Origin: Dastarcus helophoroides
Taxonomy: Eukaryota; Arthropoda; Insecta; Coleoptera; Bothrideridae
Assembly: GCA_028583605.1 (NCBI GenBank)
Contig: CM053329.1
Span: 33,566,992-33,630,991 of the forward strand
Length of the DNA stretch: 64,000 nt
Direction of reading: 5' to 3'
Part shown: positions 1 through 64,000 of the stretch, one piece after another
How positions within the stretch are numbered: the stretch's first letter is position 1
How the letters are laid out: each line of letters starts with the position of its first letter
Program-made: the position numbers and the translations under genes
Notes under the pieces: generated by a model
The model's input: the letters and a program-made list of their open reading frames with translations, nothing else
What the model was told of the DNA's origin: nothing
The model's database searches: none

Positions 1-1837
1 TAACTCAGATGCATCTCCGTTTATTTTTCTTGGTGCATAACTAATAATCAGAATTAATAATGTTTCATAGTTAATTTCAGACTTATTTACAGCAGAGGTG
101 GCAAATGAATCTTCATATGCAGCAATACGTCACTAGTGTTCGAAATTCAAATTTCAATTCCAGTTGCGGGCGGTTGCAAACATAAAGCCTAGCTTTAATT
201 TGGGGGCGAACTTACTGAGGATAAACGTAGCCTTCCTGCAGCACACTCTAACTGATTTTGGCTGGAACGTGCCCCGATAGTACACCAAAAATATGAATCA
301 GGAGCAAGGCCTTAACATATTAAATTAGATTATATCTGATGTTTCAAAGCAATCAATTTCTACCAAATTGATTATTGATTCGTTAACAATATGGAAATCA
401 AGGGCAGTCCTAAAATACCCAACAGGAAACCTCGGTTTGTAAATTATTTATCGATGGACTTTAATCGCCTTTCAATCGTCCATTAGTGAAATTATTTTAC
501 AAAATCAAATTATGCGTGAATACTAAATTAAAATTTGTTTCAAATATACGAAAAATCGTCGACGGATGTACGAGAAATTCCTCATTTCTTTCGTTTTTGA
601 ATGCACTTAATGTAGAGAAAGCAGGTCGACTGGGAGATATTTTTTCCTGGTCGACTTCAATGGGATCACTATTTATAAAACGGTTTGCAATAAATATTCA
701 CACCTCTTTGATACAAATCTTCATAAAGCCACTTTAACAAGCAACTAACATATTTAACTTTTAAATATAGCTACATCGAACATTTTTATTTACCCGTTTT
801 TACATTACATCAATAAACATGATCTTGTTTTTTTTCCACAACCTTATTTCAGTCATTCATTGTTTTTAAAGATAAAAAGTTTTTAATTACAATTACTTAT
901 TCCTGAAAATAATGATATTTTAAAATAATTGTTTACATCTTAATAATTTTTTTTAATAATTTCGAATTAATAAGCAACATTTAAATATTAGGGAAATTAT
1001 TAAATAAATAATAATAATTTTAAAAATTACGTGATTAAGTGAGATTTACTAATGCGGCAACGACATGAGAAAGATGTAAACTTACTTTAGCTCTGAACCT
1101 CTTGGGAGAAACTGATGACAAGCATTACTTTGTAGGGAAATTCGATATGGTTCGACTTCCCCGATGTTTTAGGTAAAACTGTCGAAAAACTTCTAATCAT
1201 TTAAACACTTGTAAGATGTCTTCTGACCATGACAGGATAATCGATTTCCTTATAATATAATAAGACTTATATAAGATTCGTTATTCCCTTCATCTATTTT
1301 TTTCGTATCGGGGTTAATGTCATTCAAATGCACTTATCAAATATAGAATTCAATTTTCTTTTTGCGATAATTCGATATTTCTTTTTATTTGCGACAACTG
1401 CCTTGCGTAACAAGTAATAAATAAAATTAATATCGTATTTCTAATGCAAATAGGGTGTCCTAGTTATTATGTAATTAATTTTAACCATGTATAATTTTAA
1501 TGGACTTTTTAAACTCATAAACTGAAAATCCCCCTAACAAGGACGCTCCCGGTTCGCAATAAACTTTCTTAATAAACATTGCTTTACAAGTTCCTATGTT
1601 CCTAAGGTCAACAGATACTTATCACGTCACCAAGTGCAGTTTATAAAGCAGACTGGCAAGAGCGAATAGTCAACAAATTTTTGTATATTATTTCGCTGAA
1701 TAATATGGAAGCTAATACGGAAATAATTACATCCATTCTACTTATTTTTTATTTCTTTAGCCAACCAGTCTAAGGAAACACAAAACGGAAATTCTAAAAG
1801 GTAAATGATTAAAAAGTGCTCAAAAATATTAACCCAT
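1..1837. other. AT-rich stretch, no gene recognised
   Basis: I see no homology to any family and no long open frame. The one ATG-started frame of about 80 codons (486-737, plus) has no recognisable domain and its composition matches the flanks, so I do not call it. Confidence 0.6.
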
Positions 1838-2030
1838 CTTCATAATTATTAAACTTTATTAACAATTAAAACAACAACAGATATTAAAAATTCCACGATA
1901 TTCCGATCGTAGCAAATATTTATAGGAATATTGTGGAATTTTCAATATCTGTTGTTGTTTTAATTGTTAATTTAGTTTAATTATTATGAACAGTTTAATA
2001 AATAAAGTTTAATAGTTATGAATATTGAAG
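1838..2030. repeat. Foldback / hairpin repeat
   Basis: A near-perfect inverted repeat: the arm at 1859-1904 (starts TTAACAATTAAAACAACAAC) is matched by 1925-1970 on the opposite strand with about 20 nt between. The pairing continues outward with imperfections. A segment at 1838-1860 is also matched in reverse by about 2001-2030. No coding content. It could be a foldback MITE or a recent inverted duplication; no target duplication was seen. Confidence 0.75.
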
Positions 2031-2521
2031 AATTCCACAAAGTAAGGGTGAGAAATGTCAGTTAACTGATCTAAAAAAAACTGATCAACCAAATTAAATC
2101 GACAAAATTAATGTTCAATATTTAAACGAGGATTATTTCATTACATCGATTCTACATTTTTTACTTAACCAATTTACCGAAAAAATAAAACAACAGTTTT
2201 AAAAATAAATGATAAAAAAAATAATACGAAAACAATTAGCCAGTCTGACTAAAAACTAAAATAAGAATTCCAAAAAACGACGCATCAGCAAAATGAATGT
2301 TCAATGATCAACTCGCCAAAATATTTAACTTTTAGGGCATTAAACACTTGTCTTTACTTGGATTGTTTTTTATCAAAAATATGCTAACGAATCGAGTTTT
2401 TGACACAACGCAAATATTTCATTTCTCAGGATAGGTACAGTGCACTTACAAGAATACTCAAATACCTATTTCTCCGAACTATTTGAGGGCTGTGGTGTCT
2501 ATGAAAATAAAAATCGTCAGT

Positions 2522-2701
2522 AAAAAACTGGTGGTTTAAAAATTGAAATAAAAGAGAAAGTACCTCTCTGAAGATGATAGCTTGGCTGTCGAAACGCGTT
2601 GTTTTTTAATCTTTCTTGGTTTCAGGGGACAAGATTTTATTTCAATTGTTGAAGATAACCAAGGACCAATCCGTTCCACCAAAAAACTTGTGGTTTAAAA
2701 A
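2522..2701 (+). mobile_element. Short PLE-tail-like repeat with hammerhead-like motif (locus 1)
   Basis: The body (2543-2680) starts shortly before CTGAAGA at 2568, followed by a 15-nt hairpin, GAAAC and GCGTT, and ends with the dispersed 3' tail (TTTCTTGGTTTCAGGGGACA, then AAGATAACCAAGGACCA). It is flanked by a 21-bp direct repeat differing at one base (2522-2542 and 2681-2701), a likely target-site duplication. The helix I partner after GCGTT is deleted here. At least seven loci of this family lie in the window. Confidence 0.7.
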
Positions 2702-3084
2702 AATTTTCCGTCGGCATCACATTTTCCTCATAGATTCACAAAATTGTTTGTAATGGTCCTTGTAAAATATCTCTCCGGTATTAACCATTTGCACCCATTT
2801 CTTTTTCAAAGATTCCGCACTAAGCGATTTCACATTAACTTTCTTCTGCAGTATCGGCTAATTTTTATAAAAAAAAAAATCGAATCATCCAACGACTTCT
2901 AAGGGGCGTTAAAGCAGAGAATATTGCTAAATGAAAAAAGTAAATTCAGAAAAGAGGTTCACAACTTTAAGGCAATTGTCATTGCTGTCCTTTTAAGACA
3001 GCAATATTGTTCAAGGAATTTCTGTCTTTTACCTTAAATTTTGACACACCTAATATTTTGAGAAAAAGTTTGTATTTCAAGAAA
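2702..3084. other. AT-rich spacer
   Basis: Nothing recognised between the PLE-tail-like repeat and the Tigger relic. Confidence 0.5.
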
Positions 3085-3086
3085 TA

Positions 3087-3797
3087 CAGTAAGGCCCCGT
3101 TTAACGTTGTTTTGTTTAGCGCTGTTTCGGTTTAACGCTTTTTTGTTTGATAAGTGGGATTCCCTCAAAAATTGCACGCATCAAAATTGCACAACATACA
3201 TCATAATTTCTTTTTGTTGTTGTTTCTTTCTGTTTGAAGGGAGTGTGGAAAAACATTTGGTCTAATGTAAACGAGGACGATGACAGTAGAAAATATTTTG
3301 TTGACATAAATGAAATAATCGAATTAGCGAAACAAATAGGTATAGGAATGGGGAAGATTTCAAAAAAAATTTAATGATGATCTCAAGGAAATATTGGATC
3401 AAGAACACAAAAATATTGTAAATAGTGATTCTAAAAAAGATCAAAAAATAAACTATCAAGGTCATTTCTAAAAACCAGTTTAGCTGTAGAAATTATGAAC
3501 CAATTTATTGAAAATGGGGAAGATTTTGATAGGAGTTCAAAGGCAAGACGGAGTGCCAACTTCTTATAGGGTGCAAAAGAAAAATACAAATGACATTGGG
3601 CACCTTCTTGATAAAAAAGCCAAAAATTGGAAACGCAGAAGAATTTAAATGATCTAAACATAAATGGTGACTTAGTTTTTACACCCGTTTTCCCCTAACC
3701 CCATTATTTACATGAAAAGATAACCTACTTTAACGCTGTTTCGTACAACGCTCTACTTGGTTGGAACATAACCCTCGCGTTGAGCGAGGTATTACTG
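3087..3797 (+). mobile_element. Tigger/pogo-like DNA transposon, internally deleted
   Basis: Imperfect terminal inverted repeats begin CAGTAAGGCCCCGTTTAACG at 3087 and, on the other strand, CAGTAATACCTCGCTCAACG at 3797. Each is flanked by TA (3085-3086, 3798-3799), as expected for the Tc1/mariner/pogo superfamily. Inside, from about 3239, the plus strand encodes a remnant like the acidic region after the DDE domain of Tigger transposases (VWKNIWSNVNEDDDS and IIELAKQIG), followed by frameshifts and stops. No DDE residues remain. At 711 bp it is far shorter than autonomous Tigger elements and is a dead or non-autonomous copy. Confidence 0.75.
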
Positions 3798-5538
3798 TAT
3801 TTTCTCGAAATTTTTGAGAAGTCGAAATTTCTAAAAATTATTTTTCTCATGATTTCTATTTTTCTATTTTTAAATTTAACGCAACCTTGAAATTTTGCGA
3901 AAAAGAGTAGAATTTGCTTTTTTGACAAAAAGAAATCAAAATTTACAGAAACAACAAATATTGAAGTTCGAAATAAAAGTTGAAATCTCCAGAAAAAAAA
4001 TGAATTTTGAGAAAAAAGGCTGTGATTTCTAAAAAATATAAATTTGTTCAAGAATTCTTTAAAAAAAAAGGCAAAATTTAAGAGAAAAGCGTCGAATTTA
4101 CCGGATAAATTTTTAGAGAATTTTGGAATTTATAAAAAATGACAAATTTCCAGAAAAGATATTGTAAAAATAAACTGGAGAATTAGAGAAAGCTATTGAA
4201 CTTTAAAAAAGTCGAAGCTTTTCAGAGGAGAAGAAAAATGTCAAATTTTAAGAGAAGATTCAATAATTTTGATGGAACGGACTGCTACTTGGTTATCTTC
4301 AAAATTTGAAAAACAAATCTTGTCCCTTGAAACCAAAAAAGAATGAAAAACACAAGAAAGGTTGCTTTAACGCGTTCCGATAGTCAAGCTATCATCTTCA
4401 GAGAAATACTGAGAGAGATACTAAGAAAGATACGAAGGATCTTGTCGAAGATGATAGCTTAGGCTATCGAAACGCATTAGAACAACCTTTGTTGTGTTTT
4501 TTAATATTTCTTGATTTCATCGGATCAGATTTGTTTTTCAATTTTTAAGATTCAAGGAAAAAGTCAAAATTTTAAGAAAAATTGGTTATATTTTGAAAAT
4601 AAATTCGAAATTCAGAGAACAGGATGAATTAAAAGAAGAAACTCCAAATTCTCAGAGAAACTCGAATTTTAAGGAAATTGGCAACAAATTTTGAAAGGAA
4701 AGAGAACGTCCAATACCGAGAAAAATGTTGAACTTTAAAAAATAAATTCAAAATTGTTCAGAGAAAATCAAATTTTCAGCAAAAGGCAAACTTTAAGACT
4801 AAGTCAAACATATTGATAGATCAAAAATCGCAGCTTGTAAAAACATAAAATGTCGAATTTTGTGTTAAAAGTTGAAATTTTGAGAAAAAACGAGTTTTAC
4901 GAAACAAGTGAAAATTTTAAAATTATAAGTAAACGTTTAAATGTTTTAAAAAAGTCAATTTTTGGGAAAAATGGCGAAATTTTAAAAAAGGAGGAATTTT
5001 CAAGGGTGTAATAATTTCGAGGAAAAACCGAAATTTAGAACAAAATCGTGAAGATTTAATTTTTGGAAGAAGTCAAATTTTGGAAACGGGTCTGAATATC
5101 GAAAAAAAGGAAAATTTTGAGAAAAAAAAACGAAATCTTTAAAAAATCCACATTTCCAAATATTATCTTTTTCAAAATTATTACTTTTTTATTAAAAAAT
5201 TACTGAATTTGAAAAAGGTGAATTATTGAGAAATAAATTGAAACTTCCCGAAGGTCTAATTTCACTAGCTGTCGAATTTTCAGAAGAAAGGGAAAAAGAC
5301 AGAATATAGAAAAAATAGAGAAACTGAGAGAACAAAAGAGACAATTAAAAAAAAAAGATGAATTATAAAAGAGTTAAAAAGTCTAAAATTCGAGATAAAA
5401 GCAAATTTTGAAATAAAGATTTAAATTTTGAGAAAAAAAAGTGTTCTGGGCTGAATGTTTTCGTTTAATTACATAAATCAGGGGGGGCAATGGTCTCTCT
5501 CTCTCTCTGCCTCATATTTTGTAACATACCAATCATAT
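3798..5538. repeat. Diffuse A-rich degenerate repeat
   Basis: About 1.7 kb dominated by variants of AAATTTTGAGAAAAAAGTCG at irregular spacing, with no coding signal. The same motif recurs, in this orientation or its reverse complement, in most gene-free stretches of the window. It is interrupted by the inverted pair at 4270-4556. A short (TC)n run lies near 5500. Confidence 0.6.
4270..4556. mobile_element. Head-to-head pair of PLE-tail-like repeats (locus 2)
   Basis: A minus-strand copy (about 4274-4403) and a plus-strand copy (about 4440-4556) of the dispersed tail repeat, arranged 5' end to 5' end. Both carry the CGAAGATGATAGC / GCTATCGAAACGC core in degraded form. The plus copy has CGAAGA instead of CTGAAGA and an extra A in the hairpin loop, so neither is expected to be a working ribozyme. 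Confidence 0.65.
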
Positions 5539-5872
5539 TGTTGAGCGTTTTCGGTTCGAAAATTAAAACTTCGTGAATTGTAACACTATTTTCAATTTAT
5601 TTCGGAACACAACAATTATGATTCACTTAACTATCCAACTATCTGACTAACTGACTGACTAACTAACTGAGGGAAAGACGACCGCGTATTTATACCGTTC
5701 CGGTTTCTAGAACGGATCTCCAAACAGATATGATTGTTGCTCGTGGAAACATCTAGAGCCTTTTCTGCTGTATAATTCTGTCTCGCGGCCGTTTCCCATT
5801 ATAAAATGTTTCCAAAGAGTTCCCTACACTACACAATCACAAATACAAATTTTACAACTACATTTTGTTACA
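5539..5872 (-). mobile_element. Solo LTR of a gypsy-type family
   Basis: A 334-bp segment running from TGTTGAGCG to TTTTGTTACA, with TG...CA ends and flanked on both sides by ATAT (5535-5538, 5873-5876). Its layout matches the LTRs at 15910 and 19008: a similar TGTTG...TCGGTTCGAAA start, a run of ACTAACTGAC repeats, a GAGGGAAAGACGACC stretch, a GGTTTCTAGAA segment and a CATTTTGTTACA end. The sequences differ enough to make this a sister family. No internal region lies next to it, so it is a solo LTR left by LTR-LTR recombination. A TATA-like box places its transcription on the minus strand. Confidence 0.8.
5687..5694 (-). promoter_or_regulatory. TATA box of the solo LTR
   Basis: On the minus strand the sequence reads GGTATAAATACGCG. 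It sits at the same relative place as the TATA box of the gypsy 5' LTR (19166-19175), which supports the minus orientation of both. Confidence 0.5.
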
Positions 5873-6401
5873 ATATAAATAGTACATGGGTATAAATAAT
5901 AATGAATATTGTTATTATCTGTTTCAAACTTGAAAAAATATGTAAAATCAAAACTAAAAATTTGTGGTTCTTTGAAATTTATGAAATCAATTTTTTATTG
6001 TGTCTGCTTTTTCCAGCTTAAAGTTTGCTGAAACTTGACCTAACTTTTTGTGACAAATACAACACCCAACACAAATTTTCATTGGGAGAAAATTAAACGC
6101 TCCATATTTTATTTCCAATGCATGTTACATTTTCCAGTTAATTTGTTTAAAAGCATGATAGGAAACTAAATATTCGATAAAAATAATAAACGCTTGATAA
6201 AAGTAATGAATGCTTGATATAAAATTCAAGTGCTTATTAAAGTAATCAATGTTTAATAAAAATAAGAGACGCTTGTTAAATGTAATGAATGCGCGATATA
6301 AAATTTGGGTATTTGTTAAAATAAAAATATTTCGCTCAAAAATATAGAGACTCGATAAATAAAATAATTGCCTTGTATGAAATTCATATGGTTTCAAAAA
6401 T
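5873..6401. repeat. TA-rich degenerate minisatellite-like stretch
   Basis: From about 6160 the sequence repeats variants of AATGCTTGATAAAAGTAAT every 25-35 bp. The same texture resumes after the retrozyme-like insertion (7189-7380), which suggests that element landed in a pre-existing tandem repeat. No gene recognised. Confidence 0.5.
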
Positions 6402-6615
6402 TAATAAATATTTTATGCAAGAAGAATGCAACCTAGACTACAAATTCATGCAGCCCTCCAGGCGTCTCTAGTGAATCATAGGTAGCTGAACTACCAACAG
6501 TTGAAACACTGCCACCTAGCGAAGCGGTTGCTCTCTAGGAGAGTTCCCAGAAGACAAAGATTCTATAATGCACAGACCAATAGGTTTGAACATTTATTAG
6601 ATTCGAAGTTTGGAA

Positions 6616-6658
6616 ACCAAATACCGGTTTCGATCTTGTTAGATCTCGTCAGTTTGGT
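6616..6658 (-). ncRNA. Type I hammerhead ribozyme motif, copy 1
   Basis: On the minus strand: helix I strand ACCAAA (6658-6653), CTGACGA (6652-6646), helix II GATCT-AACA-AGATC (6645-6632), GAAA (6631-6628), helix III C-CG-G closed by A-T, then the cleavage triplet GTA. Helix I partner TTTGGT is 6621-6616. Predicted cut between 6622 and 6621. Beyond helix I there is an internal loop (ATAT opposite TT) and a further TTGG/CCAA helix, the kind of bulge that docks with loop II in natural type I hammerheads. All invariant core bases are present. Confidence 0.82.
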
Positions 6659-6992
6659 ATATCCAACTCGAATGCTAATAAATGTTCCGACAAGTAAGTA
6701 CTAAAACTTTCACAGGCGTCGAGCGAGTGACTTTTTAGTACTACCACCTATTGGTCCATAGAGAAACTATGGCCATCGCCAACAATGTCGTATGCAAGAA
6801 GAATGCAACCTAGACTACAAATTCATGCAGCCCTCCAGGCGTCTCTAGTGAATCATAGGTAGCTGAACTACCAACAGTTGAAACACTGCCACCTAGCGAA
6901 GCGGTTGCTCTCTAGGAGAGTTCCCAGAAGACAAGGATTCTATAATGCACAGACCAATAGGTTTGAACATTTATTAGATTCGAAGTTTGGAA

Positions 6993-7035
6993 ACCAAATA
7001 CCGGTTTCGATCTTGTTAGATCTCGTCAGTTTGGT
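6993..7035 (-). ncRNA. Type I hammerhead ribozyme motif, copy 2
   Basis: Identical core to copy 1, exactly 377 bp further right: CTGACGA at 7029-7023, GAAA at 7008-7005, predicted cut between 6999 and 6998. A transcript through both copies would release a 377-nt monomer. Confidence 0.82.
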
Positions 7036-7081
7036 ATATCCAACTCGAATGCTAACATTTATTAGCATTCGAGTTGGATAT

Positions 7082-7124
7082 ACCAAACTGACGAGATCTA
7101 ACAAGATCGAAACCGGTATTTGGT
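7082..7124 (+). ncRNA. Type I hammerhead ribozyme motif, copy 3 (inverted)
   Basis: Same core in the opposite orientation: ACCAAA 7082-7087, CTGACGA 7088-7094, helix II 7095-7108, GAAA 7109-7112, CCGGTA 7113-7118, TTTGGT 7119-7124. Predicted cut after 7118. With copy 2 it forms a roughly 110-bp near-perfect inverted repeat (about 6944-7055 against 7066-7174). Confidence 0.8.
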
Positions 7125-7188
7125 TTCCAAACTTCGAATCTAATAAATGTTCAAACCTATTGGTCTGTGCATTATATAATAAATATTT

Positions 7189-7902
7189 GTTAAAAAATTA
7201 TAGAAGCTTGATTAATTTATAGAAATGCTTAGTGACAAATTCTAATGCTTCGTAAATTATTTAGTATTCCCCAAAGATATTAACTGCTAGACAAAAAATG
7301 TTATATAATGAATGTTCAATATTGAAAAGTGATCGTGAAATAGTACATACGTCTCAATAAAAGTCATGATTTATATATAACGTTCAAATGTCCCACATAA
7401 TTTTTATATTTATTTTAATAAAAAACCCAATGAACACAAAATAAACATTTATTGGAAAAAAAGAAACAAAATATGTAACAATAATAAAACAGTAAACTCG
7501 GTAAGAAGATGGAAACATTACCTAAAATAAAAAATGTAACACGGCGCGTGCACCCCAATTGAGATTGATTTTGCTTCAAGAAGTGGTGTGGTAAGTTTTA
7601 TATGGCCAATCCCGCAAGGTGTTTATAAATGAGCATTTTTAAATAATTCGGACAATCACATTCTCCATTAATCCAGTCATCCTGTCGGAAATTTTTACTG
7701 TCCATACGCTAAACGCAACTGTCTTATATTCATCAAAACTATGAAAGTCTAGATTTGTAAACTTTCCAAAATCGTCCACGTTCACATCGGTCATACTTTT
7801 TGAAGGGATAAGGTGAATCTTGCCCCATGGAGTCGCATTACAAATAATCGTTTTTTATGCTTTATGCCACTGATAAGATTTTGTCCACAAATCTAGGTTG
7901 AT
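7189..7902. other. AT-rich spacer
   Basis: The first 200 bp continue the degenerate TA-rich repeat seen left of the insertion. The rest holds nothing recognised. Confidence 0.5.
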
Positions 7903-7906
7903 AACC

Positions 7907-8231
7907 GGTTTTAATATATATGTAATACTTCTATATGGGCAGCTCCCTATTCTCTTCACGAGTTTGTTCCAACCAAATCCGATAAAGATGGAACATGGAT
8001 AAATGGCGAGTATTGCGCATGAATTGAATAAAATGAACCAATTGCTGCGCGCGAGTTAAACGGGTGTTTATGTTTGGCCGTGCACAGCTGACTTTGGCCA
8101 TGCACAGATGATTTGTAACACCTGCGCATTGCGACTCATTAATGCGTGGGAAGGTCAGCGAGAAAAAGAAGTCTTTCCCATAAGAAACGAGGAACTGGCC
8201 ACATAGAAGTATTACATATATGGGTTTTAAC
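7907..8231. mobile_element. MITE-like element with imperfect terminal inverted repeats
   Basis: The left end (GGTTTTAATATATATGTAAT, continuing ACTTCTATATGG, from 7907) is matched on the other strand by 8231-8198 (GTTAAAACCCATATATGTAA, continuing TACTTCTATGTGG). About 260 bp separates the arms, which hold a G+C-richer segment with CAGCTGAC and GTGCACAG and no open frame. No clear target duplication was found and no superfamily is assigned. Confidence 0.5.
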
Positions 8232-8345
8232 TACACTTCCTTTAGTTTAGATGAATAATTGCATGACCAAGTAATTACGTACATATTCCTTTAGAATTAC
8301 AGAGAATCGAGATAGCGGAAGCCGTTCTCTTCGAGAATTTTCGTC

Positions 8346-9045
8346 CTTCATTAATTTGCAAGTAGAATGCAACCTAGACTACAAATTCATGCAGCCCTCC
8401 AGGCGTGTATAGTGAATCATAGGTAGCTGAACTACCCAACAGTTGAAACACTGCCACTTAGCGAAGCGGTTGCTTCTCTAGGAAAGTTCCCAGAAGACAA
8501 GGATTCTAATTGCACAGACCAATAGACTTGAACATTTATTAGATTAGAAGTTTGGAAACCAAATACCGGTTTCGGTCTTGTTTGATCTCATCAGTTTGGT
8601 ATATCCAACTCAAATGCTAACAAATGTTCCGACAAGTAAGTACTAATACATTCACCGACGTCAATGCGTGTGACTCTTAGTATCACCACATATTGGTCCA
8701 TAGAGAAACTATGGCCATCGCCAACAATATCGTATGCAAGTAGAATGCAACCTAGACTACAAATTCATGCAACCTTCCAGGCGTGCATAGTGAATCATAG
8801 GTAGCTGAACTACCAACAGTATTTGGTTTCCAAACTTCGGATCTAATAAATGTTCAAACTTATTGGTATGTGCACTAGAATTCCTTGTCTTCTGGGAACT
8901 TTCCTAGAGAGCAACCGCTTCGCTAGGTGGCAGTGTTTCAACTGTTGGTAGTTCAGCTACCTATGATTCGCGGTATTTGGTTTCCAAACTTCGAATCTAA
9001 TAAATGTTCAAACCTATTGGTCTGTGCATTAGAATCTTCATTAAT
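8346..9045 (-). mobile_element. Retrozyme-like insertion 2 (377-bp units)
   Basis: A second insertion of the same family, flanked by a 10-bp direct repeat CTTCATTAAT (8346-8355 and 9036-9045). It contains a full unit starting at 8358, the start of the next at 8735 (again 377 bp), then two inverted pieces beginning at about 8820 and 8969. Both inverted pieces begin within a few bases of the predicted hammerhead cut. Many base differences from insertion 1 show it is an independent copy. Confidence 0.75.
8558..8600 (-). ncRNA. Type I hammerhead ribozyme motif in insertion 2
   Basis: Minus strand: ACCAAA (8600-8595), CTGATGA (8594-8588), helix II GATC...GACC (one A-C mismatch), GAAA (8573-8570), CCGGTA, then TTTGGT (8563-8558). 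The N7 base changes from C to T relative to insertion 1, which the consensus allows. Helix II is slightly weakened. Confidence 0.75.
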
Positions 9046-9125
9046 CTGTTGAAGGCCTCTAGAACGTTGTTAGTGCTAGGAGTTTTCTTATCAACCCTAT
9101 TCATACCAATTTCGATTCACCTGTA

Positions 9126-12100
9126 GCCAGGTAAGACACAGAGTTGTTGGACCCTCTTACAGTTGTTGGCCATTTAGTTACAAAACGCATGTATTAAGCT
9201 TTCTAAACCGAGTTCTTAAGTTTTCATACTTTTAATAAATGCCTTCAACACTGTAGCTTCCTTAGATGATGTGGTGATTTGACAACAGTCTAACAGTCTT
9301 AAATTCTGGTGAGAAAAAACGCGCAATTTAGTGTCGTCGAAAAACCTTGATATCTTGTAAAAACCTTAAGTGAGGAGCAAAAATAGGTAAACGAATATTT
9401 AAATTTTGTGACTATTTTCGGGATGCCTAAGATTTTGTCTTAATTATGAGGGTACAAATTTTGTTTTTCACGCGTTTCTAAGTCCTAACCTAAAATCCGA
9501 GATAATATAATTAAAGACCAACTACTGTAACAGCAATTTATTGTGATTTCAGTTGTTGGCCATGGCGGCCAATAACCGATTTTTTATTTCATTTATTTTA
9601 TATGCTTTTATATGCCCTTTTGACCTTTTTGGTAGTTATTTTTCAAAATGTTATAAATAATTTCTCAATTTTTTTTTGTTAAGCAGTTATTGGCCCTCGG
9701 CCAATAACTAAAATTTTGCTGCCCAATAACTATATAATAGGTGTTTCTTTCGCAGAATCTTATAATGGCTTGTAAATATAGTGAAGAGGATATTCAAAAT
9801 GCTTTAAGGGAAATAGGTAATGGAATGTGCATTCGAGAGGCTTCCAGAAAATTTCAAATACCTCGTGCAACTCTGCAATTTAGAAGGAGTAACAAGTTTG
9901 TGAAGACTGGCCATGGACCCTCTCCGATTCTTAACAAGTCTAAGGAATTAACTTTAATTCAATGGATCATCGAATGTCAGAGCAAGGGGTTTCTAAGGAG
10001 AAAAGAAGATGTGTTGCATTCTGTTAAGCATTTCTTAGACGAAAATGCAGGAAAAAACCCGTTTAAAAATAACTTTCCAGGCAATGGGTGGTATAAGTCC
10101 TTTTTAAGACACCACCCAAAACTATCATCTCGTACTGCAGAACTCGTTACAAATGCTAGCTTTAACATATCTTCAAAAGATATAAAAAAATGGTTTTCAG
10201 AAATAGAAAGATATTTAAATGACAAAGGGTATATCAACATTCTAAAAAATCCATCAAGAGTGTTTAATGGCGATGAAACTAACTTTCAATTGTGTCCTAA
10301 AATACCAAAGTATTAGCTCCCAAAGGCTCTCATAATGTTTATGAAGTCGAAAATGCTCCTTCAAAAGCGACCATAACAGCAATGTTTACATTCTCTGCTT
10401 CCGGACGAACATCACCCCCAATGATAATTTACCCTTATAAGCGGCTTCCAAATTACATTATTCAGTCAGTTCCAGAAAATGGGGAATTGGCGCAACAGAT
10501 ACCGGCTGGATGAAAGCAGAAACCTTTTATGAATATGTTTCAAATGTACTTTATCCATCTTTGGTAAAAGCGAAAACAAAACTTTCTATTATTCTTTTTC
10601 TTGACGGTCACAGTACACACTTAACTTTACAGCTTAGCAGCTTATGCAGCGAATTACAAATAGTGTTAATTTGCCTTTATCCAAATGCCACTCGTATACT
10701 TCAGCCAGCAGACGTAGCCTCATTTCAACCATTAAAAGCGGGATGGAAAAGAGCTGTTAACGAATGAAGAAGAGAAAATCCTACTCATTGCCTTACCAAG
10801 GAAAATTTTGCTCCAATATTACAAAAGGCTATAACAAATGGAAATAACCCCATTGGTATTGTAAATGGCTTTAGAGCTTGTGGCATTTGTCCTTGGAACG
10901 TAAATTCCAAATGTATTGGTCGAGATAACATTGACTGTGAAAGCCAAAATACAAATTTGACACAACATATTAAGTCAGGAAACGACGCCTTATCTTAAGA
11001 TACATTTGTAGAAAATTATAGGTTACGAGAAACTAAAAGAAATTACTTCTATAAATTATGATTCAAGTAAAGAGAATGTTATTCTTCAAAACTTATTAAA
11101 TCAATACCAAGCAGTAAAATATGCCCAAACAAATCTTAATAAAGAAGAAACAACAGCAATAATTACTAGAAAGGAAACTGTAAATAAACAAATATTTTCA
11201 AATGAAGTTTGTGACTCTATTACCTTGGAGTCAAGCAGTACCATCAAGACACACTTTTATATTGCAGATACCATTATTGAAGATTGCTCATCTATAGTCA
11301 ATGTAGATGAATAATGTCAAATCATAAATATAGAAGACATTCCAATAATAACAACTAATGAAAACTAATTTAGAGATAAATAATATTGAAAGCGAGTTCC
11401 TTGAAAGCAATTGCAATTTAAAGAGAAACCTACTATCTGAAGTGCCCGTCAATAAAAATCAGTCCTTGAAAAATATTCTGCAATGGCCCCTGACACCTCG
11501 GAGAAAAGGAAAAAGGCAAAATAAACGTGACCCATTTGTGTTAACGTCTACACAGTGGAAAAGACTAAAGACAGACCGAGAAGAAACAAAAAAGCAGAAA
11601 GAAATTGAGAAGGAGAGCAGAAAACAAAAACGACTAGAAAATAAAATAAAAAAGGAACAAATCAAAATCTAAAATACAAATCAAATAAAGAAACAACAGA
11701 TTAAAACCAAATCGTTAAACAATTCCATTGCTGAATCAACCAAAGTATTAGTAGGTAACAAATGTTTATTTGTTCCTAATTTATTTACACCATTTTCTAA
11801 ATATTCTTCCGAGGAAACTAGATTTTCATTACAAGATGAAAAATTGCGAAATGGGACAAAATCGTTGTTTCCATGAGTCTTCCGTGGAATCCAGTAAAAT
11901 TAATATAATTTCTAATGTCTTGTTAAGTAAAAAAAATGAAACGTCGCAAGAAACAGATTTTCTCGAATGAATTAAGTCCTAGTAAAAATATTTTTCTTAA
12001 TAATGGTATGTGTTACAGTTGCACTTCTAATCTTACACAAAATCAAAAGGGTGTAAGATGCGTCTCCTGCATTAGAGTGTACCATTTCAAATGCCTCAAG

Positions 12101-12406
12101 AAATTTAATTTGCACAAATCGAACGGACAGACATTGAATGCCTTTCATGTCTAAAGAAAAAATAACTGTTAATTTGCTTTAGTACTTAATTAGTAACTCA
12201 AAAATTATGTATGTATTTTTGTATTTATACTTTTATATTAACATATGTCGCAAAATAAATATTATAGAGTTTCTCAGGAGTGTTTTTTTTTTAATTTTAT
12301 AAAATAGACACATAACTTCTTTAGTATAGCAGCAGTGGCCAACAACTGTATATTCACTGGCCAGCAACTAAATTAGAGGGCCAATTAATTGTAATATTTA
12401 CCCATC
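9126..12406 (+). mobile_element. Pogo-like DNA transposon with subterminal repeats
   Basis: A transposon around the decayed transposase at 9765-12165. The clearest inverted repeat is 13 bp, CAGTTGTTGGCCA at 9160-9172 and its complement at 12336-12348, each flanked outward by TA. Similarity between the ends continues outward (GGTAA..., TTGG.CCCTCT..., GTTG.TGGCCA) to another TA at 9124-9125 and 12407-12408, so the true ends may be the outer pair. Variants of GGCCAAYAACT recur near the left end (about 9551, 9570, 9688, 9722) and in the outer right end (about 12359, 12379). They look like repeated transposase binding sites. Confidence 0.7.
9765..12165 (+). pseudogene. Pogo-like transposase with C-terminal PHD-like finger, broken
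   Basis: ATG at 9765 (MACKYSEED) opens a helix-turn-helix of the pipsqueak type (IREASRKFQIPRATL) followed by a CENP-B-like DNA-binding domain up to about residue 135. The DDE domain follows in pieces: FNGDETNF (first Asp), then a frameshift near 10305, another near 10480, LFLDGHSTHLTL (second Asp, about 10610), ILQPADVASFQPLK (third Asp, 35 residues between, DD35D), a TGA stop at about 10765, and VNGFRACGICPWN. A basic coiled-coil tail follows (11358-11672). From about 12022 there is a Cys/His cluster C-x2-C-x12-C-x2-C-x4-H-x2-C, with a last CLSC pair one frame away: a PHD-like finger. At least two frameshifts in the DDE domain plus nonsense changes make it dead. It is decayed but young enough to read. 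Confidence 0.85.
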
Positions 12407-12699
12407 TACATTATTAATGAAAATACCCAAAATATTTTAGGAGTTAACCAGAATTAGGTAAAACTAAATGAAAGAATAGGATTTCAGCTTTCTTTCGCTG
12501 AAAATATTAATCAAATTCACTTCATTGAAGAGCGTTTACCTCAATAACAAATAAGCAAAATCCTTAAAAGGCCAACAAATGTATGTCTTGCCCCATTCAC
12601 TTTCAAAATAAGGTAAAAATGTTTTTGCTCTTTTCATTTTGAAAGAAACATCGCAGATGCTCTATTGAATATTGCTTGACTTTTATTTAATTGAAGACA

Positions 12700-13250
12700 A
12701 TCAATATCTCCCAGGATTAGAGGTACGCCTTTCTTTCGTTGGACCAGCTGATCAGCTTTTTTTCTTACGTTTTTCTTCATCTGAGCCCAGCACATCTTTA
12801 ATGTGACCACCAAATACCTGTTTAAAAGCATTTTTTTATACCATGCGCACCATCACATATTACTACCGAAGGATTGATGGCTGTACCAAAAATGTTTTCC
12901 ACCCCAGTTCCCAGGGCCTCGAAGACAAAAAGAAAATCTTTAGTTCACTGATTTGCACAAACCGCCACTCCAAAGGTATGAAATGTTCTGACCTTGTCTG
13001 TAGTTCCGAACACTTATAACAGAAAACCTTGCCATATAAGCTTATATGTGGCATCAGCATAAACATGGCAAAGATTATGTGATTGTTTGAATAATTTTTT
13101 GGTTGATATAAAGAATCAAAAAGAAGGGAGGTCGCTGTAATCTATTTAGTGAGATACAATAAAAGCTTTATCTTCATTTTCTGGAACTGGAGAAGTGGTC
13201 GATGCAAAATTGTTCTAACTCCCCAAGACTTATCGGGTTAGGACCAAATT
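12700..13250 (-). pseudogene. MULE (Mutator-like) transposase relic
   Basis: Reading the minus strand from about 13240, stop-interrupted frames give FISTKKLFKQSHNLCH, then ADATYKLIWQGF (first catalytic Asp block), TFGVAVCANQ, TKDFLFVFEALGTGVE and VVICDGAHGIKKCF (second Asp block). The order and spacing are those of the MULE transposase domain. Several in-frame stops interrupt it, and neither the N-terminal zinc finger nor the terminal inverted repeats were found. Assignment rests on the motif order, as I recall the family; a profile search would settle it. Confidence 0.65.
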
Positions 13251-15909
13251 TTGAAGTTTTTAAAAAAGCCATATAATTATTTAATCGATGCTTTTTAAAA
13301 ACTAGAAACTACTTCTTTGCGAGAATGTCCAAAATCTGTTTAGGTTTTATTTTTGAATCCTTTTCAAACGGGGTACTTGTGGTTGTTTTAGTATGTCCAC
13401 TTATTTCAACTGTTGTTTTGGACGGTATGAAGCAATTCCTATCGATATAAAATTACATTTATATTTTTATAAAGTGCATTAGCATAGAAGGCAAAATATC
13501 ATTTAATAGCGAATTTAAATTTATCGAGCATTTATATTTTTATTTAGAGCATATTTGATTAAAATACCTACCACAATTTAGCGTGCAAATTTATATTTAT
13601 AATGTAATATTAATAAATATATAAGACATTTTCTAATATTTTATTCTGCGTTTTTAAATTTTTTATCGAGCATTTAGAATTTTATTAATATGCAAATTGC
13701 ATTAAAATACCGAGTTTTAATTACGATCCATTTTCATTGATATGGATTCAGCTTAACGCACGTCCCTGACTTGTTTATCAAACATGAGATAAAAGATTCT
13801 TTTTTAAAAGTATCATTCTTGCCAGGTCATCCAATAAGGTGATAGATTCACAAAAAGCAAAGAAATTCATCATCATCATCACATCATAAAAAACGTTCAG
13901 TGCAAATATTCAAATCACTGGCCCTCTCGTATTCAGAAACTGGAAGGCAGGTTTTGGAAGAAGTGAAAGTGGACGTGGACCAAGAAATAAATTCTCTTTG
14001 GTCCCAAATTAATAGCTTTAGGAAGATATTGTTTTAAAAAAATTGGAATAAGTTATTGTATTATGATCCTTATTGCCATTTTTGCCTGAAAGCGAGAATA
14101 TGTGCGAAATCTTATGGATGAATTTTTTGAGCAAAGTTGTTCTGGTTTTAGAGGTAGTAGACTTTTTGATGACCAATCATCCTAGGACTGAAATGACTGA
14201 ACTTTGAGCAAGATGACAACAAAATCAACTTATAATATAAATAACTTTCTAAAGCACTTCCCATTGATGAATTCAGCATTTTAAATATATGTAGTGTCTA
14301 AATGTCGTACTCATATGTTAAACATCACAAAACAAACTAATTTTTTAGTTCTTATACTTTTATTATGCGAAAAATTCCAAAAACAAATCAAATGATCTAC
14401 AGTTTCATTCCAAGTTGTACTTACTCCAATATACTGGATGAGACATTGGGTAGTCATCTCGGGTAGTATCGTCATCACCTGTCACGCACCTATCAAATAC
14501 ATAATGAACTGTCACTTTTCGCCTACCACCGGCATTTGGATCTGATTATTCCGTCCGTTTTTATTTTTACATCGACTTCCTAGTAGCGACCACGACGACA
14601 AGCGCGTTAAATCTATCTCTCCGATGCGACACTAAAAATCCGGCCCAAACACCTAATTCACTATGATGCAAAATAATATGATGGTTTATTTTTATTTTTA
14701 CATCGGATAATAGATCGCGTACGCCGGCATATCTCCAATCTATTGCGGACGCCTTGTTTATGCTATTTAGGATAAGAAAAATATACAAACAATCGGTACG
14801 GGGAAGAAAGTCCCTCGTCTATTTTCAGACAAAAGACCTGTAGGCTCTTTCCAACTTCTGGAAGCAGATTATGTTTGATTAACTTTTAAGGCTAAAAATA
14901 CATCCATCGCGGAAAGAAATATAGACGTAAATTACGGATTAATTATAAAGAACTCCCATGAAAGCCCGCTAGATAAATATTTATGTCATGCTCAAGAAAA
15001 ACGCTGTAAATAGGGAAATCAATTTGACCATCAGAAATGGTAACAAGATTATGTCAACACTGCCGAGGCAAAACCAAAACTTAACGTCCCCAACATTGAT
15101 AGATTTGTACTGGGTGAAAACTTTAACTGGAATAAATTTATTAAAACAGCACCAAAATCTTTCTGAGAAAATTCGTAAAACATGTGGATTTTGTTCCAGA
15201 CTTTTCACATTTTAGGGTAGTTTTTGTCTTTTCCCTACAGGTAGGTGAAAACAAATCCCAAATTATTTTTATTGAATGGTACTTACATATGTCTTGCGGC
15301 GTAGCCTCTCGTTGACCTTCTTCAGTTTGAGCTTTGCCATCATTCATGGACGCACATTTAAAACATTGCTTGTATAAAAACCTACTTTTAAAAATATTCG
15401 TAGCTCATCTTTTCTTAATTTTGCTTTCTATAGCAAATTAATATTGCACTGTAATCCAAAACAGATATTGCGTTGTAATCCACTTAAAAATGTCTTTCCA
15501 ATGATGGATCAGAATATACCAATTAATTTGACAAAGCAAGTTGGTTCTCTTTCCTTTCTATGGCAAAAATACAAAAACCATCCAAAAATGTAAAAAAAAT
15601 TTTTGAACAAAGTCAACCTGTTTTAGGAATTTTGTCAGAAGCTCTTGATTCACTTTTACAGAATTTATTGTACTTAAAGTCTCCATCCTAAACATTTCTT
15701 CAATATCTCAAAAAAGTTTTGGGTCGCAATCAACTAAACACAAATACATAATGAGTATGAGCGCATACTTCTGAATACACTGAATCAAACCCGTAATTAG
15801 GATATTTTTCGAAGGAGGCTGCGATCCTTCTGCTAAAACTAACTAACCTTTGTTTGCGTTTAAGTTAGATCTAAAAAGCCACGGTCCAATACTACTTTAC
15901 TATTAATAT
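13251..15909. other. Gene-free AT-rich stretch
   Basis: No gene recognised. It contains a short (CAT)n-like run near 13870 and two related segments (TTTTTATTTTTACATCG at about 14558 and 14687) that hint at an old duplication. Short open frames on both strands around 14980-15350 overlap one another and lack any domain. Confidence 0.5.
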
Positions 15910-16219
15910 TGTTGCGGGCTATCGGTTCGAAATGATTATTACCCGTGTATCATAAGCACTTTATTTCCAAACTAAACCCGGAACACTACAACTGAATAAT
16001 TGACTTCTAACTACTAACTCACTAACTCACTAACTAACTACACTGACTCTAACTGACTCCAGGGAAAGGCGATCGCAGATAAGGCTTATCGTTTGCCGAC
16101 ATTTCTGGAACGCTTATCTGCCCTTTGCTTCGTTATCGCGGCCCTATCGTTTTCCCCTTATCAGATCTTTCTAGAACATTTTCTTAAGTACTAAACTCTA
16201 CAATTTACATTTCGTTACA
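15910..16219 (-). repeat. 3' LTR of the gypsy element
   Basis: 310 bp, TGTTGCGGGC to TTTCGTTACA. Compared with the 5' LTR it lacks 27 bp, including the TATA-containing segment, and differs at scattered positions, showing that the insertion is not recent. Confidence 0.88.
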
Positions 16220-16232
16220 CTGCCTTCCCCTT
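16220..16232 (-). other. Polypurine tract
   Basis: Minus strand AAGGGGAAGGCAG directly abuts the 3' LTR, the expected place for plus-strand priming. Confidence 0.7.
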
Positions 16233-16249
16233 AAGAATGATCGTCCCGA

Positions 16250-18220
16250 TCAGTTCCAATCAGTCACTTCGCCACTATACTTGCACAGTCTGTTCAGGTG
16301 TACCACTTTCATCTTACTCCTAGGGCTACGCTGTATACCAAGTCGTTGATCCTCTTCAGCACTTTGAACGGCCCTTCCAAAATGGCGTAAACCTCGGCGA
16401 AACTCTTTTCCTCGCTGAGGGTTGTATAGCCATACCAATTCGCCCTCACTGAAACCAGCATGGTTGGCATTCACGTCATATCTTGTTTTCATCCGGTCCG
16501 CCGCCAAGTTGATCTTCGTCCGCACCTGGGCATGCGTCTCCAATATCGCTTCCCTCAACGAAACCCCTCGTCTCCCTGGGGATCTGCCTTGGCGATCCAA
16601 ACACCAAGTCACACGGAAGCCGCAGTTTCCTCCCGAAGATCATCTTTGCCGGAGTCTGACCCGTAGTTTCATGAGTTGCCGCGCGATAGGCCATTAGAAA
16701 CAGTGGTAGATATCGGTCCCAGTCTTTCTGATGCATGAAAACGACCTTCGAAAGATGTGTCTCCAAGGTCCTGTTAAACCTTTTCACCATTCCATCAAAC
16801 TATGGATGAAAAGGTGTCGTTCGAGTTTCCTTTATTCCAAGAAGACGGCACACATCTTGAAAGACCCCCGATTCGAAGTTCCTTCCTTGGTCCGAGTGTA
16901 GTTCCAAGGAAACACCAAATCGACAGATGAAGTTGTCCACACTGTGGTAACTTCCTGGTTTGGGATGGCGTAAGCTTCAGACCACTTACTGAAATAATCC
17001 ATGGCCACCAAGGTGTACTTGTTTCCATCGTCTGATGCTAGAAACGGCCCTGCCACATCGATTGCAATTCTTTCAAAGGAGCTCCCACATTATACTGTTT
17101 CAGAGCCGCTTTGTTTCTTGTACGGAGACCCTTGGATGCAGCGCAGATGACACATTTTCGACACCACCGCTCGACGTCCTTCCTGCAGTTAACTCAATAG
17201 AAACGTTTCCGAATTTTCTCCAGGGTCTTGTTCATCCCCAAATATCCACCAGAGGTCCCGTTGTCTACCTCCCACAAGACTTGTGGAATCTTCTCCTGAG
17301 GTACCACCAACTGCAAGTTGACGCATTTTCCATCCGCGCTTTCCCATGCTCTCTTCAGTACCCCGTCCTCTACCTGAAGGGATTTCCATTGGATTCACAA
17401 ATTCTTAAGAGCTGGACTTTTGTCGGAAACTTGTTGCTATTCAGGTATATCTCCAGCTTCTTTCCATTCCAATATGGGTCCGATATCAGCATCGCTCTTC
17501 TGTAGCTGTCTAAGACCTTCAACAGCCCATCCATCTTCTGGCTGGACAGACGTGACCCTTACATCCACCATGCCCCATGATCCTCAACTCGTCTACAGTA
17601 TTTGCAATCCTCACAAGGTCTTCTGGATAAAGCGTCAGCGTTGTTATGCTGTCGTCCTGGTCGATGTGCACCTTAAAGTGATACTGTTGGAACCTTTCTA
17701 ATCATCTAGCCGTCTGTCCCTCTGCGTTCTTCATTCGAAGTAACCAAGAAAGCGCCCGAATAATCTGTCCTTGAACTTGGGACATCACAGCCCCAATACC
17801 GACGTTGCTGACATCAGTGTCTAACACGAACTTTCCATTCTGCTGAGGATTAGCTAAGATCAGGCTTGTGCACAAGGCGGACTTCAGTTTTCGAAAAGCG
17901 GTATCACAATCGGGAGTCCAGACATAAGGTGTTCTTCCTTCCGTTAGTCGATGTAGTGGCGCAGCGATATTGGCAAAACCTTTCACAAATCTTCTGTAAT
18001 AGGTGCACAACCCAATGAACTTCTTCAACTCCTGTTTTCCTTTAGGTCTGGGCCAGTCACGGATTGCTTGACTATTGCGTGCCACAGTAACTTTGGCTCC
18101 TGTGTCCTCTGTTGCCTGTACATTCCTTCCATCCATGCTGGCTTCTACCATCAAACTCTCCTTGGTCCTTTTTATCTGTTTGATGAAAAGAGCTTTGGGG
18201 GCTGGTTTCTTGACATTGGC
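16250..18220 (-). pseudogene. Gypsy pol remnant (protease start, RT end, RNase H, integrase)
   Basis: On the minus strand: a protease start with ATEDTGAKVTVA (about 18110-18065) runs in one frame straight into the RT C-terminus and RNase H start (WPRPKGKQELKKFIGLCTYY, then KFVLDTDVSNVGIGAVMSQ). The rest of the protease and the RT palm have been deleted, making an artificial fusion. Next come the RNase H end (HNNADALSRRPC, about 17650, other frame), the integrase zinc-binding region (TSGGYLGMNKTLEKIRKRFY stop VNCRKDVERWCRKC, about 17260-17130) in which the usual histidines are changed, the integrase core (YTLVAMDYFSKWSEAY, about 17010; VKRFNRTLETHLSKVV, about 16785) and a C-terminal tail (ENELVW-like GELVWLYNPQRGKEF). 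Several frameshifts and stops. Confidence 0.85.
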
Positions 18221-18499
18221 TAGTGAGTTCTTCTTCTCGCCGTGTTCTTTTCTTATGATTATTCAAAAGCTGCTAAGAGTAAAAATATGTTGAATTCAAG
18301 ATCCAAAAATTAGAAAGTTGGATCTTTAATTCGCTTTTCATAATTTTTCTCTGCGACCACTTTTTTTCAAATAACAACCACTTAAAAATCATTAACCACT
18401 TCGAAACCCATTACAATCATTCTAATTCATTCGCGGTGCATTTAACGAAAAATAACAATAGAACAATAATAATTCGTTAACTATTTCAGATAAATGTGC

Positions 18500-18856
18500 A
18501 TCTCAGTAGACACTGAACTTCTCCTGTGTTGCATTTTCCAAATCAACAAGCTTGCTGTTAAATTCTTCTTTGACTTCTCCAATCTCTTCTTACATTTCTT
18601 CTCTCATTCCTGTAATTTGTTCTTTCATTTTTGTAACGCCTTCTTCCATCTTTTTCGTTATATTTGCTAATAGACTATGCAATTCTTGTTTGTCTGCATT
18701 GCTTCTCTGTTCTTCTTGTCGTCTTTGTTCTTCATCTTGTTCTTTTTCTTGTCGTCTTCGTTCTTTCTTCTATTCTTTCTCCTCTTTGTCTTTAAACATT
18801 GCTTATAACGCTTGCAATTGTTGTTCCATTTTGGCAGATTTTAATCTTATTCCCAT
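18500..18856 (-). pseudogene. Gypsy gag coiled-coil remnant
   Basis: An ATG at 18856 on the minus strand opens a frame rich in Gln, Glu, Lys and Arg (ERRRQEKEQDEEQRRQEEQR), typical of the N-terminal coiled coil of gypsy gag proteins. Three in-frame stops interrupt about 115 codons. No capsid or zinc-knuckle part is left between here and the protease. Confidence 0.6.
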
Positions 18857-18987
18857 AAAGCGTTTTAAAATGTTCAAGGTTTTTCTTGAGGCGCCCCGTA
18901 TAACTACTTAACAGTTTAAAACGTCCGAGATAAAGTCAACTGCGGGACCACTTGGTGAATTTCTCCGAGTGATAGAACACAATAATA

Positions 18988-19005
18988 ATCACGCTTCTGA
19001 CACCA
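18988..19005 (-). other. Primer binding site
   Basis: Two bases inside the 5' LTR the minus strand reads TGGTGTCAGAAGCGTG. It starts with TGG, the complement of a tRNA CCA end, at the expected location. The tRNA was not identified. Confidence 0.65.
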
Positions 19006-19007
19006 GA

Positions 19008-19344
19008 TGTTGCGGGCTATCGGTTTGAAATGATTATTACACGTATATTATAAGCACTTTATTTCCAAACTAAACTCAAAACATTACAACTGAATAATTG
19101 ATTTCTAACTACTAACTCACTAACTAATTACACTGACTCTAACTGACTCGAGGCAAAGGCGACCACCTTATATAGTTTTGGCTCCCGGGTTCTAGAAAAA
19201 TTCCGTAGATAAGGCTTATCGTTTGCCGAAGTTACTGGAATGCTTATCCGCCGTTTGCTTCGTTATCGCGGCCGCTTTCCCCTTATCAGATCTTTTTAGA
19301 AAATTTTCTTACATACTAAATTCTACAATTTACATTTCGTTACA
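19008..19344 (-). repeat. 5' LTR of the gypsy element
   Basis: 337 bp, TGTTGCGGGC to TTTCGTTACA, aligned over its length with the 3' LTR except for a 27-bp block. Confidence 0.88.
19166..19175 (-). promoter_or_regulatory. TATA box in the gypsy 5' LTR
   Basis: Minus strand CTATATAAGG, within the block missing from the 3' LTR. Confidence 0.55.
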
Positions 19345-19996
19345 ATATTATTACTAAATACAGGTATACTAACATTTAAATAAAATAGACTAAAAACAAC
19401 TGTAGATGCTAACTTTTCTAATATTCTGACAAAGTAATTTAACAACAATTACTTTTATGATCCATCCAGTCTCATTTAAGTTTTGCCTGCTATTGTAACG
19501 CGGGACAATTAAATCATGTTGTCTATTTATCTTAATTTAATTTCTAAATAAAAACAGATATGTGGATAAGGTGATAAAATTACTCGAAAAATATTCCTTT
19601 TCTAAAATGTATCTTTGGATCGTCTTTTATAACTTGCACTTGTATGAAAAATGCCCCCAGAAAGTGCTCTATTTAAAGACATAGTTTGAAGTCAGCTGGG
19701 AAAAATTTTGTTTTTAATTTTTTTCAAATTTCGATTAAATTCATAATTTTAACTTTTATCGTAAATCTAAACTTTGCACCCGAACATTTGGAATTTGGAT
19801 ATTCTTTCTAAATTCTGGAAAATTAGAAGTTTTTTTTTAAGTTCAAGTTTCCTCTTAGCGTCCAACTTTTTTTCTAACTGGCTACAACTTCAATTCCTAC
19901 GTTTTTATTTTGGGCAATCTTAAAATTTCAATGTATAGGAAGTCGGAAGATTTTAATAACTTAAAGGCAATAGCAAGAAAGAAGATAAAAACAGCA

Positions 19997-20085
19997 AATG
20001 ACAGATCTTTTCAAGTCATTGTTAATGGCATCCTATTTGAGGCATTTGCTATACATGCAGGAGTATCCCAGGGGACTGTTCTGTA
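19997..20085 (+). pseudogene. LINE reverse-transcriptase fragment
   Basis: Reads NDRSFQVIVNGILFEAF, then AIHAGVSQGTVL and a stop. This matches the GVPQGSVLSP block and preceding strand of the Jockey-like LINE at 23868-25842 (VDGISSETFAIIAGVPRGSV). Only about 30 codons remain. Confidence 0.6.
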
Positions 20086-22288
20086 GAGACACTGCTCGAA
20101 TCAAATCTACGTACTAGGAGGGTTTGTAGAAATATTAAGCAACCATATTGGAAAGACTGAGGTAGACTTAAAGAGGTTAAAATTCATTAAGAAGGCTACA
20201 TTAATGATGCTCAAGAGCTCAATTTTCTGAGCTACCAAAAACACAATGTCCACAATTGTTAGTCTCTAGTGGTCCATTACTAGAAACCAGCCATTCACAC
20301 GACATAATTTTTAGTTTTTTAAAATCGAAATTTTAGAAATAAGTAGACATTTAGAATTACTGTCTAAATCCGAAGAAAAACAAGCCATAATTTTTGGAAA
20401 AAAAGGTTTGAGGTTAAAATTTTCTAAAAAATCCCTAATTTCCAAAAGATAAAATCTATTAACAAAAACTAGTAACACACAACATTTTGTCTTAAGACAA
20501 GATTCAAAAAATACACTTTGATATTTCCTGAAACTTTTAGTGTTTTCTCAAAATGACCATGGGATTTTCTTCAATTAAATGTCTAGAAAGGAAGTCAAAA
20601 TATTTTGAAGAAGTCTGACTTTTGAATCAGTGCTAATGTAAAAATTTTAAAAATTAAACTAGTCATTAAGCTAATTTTTTTCAAGATTTCGACTTTATTG
20701 TTGACATTTTTAAACTCGCCGTAAAAAATAGTAAAAATTCTATGAATCAAGTTTTTCTAAAAATATGAATTTAAAGTTTAAATGACGTGATAAGCAATAA
20801 AAAATGTCCTAATTAAAGTTGAAATTTGTTAACTGAGATAGGAATTTTAACATTTTTTTGGAAGTTTTCACTTGGAAGTCGAATTTTGGAGAAAAAAGTC
20901 AAATTTTCGAAATCGTCATCAAATTACAAACAAATCAACTTCATAACAAAAAATTTCGATGTTTTTTTATTATGAAGTTTAAACTTTTTGAAATAATTAA
21001 GAATTTCGAATGAAACTGATGGGTTAAAGTTATTAAAAAAATCTTAAATTTTTCAGTTTAAAAATGCTCAAGCTTTGTGTAAAACTTGAAATTTATAAAA
21101 GAATCGACATTTTAGACATTTTTTTTACACTTCAATCGACGTTTTAGAAAAATTATAGAAGAAATTCCTAAAAAAAAATTATTAAAAAATGCCTTCTTAA
21201 AATTATGGCTTATAAGAGACTTTGATTTTTAGTAAAGGGCCGAATATTCAAAATTTTATTCAAATTCCGAATTTAAAATTTAGATTCAAAAACTGTAAAA
21301 ATATTATCACAAAATCCAAGTTTTTCTCAAAATTTCGTGTTAAATCTCAAAAGATCGCTTGCATAAATTTCTGGCTTTATTAAAACGTGATTTTTTTTCA
21401 AAACGCGTAGTTTAAGCTTGAAAAACCGGCAAAATTTGACATTTTTTTAATAATATTTAAAACCTAAGATTGAAATTTCAAATAGAAAAGAAGAAATTTC
21501 AATAAAAGTTTAAATTTTTCTAGAAACGAAATCTCAGATTTAAAAGTCAAAATTTCGCAAAAAATTCAAATGAATATAAGGTAAAAATTTTCAGGTTTAG
21601 GGTGAAAATTTGAGAATTGAAAATGTTATACTCCTTCTGAAAATCCTGAGTATAACCTAAAATATATTTTTTTTTAATTTCGACTGAGAGTTTAAAATGT
21701 TTTTCTTGTTAATTGAGAGTTTTGTCCTGTTAATGCCTTTTTTCAGAGTATTTTACCTTTTCAGTGCCCTCTTAACCTTTTCGTTTTTGCCTAATTTAAC
21801 ACTTTGATCACCTTTTTACCTTGTTTGATTGCAATTAAAATCCAGTCTCTAATAATAAGAAATGGCGCCAAATTTGAAAAAAAAATCCTTGCATTTCAGT
21901 ACGAATACGAAATGATCCATTAAAAATCTTTTTTAAAAGGATCGCACGTCTAGAAAGTTCAATTCTATCTAGAGTGAAGCCAAGAAAATTCGGAGGAAGG
22001 CTGCAACCCCCCCAACCCACTCCTGGTTATGGGCCTGCACTGAATCATGCAAATACAACTATTAATGTATTTATATTTGAAAAAAATTTTGACTTTTGAT
22101 GTAGTGATAGTTTTTTTTTATATAAATTGTTAGTTTAATCGAGGTTTTTTTTGGAGTTTCTGAGTTCAAGAATATTTCTTTCCAAAACTCGGACTTTATT
22201 GTTTAAATTTTAAGTTTTTTTTTTTAAATTTAATATATATTTTATATTTCTATCCATCATTTTGGCATTATAATCAATTAAAATTTTG

Positions 22289-22420
22289 ACGTTTTTCTTC
22301 TTGTTCTTATTTTCCTTCTTCTTCTTTTTCTTTTTCTACTTCATCATCAGTCGCTCCTTTTCCTTCTTCTTTTACGCCTTCTTCCACTTCTTCTCCTACT
22401 TCTTCTTCTCTTTCTTCTAA
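22289..22420. repeat. Polypyrimidine/polypurine tract
   Basis: About 130 bp almost entirely C and T on the plus strand, in CTTCTTCTT-type repeats with a short mixed break near 22345. Simple sequence. Confidence 0.8.
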
Positions 22421-23867
22421 AAATAACGTTTTTTATCTCCAAAATTCAAATTATAACTTATGTTTCCTTTTATAAATTTTGAGTTCGTCCCTAAATTTCA
22501 ACTTTTTTTTGGAAATGTTACGCTTAAATTCGATTGTTTTCTGTTTCTCGTAGATTTTCTAATTTAAACTCTAAACCTCATGATTTCATAAATGTCTAGT
22601 TTTTCCAGAAGTTTGGAAACAAAGGTTCTTTCGAGATTAACATCCAAACCCAAACGAATTTTTAAGAAAAGGGCAGATATTTTGGGTTTAAAATATTTTT
22701 AGGAAAAAGTCGTTCACATTATTAATTTTTTTTGAAAATGAGAATCTACTTAATAAAATTCTAGACACTGACTGAAATACAATGCATACACCAAATCAGT
22801 TGGTCTGTCAGCGTAAAATTTTACACGGGAGTTCCCCATATAACATAGGTGAGCACTAAAAAAAAAAGTCCAGAAATATGAAATTTTGTACGGAAATTCT
22901 TCATATAACCTAGGTTAGCATTCAAAAAATATATTTGAAAAAATTAATACTGGTCTTTTTTTTAGAAAATTAGAATCTACTTAATAAAATTTTAAACATT
23001 GACGGATAGATATGCATGGCCTACACCTGTAGAGCTAAAGCCTTGATATTTTGCACCAAAGTTTGACATATAATGTGGGTAAAATGTGAGGTATCAAATC
23101 CTATATCTGATAAATTAGTTGCATGCTCTCGACAAATAAAACTAATGCTCGTATATAAAGTTGATTACGGTATATGCGTTATCTCTTGTTTTTAAATTTC
23201 CAAATTTTTTTCTGCTTTAATATTTAAAATTCGAATTTGCACTCAAAATTTCGAATTTTGGGACCAAATCTCGATTAGGAACTGAAAATTTCTAGATTCT
23301 TTATAAAAATTTCAAACTCTTTAATTTTACGCTTCAACTTCTGACCTAAATTTTGACTTTAAGCTATTAATGTCAAGTTTAGACTCAAATTTCAATTTTA
23401 AAACCGAAATTTCAACTTCTAACACAAAATTTCGATTTGAGCATTAAATGTTTTAATTTGTTTACACTTTGAAGCTCTCTAGCTTTAATTACCTTAATCT
23501 TAAGGCTTTAAATTTAAGCGTAAAGTTTGAGTACAAAATTTCGATTTTTTTAGAAGATCGAGTTTAAATGCAACACAATAAAGAAGCGCTTTTACTTGTA
23601 AAGAATTTCTTTTTTGGTATGGTTAACAAACTGATTTAAGTGCTTTTCTGTCTTTAATTTGATTTATCCTTTTCTTCTCAAATAATGATGGACGAAAGGT
23701 TGAACATTTTTAGTAGTTTCTTGATCAATCCTGGAAGAAATATATATTTTACTGATTCTGATTCCGGAAGCCTTCGTAACACTTCCTCCACACCAGTCAA
23801 CTATCACAGTATTTTATGAAGATTCTCAAGGAAAATAAGAATTATCTATTTATAAAATCTACTTCAC

Positions 23868-25842
23868 AAAGAAACTCATCTGATCACAAGCTAGTAGCAG
23901 CCTCTCACTCTCTTCAAATACCACCCTCTTCTCAGACACCGCCCCGTAGGGTTTGGCACTTTAACTCTGCAAACTGGGAAGAATGAAGAGATTTCTTTGC
24001 ATCTTTCCCATAGCAAGAAGTCTGCTTTAACTTAGATAACTTTTCCTCAGTCGCCGAATCAATCACTAAAACCATTCTGGTTGGTATGGAATGTTTAATT
24101 CCAAATTCCCTCCAGTAGCCTCCAGTGAACCTTGGTTCAGCAAAAAATGTACCTGGGCTGTCTCCTGCAAAATTCGTGCATATCGTCGTTGGAGAAATAA
24201 TTTCTCAGTGGAGACTCGTATTACCTTCGTAAATGCACAAAATTTTTGTAAACAGGCAATTGACGAGGCAAAACGTGATTTCGATCATAAAATGCGCCTG
24301 ACGCTTATCAACTGTCCCAACGGTTCCAGGTCCTTTTGGGGATTTACAAAGTCGATTGGAATAAATTTTACATCTTTAAATTTTCCACCTTTACTTAATG
24401 ACAATAACAATATTGCGACTACTTCCAAGGAAAAGGCTGACAAGCTAGCCTTAATGTTTGTTGAAAATTCCAAAACTGATTCTTGAAACCCAGAACCTCC
24501 TATTATTCTTAAGGATGGCACTTCGATGCCTGAAGTTGGTTTTAGACAACACACAATTAGGAAGATTCTTCTCGAGCTCGACACCTCGAAAGCTTCTGGC
24601 CTTGATGGTATCCTCGCTATGGTTCTTAAGAAGTGCGCCCCAGAGTTGAGACCTGTCCTAAGCAAATCGTTCACACACACTTACAACAAAGATGTATTCC
24701 CTAACATCTTGAAATCTGGTAGAGTGCAATCTGTCACCAAAAAGGAAAAAAGGAATCTGGCTAACAACTATGGCCCTATATCTTTGTTGCCCGTTATATC
24801 TAAAGTAATGGAAAAGGTTATCAACATCGAAATTCCTAAATATCTGGGGGAGAATAGAATCATTTTGGACAGGCAATACGGTTTTAGACAACAACGCTCA
24901 ACTGGCCATCTACTGGCCTATGTTACTCATATCTGAAACTCAGCTATGGAAAAACATAGTAAGGCTAGGATTGTAGCCTTGGATATCTCAAAGGCTTCTG
25001 GCAGAGTCTGGCATCGATCTTTTCTCGCCAAATTAACATCTTATGGTCTTCCTCCTGGACTCTATCATTTGATATCCAATTTTCTCGCTGATGGATCTCT
25101 TCAGCTCGTCGTCGATGGCATCTCATCCGAGACATTTGCGATTATTGCAGGAGTGCCTCGGGGGTCTGTCCTGTCTCCTACTATGTTTCTCTTTCACATA
25201 AACGATCTCTTAGCTTCAACTATCTTCCAATCCTATATACAGCTACGCATAGTAACCTGGTGTCATCTTTTTTCTCCGACAAACTATTATCCGTCGCTGC
25301 TTCAAATCGACTAAGGGAACAGCAGATACGGATGATTAATCGGAATCCAAAATCATTCTGTAATGGGGTAGGAAAAATCTGGTCAGTTTCAGCGCTTCAA
25401 AAACTCAGGCCGTTGTTTTCTCTAAGAAAACATCAAGAGATAATGCAACAAACAAACGTACTAATAGATGATAAAATCCTCCCGATGGGATCTAATCTGT
25501 CTATCCCAGGAGTGAATGTGAGAACTAACTTCTCTTGGGACGATTATATGCGCACCATTGCCAAGTCCGCCTCTCAGAAGCTCAGCTTTCTTTTTAAGGA
25601 TAAAAAGTACTTCACACCTCATCAGCTACTCACACTACACAAAGCTTAAGTTAGGCCAACACTAAAACACTGTTTTCATGTTTGGAGTTCAGCCCCAAAG
25701 CACACTTTAACTCTTTTGGATTCAATTCAAAGAAGAACGATTCGCCTAATTGACGACGAGAGTGACCGATTCTCTCGAAACACTAGAGCTCGAGCGGTTG
25801 GTGATTTATCTCTTCTCTACAAGTACTTTCACTCTAAATAGA
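23868..25842 (+). pseudogene. Jockey-like LINE, 5'-truncated and broken
   Basis: Begins within the end of the APE endonuclease (NSSDHKLVAASHSLQ at about 23870) and continues through the linker (VWHFNSANWEE, a stop, FFASFP) into reverse transcriptase: LDTSKASGLDGI, NYGPISLLPVISKVMEKVI, DRQYGFRQQRSTGHLLAYV, ALDISKASGRVWH, GVPRGSVLSPTMFLFHINDLL, and the thumb/C-terminus SASQKLSFLFKDKKYFTPHQ, VRPTLKHCFHVWSSAPK. The first palm Asp is lost (family consensus AFDRVWH, here ASGRVWH). A small deletion at about 25245 destroys the YADD box and shifts the frame. Stops at 24484 and 24934 also break it. No poly(A) tail was seen. Confidence 0.88.
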
Positions 25843-27030
25843 TTTTTTATAGGGAACAGGTTATTTAGAATTCAAAATTGCAAAGCACAACAGAAACCAG
25901 ATAATGTATGCATATTCGGATTTATTTGTCAGTTCCTACTCTTCTAGAGCTTTAGGCAACTTCCAATTTATTTTGGTTCTCTGAGAAAGGATTATTTCTG
26001 TTTTAAAGTACGAAAGTCCAGTGGGCTTCTGCTCAGTTACTTATAATTTGTTTCTATATATTTTAACGCACTGTTGCCGGCCAGGCTACAGGTAAAAAGT
26101 ATATATAGCCGAAAAAAAATGCAAAAAACTAAATTCTGAAAACAAAAACTGTGGATTTGCACTGCATTGAGAGAATCAAAATTAATTGCAAATCAGAGAA
26201 TGTATAATCTAAGAATGAAACAATTAAAAGCTTTGTATTGTTTCAGTAATTTCTTGCTTGTACCATGATAATTCTTAAGCGATTTGGTTGAGGATATTCT
26301 ATCTCGTAGATGAAAATATTCAGAGCGATCAAAGGAATGCAAGACTATTCAAATTTGAACTCACAGATTTCTCAGTTTTTTCTTACACGAATTTTTTTAT
26401 TTTAACTTACCGAGCCCAGTTTGTTTAGATATTTAAGGTAGTATTTATATCTAAACATACCTAAACATACTGGGCTCGGTTAACTTAATTCAAAAATTTT
26501 GTTTAATTCAGGACGAGACAATAAAGATCTCAAAGTGGAAAAACAAATTTTCTTCTTTAGAAATCGAAACTTTTTGGCAAAATAATGAGGGGCGGAATTA
26601 AAGGTATGCAATTGCATACACAAGAGTAGTTGGTCTTCCTTTTTTAGGCGTCAAAATCCCTGTGGACACCACATGAAGAGATACTTTTGGAAATGATTCC
26701 CTTTTTCTAGCGCTAGGACTAGTCAAATTTTGAAATGAAGAGATAATTCGAATATTATTTGCTGCTCCAATTAATTTTAAAAACAATATTTGACCTAATA
26801 AATTAAGGTATACGTATACAATTCATTAATCAAAAGTATGGATATTTTCACTAACACCGAAATTTTAGGTTAATTTTATTTGTTAATGAGGAATCAAGGC
26901 CAAGAAGGCATCTGGAATGTGTTTAATATTTCCGAATATATTCAAGATAAACTTCATTAGCAAACTATTCTTATTTTAAGCTGTATACGTTGCGCAAGGG
27001 CCCTTGAATTTCAAAGGAATGATTAATAGC
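25843..27030. other. AT-rich spacer
   Basis: No gene recognised. It contains the foldback at 26400-26492. Confidence 0.5.
26400..26492. repeat. Short inverted repeat
   Basis: AACTTACCGAGCCCAGTTTG with TTTAGATAT on the left is matched in reverse by ATATCTAAACAT...CTGGGCTCGGTTAACTT on the right, around a centre near 26440. A duplicated CTAAACATAC breaks the right arm. It may be a tiny MITE or a DNA hairpin. Confidence 0.6.
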
Positions 27031-27032
27031 TA

Positions 27033-27059
27033 CAGTAGCGCTCAAAAGTATTTTGACAA
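27033..27059 (+). repeat. Left terminal inverted repeat of the Tc1 element
   Basis: 27 bp, identical to the right end on the opposite strand. Confidence 0.95.
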
Positions 27060-27317
27060 CATAATTTTTTTTGATATTTCCTTGAAATAAAAGCCTATCG
27101 GAAAAATGTATTGAGTAGAATGTGGAGCAGTGTAACTGCGAGTCTTTAAGCGTATCAAGTTACGACTTGTTTGTTTACACACCGCGCCGCCGAACAAACT
27201 TGACTTACGGCGCGCTCAAAAGTATTTTGACACGCATTTGAGTTGACGAACTCTCGCAGATCACTTGTTCCATAATTTTTCTTTCGACGTATATTTACTT
27301 ATTGTGATTACTTCAAT

Positions 27318-28340
27318 ATGCCTAAGTGTAAGGAATATTCTTGTGACTTTAAAGAAGCTGTAATAAATGCATTAAAACAAGGATTTAAACAAATAGAAGT
27401 TGCTCGTATGTTTAAAGTGTCTCGACAGCTAGTTAACTGCTGGAATAAAGTCTATAACAAACGGAAAACTGTCGAAAATAAGCCTCGAACGGGTCGTCCA
27501 AGAAAAACTTCTTCTTACGTGGATCATATTATAAAAAAGTTATCAGCAAGTGATATCCGGATGTCTGCTGTAATGATAAGAAATGAATTAAAAGAAAAAT
27601 ACAACGTAGACATTCATGTTTCTACTGTTAAACGACGCTTAAAGGTTTTAGGATTACATGGCCGAAGACCGGCTAAAAAACCTTTAATATCTAAGAAAAA
27701 CAGGAAGTCCCGTCTTGAGTTTGCGAAACGGTATATCTCGTGGTCAAGTTCACAGTGGTCTAAAGTTTTGTGGAGTGATGAGAGTAAATTTAATTTAATG
27801 TCATCTGATGGTATCAAGTACATTCGGCGTCCAGTAAACAAAAAATATGATTATCGGTATCAAATACCTACAGTTAAACATGGAGGTGGTAGTGTGATGG
27901 TTTGGGGATGTTTTTCACGGTCTGGAGTTGGACCCTTAGTTCGAATAGAAGGAAAAATGGATCGGTTTATGTATGCAAGTATATTAAAGTCTCAGATGCT
28001 ACCATTTGCAAAACATCACATGCCAGCTAAGTGGTATTTTCAACAAGACAATGATCCCAAACACAGATCACAGCATATTAGGAACTTATTAAATCGTGAA
28101 AGAGTCAAAGTTCTCAAGTGGCCAAGTCAAAGTCCCGACTTGAATCCGATAGAGCATCTCTGGGAAGAATTAAAACGTAGAATAAAAGCCCAAAATTATT
28201 CAAATAAAAATGCTTTCTTTGAAGCTTTGAAAAATGAGTGGGATAAAATTCCAATCGAACGATTACAAAAATTAATTGACTCAATGCCAGCGCGCTGTGA
28301 GGCTGTCATAAAGGCCAAGGGATATGCTACTAAATACTGA
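27318..28340 (+). CDS. Tc1-family DD34E transposase, apparently intact
   Basis: 340 residues, the usual length for Tc1 transposases, with no stop or frameshift. The N-terminus has a paired-like helix-turn-helix pair: the first about residues 10-50 (IEVARMFKVSRQLVNCW), a GRPRK AT-hook-like linker at 59-63, and the second about 65-115. The catalytic domain has WSDESKF (D154), the glycine-rich GGGSVMVWGCFS (189-200), QQDNDPKH (D244) and WPSQSPDLNPIEHLWEELK (E279). D244 and E279 are separated by 34 residues: DD34E. It cuts and pastes the element by binding the terminal repeats and targeting TA. The first ATG of the frame is used; it lies about 85 bp inside the inner left repeat. It could be active, but expression cannot be judged from sequence. 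Confidence 0.95.
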   Translation: MPKCKEYSCDFKEAVINALKQGFKQIEVARMFKVSRQLVNCWNKVYNKRKTVENKPRTGRPRKTSSYVDHIIKKLSASDIRMSAVMIRNELKEKYNVDIHVSTVKRRLKVLGLHGRRPAKKPLISKKNRKSRLEFAKRYISWSSSQWSKVLWSDESKFNLMSSDGIKYIRRPVNKKYDYRYQIPTVKHGGGSVMVWGCFSRSGVGPLVRIEGKMDRFMYASILKSQMLPFAKHHMPAKWYFQQDNDPKHRSQHIRNLLNRERVKVLKWPSQSPDLNPIEHLWEELKRRIKAQNYSNKNAFFEALKNEWDKIPIERLQKLIDSMPARCEAVIKAKGYATKY

Positions 28341-28568
28341 TATATTTACTGTCATAAATAATAATTATGAGTTGAATTTGTTTTTTTTTTAACAATGTCA
28401 AAATATTTTTGAGCCGTCATTTTTCTAATATTTCAAAAATTAAACTTTCTATTGTTACGAACAAAGATTATTTTGACACTATTCTGTAGATTGGTTGAAA
28501 GCTGTTGAATAAATAAATAAATGATTATTGTGTTTTATATATATTTTTAATTAAATCATTGAATGTAT

Positions 28569-28595
28569 TTGTCAAAATACTTTTGAGCGCTACTG
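28569..28595 (-). repeat. Right terminal inverted repeat of the Tc1 element
   Basis: 27 bp, identical to the left end on the opposite strand. Confidence 0.95.
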
Positions 28596-28597
28596 TA

Positions 28598-30418
28598 TAT
28601 ACTTCGAAGATGTATGATTTTATCTCAGCGTTTACAAGATCCTTTGCAGTTAGGTGCTGAAAAATCTTTTATTTATTTTTTTGATTATTGATAAATAATA
28701 TTTGCTGATTAATTGTTGCCAATAACCTGATATTAACAGTAAATGGCCAATACCGGACTCCTCCCGATATTGGCCACAACAGTTATAGAATTAATCGTTG
28801 GTAAAACCCTGCACACTCTGGGATTTGGTTTTGTATACAGTTAAATTTTCGACATTCTAACTTTCAATTGAAAGTTTTTACTTTGAACTCCGAACCTCCA
28901 GAAAAAAGCAGAAATTTCTCTTGAGCCTCAAGATATAAAAATCTACTTTTCTCTCCGTAATCATTCCTAACAAAAACACAACTTAGGACACGGGCATTTT
29001 ACTAAAAATATTCCTTAACATATTTCCTTTCCCATATGACTAGTTACAGTTGTTATAAATAAAAATATCATGTTCTATTAAGATCTTGATTAGTGAACTT
29101 ATTGCAGGAATATATAAACACAAAATTATTAAATAGAAGTCAGTGCTCAATTTGTGTAACTTCTATTTCCATGACAAATACTAGAGTATATTTAATGTCG
29201 GCATCTTAAATATACATAGTATTATTTCTAGCGCTTCAGTCATCTCACATTATTGAATATCAGCTGCGATTATTCTTGGATAATGATAAAGAGCCGACAA
29301 TTAAAATTGTTTGACGTATCAATGTTGGCAGGCAGGTCGTAATTGATGATGCAGCTAGATAGAAGAGGTAGATAGATGCAGATTACTTGAACAAAGAGCA
29401 CAAATAATTTCTATGGTTCTACGAAATGAAAGAAAACCTTTCCGTTTAATTATTATTTCCCGAAGATGAAAGCGAATTACGTCTTGCCATTTTCCATTGT
29501 ACTTAAAGGAAACTTGATCTAAAATAGGATAAAAAAGTTGGAAGAATTTCTGATTCCTGCGATGGTTTTGATTTTTTTCTTGAAGTGATTGCGTATAGTG
29601 CGTTATTCTCGTGATCAGTTTTAACAGAGTTGACTTTTTTTTTCGTTAAATTAAATGTAGATTATATATTGAAATTTGGAGCCCAATACGAGAAATTTTG
29701 AATAGATAGTGATTTATTAGCGACTGTCATGCACCGTAACAAGCTTCGATTCCATGCAGGGCAGGATTATTTTTGTCAACCAATTACTTTCTTGACTTCG
29801 TCGATTTTTGTTTGTCGTGCTTGTTGTATTTATTACTGATACTGTTCTATATAAATTAACCAAATAAAATAAAAACATTTGCAATAAATTAAATAAAATA
29901 TAGAACTCCTGAAACTCGGCGACATCTAGAAGCCAGAGTCGTAAGAATCATGAACTCGAGATCATTTCAAAGATGGCAGCAAGTTGATAAAACTGAACAC
30001 AATATCATTGCCCGTTCAACCTACATAACAATAATAAAAACAAACTTATCATAATTATCGTCGGCGCAATTTTTAGCAATCTCTGGCTATCCACGTGAAT
30101 AGCCTCCAGCAAGATCTCATGCGGGGAGGACGAAAGCACATAATCGCCACAACTCAACCTGAATTTACCGTAACAATAATCGTTGGCCTGCCGTTGACCC
30201 CATTTGGGTCGTTGCTTTATGTTGCACAATAAAATGTAATTGTGATCAGTAGAAAGGATCTCGTTTGATATTTGAGCAATAAATCATCTGAAAAGTTCAA
30301 CTAAGTGCCATAATTATTATTAAAAACATTAAAATACAGATATATTCTCGGTATTTAAGAATTTTAAATAAAAATAAATAAACAAACTATTTTGTGCAAT
30401 AAATAGCCTAAATTTTGG
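28598..30418. other. AT-rich gene-free stretch
   Basis: No gene recognised. A minus-strand frame of 74 codons at 30005-30229 lacks any domain. The stretch includes the inverted repeat at 28725-28797. Confidence 0.5.
28725..28797. repeat. Inverted repeat with GGCCAATA cores
   Basis: TAACAGTAAATGGCCAATAC and, on the other strand, TAACTGTTGTGGCCAATATC face each other around about 10 bp. GGCCAAT recalls the subterminal repeats of the pogo-like element at 9.1-12.4 kb, so this may be a remnant of a related non-autonomous element. Confidence 0.45.
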
Positions 30419-30645
30419 AGGAATGGACTGGTCCTTGGTTATCTTCAAAAATTGAAATACAAATCTTGTCCCCTAAAACCAAGAAAGAGTAAGAACAAAA
30501 CAAAGATTGCTCTAACGTGTTTCGATATCCAAGCTAACATCTTCAGAGAGATACTGCTTGGCTAGCGAAACGCGTTAGAGAAACATTTGTTGTGTTTTTT
30601 AATCTTTCTTGGTTTCAGGGGACAAGATTTGTATTTCAAATCCCC
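30419..30645. mobile_element. Head-to-head pair of PLE-tail-like repeats (locus 3)
   Basis: Minus-strand copy (about 30421-30545) and plus-strand copy (about 30546-30640) meeting at the hammerhead-like core. At the junction most of the plus core is deleted (GATACTGCTTGGCTAGCGAAACGCGTTAGAG), so only the minus copy keeps a CTGAAGATG block. Confidence 0.7.
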
Positions 30646-31952
30646 TAAAAAAGTCTTCACAATTATTCCACAGGAATATCCTTAATTAATATCCAAATGG
30701 AGAAATGTCTGTGTTTGTTTGACTGCTCGTCCGTCTGTCTCTCCGTCTGTTTTCAGTATTAGCTCGAGTGTAGTCTCGGGTGACAGCTTGCTTTATTTTA
30801 ATTGTTTGTTGTTTTTAGAACAAAAACTTATTAGTTAAAGTGTTATGATAAAATTGCGAAAAAAGTATTTTAAAATATTTAGGCTCATTATATCGTTTCC
30901 ATTATTACCTCTTATCAGTAGCAGTTTCAAGCAAATAAATTAACATATTATTTTTGTCGATTCCTAATGTTCACTAACGTTTGTTGTTTTCTTTTATGTT
31001 AAGTCGAAAAAAAGTAGAATTTCTGCCAGGAGCGTAGGCTGCTATCAGAAACGATCTTCTTACAAATTTTGTGGCGGGCTACTTCAATCAGGGCCCCTTA
31101 CTGAAGGAGTTGTTATTTCATTATTATGCTGTAGAATTCAATTGTAAAACCAGTCCATGAATCGATCGAATACTTCGAGATTAGGATCGAAAACTAGAAG
31201 AATAAACTCAAAATCGCTAAATAATAACAACATTCCGAGTTTGTAACAAAAATTTAGACAAAAAAATAATTAAATGCAGAAATTTTAAGAATACATTTCA
31301 CGTTTTCAGAAACTTTAAAATGTTCTAGAAATTTTAAAACAAAAGTCAACATTTCGACGTTAAAGACAAAATTTTGCAACAAAAGATCAAAAATCATTAT
31401 AACCAGAATTGAAAACATGCATTTATAGTCAAGATTTTGAATAAATAGCTCAAGGTTTTGAAAAAAAGGTCGAGATTAAATTGAAAAAAAATCAAAGGTT
31501 TCAAAAATCCCTTGAGAACTTAAGTTATTTTGGGAATAACATGTGATTTTTGAATTTTTACAATGTAACAGAAAAATATGCCCCGGAATTTCTAGAAAAT
31601 AAACGTTTCGAAATTTACATTGAAATTTCGAGAAAAAATCTCGAGTTTTCGACTTTAATATTCCTGGTACAAAATAAAAACATAGAATTTTAGACAATGA
31701 GATCGTGTCTACAAAAAATCAAAATCTTTAGAAAAATTTAAAATTCTTTGTTTAGATTCGAAATTTTGGACACCCAAGTGAAAACTAACAATTTGAATCT
31801 TGAGACAAAGTCGAAATTTATAAATAACATTTTGAGAAAAGTAAACAAAAATTTCGAAAACATACTCCTAAGTTATATTTTTAAATGCAATTTCTTGGCG
31901 TAAATTCGAGAGGTTGGCGTTTTAAAGGTAGGCATCAAAATTTTTATAAAGA
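30646..31952. repeat. A/T-rich degenerate repeat
   Basis: From about 31170 the sequence is the diffuse GAAATTT/AAAAA repeat. No gene recognised. Confidence 0.5.
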
Positions 31953-32038
31953 GCTAAGATACACGCCGAGGACGTTTGTATCTATGGATGTTGCGATGCA
32001 GCCCGTGATACAAGCTTTGCCTCATCTACGTGAACTTT

Positions 32039-32090
32039 GCAATTGCAGTCTAATTTTCATTAGATTCTAATGAAATTAGATTTCAATTGC
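32039..32090 (+). other. Long hairpin in the 459-nt unit (also 32498-32549)
   Basis: Outer pairing GCAATTG (32039-32045) with CAATTGC (32084-32090), inner pairing CTAATTTTCATTAGA (32050-32064) with TCTAATGAAATTAG (32066-32079). The same structure occurs in the second copy of the repeat. Confidence 0.7.
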
Positions 32091-32101
32091 ATCGTAATAA
32101 A

Positions 32102-32125
32102 CTTGTATATATTCGTATATACAAG
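32102..32125 (+). other. UUCG-capped hairpin in the 459-nt unit (also 32561-32584)
   Basis: A perfect 10-bp stem CTTGTATATA / TATATACAAG closed by a TTCG tetraloop, present in both repeat copies. Such loops are very stable in RNA. Confidence 0.7.
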
Positions 32126-32271
32126 GCTTATTATCTCAGCAGAGAGTAATGCTTCAATTCAGCATGTAGCGAAAATGTTTGCGTAATAAACAGTTAAAAG
32201 TCAGTTACAAGTCACTCGATGGAGGTTTGCTCTCTTGGGTACTTATACGACAGCTTTAAATTGGAAGTGTA

Positions 32272-32336
32272 TACAACCACCGTACCATGCTGACGAGGCC
32301 AAGGAAGGCCGAAAGTAGTCTATGGGTGCGGTTGTA
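32272..32336 (+). ncRNA. Type I hammerhead ribozyme motif (459-nt family)
   Basis: Outer helix I TACAACC (32272-32278) pairs with GGTTGTA (32330-32336). After an internal loop, inner helix I CCATG (32285-32289) pairs with TATGG (32321-32325, one G-T). The core is CTGACGA (32290-32296), helix II GGCC-AAGGAA-GGCC (32297-32310), GAAA (32311-32314), then GTA and the cleavage triplet GTC (32318-32320). Predicted cut after 32320. All invariant core bases are present. The weak point is helix III: a G faces G where C-G is usual, leaving only the A-T closing pair. Confidence 0.72.
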
Positions 32337-32605
32337 CATATTTTCAATTTTAAGCACGTTTAACTGTTTAATTACAGAACATTTAATTGGTCATTTGTCA
32401 AAACTAGATGAAAGTAAAGTCACGCCGAGGACGTTTGTATCTATGGATGTTGCGATGCAGCCCGTGATACAAGCTTTGCCTCATCTACGTGAACTTTGCA
32501 ATTGCAGTCTAATTTTCATTAGATTCTAATGAAATTAGATTTCAATTGCATCGTAATAAACTTGTATATATTCGTATATACAAGGCTTATTATCTCAGCT
32601 AAGAT

Positions 32606-34462
32606 TTTGAAGATAAAATCCGTGTTTAAGGGAAATCAAAGGCTGCATCTTTAGTGTCGAAATTTAGAAAAGTCGAAATTTTGCAAACAATTCAAATCAA
32701 ATGAAAAATGTTCATTTTGAGAAATTTTGAGTGTTCAGATCATGATGCATCCTTTGCAGATCAAAATTTGCAAAAATTGCACATTTTGAGAGTCCAAATT
32801 TTGAGCTTATAACTAAATTTTTGGGGAAATAAAATAAAAAATACAAACGTATAATTTGAAGAATACATCTCTCGTAGCAAATACTCTAGCAGTCCGAGTG
32901 AAGGACATCGTACCCCAAACTGTCTGGGGACAACCGCCTGTCGTGCTTCGCCCAAAGCCCGCCCTCCAGTTACTGGCTACTACGTAGCAGTTGTTGCAGT
33001 TGGTTTTCGAGGATCCCAACGTATGTAAGCCAAAGAGTAAATAGCAATATATCAACTTAATTCAATACCAATTACTAAGATTAAAAATTGAGAAGAAAAA
33101 AGTTTTCTAAGTCTTTTAAAGTCCACTAAGAACTTATTCTTATTACATGGTATTACTACTATCTTAGAGCCCTGACAATTCAAAGAAGCTTAGCTGCTGA
33201 TGCCAAATATTGAAAAATTCATTTGAAATTTTGTTACGACAATCCGTCTGGAATTTGGAATATGAAATTGTTCACCATTATCAATATATAACACAATTTA
33301 TTAAAAAAACGTTTCTAAAAGCTTTAACTTTTCAAAAAAATCCAGACTGAACATCCAAAATCCTAATTTCTAGAGCTCCATAAATTCAAAGGAACGCAAC
33401 TGGAAAATTGTAAATCGCAAGATGTGTATGCAGACTGTACAGACACATTTTACGACCTACAACACTACTGTTGCATTGCAGAGCTTCAATTTAAGAGAGA
33501 GGGAAACTTGTCTAATTGACATTTCTAACATCGTGGAAACTCATCTACTTACACCTACTCCAATTTTAAGAAACTTTTGGGACAATGAGCACTTTTAAGG
33601 CAAACTAAGAATGATCTTCATCTTGAAAAGAAATCCAATGAGAAATCTCAGGAGTCTCAGGAATGCCTATCTAGAACATTAAGTTGTCAAAAAAATCTAT
33701 TTAGGGAGTAAAATTATGAAGAAAAAATAGATAGAGGTTTAAGAATTTTAGGAAAACTTTCTTAACTTCGTAAAAATACCAAGAATGAAAATCTCAAGTG
33801 TAGCATTATCAAACGAGCAACCCAGACGTTCAAAATTCCGAAAGAGTGTGTCTGTAAAAAGGACAATACGATGTGGAACACTAAAATATAAATAGCACTC
33901 ATCTAGAACAAATGTAAAAATGTAGTAAAAATCTTAAATGTTTAAGTATATTAAGAACCAGCACTTAGAGATTTAAGTATTCAAAGTCTCCTTAAAACCC
34001 TTCAAGAGATTTCAAAATTTTAAAAGTAAATTTATTCGAATTTAAAAGCAATATAGATATCTATCCTGCTCTTAAATATTTAAGGGCGGGATTTCATTCA
34101 TGGGGACGTAACAATCAACAAAAAACCTTGGCCAAAAGACAAAACCTTCCGGTTGAATATTTATATATGTTCACCTAACCACATGAATTGTGTGGGGGAG
34201 TTATCGAATTTCCAGATAAAAGTCTAAACTTCAAAGAGTTGACCTTTGGGAAAAATGTCAGAGAATCGAATTTAAAATTGAAGTCGAAATTTTAGGAAAT
34301 TTCGAAAAATGTCGAAATTTAGAAAAAGAGTCGAAATTTCCGAAATTAGCTTTTGGCGAAAAGAGTTGCAATTTTCAGAATAAGTCCAATTTAGAGAAAA
34401 AAATGATTTTAATTTGAAAAAAATATTCTTTCCGGAAATGTTTCCTTAAAATTTAAATAATA
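32606..34462. other. Gene-free stretch with a GC-rich island
   Basis: Mostly AT-rich degenerate repeat. About 32865-33045 is markedly G+C-richer than its flanks (CCCCAAACTGTCTGGGGACA, GCCCGCCCTCCAG) and contains a short inverted pair around CCCCA...TGGGG. No family recognised. The two minus-strand frames across it (32761-32955, 32813-33055) show no domain. Confidence 0.5.
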
Positions 34463-35480
34463 GTCTACCATTTGATATCCAATTTTTACGCTAACAAACC
34501 TCTTCAGGTCGCCGTTGATGGCGTCCCATCCAAGACATTGTCGATTAATGCAGGGGTACCTCAGAGGTCTCTTCTGTCTCCTAATCTCTTTCTGTTACAC
34601 GTAAACGATCTCTTAGCTTTAACTTCCAATCCGATATACAGCTACACAAATGATAATAGCCTGATGTCATCTTTTTTCTCCTACAAACCATTATCAGTCG
34701 CTGCTTCAGATCGGCTAAGCGAACAGCAGCAGAACAAATGATTAATAGGAATCTTAAATTCGTTTTAAAATGGAGTAAGAAAAAGCTGGTCGTCTTCACT
34801 ACCAAAAAACTCAAAAAAAAACTCTTTTCTCTAAGAAAACATCAACGGATAATGCAACAAACATACTAATGGGCGCTAAAATCCTCCCGATGGGATCTAA
34901 TCTGTTTATCCTAGGAGTGAATGCGAACACTAACTTTTCTTGGGATTACCATGTGTGCGTCATCGCCAAGTCCGCTTCTCGGAAGCTAGGCTTTCTTCTT
35001 AGAGTTAAAAAGTACCTCACATCTGATCAGTTCCTCACACTATACAAAGCTCAAGATTGGCCAACACTAGAATACTGTTCTCATGTTTGAAGTTCAGCCC
35101 CAAAACTCACTTTGGGTCTTTTGGATTTAATTCGAAGAAGAGAGATTCGCCCAATTGATGATAAGAATGTGACCGATTCTCTTGAAACACTAGAGCACAG
35201 GGGGATGGTTGATGACTTATTTGTTTTCCACAAGTACTTTCATGGGAGATGCTCGCAGGAACTAATAGGATTGATCCCTTCAAGGGTAAGATTTGGAAGG
35301 CATACAAGACAGTGAGAGACTGCAAATTCCTTGTGGCCCAGCTTGACGCAGTAAGGACTTATGTCTATGGAGATCTTTTTTTTTTTGTAGAACTTCGAAG
35401 CTATGGAATTCGCTACCGAAAAATTACAACCTATCTTTGTTTAAGAAGTCAGTTCATCTTCATCTATCCTGATTAGTATC
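34463..35480 (+). pseudogene. Second Jockey-like LINE fragment
   Basis: Starts within the RT palm (YHLISNFYANKPLQVAVDG) and runs through GVPQRSLLSPNLFLLHVNDLLA, SYTNDNSLMSS at the place of the YADD box, frameshifts near 34735 and 34800, then SASRKLGFLLRVKKYLTSDQ, WPTLEYCSHV and a C-terminus LFVFHKYFHGRCSQELIG. It is colinear with and closely related to the copy at 23868-25842, but heavily 5'-truncated. In both copies the catalytic YADD is spoiled differently, so they decayed separately. Confidence 0.85.
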
Positions 35481-35859
35481 CTACTTGCGGTGCTCTCAAG
35501 GCATAATGGAGTTACCCTTTGCAAGTGGATTGAACTTAAAAAAAATATTCGTTGAACTTGCTTAAGTCATAAAATTCGAAGGAACCAATTTTTAGTAGAA
35601 ATTTGGAAATAAAGTCGAAAGTTTCAAAATTCGTATTTTGCGAAAAAGTTGCAATTTCCAGATTAAGTCTAATTTAGAGAAAAGATAATTGCAATTTGAA
35701 AAACTATTTTTTCTAGAAATTTTTCTCAAATTATTTTCTAAAATTTGCACAATATTCGTTAAACCAAAGTTTTAAAATTCGAAAGACTAATTATTTTCGA
35801 AAATTGGAATTTCTATTTTTGATTCGAAACTTGTTTACTCTCTAGATCTCAAAAGTCTA

Positions 35860-37310
35860 CAAAGACAAGGTTACTTGAGTTCAAGATCACGTTAAATGAT
35901 CCAAGATCATATGTAATACATTTAGGGTCACGTAAGGATAAGGATGAGGGTCAGCTGGAATTTGAATTCAATTAACGTCACATGAGTTCGAGATTACATG
36001 AGTCGAAGATAACATGAGTTTAAGATCATGTGATTTCAAGATCACGTGAGCTAAAAGCCACATCAGACAGAGTGTAATGTCACGTAGATTTGAAAGGTCG
36101 CATGAATTTGAGATCAAGTGAACTCGAGCTCATTTAAATCACTTAAGCAAGGTCGCGTAAGCAAGTTCACGTGTGGTAAAGGTTGTGTGAGGTTAGCGTC
36201 ATGTGAGCTCAAGGTCACCCGAGTTTCAGATTACGTTAGCTTGAAGTCACGTGTGTGCAAAATCACGTTAGCTCGAAATTACGTGAGTTCGAGGTCTCCC
36301 AAACTAAAACAAACTCAAGGTCACTTCCGTTTGAGGTCATGCTAAGTCAAGGTCACTAAAGTTTAAAGTTGATTGATCTCAAAGTCATGTGAGCTCAAAA
36401 TCACATGTTTTTCGAAATCGCACGAGATGAAAATTCGGTGAGTTGAAGATCACGTGAGCTCAAAGCGAGGTGATGTCGGAGTCACATAGATTCAAGGTTA
36501 CATGGATTCAAGATCACGTAGGTTTCACGTCACGTGAACTCAAGGTCACGAGACTTCGAGGTCACTTGCGTTCAAGGCCGCGTAAGATCAGGGTCACGTA
36601 AGCTCAAAGTCATCTGAATTTAGAATACTTCGCTCAAGGTCGCGTGTATTCAAGGTCACGTTAGTTCGACATCACATGAGTTCAAGGTCATGTAGATTTG
36701 GCATCGCTTGAATTAAAACTCATGCTAGCTCAAGACCACGTGAGTTTAACGTCACATGATGTTAAGGACACATGGATGGGCTAGCCTAAGGTCATGCGAC
36801 TTCAAGGTTCACGTGCGTTCAATGCTACGTTAGGTCAGGGTCACGTAAGCTCAAAGTCATCTGAGTTTATGATACGATCGGTCGAGATCGCGTGTATTCA
36901 AGGTCACATTAGTTTGAAATCACGTAAGTTCAAGTTCGTGTAAATTGAACATTGGGTCTAAACTCATGCTAGCTCAAGACCATGTAAGTTTAGCGTCACA
37001 TGATATTAAGGTCACGTGCATGGGCTAGCTTAAGGTCACGCGACTTCGAGATCACGTGTGTTCAAGGACGCGTTAGGTCAAGGTCACGTAAGCTCAAAGT
37101 CATGTGAGTTCAGAATACGTTAGCTCAAGGTCGCGTGTATTCAAGGTCACCTTAGTTTGAGATTAACGTGGGTTCAAAGTCGTGTAAATTCAACGTCACT
37201 TGGATTTAAGGTCATGCTAGCTCAAGATCACGTGAGTTTAACGTCACATGATGTTAAGCTCACATGACTCACATGACCTCAATGTCAGGTGAACTTGAGG
37301 TCGCCGTCGT
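35860..37310. repeat. 16-bp minisatellite (GAGTTCAAGGTCACGT)
   Basis: About 1.45 kb of degenerate tandem repeats of GAGTTCAAGGTCACGT. Joining units creates CACGTG or variants, and each unit carries AAGGTCA or a variant. At least nine exact TCAAGGTCA occur (for example near 36207, 36306, 36652, 37140). From about 36590 a higher-order repeat of 243-247 bp is visible: AGCTCAAAGTCAT starts at 36601, 36848 and 37091. Open frames here (such as 36118-36345) merely follow the repeat. The 380 bp before it hold only AT-rich repeat. Confidence 0.9.
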
Positions 37311-40285
37311 GCAAAAACAAGAGAGCATGAGGCAAAATGTTCTCTTTTTACCTTTTATTCAAAATTGCTATTTGTTATTTCTACGTAGTCTTGAATTCAC
37401 AGTTTTTATGCCTCTTCTCATCTGAAAACGTATGATAGTAGTCATTGGGTAGCTCAATAAATTAAAATTTACAAATTTGAAATTCTGATTTTTTCTGAAT
37501 CTGGACATTTAATTCTTCTATAATATTTTTGATACAAAATACTATTCATTCAATGGTTAACTTTGTGTTTATTATTTCAAAAACCTTTTGCAGAAAAGGT
37601 TAACTAAATTCTAACCTTTGGGTCGAAACTTCTAAATATTCTGAATATCTAAAGTTTGCTAGATTAGGCTCACTTTAAACAAACGATAAAAAGGTTACTC
37701 TAACAATAAGTAAGACTAGACATGTGTAACGCTGCCTACAAATTATACTCAACTTTTTTAGTTTCAAATTTGACCCCAAATTTAAATTTTTTGCAAAGAC
37801 TCTGAGTTATTTTCCAACACTGATATTTGGACTTTTTTCTCGAAATTCGACTTTTTTCTCAAAATTTCGGCCGAAGCTACAAAATTTTGATTCTTATCTC
37901 GAAATTTGGATTTTATTCTCAAAATCTTGACTTTTCCTTTAAATTTTTGACTTAATTAGCATGAGTTAGTTTTTTGAGGTTTGATTTTGTTTATTTCTTC
38001 GGAAACGTTCTACAGAAAACTAACTAAATTTTAACCTTTATTTGTAAACTTCCAAGTTTTCTGAATATCTAAAATTTGCAAGGATAATGTGACAATGTGA
38101 GATTGGGCAAAAAATAGGAAAGTTGCTATAAGATTAAACGAAGCTTGCACTATTTTTTTTTAATTTCAAATTTTTCTCAAAATTTAAATTTTTTTGCAAA
38201 GACATTGAGTTCTTCTCCAACTATGACGGGTCCGATTTTTTTTTCGAAATTTCGACTTTAGCTACAACATTTTTATTTCAATTTTGAAAATTTAGACTTT
38301 CTTCTCAAAATATCGACTTTTCCTTCAAATTTTTTATTTAAAAACGGTAGATTTTTCACTTTGTTTACGAAGTTTCAATTTTAATGTTGTTTACACTTTC
38401 CAAATTTCTCCTTTTATTCGAAATGTTGACAAAATCTTGACAATTCAGTTCCATATTTCGATTTTTTGTTTAAGTTTTAAATATATAATCCCAAAAGTTG
38501 GTATTTAATATGGGAAACATTTTTTTTGGCGAAAATTCAGGAACTAAGTCGAATTTTTAAAGTCGAAAAGTTTGATTATATGTAATTGTATTAACAATAA
38601 AACATTTCTAGCAAAAATATTGAGGTAAAAGCAGAAATTTGAAGAAAATAGTTGACATGTTAAGCTTAAATGCTATATTTTGGTACTTTTTTAAATCAAT
38701 TCAGATTTTTTAGAAAATTTGAATTTTGTTACTTAATTTTGACATACTGAATTTATGACTCTCTTCCAAAATTTTTGGATAAAATTCAAAATAAAATATA
38801 TGAAATTCAATTTTAAGCACAAAGTGTTAAGAAAAAGGTAGGTTGAAGTCCTAATTTAAAAAAATGGAGTCTTACCCATTACTTACCTACCATACAAAGT
38901 AAATCGTTAAGATTTCATAATTTACGAAGTGTTCCATTTCATGTGACAATATCAGTTACAGAAAATATAGATGCAAGAAAAAATATTTGTTATTTTGTCA
39001 TGTTGTGTAATACCTACTTGACATTTGCTATTATTATAAATGCTTTTAGACAATAAGGTGCATCTAGGATTAATGTTTGCAATAAATTATTCTTTTAAAT
39101 GATGCATCAAGAGTATCTACTTCCCATTTAAAAATGTGAGGAGCAACAACCATTCCAAAGGAGTTAAATTTAAGTATATTTCTACATTGAATCCTAGAGA
39201 AAGACGTTTTTGATTATTTTAAATTTAAGGATATTTCTACTTTGAATCCTAGAGAAAGACGTTTTTGACTATTAGGGAAGTGTGTGTGTATGAGTTAGAA
39301 GCAAGAAATTCTCCCATTACTTTAAAAATTAATTTTAATAAATATAATTTCCATGTTTTTTCCTGATCTATTAAAATTTTCTGCCTTGTATTTCCTACTC
39401 ATGTCGTTTTTAATTTGCTGAAAGATCAAGCATTAGAGTAACTTCAGGCCCCCATCATTTTAATAATCCAATAGATGTTTTATGTTATTTTACGCTAAAA
39501 CGCAGATGGATTTTAAGAGTTTGTAATAATTGGATAATAATAGGCTGTAAAGGTTATTTAAGTAACATGAAAGACTTTTTTCTGCCATGGGCTTCTATAA
39601 TGGACTTTATATGGCATTTTAATTATAAGGTACCATCACCAATGATCTGGCCTCAATTCTTGGAATAGTCCGGTCTTGGAAAAGCAATCTCAAGGGTACA
39701 AAAGCATATTTAACTTTGACTTGCCGTAGAAGCTAAAATTTTGATAAAAGTTTTCGCAGTCGACGGTATTTTTTAAATAAAAAACAAGATATGTTATGTA
39801 ATAAATAAAATTCGAAATATTAAATAAAAACTTTATTTAAAATTAATATACAAATAAAAATTAAACTTAAGTATAAAAACTTAGAACTTATTTTACGATC
39901 CCTTAAGACTATTTCACAATAAAATTGTATACATTTACAAAGTTTCTGATACAACGTATAAAACCTGTCAATAAATTTAATACAGTCTGCATTAAAGGCA
40001 TTTTATTAATTAATTTATTAGGCAATTGTATTCACCTTTAGATCACAGTGTGCGATTCATGTTTATATAGGACGTTAATCAAAAAATGATTAAGACTAGC
40101 TTAGGTACCGTCATCTAAGCTACATAATAGTTTCGTACAACGAATATGAGTATTACATGAGCAAATAGGAATTAACACTGTGGACTCTTAAATGGAGAAA
40201 ATTTGTCTTTGGAATGTAACTATGTCAACACACATTCTAACATCATCAGTGCAAGTAGATTGTCGAATCATGCAGTTTTCTATCT
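37311..40285. repeat. Gene-free A/T-rich degenerate repeat
   Basis: Mostly the diffuse repeat, here often in the TTTTTCTCAAAATTTCGAC orientation, with a duplicated block at 39166-39272. No gene recognised. Confidence 0.55.
39166..39272. repeat. Two-copy tandem repeat
   Basis: TAAATTTAAGTATATTTCTA followed by the shared CCTAGAGAAAGACGTTTTTG is repeated with a period of about 58 bp. Confidence 0.75.
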
Positions 40286-43129
40286 AATTTATTCAGTGGA
40301 GGCTCGCGACTATCCCGTCAGATCACCCAAAAATGTATAAATAAATGATACATAGACGTTATTTTGAAACGTCAAGCTGATTTAAGTCGTGCTGTACTCC
40401 AAAACACCATCAAAATGACTCACGATGACAGAATCTGAACAAAAAGTAATTTTTATAACTGAGGTCACGGTCTTTAGGAAAGTTCTGGAATGTTTTATGG
40501 CCCCTCAGGGCTAGAACCCCACAAATTTTTGGAGAAACGTTTTGAGAAAACTTTGTAGGCCCTTATCGGGAAAATGGTCTAGAGCTCCAAAGATTCAGGA
40601 GGATCTAGTCTTCATTATACTCATCAAGTACTTTCAAGGTTTAAAAGGGAATTCATTTTAGAGTTTAGAAATTTTAATCGTTAGTAAACCCGTTTAGATC
40701 ATACAGTCGTTGAGAAAATTCATTTAAAACCTCAAATATCGACTGTTTGTAAGACTTCAATGTCCAAAAAGTCGAAATTTCGGTGTAAAGAATTAAAAAT
40801 TGAATTTTGAGGAGGTGATGTCAAATTTTAGAAAATCAAAAGTTCGAATTTTCCGAAAAAAAGGTAGTAAATTACAGGCTTGAACTTTGAAAACTTTGTA
40901 AAAAATGGAACATAATATTTACAAAAAATGTTTCCAACTTTTAATTCGGTCATTCAGCTGTTTTAAAAGTTTCGACATTTGATGTTTCACTTAAATTTAA
41001 ATAGTTCTGCGATAAATCCAAATTTCGACTTCTACGTTCTAAATGTCGCTCTCATAGACTTCGAAAAATTAGGAATTTGGAGATTTATATTGCAATTTCA
41101 ACTTTTTTTAAAGATTTTCTGGATAATCGAGCAAAATTTCAGGATTAAATGTTAGATTTCATAGTTAGAATTTGAATACGAAATTTTTGGACTAAAATGG
41201 ATATTTTGAAAAATACGTGGGAATGAAATACTAGAAAATCAAGATTTCAAGTTTACAGGCGAAATTTTAGGAGGGAGGTAAAAAATTACCGTTTAAACTT
41301 GAAAAAAAGTACAAAATGTCGACCTTTAATTTTTCGACAGTTTTCTTGAAGTTTCGACTGTTAAAGTTGATATTTTACTCAAATTCCACTATTTGTACAA
41401 GGAGTCGAAATTTCGACAAGTTAAATTCAAAATTTCATTGTCAATAGTTTAAGTTGGGTTAAGTTAGTAGTGAGAAAATTTAAAGATCTACGTATATCTC
41501 GAAAAACAAAATTGCTAGAAAATTTCAAGTGTGCACTCGAAAGGAAAAAAGTAAAACTTACACGCTTAGGCTAAAAAAAGAACTAAAAAAATCACAACAT
41601 TTTGACTTTCAATGCGAGTATTCAACTCTTTTTTTTACGACCTCTCGACTTTGAAACTTGATATTTCATTCGCATTTTCGACTTCAAAAATGCAACTTTT
41701 GCTTTAAACTTCAAAAGATCTAGAAAAAGTCGAAATTTACAAAGTTATATCACGATATTTCGATTTATATTAGGAATATTCTAGACAATTCGAGCGAAAT
41801 TTCTATATTAAAAGTTGAATTTTCTAAAACAAACAGAAGTTTGAATTCGAAATTTTGCATCGAAAGTGAAAATTCCAAAAATAAATTCGAAATTTCTAGA
41901 GCACAATACTCCACATTTAATAGTCGAAATCTTAGGAAAAAAGCATTTTTCTCTTTACAAAATATTTTTAGTTTTTCTCAAAATTTGAAGTTTAAATGTA
42001 ATTGATATTTTTAATCCCTTCTGTGGGTAATTATTTGTTATTTGTGATTCATAAACTATTGTTATAAAACAGAGTTTATAAATTAAGATGGTTTTTAAAT
42101 TAAATTTGGTCAAAATGACAAGTTCTTTCTCAAAGTTATATTTTTAAGTTTCGATTTTTAAAGGGAAAATTAAAAAATGCCTTAAAAAATCTATATCTCG
42201 AGATTAAAGCTATTTTTTTTAAATATCATTTTCACTTTACAAGTTTTGATTTTTCTAGTAAACTTTGAGCCCCAAATTCTGTTTCTTTTTCCAAATATAG
42301 GTACAAATTAAAGAAAAGCAATTAAAAGTTTACAGTTTATGATGAGAATTTTAGAAAAAAAAATCGTAGCTGCGTGAGAGATTTTAAAATGCCAAAATAA
42401 ATTTAAATCGCTGTCTGTTTGGCGCCTTCGCCGCTATTTCCTAAGCTACATATAACTACGGTGTCATATTAAAACTTATTTAGAAATTTTGAAAATAAAT
42501 ACGACATTTTCTAAAATTACACCGACAAAATTGAAAAAAGTTGTTGCAATTTAGAGTTGGAAAACTTTAAATTCAATCTTCGATTGAACTGAATATAGAG
42601 TTTATAAAATGAAATTTATAGAAATTTTGAAAGAAAATGCCAACATTTTGAATTTAAATTCCAAATTGAGAGATTAAATCGAAACTTTAGAAAAAAATTC
42701 CAAATTTTAAAAAATCAAATCAAAATTACTAGAAAAAAAATACATCTCAAGTTTCAATTTGAAATTTTAGCTAAAAAATAAAAAAAATGCAAATTTAGTC
42801 TCAGAATTTCGGAAATAAACGAGAAATTTTGAAAAATCGAAAAATTAGTTTATTAGGAGATTTTCTAAGTTCTAGAAATTTACGTCTGAATGTCTACTAG
42901 AAAATCAAGATTTCAAGTTTACAGGCGAAATTTTTGGATGTAAGTAAAAAATTACTGCTTAAACTTGAAAAAAAGTACAAAATGTTGACCCTTAATTCGA
43001 TTTTCGACAGTTTTCTTGAAGTTTCGATTGTCAAACTTGATATTTTACTCAAATTCCAGTATTTGTAATTTCGACAGTAAACTAGAAATATTCGATTTTT
43101 TTCTCATTTCGGGTTGAAAAAAATTAAAA

Positions 43130-43255
43130 TACGAATCTTGTCCCCTGAAACCAAGCAGCCTTTGTTTTGTTTTTTAATCTTTCTTGATTTCAGGGGACAA
43201 GATTTGTATTTCAATTTTTGAAGATAACCAAGGACCAGTCCATTCCACCAAATTA
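43130..43255. mobile_element. PLE-tail-like inverted pair lacking the hammerhead core (locus 4)
   Basis: Two inverted copies of the tail (ACGAATCTTGTCCCCTGAAA on the left, TTTCAGGGGACAAGATTTGT on the right) joined with the central hammerhead-like part deleted. The right end has the full AAGATAACCAAGGACCAGTC terminus. Confidence 0.65.
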
Positions 43256-43319
43256 TTTAATGTCAACATTTTGAAGGGAAAATTACGATTTCTATCGAAA
43301 GATCTAAATATTTTTAATT

Positions 43320-43760
43320 AAAATGGAGGTTCAGAATTTGAGGTAAAAAAATATTGTATATTTTCCAAACGAATATTTGGAATTCTAGGATTTAAAAATT
43401 ACAAGTTGGAAATTGGAAAACTCCAAATTTAAAACAAACAACAACAAAATGTCGAGAAAAATAAACAGATGATGAAATTTGAGGCAAGAAAAAATAGAAA
43501 ATTTCCAAAACGAATATTTGGAATTTTAGGATTTAAACGTTCCAAGTTGAAACTTAGAAAACTCCAAATTTAAAAACAAATTGAGTCTTACAACGAAATT
43601 TCGAGAAAAATTTGCAGATCATGAAATTTGAGGCAAAAAAAAATAAAAAGTTTCCAAAGCAAATATTTGGAATTTTAGGATTTAAAAATTTCAAGTTGAA
43701 ACTTGGAAAACTCCAAATTTAAAAACAATTGAGTCTTACAACGAAACTTCAAGAAAAATA
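43320..43760. repeat. Tandem repeat, about 140-bp unit
   Basis: Three successive blocks share AATATTTGGAATTTTAGGAT, then AACTTGGAAAACTCCAAATT and a GAGAAAAAT.TACAGATG-type end. Confidence 0.7.
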
Positions 43761-43789
43761 TACAGATGTTGAGTCTAAATCCCAAATTT

Positions 43790-44240
43790 TGGATCTAAGA
43801 TAGCAATTTGGAGAAAAAAAAATCACATTTTTCATAAAATGTTTAGATAATAAATTGGAAGTCGAAATGGTGAAAAACCAAAAATTTTGAATTTAGGGTA
43901 ATTCTGTGAAATATTTTGGATCTGGGATAGGAATTTCAAGAAGACAAATCAATTTTTTCATCAAATGATAAGATAATAAGCTTGAAGTCTAAATGTTAGT
44001 GAAAAGACAAAAATTTTGAATTTTAGTGTAATTCTGTGAAAAATGTTTGAAATTAGAATAGCAATTTCGGGAAGAAAAATCAAATTTTTCATAAAACATT
44101 TAAATAACAAAATTGAATTGGAAATGTCAGTGAAAGAGCAAAAGTTTTGATTTTTAGCGTCATTCTGTGAAAAGTTTTGGAACTAGAATAGCAATTTCGA
44201 GAAGAAGAATCAAATTTTTCGTAAAACATTTAGATAAGTT
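43790..44240. repeat. Tandem repeat, about 120-bp unit
   Basis: Four blocks share AGCAATTTCGAGAAGAAAAA, ATCAAATTTTTCATAAAAC, TTTAGATAATAA and a GTAATTCTGTGAAA segment. Confidence 0.7.
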
Positions 44241-45619
44241 GGAAGTCGAAACGCTAACTTCGTTTTGTGAAGCAATTGATATGTTATAAAAATTACTAGC
44301 AAAGAAAAGCGTGTTTAACTATTTTAAATTTAAAATCAGAAGATATATGTGCAAATTGCAAAAAAAACATAAAATTTATTTATTTAAACTTTAACCCGAA
44401 GAGAAGAGGGTGGGGGACGGGGAAGAAGGGAGGGAAGGAGAAGGAATAGAAGAAGAAGAAAATTAGAGAAAGTACAAAAAGTTCACGAAATATCTTTTGT
44501 CTCAACTGAAGGACACAGCCTTCATGGATATCATCGTGCAGTATTAAAGGAAGAAACTGCTAATGAATAATTGTACCAACAAAGGTGAAGACAATTTCAA
44601 TTCCCCCCCCCCCCAGCAGTCTGGTGAATTGGTAATTTTTGGAATGTATTTGATGGTCACCAATTATTGGAATGTAGGTGTTTTATTCGCTGGTTCTTTA
44701 CTCTTTTTCATCCAGTTCGAGCTGCTAAAAACTCTACATAGCATGTATTCACTATTTGAGAAAAAAAATTTCTCTGATCTAGTCTTAGCCAAACCACCGA
44801 TTAAGGATTGCAGTTTTTTTTATTTTTTTCTTTCTTTTTGTAGATTTGAAGTGCGATTAAACTAAAAGACATTTTCCACAACTCCATCTGGTTTTTTTTA
44901 ACCAAACAAATTAGAAGCATTAGGATGCAAAACTGTGCAAACTGTGTCTAAAAACGTAATCCAAAGGAATTGGATTTTTCATGCGTTTAACTTATTTTCT
45001 CCAAAATCTTTAGCACCACATAAAACTTTGAAAGGTTAGAAATGACTACACAACCACAAAATTCAGAAATTCACATTGCTCTCTTAGTGCAAAAATCTCT
45101 TAGTACAAAAATGTCCCCATTGCAAGATTTTGTTACAGCTTTAGAAAGAGATTTTACAAGAGAATATTAATGAAATAACAGCAATAGGTGCCAACTTAAA
45201 ATTGACATAGATGGAATTAAACTAAATTCTGATAATGAGCAGGCAAATCCTGTTGTCTATCTTTATCAACTACTCGAAAAGTACCACCTTTTGCAATTGA
45301 TTCCTATGAAATCTTATAGCGAGCCGCCACTGAATTTATTACTTGTTGAATGCGGAGTCCATTAAATAGAACCAGTTTTTTTTTCACATGTTTGTACAAA
45401 TTTAATTCGATTGTTTCCAAATTTGTACTTATTGCTGTTGCGCTGTTGTAACAGCTTTCGCGCGACCAAGCTGTTCAACAATTCGATTTTAACTGTACAC
45501 AATTGACGTTACATTTCACCTAAGTTAATGAATACATTTTGGCAATTTAGAAATCGAATGGCATGCTTTAAATTCTTAAAATATTCGGTTCGATCACATA
45601 GTCGTCGAAGTCTCCGCAA

Positions 45620-46192
45620 TTATTGCATATTACTCGCGTTAGTTTCAATTTTTTTCGCTAATTCCGATATAACTTCCCTATAAATAAGCGGATCCATGTT
45701 AGTACCTATCATGACCAAAATCCACCAATCGCCAATGTCGACTTTTCTTGAGATAGCCTCGCAGACTTCGATTGGTATTCCGTGGTTTTTCGCGTGGAGT
45801 ATTCTAGGTCGAATTTTTGGCATAACAATGATGATGACCCTGTAGACAATCAGGCAAGTGAGCATCGTCGCCATGATCATGAACCAAAACCAAATGAATA
45901 TGTAAGTTTTTTCGTTAACTATATTCAAAGGCAAGATGCATAGGCTGTCGTGTTTCTGTATAGTGCCGGAGGCACCATACTTGTGGAATATACACTTGGT
46001 GACCCGAGGGAAGACGTAGACCATTGGATCGACCCGATCCTCTTGTGCTTGTTCGGAGAAGTTCATCACTCTCCATCCGTACGAAAGGAACTCACCGTCG
46101 AAGAATTTATTCATTAAATATAATTGGACTAATATATTTACTAGGCACAGACATTCGCACGCCCAGTAACGTATGGCGTAGAGGTTGTGTCT
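45620..46192 (-). CDS. Innexin, last coding exon (TM3, second extracellular loop, TM4, C-terminus)
   Basis: 190 residues plus stop, after a TTTTCCAG acceptor at 46193. Phase 0 with the preceding exon. The exon begins RHNLYAIRYWACECL: TM3 is about exon residues 4-27. The second extracellular loop carries the two conserved cysteines (VFPRVTKC and HDSLC, 17 residues apart) and HKYGASGTIQKHDSLCILPL, very close to the innexin consensus. TM4 is about residues 97-123 (YIFIWFWFMIMATMLTCLIV). A cytoplasmic tail of about 65 residues contains VDIGDWWILVMIGTNMDPLI and YREVI. Innexins build invertebrate gap junctions (or hemichannels) in the plasma membrane. No break is seen. Which paralogue (inx2/inx3-like or other) cannot be told. 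Confidence 0.95.
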   Translation of the reverse strand, partial: RHNLYAIRYWACECLCLVNILVQLYLMNKFFDGEFLSYGWRVMNFSEQAQEDRVDPMVYVFPRVTKCIFHKYGASGTIQKHDSLCILPLNIVNEKTYIFIWFWFMIMATMLTCLIVYRVIIIVMPKIRPRILHAKNHGIPIEVCEAISRKVDIGDWWILVMIGTNMDPLIYREVISELAKKIETNASNMQ

Positions 46193-47124
46193 CTGGAAAA
46201 GAAATCATCGCGTTAATGCTGTGCGTGACATAATGTTATTGTGTGGTCAAGGAGATTGTGGTGTTAGTAACCTTCGATTTATGTTTGCATATGTACATGT
46301 TTTTCATCAGTAATTCAATTATACTACCAATCAAAGTGATGAAAGATGTTGTACACATTATATTTTTCTCTAGACAAAGCACACTCAAGTGGTGTTTATT
46401 CATATCAGTTTTATTTCCCTGGAAATATATTCTAAGTGCATTATTCCTCGGCAGATAACGTGAGTTCCTTTAAAAAAGTAACCCCTGCCGCATCATTTTT
46501 TTATCTGGTTTACATTTTAACTCTATGCTAAGAAGTAACTCAAGATTTCGGTCATTATTTGCTGAGAAAGAAAAAATATTATAAATCGATCAAAATTCGG
46601 CCGAAATCGAAACCAAAACTTGTTTAAAAAATTACATTATAACCCCAAGTCTAGTATGCACGTCCTGGATTTATAACAACTTAGCGTATGTCTCAACAGT
46701 TTTAGCACAAAATACTTAACCACGCTTTTTTATAATAAATAGTTTTATTCGAACTTATATTATTTACTGCAATTGACAGCTTAGTAAAGCTGTAATTAAC
46801 AGCTTAGTAAATTAAAAAATTACTTCTTTAAACCAAAGGAGGTCAGTGAGTTAAATGAGTTCAATGAGGAGCAATTTTCTGCGAATGTCAATCATTAGAT
46901 TTAGGTAGCTTTAAAATCAACATCAACTACGAGTAGATTAGATTACACTTGATTATATATGGATCGTTTCGTCCACCCCACACCCCCACACCTCGACCTA
47001 AAGAGATCTTTTGTGCATACCCTGTTCTATGTAGTTCCCAGGTTCAAACTCTTGTAAAAGTTTATTATGGACCTGGGATTAATTTTTTCCTTATCTGAGG
47101 GGTCTAAGGACGCATCCATCCGAG
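46193..47124. other. Innexin intron, no further feature
   Basis: Intronic sequence between the last exon and the LINE. AT-rich, nothing recognised. Confidence 0.6.
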
Positions 47125-49035
47125 TTAAGACGTGCCTTTGCGTGCAAGCGCATCACACTTGCATAGCACATGTTCTGCAGTCTCCACAGCTTCTGCGCAA
47201 AAGCGACATAGGTCTGTTTCAGCTGGACCCATTTTCTTGAGGTAGTGACTCATAGAGCAACATCCTCTTGAGAGGCCGGTTAGTATCCTCAATTCGAATT
47301 TGTTGAGTTCTAAGTAGACCTTACCTCAAGCGTTCCAAATATGAATCTTTTCGCCTGTCGTAGTCCTGTATATGATCGCCAGTGGGAAATTCTTGTCTTT
47401 GCTTCCCATTTTTTGACCTCATTGTTGATTTGACTTTTAGGAAAACTAAATACCGGTTCAGGTCCAAGAAATGACGATGCAGATCCTTCTCTAGCGGAGC
47501 TTCCTTCCCTTGTATTCCTTTGTGCCCTGGCACCCACTTAAAGTTGCTCCTGTTGTGTTTATCTAGTTGCTTTAGAGTTTGTTGACAGTCCCAAACTAGC
47601 TTGGATTTGACAATGCAGCTGCTGAGAGCCTTTACTGCCCCTTGACTGTCACAGTTAATGTAGATCTTTCTTCCTTTCAGGTTTCTTCGAAGACACTCCT
47701 AGGTGCAGAGTTCTATTGCATGTATTTCGGTTTCAAAGACAGTTGGGTCTTTTTCATAGGCTTTAGAGAACCTATAGTTAATGCTATAAATTGCCACTCC
47801 ATCTATAAGCCAGATGGATAATTTGTGTTTTTGTTCAGGCACTGATTGAGCGTCAGTGTGGCTATTTAAGTTCACTTCAAGAAATGCTCAAATTCCTACC
47901 TGGGTTGCATATAATCAACCGATCTTGCTAAAATCACAGGGTTACATTCTTTGAGGCAAAGGCTCTATCTTTAAACTGTTTTCATTGCAGTAATCTTGAG
48001 GCTCCTTTGATTGCCTTCCACTTCACTAAAACGTGGAGAGGAGTTGGACCTAGCATTACCTCCATTGCTGCTGTTAGGCAGGTGTTCATATGCCCAGATA
48101 TGCGTACCTTTGAACTATGTTCAGTTGTTTTTGTTCTGTCTTTTTCGTTATTTTTGGCCACCATACTAAAGAAGAAATCTATATGACCAGTAGATCATTT
48201 TCGGTTTCAGACCCAAGGTTTTGCTGAATAGTCTGCGGTACGTCCAGAACGCTATCGTGGCTCACTTGATTATTCGAGTCAAATGAGGATTTCAGGGGAG
48301 CTTCTGGTCTACGAGTATTTCTAGATATTTAATCTCACTTGAGAAGTTAATTTTAACTCCATTTATAGTGGTAGCTGTCAGATTTATCTTCTCTTCGTGA
48401 AAGGAATTATTATTGTTTTATTTGCGTTTACACTTAACCCTTGTTTTGAACACCAGTTGTGAATTATGTTTTGGGCTTTTTGCATTAAATTCGACAGGAT
48501 ATTATCGTTCTTACCCTCGATAATAACAGTGTAATATCATCTTCATAATCTATTGCTTCAAAGCTCGAGTAGTGCAGTATATTTAGAAGGTCATCAACCA
48601 CGATAGATCATAGCAGTTGAGATAAAACACCTCCTTGGGGACAACCCCTTGCTCCGCTCTCTGTGACTGAATCACTACCTGAGGTTGCTTTAATTCTCCT
48701 ACCATCTATCAGGGGGACGATCCAGTCAATAGTAGGTTTCTAAAAACCTTTTTTGATAGCTGCTGACTTTATAAATTTATATGAGGTGTTTCTAAAAGCA
48801 CCCTCTATGTCTATAAATCCACAAAAAGCTATTTCTTTATTTGAGTATGCACTTTCTATCTTTTTGACAAGATTGTGTAAGGCTGTCTCTGTGGCGTGAG
48901 GCAAGAATGCGTGCTCTCACCTACCGTATTTAATCATAATCAGTTCTTCTTGATAGGCAAATTGATGTTTATAAAGCGGATTCTTTGACAGTGCTTCGCT
49001 TCTAATGTGTTGGTTCATCATTTTCTCCGTTTTTT
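47125..49035 (-). pseudogene. I/R1-type LINE with RNase H, 5'-truncated
   Basis: On the minus strand from about 49030: RT fingers (MMNQHIRSEALSKNPLYKHQ, ATETALHNLVKKIESAY), FIDIEGAFRNTSYKFI where the palm Asp is replaced by Arg (consensus GAFDNTS), GCPQGGVLSQLL, and the active-site box YEDD (IDYEDDITLLL, about 48540). Then the RNase H domain (VFETEIHAIELC, YINCDSQGAVKAL, KWVPGHKGIQGKE, about 47740-47500), and a C-terminal C-x2-C-x8-H-x4-C knuckle (CRFCAEAVETAEHVLCKC, about 47180), with the stop at 47125-47127. Only a few stops and frameshifts. The endonuclease part is missing. It lies in the innexin intron in the same orientation as the gene. Confidence 0.85.
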
Positions 49036-51434
49036 TTTTAAGAAATGACCTTACACTAACTACGTGTATCTTTTTTAACTCTATTCATTAATTTTTGTTT
49101 GTTTTTGCTTGCCTTCTCCATCATATACTTCGAGAGATAAAAGTACTCAAACATCTTCAATTGGATGGGCCTGGAGCAAATAGGGAGATTACAGTTTCGC
49201 AGAACCAAAGGTTAGCAAATGGTGAAAAAAGAGTGGAAACAGAGGGGATATATTAAAGAATGTGTGACCACAGTTGTTTTTGTAAACGACCATCACGATA
49301 AAGGCACAATTGAAGATTGATCCAAAATTTTTGGGTACTTTCAACTCGCAAAGCGAATGATGTGAGGTGGTCAATAGAAAACAAAACAGCTTATGCGTAG
49401 AATTTTCAGAAAAATACCCTAAGTTGATGTTTAAATCGCCCAAATCCTAACGGTTGAGATGAACAGAAAATTGCGCCTCTTTGAACAGAATAGACCCCTT
49501 TATTTAATTAAACCTAATAACTTTGTTAATTATGGCAAATGATATAAATTTAAATCAAGTTATTTATTACAAAAGATTATCGTTAAATATTTTGTGCCAA
49601 AACATTTGAGGCAAACGTTATTCGGGTTAAAGCATTAATTTTTTCTTTGTTGGTGCTATATAATAAACTAAAATTATCGCATTTAACGTCCTTTTAATAA
49701 AATATTTAAATTTTCCTAACCATGTATAAATAATAAATATCCTCGATTTTTTTTAATTTCGACATTTTTTAAATATTTTAACTTTTTTGAAAATTCTGAC
49801 TGAAGATCTATATCTTTTTCAAAAACATTTTAAAAACTCCAATTCTTTTTTGAATCTTTCTTTTTTTAAAATGGGTATTTTCGGTTTTTTTATGGAAAAT
49901 TTCTATTTTTTTTTTGAAATTTCAACATTCAAAAATGTTTATTTTTTTCCACTTTCGAATTTCGATTTTTTTTAAATTATAGATACGTATCCTGGAAATA
50001 TCTAAACCTTTTTAAAAATTGCGACTGTCCCAAAATTTTACCTTTTTTAAAAACCACATCCTTCAAAATGTTGACCTTTTCCCAAACTTTTAATTATTTG
50101 TACTTTAAAAATTTCGATTCTTTCAGAATTTTGACTTTTCCTTGAAATTTTTACTTTTTTGCATCTTTCGAAAAATTCTTTTTTTAAACATGAAATTATC
50201 TTTCCCACAATTGCGACTTTAACATTCAAAGTCCTATTTTAAAATAATTTTGATATTTGAACACATATATTCCTTAATTGATATTAAACCTTGCGATTTT
50301 TGCTGCTTTCCAAAAAGTTTCCATTTTAAACTCAAAATTTGTAATTTTCTGGAAATTTTCACTATATGTTTTTTCGAAATTCACATTTTAATTTCAGTTT
50401 TCACCTTTTCCTCAAAATTCCGAATTTATATTTTGTGACCTTCCACTTTCGATCTAAAAATCCAATTTTGACGTCCTGTAAATTTGGATTTTATGTTTAA
50501 AATTATACTTTTTTTTCGAAATTTATGGGATAAATTCCAAAATATTCAAAGCATTTGAATTTTATTCAAAATTCTGAATTTGAACTTGTCGAAATTTTCA
50601 CTTAAAACGCCATTTTCAAGAAAGATGTTGAAATATCCAGTTAAATTCGTTAAAAATGCCCACTTATTTCTCTAAATTTTGATTTCATCATCAACAAAGT
50701 TTAAAATTTCGACCCTTATCTTTGAATTTTTTCGAATTGTTGATTTTTATTAATAATAATCTATTTATACACGAGTATCTAAATCGAAGACTCGAGTTTC
50801 AGATTTCGCAATTGAAATCAAATGCGAATATTTTTTAAAGCTTTTGCAGTTTTTTCTGAAATGCAGGATTCCTTTCTCAAATTTTTAAACATAAATTTCG
50901 AACTTTTACATAAAATTTCAATATAATCCCAACATTTCAAAAAAGTTGCAAAAAATTTGAAATATTAATTTTTTTCTAGAAATTTCGAACGTTTTTCATA
51001 TTAACCTCAACATTTTAAGATTGAGAGGAAATTTTCTTTAAAATTCCAATGTCTCTCTAAATGTCGAACTGAATATTTTAATTTTTTTCTTGAAATGTTG
51101 ATAGCTGGAAATTTCAACTATTTTTCTCGTTTTAAACTTAAAATTTCAAGTAAAATGTCAAAATATTAATATCAAACTCTAAATAACTAAAAATTTTAAG
51201 ACCTTTAGATGAAAATATTTTTCTTAAAGTTTCAATTTTTAAAGTCAAAAGAAATTTTGGAGATTAAAATCGCAATCCAGAGATCTATTACAAATTTAAT
51301 TTTTTTCCAGAAATCTTAATTCTTTTTACATTACACAAAACTGCAACTTAAACTAGAAATTTCAACACTGAAATCGCGAATTTTCAGAAAAATATCGAGT
51401 TTTAGTTAAATTGCTTTCCTGAAAATGTCGTAAT
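49036..51434. repeat. Gene-free A/T-rich degenerate repeat (intron)
   Basis: The diffuse repeat, mainly in the TTTTCAAAATTTCGAC orientation, fills about 49700-51420. No gene recognised. Confidence 0.6.
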
Positions 51435-51436
51435 TA

Positions 51437-52407
51437 CGAGGGTAAATCAAATATGAACCGGAATTTCTATCATGTCACCATAAAGGCATCGGGAATGTGC
51501 GCATACTCTTAGTTATGTTAGGTGGGGATGTCACGTGACTTCCTGCGCTTGAGCGAATTCCGATCTCGCCGTTCGTCAGTTGTATATACAATCAGTGAGC
51601 AAGAGGTTCATCCGCACGTTGCGCAGCGCATTATTATTAAATGTTTTGCGGTTGAAGGTGTAAAGCCCACCAAAATTCTTTGTAGACTAGAAGCACAGTT
51701 TGGGGATACTTGTTTGAAGAGAACTCAAGTGTATGAATGACTCAAAAAATTTTTGGAAAAACGAACTCAAATTGAAAATAAGTCCTATGCCCATCATCCT
51801 CGCGGCCAGGATTAACGCTGTTCAACGCCTTTTGGAATGTGATCGCGATTTAACTGTTGGTGAAATTGCAGCTCAGGCAGGGATAAGCTTTTGAAGTGCG
51901 GAAGAGGCGCGAATTTTCGGTCAGAAATGTGATTTTGCTTCACGAAAATGCCCGCCCCCACTGAGCCAATCTGACACATCAAAAATTAGAGAAAATGAAT
52001 TGAGCAACATTAGAACACCCTCCTCACAGTCCCGACTCATCACCATGAGATTATCATATGTTTGGGTTGCTGAAAAACCTCTAGGAAGTGAGCGATGATG
52101 CTGCTGTTGATAAAGACTGTTCCAGACTACCACTCTATTTGATTTTTAACATGGGCTCTACGTATGAATACAATTATAATTGCGGTAGATTTGGAGCCGA
52201 CAACACTGCACTGTTTATAAGACAGATTTTAGGATCGCAGCTTTATCAGAAGGCGGCTAGAAGGAGGAGTGGAGCTGCTGTTGTCATTACTTCAAAATGT
52301 TTACCTAACGTGGAATGAAGCATCGAAATTTCGTGTGATGTATAATCTTAGATTGCGATTGCGCAAAAACTGCACCGTTGGAAATCCTCATATTTTATTT
52401 ACTCTTT
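51437..52407 (+). mobile_element. Mariner element relic
   Basis: Left end CGAGGGTAAATCAAATATGA at TA (51435-51436). The right end near 52380-52407 is its imperfect inverse, followed by TA (52408-52409). 971 bp against about 1.3 kb for a full mariner. The N-terminus of the transposase reads AQRIIIKCFAVEGVKPTKIL, CRLEAQFGDTCLKRTQVYE, a stop, then decayed. The part with the first catalytic Asp is deleted. LLHENARPH shows the second Asp replaced by Glu, and HPPHSPDSSP, a stop, then DYHMFGLLKNL marks the third Asp block. Dead copy within the innexin intron. Confidence 0.85.
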
Positions 52408-52409
52408 TA

Positions 52410-53604
52410 TTTACAATTTTATTATCCTCCATAATATAATCAAAATGTATAGGAAGGTTTGGCAAGAAATTAAAATCTCTTCGGAAGTATTCTTGAAAAT
52501 ACCTTCGTGTGTTTGACATTGGATATCTCGGCTTCAGCACCACTACGGCTCTTGCGATTTTGCAGGTCTACATGTAACACTATTAGGAACATCTGATAGA
52601 AATTATAGAAATTGTAGAAAATCCATGCACCAGTGAACTACCAAATTAAAAGCAAACATATCAACTTATGATAGATGAATCTTCTCTACTTCTTTAGCAG
52701 AGGTATTCAAGGAATGCACCGATTTTAAATTTCCGTCTACACCAGATAATGTACTCATGCAATACATTCTTCTCTTATCAGGATTAGTTCAGCTACTTAG
52801 TGTTGAATCTGGACGAAAAATTGACAAGATAAGAGATTCCGCGACTTAGTTCAACTGTAGATAAACAAACACAGGATTCTTATTTCATGTAATGGGGTTT
52901 AAAAACCTGACTCTAGTTTCCTCGTGTAGATATTATTGTTAGTTTTTGCGACTAGACAAGTTCATTTATCGCTTGCTGATGTTGTGGCTTGAATATCTCG
53001 AGCGAAGATAATGTAAAACATTGCACTACCTGGGCACGTGATGTCTGAACAAAAGACCTATACTTTGAAATTATGCTTCGTTCAGCAAAATATTCTTGAT
53101 TAGACCAAGTTCAAACAAATCCTGGCTTGCAAATTGTTGCAGGTGTAGCTGAGGATTTTCAATGCATGATGTCATGCGTTTAATGATGACTAAGTTTCGT
53201 CTCATTACATTTCAAATATGACAACGAATTCCAATATTTTTAGGAAATCGCTGTTTATTTCTTAATCTTTGTCACGATTAGGAGAAAGATGAATATTATT
53301 ATATTATGAAATATGACGAACGCGGAGAAAATTACTTGGTATTTAATTAATAGTAATCGTTGACACTGCACTGATGAAAAACTATGATTGTTTTACAGGT
53401 TGGAAACCTTGAACATTTAACATTATTCGTATACTAGCTTTTAACATTACTTGCGAATATTTAACGGAAAAAGTATAGAGCATAGATCAAAGTTCCTATT
53501 TAATTATTAGTTAGCAATTATTATTTGCTACTGTAGTTTTAATTGGTGAAAAATAAGATAACAGGATTGAATTTCTCAAGCATAGTAAAATAAACTGTTA
53601 TTAC
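52410..53604. other. Innexin intron, no feature recognised
   Basis: Nothing recognised apart from AT-rich sequence. Confidence 0.5.
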
Positions 53605-53760
53605 CTTAACATGTCTTATTAAATAATCTATAATGACTTCTTTCTTGGCATTCTTTTTGTTTTCGGGGCATATCCCTATATTCAGCCCCATAACCAACGT
53701 CCTCATGAGACCATCTTCGAAAATATCCCAAAGGACTTTTGGTGTGTAGCATGCGATCGC
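53605..53760 (-). CDS. Innexin, internal exon (end of TM2 and cytoplasmic loop)
   Basis: 52 codons from AIACYTPKVLWDIFEDG to YLIRHVK. The acceptor (TTTCTTGCAG) ends at 53761, and the donor is GTAATAAC after 53605. Both borders are phase 0. It completes TM2 begun in the upstream exon (FVLFFQ|AIACYTPKVLW, as in family members) and carries most of the cytoplasmic loop. The intron to the last exon is about 7.4 kb and contains an I-type LINE and a mariner relic. Confidence 0.92.
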
Positions 53761-54191
53761 CTGCAAGAAAAAAAGCGATAAAGCGATAAATAGATCAACA
53801 AACAAATCAATAAACAGCCCCAAAATCACCAAAAAATTAAGAAATTGAATTATTTTAACTCGAGTTTTCACCACTAGTACCTTTGAGAAAGGAACCAAAT
53901 ATGATTTAAAGTTTTTTTCAATCGAAAAAAGTTACAGCGAATTTTAGAAAATGACTTTTTTCCTAATAAAATCCCAGTATTCAATTGTTTTCTCAATGGG
54001 CAAAAATGTCTACACTATTTTACCCATTTAATCGATCTTCCACTAATAACGAAGATAAACATGTTATCCCACGTCTAGTGGAACGTATTTGATTGTAGAT
54101 TTGTGTGGGGTCGTTTGACTGCTTAAAGTGTTTCTTCATTTCGACAAACTTAATTCTTTTATGAATTACTAGTGGAACATACTGTATAGCA

Positions 54192-54535
54192 AAATTTGAA
54201 ATACAAATCTTGTCCCTTGAAACAAAGAAACATTAAAAAACACAACAAAGGTTGCTCTAACGGGTTAAGCTATCAGCTTCAGAGAGATACTCTCGAAAGA
54301 TGATAGCTTGGCTATCGAAACAAGATTAAAAGACACAATGAGATTAAAAAAAAACACAACAAATGTTGCTCTAACGCGTTAAGCTATCATCTTTAAAGAG
54401 ATACTCTCTGAAGATGAAAGCTTGGCTGTCGAAATGCGTTTGAGCAACCTTTGTTGTGTTTTTTATTCTTTCTTGGTTTCAGGAGACAAGATTTGTATTT
54501 CAGTTTTTGAAGATAATCAAGGAGTAGTCCGCCTG
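54192..54535. mobile_element. Complex of PLE-tail-like repeats (locus 5)
   Basis: Two head-to-head arrangements in a row: minus (54194-54285), a plus piece with AAAGATGATAGCTTGGCTATCGAAAC (54293-54320), minus (about 54350-54405) and plus (about 54408-54530). The last plus copy has CTGAAGATGAAAGC and GAAATGCG, so its core is mutated. Lies in the innexin intron. Confidence 0.65.
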
Positions 54536-56532
54536 GCCAAAAAAAAAATAATAGTAATAAAAAAATACTGTACAGCTTTAAATTTAACAAGACAACGCAT
54601 CTAAAGATCTGAATTGCCAATAGAACTCCCTTACAGCTTTAAAATTTGAAGAAAACGCACCTGGAGTATTCAAGGAATTCCTCTACAGCTTTAAGTTTCA
54701 AAAATATTGATCTAGAACTAGTCCCCATCCAACATCTTAAATCATCGACGAAACTCATCTCAACTCAACTTTAAAAGACTTATAGAAACATTAACTCTTT
54801 AACTAAAATCAGCCTAATGCTCTAATTCACTCCGAGTTCTAAGGCCTAAAAAGTTCCATCTGCAGCTTTAAAATGTTAATCTGGAGCTCTAAAATATCGA
54901 GGAAACTGCATTGGTGATCTAAACTCATCTGACGTTTTAAAGAAAGCCAACTAAAGTAAAGTGTCTAAATGAAGTTCCAAATTTTTAGAAAAAAAATCTT
55001 TAAGACTTAACTTCTTAGGAAAACCAAAAATGAAATCTGTTAATTTTTAGAAAAATTCAAAACATTAAGGAAATGTATCTGGATCTGTAAAGTCTACAGG
55101 CTACACAGCTATCGCTCTAAATTAGCAAGAAATTTGATCTAGAATATCATTTTTTGTTTTCATTTTCTGTTTATTTTATTGGAATCTGGTCCTTGGTTAT
55201 CTTCAAAAACTGAAATACAAATCTTATCTCCTGAAACCAAGAAAGATTAACAAACACAACAAAGGTTGCTCTAACGTCTAGCGTCTCGATAGCCAAGCTA
55301 TCATCTTTAGAGAGATACAGTATCTCTCTGAAGACGATAGCTTGGCTAGCAAAACGCGTTAGTTGTGTTTTTTTTATCTTTCTTGATTTCAGAGAACAAG
55401 ATTTATATTTCAATTCTAAAACATCATATTATTAAAAGAACCTTTTTCAAAAAACAGTGCTTTTAAAGGAAAATCCACAATGTTAAATTCCCAACACAAT
55501 TCTCCTAAAGCTCCTAATAATCGAGTAAATTCATCTAAAGCACGAGAATTCCCAAGAGTATTTATTGCTTTAAAGCTTTAAGTACACTCATGCAGAGCTC
55601 TAAAATTTTAAGAAAACTATTCGATATTTAATTGTCAAGTAAATTCCTTAGAGTTCGTAAGTCTTAAGCAAAACCATATAGCCAGTCGACTGAAGGCGCT
55701 ACTTGACAATTAGATCGGTTTTCTTGATCGTTTCACTAAATTGTAGAACTTTCAATGAATGGTTTTGACAATTTAGCATTTTAGAGGCTCATGCTCAAAA
55801 ATTGAAAAACCTTAAAAGAGTTGTTTAAAACTGAAGGTCCTGGAACATTTTCCTTGCCAACTTGATGGATTTTCTTGACAATTTAGTGAAATTGTCAAAT
55901 AACCCATCTAATTGTTAAAAAAAAAAGATTCTAAAGGTAAGATCCTAGAACATGTTTCTTGACAGTAGATGGGTTTTATTGACAATTTAATCAATACAAT
56001 TGTTGACATTTCCAACCTTTACTTCGTGGAATCTTTAATATTCATAATAATATAATAATATTCAATACAATTGTCAAGGAAACTGTTCCAGGATCTTCAG
56101 TTTTAAACACACCCTTTTAAAGACCCTCAAATTGTTAAGTATGAGCCTATAAAACGCTAAATTTTCAAAACTATTCATCAAAAGCTCTAAACTCTGAAAG
56201 AATACATTTGCAGAACTTAAGTGCCAAGAGGATTCAGTAAAGAGCTCAACTCTCTCTTAATTTGCTGAAGAAACTTCATATTTTCTGCATATTTTTATAC
56301 TCGTACTTTTAATTTTTGTTACTCTCTGGGCCGATTAATATAATTTCTATTATTTTGAATGAGATGTGGAATATATCCCCTTAAAATATGGAATTCGACA
56401 GCCGGAAAGAACAGATTATGTTCCATAATAAGAATGCTTATTGATTTAGTATTACGAGATATTTGGAAAGCTTTCTCTTGAAATTATTCAATTGTACTCC
56501 AAAAAACATTCTACTTAACTAAAATAGCTTAC
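54536..56532. repeat. Innexin intron with degenerate CTCTAAA-type repeat
   Basis: Repeated variants of AGAGCTCTAAAATTTTAAG about every 30-60 bp. A related texture continues to about 58700. No gene apart from the innexin exon. Confidence 0.5.
55178..55420. mobile_element. Head-to-head pair of PLE-tail-like repeats (locus 6)
   Basis: A minus-strand copy (about 55180-55310) and a plus-strand copy (55322-55420) meet 5' to 5' in GAGAGATACAGTATCTCTCT. The plus core is CTCT-CTGAAGA-CGATAGC-TTG-GCTAGC-AAAAC; the loss of GAAA suggests it is inactive. Confidence 0.7.
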
Positions 56533-56640
56533 CTGAAAAAATAAGACGAAGCACACCCACTGGTAATACGTGTAGTATTTTTGAGCACTTTCATCATTGA
56601 AATCATTAGCAATACCGGGATGAGCGACCTCATTTCCCAC
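56533..56640 (-). CDS. Innexin, upstream exon (end of extracellular loop 1, start of TM2)
   Basis: 36 codons between acceptor TTTTTTTCAG (ending 56641) and donor GTAAGC (from 56532), phase 0 on both sides. VGNEVAHPGIAN belongs to the first extracellular loop. YYTYYQWVCFVLFFQ contains the YYQWV signature at the start of TM2. The exon(s) for the N-terminus, TM1 and the first loop cysteines should lie further right on the minus strand. I did not find them up to 64000, so they may be outside the window. Confidence 0.92.
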
Positions 56641-57356
56641 CTGAAAAAAAGAACTTTGTTCAACATTTTTAATTCTCAAAGTTGTGCAGTAGTAAATACT
56701 TCATTTAGTAAGCCAATGTTTATCGATCCAAGTACGTCGTCATTATAAACAACAATAGATTTAAATAGGCATAAAATTGTTACATAATTAATTGAGTTGA
56801 AGGCAATCCTATTATTTTCTTAATTAATTGGTAAATAATTACTCAAATACTCTTGGAACTGTTTTTAGTTCTCAAAGGAGTATACGTACTTACATAAATG
56901 TAAGAGTACTGGAGTACATAATTACCGTTCTAGATTTCTTGTACATTTTCAATCCATTAAATGTAAATTACAATATAATTACTGTAGCAAATTACTACTG
57001 CAGCGCCTGTCGTGCAAAAGAAATTATAATACGATCGGATGTTTGCAATTTACATATATTTCTGTAAATTCCTTTGAATTCCGAAACATTCCACATTCTA
57101 ACTAGACTGCTGATGCTTGGCTTAGACTTCGAAGAGAATGAAAAGGGTAACTCATTTGGAATATTAGTCTATCATCACTGAATACTTATTCTCCTTAATA
57201 TTAAAAACTGTACGATCTACCTAGACTGACTAAGTCTTTTTTCTTGCATACCTTGCAAAAGTTACCCTTAGGGGAATCAGTTAGTACGAAGGTACAACTG
57301 TCAAGGAGTAAGAGTTCACTTATCAAAGAAAGTACCATTCTAAAGTAGAACTGGAG

Positions 57357-57446
57357 CCCAAAATTGTAACAAACATATCAGGAGGCCAAAATTGTAACAA
57401 ACATATCTGGAGGCCAAAATTGTAACAAACACTATCTGGAGCCTTG
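57357..57446. repeat. Three-copy tandem repeat, about 31 bp
   Basis: CCAAAATTGTAACAAACATA plus TCTGGAGG is repeated three times, the last copy slightly longer. Confidence 0.85.
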
Positions 57447-59647
57447 TATTTTAAAAAAAAAACTTCTTTAAGACTTCAACTGTCCATGAATGGCAATAAA
57501 ACATGCCAAAAACTGCCAAAAAACATGCACGATGTAGGTGTTAAGTTTTCAATAAAGGGCACCAAGAGCTCTTGGCTTTGAAAGAAACGGAGATAAATCT
57601 CTAGAATTCCAAAGTGACTCGTTTAAATGTCTGCTCTTAAAATACTTTTGGGAATGAAATTTAGAAAGTTGAATTCTTACAAGGAATTTCACCGTATCTT
57701 CTTCGAAATCATAAGTAGCCTCCTACAAAGCTCTAAATCCTCAAAAATATAAATCAGAAGAGTAACTTCTTAGGAAAAATATTAATCTAAGGTCTAAACT
57801 CTCAAAAACAATTAATCTAAAACTCTAGAGTTGCAGTGAGATTCATCTACAACCTAAGGCTCTTAACGCTCAAAGTAAGTCATCTAAAGTCACAAAAAAA
57901 CTTATTTACGGACGTAACAGTTTTAAACACTTGTCTTAGAAAATCAAGATTAATGTTTAAAATATTAAATTTTAACTAAACTCTACTCTAGACCCTAAAC
58001 TCATTTAGAGCTCCAAAGGAGGAAACCCTAGAGGAGGTTCTAAGTTCCAAAGGCAATACATCTAAAATATTAAATCATCAAAAAACTAGTTCGAATTAGA
58101 CCGAACATTTTTATGGAAACTTTTTTTTTTCAAGAAACTTTTCTAATGATAAACCAAAATGGTAAATTTTCAAGGAAATTCACATAGAGCTCTAAAGTCT
58201 CAAGTTCATATAGAATTTGAAGTCTTCATCAGATTCATTTACAGCTTTCAAACCTTAACGAAATGATGGAGCTTCTAAAATGTTAAAAAATGTGAAAAGT
58301 GCCACTGGCAAGGAAATTCCTCATAATTCAGAAGTCTTACGAAAATGTATAAAAATTACTAAACCATCTTAACCCCACATTTTTAAAGAAACTTTTTTGG
58401 AATCAAAATCGAAAATACCAAATTCTCAAAGTCTTCTAGAACGGCAAGTCATAAGAAAGTTCCCCTAAAGCTCCAAATTCTCCACGGACCCGTTTAAAAA
58501 AGCACTAAATTAAAGATGAAACGCATCTGAGGCCCCTCATTAAAAACAAAGCAGTAAGAGGATTGCCTTTCAACCAAACTGTTAAATTCTTAGGAAAGTT
58601 AACCTAGAGCTTTGAACCATCAAGATCAAGATGAGTAACTGCATGCCCAAGATTGAGACGTAAAGTGTAAAACTCTAAATATTAATTGGCTAATTCTGAA
58701 TCTAGCCCCGCAGATTAAGTAATTAACGCATGCGTGATTTATAAATCTAAATACAGAATTAGCTTTTTCTTTGCACAATCGGAAAAGCTTTGAGATCACT
58801 TAAATTGAAATATTAAAAGACTTTTAAGCCATGAAATCAAATCATTCACGATAAGAGTCAGAAAAGGAGAAAAAAAGCATTTGGTAACTTATATTGTTAC
58901 TTTAGCTTGTCTTTGATGGTGTTAGTTTCGTTGTATGCAAGTTAAAACAAACAAAAACAGCATGAGCCTGCAATGTTGCAAAAACAAGTCGAAGTTGAAT
59001 TATCCTTGGAAATTTCGCACGTCCTCTTGACTCCATGTGGCCAGAACAAGTAAATTACGTGATCAGCTTATAAGAACCTTTCAAGATCATTAACATCCAA
59101 ACGTTTTTTTATCAAATTGCGTAAATGGGTCTCCACAATTGCAACGTCGTATCTCATAATGACACCATGTGACTATTACAGCAAAAAACTAGCCATATTC
59201 AGCACACCACGTCTAATTACGTTCCAACCACATTTTACAGTTTCAGTGTAAACTACATCCTTATTTGCAAGAATGATTTCAAGGCTTTTTCCAGCCACAC
59301 GCGTATGGTAATCAGCTGATTTGCATGAAAGTTTTCACACATTCGCTTTTGTCATTTTAATACAAATAACGTCGCGTTAAAATAATTTCTATTTGACACA
59401 TCTGCATTTGATATTATTCGATATAATTAGCATATAATTAAAATCAAGATGTATTCGTTTAGGTCAATTGATATTCATGTGGAGCATTCTCGAGTCTATA
59501 AATGGTCAAAGCAATTAGCAATGTACACGAGTTATCGATTGACAAATGTTAATACAGAGTAGTATTCTTCGAATTCTTATGATACTTCAACACATGTTGG
59601 TTTAATTTCAGATAGCATCGTGTCTTCCTTAAAATTCTGGATTTTTA

Positions 59648-59765
59648 GATCAATTCGTATCTCTCTGAAGATGATAGCTTGGCTATCGAAACGCGTTAGA
59701 GCAACCTTTGTTGAGTTTTTTTATCTTTCTGGGTTTCAGAGGACAAGATTTGTATGTCAATTTCT
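59648..59765 (+). mobile_element. PLE-tail-like repeat with the best-preserved core (locus 7)
   Basis: A single plus-strand copy from GTATCTCTCTGAAG to GGACAAGATTTGTATGTCAA. The core matches what appears to be the family consensus at every position. Confidence 0.7.
59661..59701 (+). ncRNA. Hammerhead-like motif in the PLE-tail repeat
   Basis: Helix I CTCT (59661-59664) / AGAG (59698-59701), CTGAAGA (59665-59671), one extra T, helix II GATAGC-TTG-GCTATC (59673-59687), GAAA (59688-59691), minimal helix III C-GC-G and cleavage triplet GTT, with the predicted cut after 59697. The extra base between CTGANGA and helix II departs from the strict consensus. One natural viroid hammerhead (CChMVd plus strand) is known to have such an insertion. 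Confidence 0.55.
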
Positions 59766-62700
59766 TAAATCATTTCGACTTTGATTTGGTCTTTTAAGTA
59801 TTATTATAGGTAATCTAAAAAACTCCAGATTAGAATATCCAAATAGAAATTAGCTACACCAAAACTGTAGGTCAGATATTTTTATGTATTATTATCGATT
59901 GATAACATTAAAATTTTAGCTCCTTATTTAGATATGGCTATCGAATAACCTTAACAATTCATTTCCAGCTATTACTTTTCCAGTTAATATTATCTAAACT
60001 GCGACTTCTGCTTATCCACATATATACATACATGTGCGCCTCGGAACAGAACTGGAAGTTATTTATTCAGGACCGGATTTTGTGAATACTATTGCTGCCG
60101 TAAATCATATCACTTATGTTAAGAAATAATTTAACTGAAACATTTTCTGGAACTGTAAAGTTACTAAATATAACTTCAACAACACCAGTGACAATTGCAG
60201 AATCAGAATCGATTCTTCTTTTCGACGTTCAAAAGTTTCTTACGTAACACCATGAACAATGACCGTTTAGATGCTTTGGCAGTGATATTCATCAACAAAA
60301 ATATGGTACAGGATGTAGACAATTTTGATGAGAAAATAATACAGAATACTTCACTTCTTTGAAAATTACAGAGCAAATTTTATTTACAAAAAATAAACTT
60401 TCTACGTTCTTGTTTAGTTTAAGTAAAAAATTGTAATCATTTATTTGATTTCCAAAGACAATTTGCATGAAAAAGCGATATAATAGATCATTTCCATGCG
60501 AACAGAGATAATTTTAATTTGTGTGCATCTGTATAACTCTACTAAAACAGTGAATTAAATCTGCAAGTCAGTATTAACCAAAGTACCACTGCTGATAGAA
60601 GATATCAGGCGATTAAATCTTATATCAACATATTCTAACATTTGTATTCAACGCAAAATGTAGGATACTGAGCTTTATCTGAGAAGAATAAATACGTTTA
60701 AATAGAAAACAAATACACTCGCGTAAAAAAATAAATTCCTTTTAGCATGTAGTTTCCCGGAAATCGATAAATTATTTCCTGCGAGTACTGGACAATTTAT
60801 AAGATCAAGTGCCCACTCGTGCAATACTTAGTTATAATATATTGTAACATACGATATTCATTTTTCGAAAATTACTCGTTCAAATGTGATGCAATATGGC
60901 GCAACTCCGACCAAATATAATTCTTATAAAATGGTTTCTGGTTCCCTAGATATGGGATAGGTCAGGTCAAGGTAACGTAGATTATAGTGGAATATTTAAC
61001 CACACTAATCACGTTTGGATGAAGTCTAGAGCAAACGACCTCTACAATTTAACGCTTGAAAGAAAACCTTGAAAAAGAATTACCTCGACGAACTTATCTT
61101 GGGCTTGCTATGGGATGGACAATTGCGTTTAGGAAATTAGTTTGGTAATTTCGGTCTCATTGTTGGATTAATGGGAACCGCCAACATTAATTAGTGATGT
61201 AAATTAGGCGATTTGTATGTGTGAATTGTATTAACATAACACTGATTTACGACTCTTGCTCGTTATGATTATGATCACTATTTATGCAACTTTTAAATAA
61301 TTTAGTGGATCTTTTTAAAAAAATAACAGGGGAAGATGCTCAACAATACTTCCATGAGTTATTTTTTTTAATTCAATTTGCAAATTAATAAGTTTAAACC
61401 TCCAATATCAGTAGACTGCAGCACAAAATACTCAAGTTGACAGGAAAGATAGTCACTTCAGCCAGAAACAATCTCGAAAATATCACTCCATATACATTCA
61501 CTTCAAGAAGAAATCCAAAAGCTTTATAAGAAACCATAGCAATATTCCTAAGCTTGCGTCTGATTTTGGAGCTTAAGGATAGTTGTTAACGCTTTCGTAA
61601 TAATATTCACTCTTTAGAAGACAAATTATTTTCATGATATTTATTTCTAAATAAAATTCTCCTCATGGTTGAATTTCACTAAAGAAATAACCCAAAAGAT
61701 GCCCTTTGAACTGGAAAACATTTAATGGAAGTTTCATCTAAATCGCTTTAACTATTTCTAAAATCAGCCCAGACAGACAGACGTAAAATCGAATAACTTT
61801 TGTATGGACTTTCATTATAAGTGAAAAAGCATATTAGACAGTTCAGAACACCAACTGAATGCAGAATTTCATATGTATCAGCCATCCACAAAGAAAATTA
61901 AAAAAGCGACCCCAAGAACTACCGAGGGATAGCTGTGATTCCAACTATAGGAAGAATATATTCTCGGATTCTTAGAAATCTAAGAAGATATTGAAGATAA
62001 GCAACCGAAGGAACAAGCAGGATTCCGAGCGGGAAGGTGTACGAAAGGCAACCTTTTTAGTTTAAAAATAACTTTAGAAAAGAGAACTCAGCGAAGTAGA
62101 GAAATCTATGTAGCTTTCATAGAACTAGAAAAAGCTTATGATAGTGTCTTAGTGTTTCAATTATAGGAAGCAATGAAAAACTCGATATAAGACCATCATT
62201 AATTCGGGCCTTAAACAAAACTATGCAGCAATGAAAATCGAAACATCACTGATGGAGTCTTGTAACACAACAAAAGGACTAAGACAAGGATGTTATTTAT
62301 CTCCTGTATTGTTTAAAATATACATAGACCAATTCTTGAAAGGCTGGACACGTTAATGTAAAAACATAGGACTTTGGGTGGGGGGCGACATACTCTGTAT
62401 TTTGCAGATGACCAGATGGTGATTGCAGAGGGTGAACTAGATTTATGGTTAGCTATCTTATATAGCTATATGGTTAGAAAGCTAAACGAAGAGTATACTC
62501 TAGCTGGAGTTACAATCAACCTGAACAAATGTGAATACCTAACAGTGAGCAGTGATAATAACACAACCTACCTCTGGAACATGGAACAATAAAAAACGTC
62601 GACAAAGCGAGATACTTGGGAGTCATCTCCAATAAGCAGGGAAATAGTAACGACGAAATTGATAGAAGAATAACAAAGGGTAGAAAAACCATTGGAGCAT

Positions 62701-62847
62701 TCAATTCCATACTTTGGGAAAGAAATATCAGACGAGAAACCAAAATACTTATTTACCACTCAATCTGATAACGAAGGCTTCCACGGCCAGATTCAGTACA
62801 GGATATACTTCTTCTGGGATTGGACCGTGTCAAAAAACTACTAAAAG

Positions 62848-62892
62848 TGTTCGACGTTTCGCCCACCATCGTAGGGGGCTTCTTCAGAAACA
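62848..62892 (-). ncRNA. Minimal hammerhead motif of the Penelope-like element
   Basis: Minus strand: helix I TGTTT (62892-62888) / GAACA (62852-62848), CTGAAGA (62887-62881), one extra A, helix II GCCC...GGGC (62879-62861), GAAA (62860-62857), C, then cleavage triplet GTC (62855-62853). Predicted cut between 62853 and 62852. Helix III has no loop, the minimal form that is expected to work as a dimer. Hammerhead motifs in Penelope-like elements are established knowledge. Confidence 0.65.
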
Positions 62893-62964
62893 AAGGAAGG
62901 AAACAATAAATAAAAAGAGAAATATAAGGGAATATGCAAAAATGAAAAGGCCAATTTCAAAACA

Positions 62965-63160
62965 TCAGAGCACGGTAACTCGGTATGTCCACCACACCAG
63001 AGGTGAAACTGTTCTGAGAGGAAAGAAGGAAAGAGAAACTTCTGAATTAAAAATTGGCACAAAGGTTAAGAAAGTTTAGTCAGAAGAGCACGGTAACTCA
63101 GTATGTCCACCACACCAGAGGCGAAACTCTTCTGAGAGGAAAGAAGGAAAGAGAAACTTT
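62965..63160. repeat. 118-bp direct repeat in the Penelope-like 3' region
   Basis: GAGCACGGTAACTCGGTATG, then TCCACCACACCAGAGG and AGAGGAAAGAAGGAAAGAGA at about 62968-63044, recur at about 63086-63160 with few changes. Confidence 0.85.
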
Positions 63161-63181
63161 ATATACCATTCGTCTGCGCCA

Positions 63182-63645
63182 TCACTCCCGAAGATTTCCA
63201 ATGGTTGGTTTCCAGATGGAGGGAAGCATGTAACAACCGTCGTCTCTGTTGATGTTTTTGGGGAGTTTCTGGATTTCAATGGCCTCGCGTATCTTCCTAT
63301 TATAGTAATTGGGAATATTGGATATAATTGAAATTTTATCAAAGAGAATCTTATGCCCGGTCTCATGTTGATGTTCCGCAAAGGCTGACTGCGAAAATAA
63401 ACCAGACCTAAGACATCTTTGGTGCTCGGAAATTCGCGTCTTAAATGATCACCCCGTTTCTTCAATGTACATTGAACCACAAGAACAAGTAACCTTGTAC
63501 ACACAATTAGAACAAAAGGATGACATTTTATCTTTGGGAGATGGGAGGAGCTGTTGGATCTTTGAGGATAATAGAAAAAATGGGATTAATGTTGTGTTTT
63601 CCCAATAATTTTCGGATTTGATCTGTTACTCCGTGAACCTAAGGA
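63182..63645 (-). pseudogene. Penelope-like ORF end with GIY-YIG endonuclease
   Basis: The minus strand from about 63645 reads FVHGVTDQIRKLLGKHNI (linker before the endonuclease), shifts frame, then SPKDKM and NCVYKVTCSCGSMYIEETG, the Y...YIG-type motif with the C-x-C pair seen in Penelope-like elements. After a TGA in place of an expected Arg codon it continues with FKTRISEHQRCLRSG, FAEHQHETGHKILFDKISII and YYNRKIREAIEIQKLPKNIN, and stops at 63184-63182. The conserved EHQ...H.TGH and REAIEI..LP blocks place it in the endonuclease-bearing branch. One frameshift and one stop break it. Confidence 0.82.
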
Positions 63646-64000
63646 AGACAGACTTTAGAAGAAATTATTGAATTTTGTGAAGGACGAGGGGTAGGATGAA
63701 GATGTCGTTTAACGACAACTCAATCGTTTAAAGCATTATAACGTATAGTGCAGAAGTATGGGATCTGAATAAAATGGGACCAATTACTGACCACGGAGAT
63801 GGACTTCTTAAGAAGAAGCAGTCGAAGATCAAAACTCGAAAGGATAAGAAGTGTGGAAATTAGAAGGCATCTGAACATCGAGAGAGATATTATTGACGAC
63901 ATAGAGAAAAAACAATTGACTCGGTTCGGACATACAAAAAGAATGAACGAAACAAAGTGGCCAAGAAAAGTGTTACAGTGGCTACCTACAGAAAAAAGGA

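Follow-up and report, generated by a model that had tools for sequence, protein, structure and literature searches.

The closest described relatives of the element analysed here are the non-LTR retrozymes of metazoans, which, in the available part of their published description, carry a type I hammerhead in low-GC repeats of 170-400 nt arranged as dimers to multimers, have target duplications of more than 4 bp, co-exist with Penelope-like elements (PLEs) and count insects among their carriers (PMC7229834; Cervera and de la Pena, 2020). From shared features, the same partial text proposes PLEs as a strong candidate for retrozyme mobilisation (PMC7229834). The source also describes satellite hammerheads of amphibians (newt, axolotl), with units of about 330-350 nt and a weak helix III, and states that those of the axolotl cleave better as dimers (PMC7229834). 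Plant LTR retrozymes are likewise ribozyme-bearing non-autonomous retroelements, to which the accessible parts of two sources assign a type III hammerhead, LTR, PBS and PPT sequences and 4-bp duplications (PMC7229834; PMC7761336). With respect to PLEs, the purified PLE protein of Anolis cuts both strands and extends them, favours AT-rich targets with an ATT motif and initiates inside its RNA at two sites bounding the tail; start sites are alike on both strands, and the hammerhead is dispensable for insertion in this purified system (PMC11167929). Some PLE insertions of Adineta contain head-to-head inverted pLTRs and duplications of 8-10 bp, the latter missing in some copies, according to the available text (PMC3846280).

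Here we analyse a stretch of 64,000 nucleotides from Dastarcus helophoroides (hereafter the window) together with related insertions elsewhere in the same assembly. By the features tested, save its Rfam score and helix III, we infer that the element is a metazoan retrozyme, for which cleavage and circular RNA would be expected: it has the type I hammerhead, the short low-GC unit, the tandem copies and the long target duplications, the likeness being to the published description, and it differs in that its helix III is loopless. A further difference is its two-site, head-to-head anatomy with 12-bp duplications, which the available text of PMC7229834 does not describe. Unit length and weak helix III recall the amphibian satellites, from which the bare CCGG helix III, the target duplications and the head-to-head structure set it apart, while the plant elements differ by the features listed above. 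With PLEs it shares head-to-head copies and two start sites bounding an optional tail (PMC11167929; PMC3846280, in the part available), as well as, on the reading proposed below, cutting and extension of both strands, together with AT-rich targets, target duplications and minimal hammerheads; unlike autonomous PLEs, its unit has neither RT nor GIY-YIG. The retrozyme class and the PLE proposal are already known, and the insertion anatomy is the new part. Judged by titles and the beginnings of abstracts, no such signature has been reported for retrozymes among the open-licence literature listed, and other reports may exist. With respect to how animal retrozymes re-enter DNA, a precise PLE-like signature is now seen in a sample of insertions within one assembled genome, with a count across the whole assembly lending support at one of the two sites.

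Two retrozyme insertions in the window

A first-pass annotation, made from the letters alone, had reported a retrozyme-like element with three perfect hammerhead cores, two of them exactly 377 bp apart, in an insertion with a 12-bp target duplication. The three cores, their spacing and the duplication, exact at both flanks, were all confirmed, and the designation is upheld by the type I core, the 377-nt non-coding unit, the tandem copies, the duplications and thousands of dispersed matches. The features of this insertion, with X and Y denoting two unit positions defined below, are:

6414..7176, no strand: element 1, a retrozyme insertion of 1.7 direct units (sense minus) and an inverted part-unit (sense plus), head-to-head
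6402..6413, no strand: left copy of its target duplication, TAATAAATATTT, an exact match to 7177-7188
7177..7188, no strand: right copy, 12 bp, the same TAATAAATATTT
6414..7055, minus: X-started piece, read as cDNA, 642 nt, from unit 208 to 321
7054..7176, plus: Y-started piece, read as cDNA, from unit 313 to about 58
6622..6998, minus: reference 377-nt unit, base 1 being the first after the predicted cut between GGTA and TTTGG
6616..6658, minus: type I hammerhead core, copy 1, identical 43-nt core
6993..7035, minus: type I hammerhead core, copy 2, identical 43-nt core
7082..7124, plus: type I hammerhead core, copy 3, identical 43-nt core

Because TAATAAATATTT is identical on both sides, we take 6414-7176 as the element proper, and, with the duplication excluded, the Y end falls at unit 58. 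The direct repeat (6407-6678 and 6784-7055) is 99% identical, and the X-started piece crosses the predicted ribozyme cut twice. The core reads ACCAAA-CTGACGA-GATCT-AACA-AGATC-GAAA-CC-GG-TA-TTTGGT. The unit has a GC content of 42.4% and no ORF, the longest stop-free frame of the doubled unit being 72 codons. A loose pattern, CTGANGA...CGAAAC, occurs eight times in the window versus 0.12 expected by chance; four of these matches are the hammerhead cores of elements 1 and 2, and four lie in other repeats.

Beyond the first-pass annotation, we identified the head-to-head, two-site structure, which bears on insertion, and a second element:

8356..9035, no strand: element 2, a retrozyme insertion related to element 1, about 92% identical
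8346..8355, no strand: left copy of its target duplication, 10 bp, CTTCATTAAT
9036..9045, no strand: right copy, 10 bp
8558..8600, minus: fourth hammerhead core, degraded, with CTGATGA and, by eye, two helix II mismatches

Element 2 consists of three pieces, with an X end at left and a Y end at right, and both right-hand pieces break at unit 373-375, adjoining the predicted cut.

The annotation had called the hammerheads of element 1 complete, which holds for the core, helix I (ACCAAA/TTTGGT) and helix II (GATCT/AGATC) but not for helix III as an ordinary hairpin: CC is followed directly by GG without a loop, and closure as an ordinary hairpin within one motif is therefore precluded. By this reasoning, the CCGG palindrome could form helix III only between two ribozyme motifs, which suggests cleavage by paired ribozymes. 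In Rfam searches, nothing in the whole window reached the gathering threshold; in a 1-kb search all three cores matched Hammerhead_HH9 (RF02275) at a sub-threshold 34.4 bits versus a cut-off of 52 (E 1.1e-6), and element 2 scored 33.6 bits against the same cut-off. A 103-nt RNA is predicted to fold at -38.1 kcal/mol versus a shuffle mean of -16.3 (z -7.2), the low energy stemming mainly from a lengthy extension of helix I. The predicted minimum-energy fold retains helix II and most of helix I and pairs part of the core in a non-hammerhead manner, which counts against the ribozyme reading, these nearest-neighbour energies being ones that leave out tertiary contacts. Every pair of helices I and II is preserved in 79 or more of the 84-86 unique copies scored, and the helices show no informative compensatory change among 86 unique copies because the copies are too alike.

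At 7010-7107 we noted matches to miRNA precursors that were sub-threshold, far below their cut-offs. A miRNA identity was rejected, the matches corresponding to the palindrome of the head-to-head junction in element 1; if transcribed, this palindrome would give a long hairpin and could supply small-RNA pathways.

Insertion ends, targets and template RNA

Copy number was assessed, as the annotation had suggested, across the 539-Mb assembly (50 contigs), where a 31-base core pattern allowing up to three mismatches gave 3,666 + 3,656 = 7,322 matches, versus 0 + 0 for the reversed pattern. Unit 28-52 gave 11,581 matches and unit 182-206 gave 7,731 (control, 1), versus 3,547 for unit 212-236 on the other side of site X. 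This drop across X is independent of hammerhead selection, and local conservation could add to it, the two flanking 25-mers differing in degenerate letters. Exact-pattern matches numbered 0 in the collections viral_contigs and genome_contigs, neither of which holds animal genomes.

For the anatomy of insertions we segmented 96 clusters, two in the window, which is on contig C5, and 94 from 78 loci (L007-L084) fetched around 100 listed core matches, all zero-mismatch and from the initial 7.9 Mb of contig C1; the fetched loci happened to include additional copies, which make up some of the clusters. Pieces shorter than 20 nt, clusters 60 bp or less from a locus end and exact duplicates were left out. 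The outer sense-3' ends concentrate at two sites, to which 128 of 151 belong: site X (unit 203-220; 59 ends, modes 207 and 208) and site Y (unit 52-68; 69 ends, modes 56 and 61-62), the two windows together covering 35 of the 377 positions and having been set post hoc, after the ends were known. The other 23 lie elsewhere. Outer sense-5' ends (n=41) are scattered, with 7 in the X window, 3 in that of Y and 31 elsewhere. The possibility that the outer ends of insertions mark the ribozyme cut was rejected, given that they cluster at two other fixed RNA positions.

By orientation, the 96 clusters comprise 50 of type -+, 5 of -++, 1 of -+-, 25 of +, 14 of -, 1 of ++ and none of +-; hence 40 run in one direction only, and 55 of the 56 two-strand clusters are head-to-head, with minus at left and plus at right, the -+- cluster being the remaining one. 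Among the 55 two-ended clusters, 42 pair X with Y, two have X-X, two Y-Y and nine at least one other end, so that, where both ends could be classed, X-Y pairing accounts for 42 of 46 clusters (binomial 2.6e-9). Target duplications in these 55 measure 12 bp in 18, 13 bp in 6 and 14 bp in 4, or 12-14 bp in 28 altogether, which is at odds with copies existing only as satellite DNA without target duplications, an outcome that the annotation had named as speaking against its reading. Five more have 10-11 bp, giving 33 of 55 with at least 10 bp, and 22 have shorter ones or none; a flank-swapped control yielded, per set, 0.15 duplications of 10 bp and no longer ones.

Paralogous empty sites were found for 12 of 40 joined flanks (at least 75% identity across the site), and six of the 12 agree at no fewer than 37 of the 41-43 columns compared. 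For three the best match is ungapped, namely L077 (41/42), L039 (39/41) and L008 (35/40), the last being a one-direction cluster with ends other than X or Y. Empty sites of this kind support true insertion of the retrozyme clusters. With the X side at left, the target logo is AT-rich and reads roughly TTTAAC, the 12 bp, then RTTAAA. The base before the duplication on the X side is C in 19 of 33 insertions (p 1e-7), right position 5 is A in 26 of 33, and on the Y side a G directly follows the duplication in 10 of 33 (p 0.03). This last bias is weak, and we therefore do not call the target strictly two-fold symmetric.

Both outer ends are best read as starts of antisense cDNA, one per target strand, and the insertion, in turn, as target-primed reverse transcription in both directions, begun at two internal positions of the RNA. 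The annotation had pictured a multimer cut into 377-nt monomers, possibly circularised, and reinserted. The support for this chain is at most indirect. The outer ends lie mostly off the cut, and 104 of 128 X- or Y-started pieces run through it; 40 of the 128 exceed one unit (longest, 1,388 bp), and as many as 3.7 units occur in one stretch, in a sample that favours cut-crossing and long pieces because its loci were chosen for the hammerhead core. Since most pieces cross the cut uninterrupted, the template would have been circular or uncut multimeric RNA when copied. Inner cDNA ends fall at the cut (unit 1-3) in 6 of 128 cases, a modest surplus (p 6e-4) in a window set post hoc, and in L037 both inner ends are at unit 1; this slight surplus may be the sole trace of cleavage in the insertions. 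Similarly, 9 of 69 Y-started cDNAs stop just before X (209-220; p 3e-4, again modest and post hoc), as if a complex had occupied X on the same RNA.

Two-piece junctions overlap by 1-8 nt in 31 of 50 cases, 25 of these by 1-3 nt, as expected from microhomology joining or chance overlap. In 15 of the 50 the inner ends lie within 20 nt of each other, versus 6.2 expected after shuffling, a nearness that fits a shared RNA 5' end and, in some cases, fold-back too. Disagreement at subfamily variants amounts to 10.8% between successive passes of a cDNA and 18.2% between paired cDNAs versus 42.2% between different insertions, the last figure being based on a random 5% of pairs; at transversion sites only, the values are 9.6%, 12.7% and 45.8%. 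Successive passes disagree less than different insertions, and one cDNA therefore usually reads one kind of RNA, which would be compatible with an RNA circle and a homogeneous multimer alike. In three loci (L007, L009 and L059) variants are mixed within one cDNA, which argues against a single circle each time. More generally, the insertions suggest how DNA alone may reveal circular templates and ribozyme cutting.

In a predicted RNA circle, Y (49-62) pairs with X (195-207) with a pair probability of 0.53-0.68, and of 335 window placements this stem ranks in the top 2. Over 42 near-full-length copies it ranges from 0 to 13.9 expected pairs, several copies being near zero.

A Penelope-like element and the proposed mechanism

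GIY-YIG matches are plentiful in the same genome, numbering 91 among the 150 scored of 1,070 candidates, and at one locus (L085), that of a PLE, RVT_1 and GIY-YIG occur together in a 417-aa frame. The region following this frame supplied a pattern with 1,118 genome matches. We compared ten loci of this PLE, two lying by chance beside retrozymes (L044 and L045) and eight chosen by the pattern (L086-L093), which in the case of these eight spans site a, so that insertions with two a ends are under-sampled. Seven of the ten are two-ended and head-to-head, and the other three run in one direction, one of these having a 7-bp flank match. In all seven two-ended loci one end lies near site a and the other near site b, the two sites being about 36 nt apart. 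Six of the seven have target duplications (12, 12, 12, 12, 14 and 10 bp), and the base preceding the duplication on the a side is C in 6/6; in L044 no duplication was called automatically because an unrelated match had stretched its cluster. Paired start sites, head-to-head structure, mostly 12-bp duplications and C on the X or a side are therefore common to the PLE and the retrozyme, whose insertion signatures thus appear to match, in a comparison of ten loci of one PLE.

No significant sequence similarity was found between the retrozyme and the PLE of L085. On a first look at the start sites against the unit, b versus Y was tied for best of the 377 positions and a versus X ranked 13; homology of the PLE start sites with X and Y was rejected, as p was 0.10 in a joint test that allowed slack, and similarity between the start sites is therefore not claimed. 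Sites a and b lie by one predicted stem-loop in most folded copies, L090 and L091 being the exceptions. Within the end region of the PLE (L085 1012-1258), a degraded minimal hammerhead-like motif, GCCAG..CTGGC-GAAA-TACGTA-TC, with a palindromic helix III, was seen by eye.

Ends, orientation, duplications, empty sites and the matching PLE signature are features of the genome sequence itself. From them, we propose as the probable explanation that this is a non-autonomous retrozyme and that Penelope-type RT/GIY-YIG machinery, priming two cDNAs, copies its RNA into new sites; we infer cleavage, circles, the identity of the enzyme, dependence on the PLE and the copying of one RNA by both cDNAs. A GIY-YIG endonuclease would make staggered cuts, 12 bp apart, in the two strands of an AT-rich target, whereupon one cut 3' end would prime antisense cDNA at RNA site X (unit ~206-208) and its counterpart would do so at site Y (unit ~56-63). 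The two cDNAs would run on circular or multimeric ribozyme RNA, often beyond one full unit, and their ends would be joined head-to-head, in many cases through 1-3 nt that they share, with fill-in of the stagger yielding the 12-bp duplication. The hammerhead would serve to make monomers for a ligase to circularise. Evidence that counts against this explanation comes from the outer ends outside X and Y, the one-direction clusters, the two-ended clusters with short or missing duplications, and the dispensability of the hammerhead in the purified PLE system. PLE mobilisation of ribozyme RNAs thereby becomes directly testable with purified protein and the 377-nt RNA.

Other routes to such insertions have to be weighed. 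Both retrozyme ends are mostly fixed and the unit is without a tail, whereas twin priming by LINEs leaves one end at the RNA 3' tail and the other at an internal, variable position. Insertion by a LINE-type RT, with L1-like twin priming making the inversion, is accordingly quite unlikely, even if twin priming is known for L1 and the target logo resembles AT-rich LINE sites; the PLE of the same genome, on the other hand, shows the matching paired ends, 12-bp duplications and C. Self-priming, or fold-back, of one cDNA on its antisense template could instead account for the inverted part, as suggested for Penelope elements of Adineta in the accessible text (PMC3846280), and would suit the 15 junctions with neighbouring inner ends, that of element 1 included. 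We consider it unlikely: the remaining 35 junctions are farther apart, a second end fixed at Y is left without a cause, and correlated stops are also expected if both cDNAs run off the same RNA. In element 1, moreover, the 6-nt spacer reads, by eye, in the sense of the second piece and not as a loop.

The ends fall on fixed RNA positions, X and Y differ instead of forming inverted repeats, insertions vary in arm length and in where the inner junction lies, and stretches reach 3.7 units; a fold-back DNA transposon or MITE with inverted repeats is for these reasons hardly credible, despite the target duplications and the inverted arms, which in element 1 measure 119 nt and are 99% complementary. 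Multi-unit arrays with flank matches of just 7-8 bp (L011, L063) would be in keeping with satellite DNA that carries a fossil ribozyme and was spread by recombination, yet an array of 2.7 units (L025) bears its own 12-bp duplication, and the dispersed insertions, with their 12-bp duplications and their paralogous empty sites, likewise make this origin highly improbable.

Returning to priming of two cDNAs by Penelope-type machinery, we tentatively suggest a more specific version, which may be correct but for which we would not claim an even chance: a two-headed Penelope complex would sit on one ribozyme-made circle and prime with both cut target strands, its subunits fixed at facing X and Y, the insertion being a double rolling-type copy of that one small RNA, and the pairing of X with Y, or of a with b, would be a general rule of PLEs explaining their optional tail. 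Independently of this version, the paired start sites would offer a mechanism for the head-to-head repeats and the tail of Penelope elements.

Other features of the window

A motif of the form CTGAAGATG-stem-CGAAAC is present at 2568-2595 (plus), 30519-30546 (minus) and 59665-59692 (plus), in a high-copy, partly palindromic repeat, with helix-I-like CTCT/AGAG and a palindromic ACGCGT beside it. By eye, this suggests a minimal hammerhead of the PLE type, enlarged by one base. Rfam gave nothing at 59500-59900, and nothing at the gathering threshold at the other three places with motifs of this kind. A similar minimal hammerhead-like motif, CTGAAGAAGCCC...GGGCGAAACGTC, lies in another repeat at 62856-62887 (minus), and a copy of this repeat was itself the target of a retrozyme insertion, the empty site of L032 matching window positions 63132-62782.

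Retroelement remains are found at 17702-18262 (minus) and 24487-24936 (plus), namely an RT RNase H piece and a weak RVT_1 match. A 354-aa frame for a transposase of Tc1/mariner type, containing HTH_Tnp_Tc3_2 and DDE_3, spans 27276-28340 (plus). An innexin exon occupies 45620-46204 (minus); its closest matches among named sources are the beetles Rhamnusium (84%), Agrilus (79%) and Leptinotarsa (79%), over 74% of the query.
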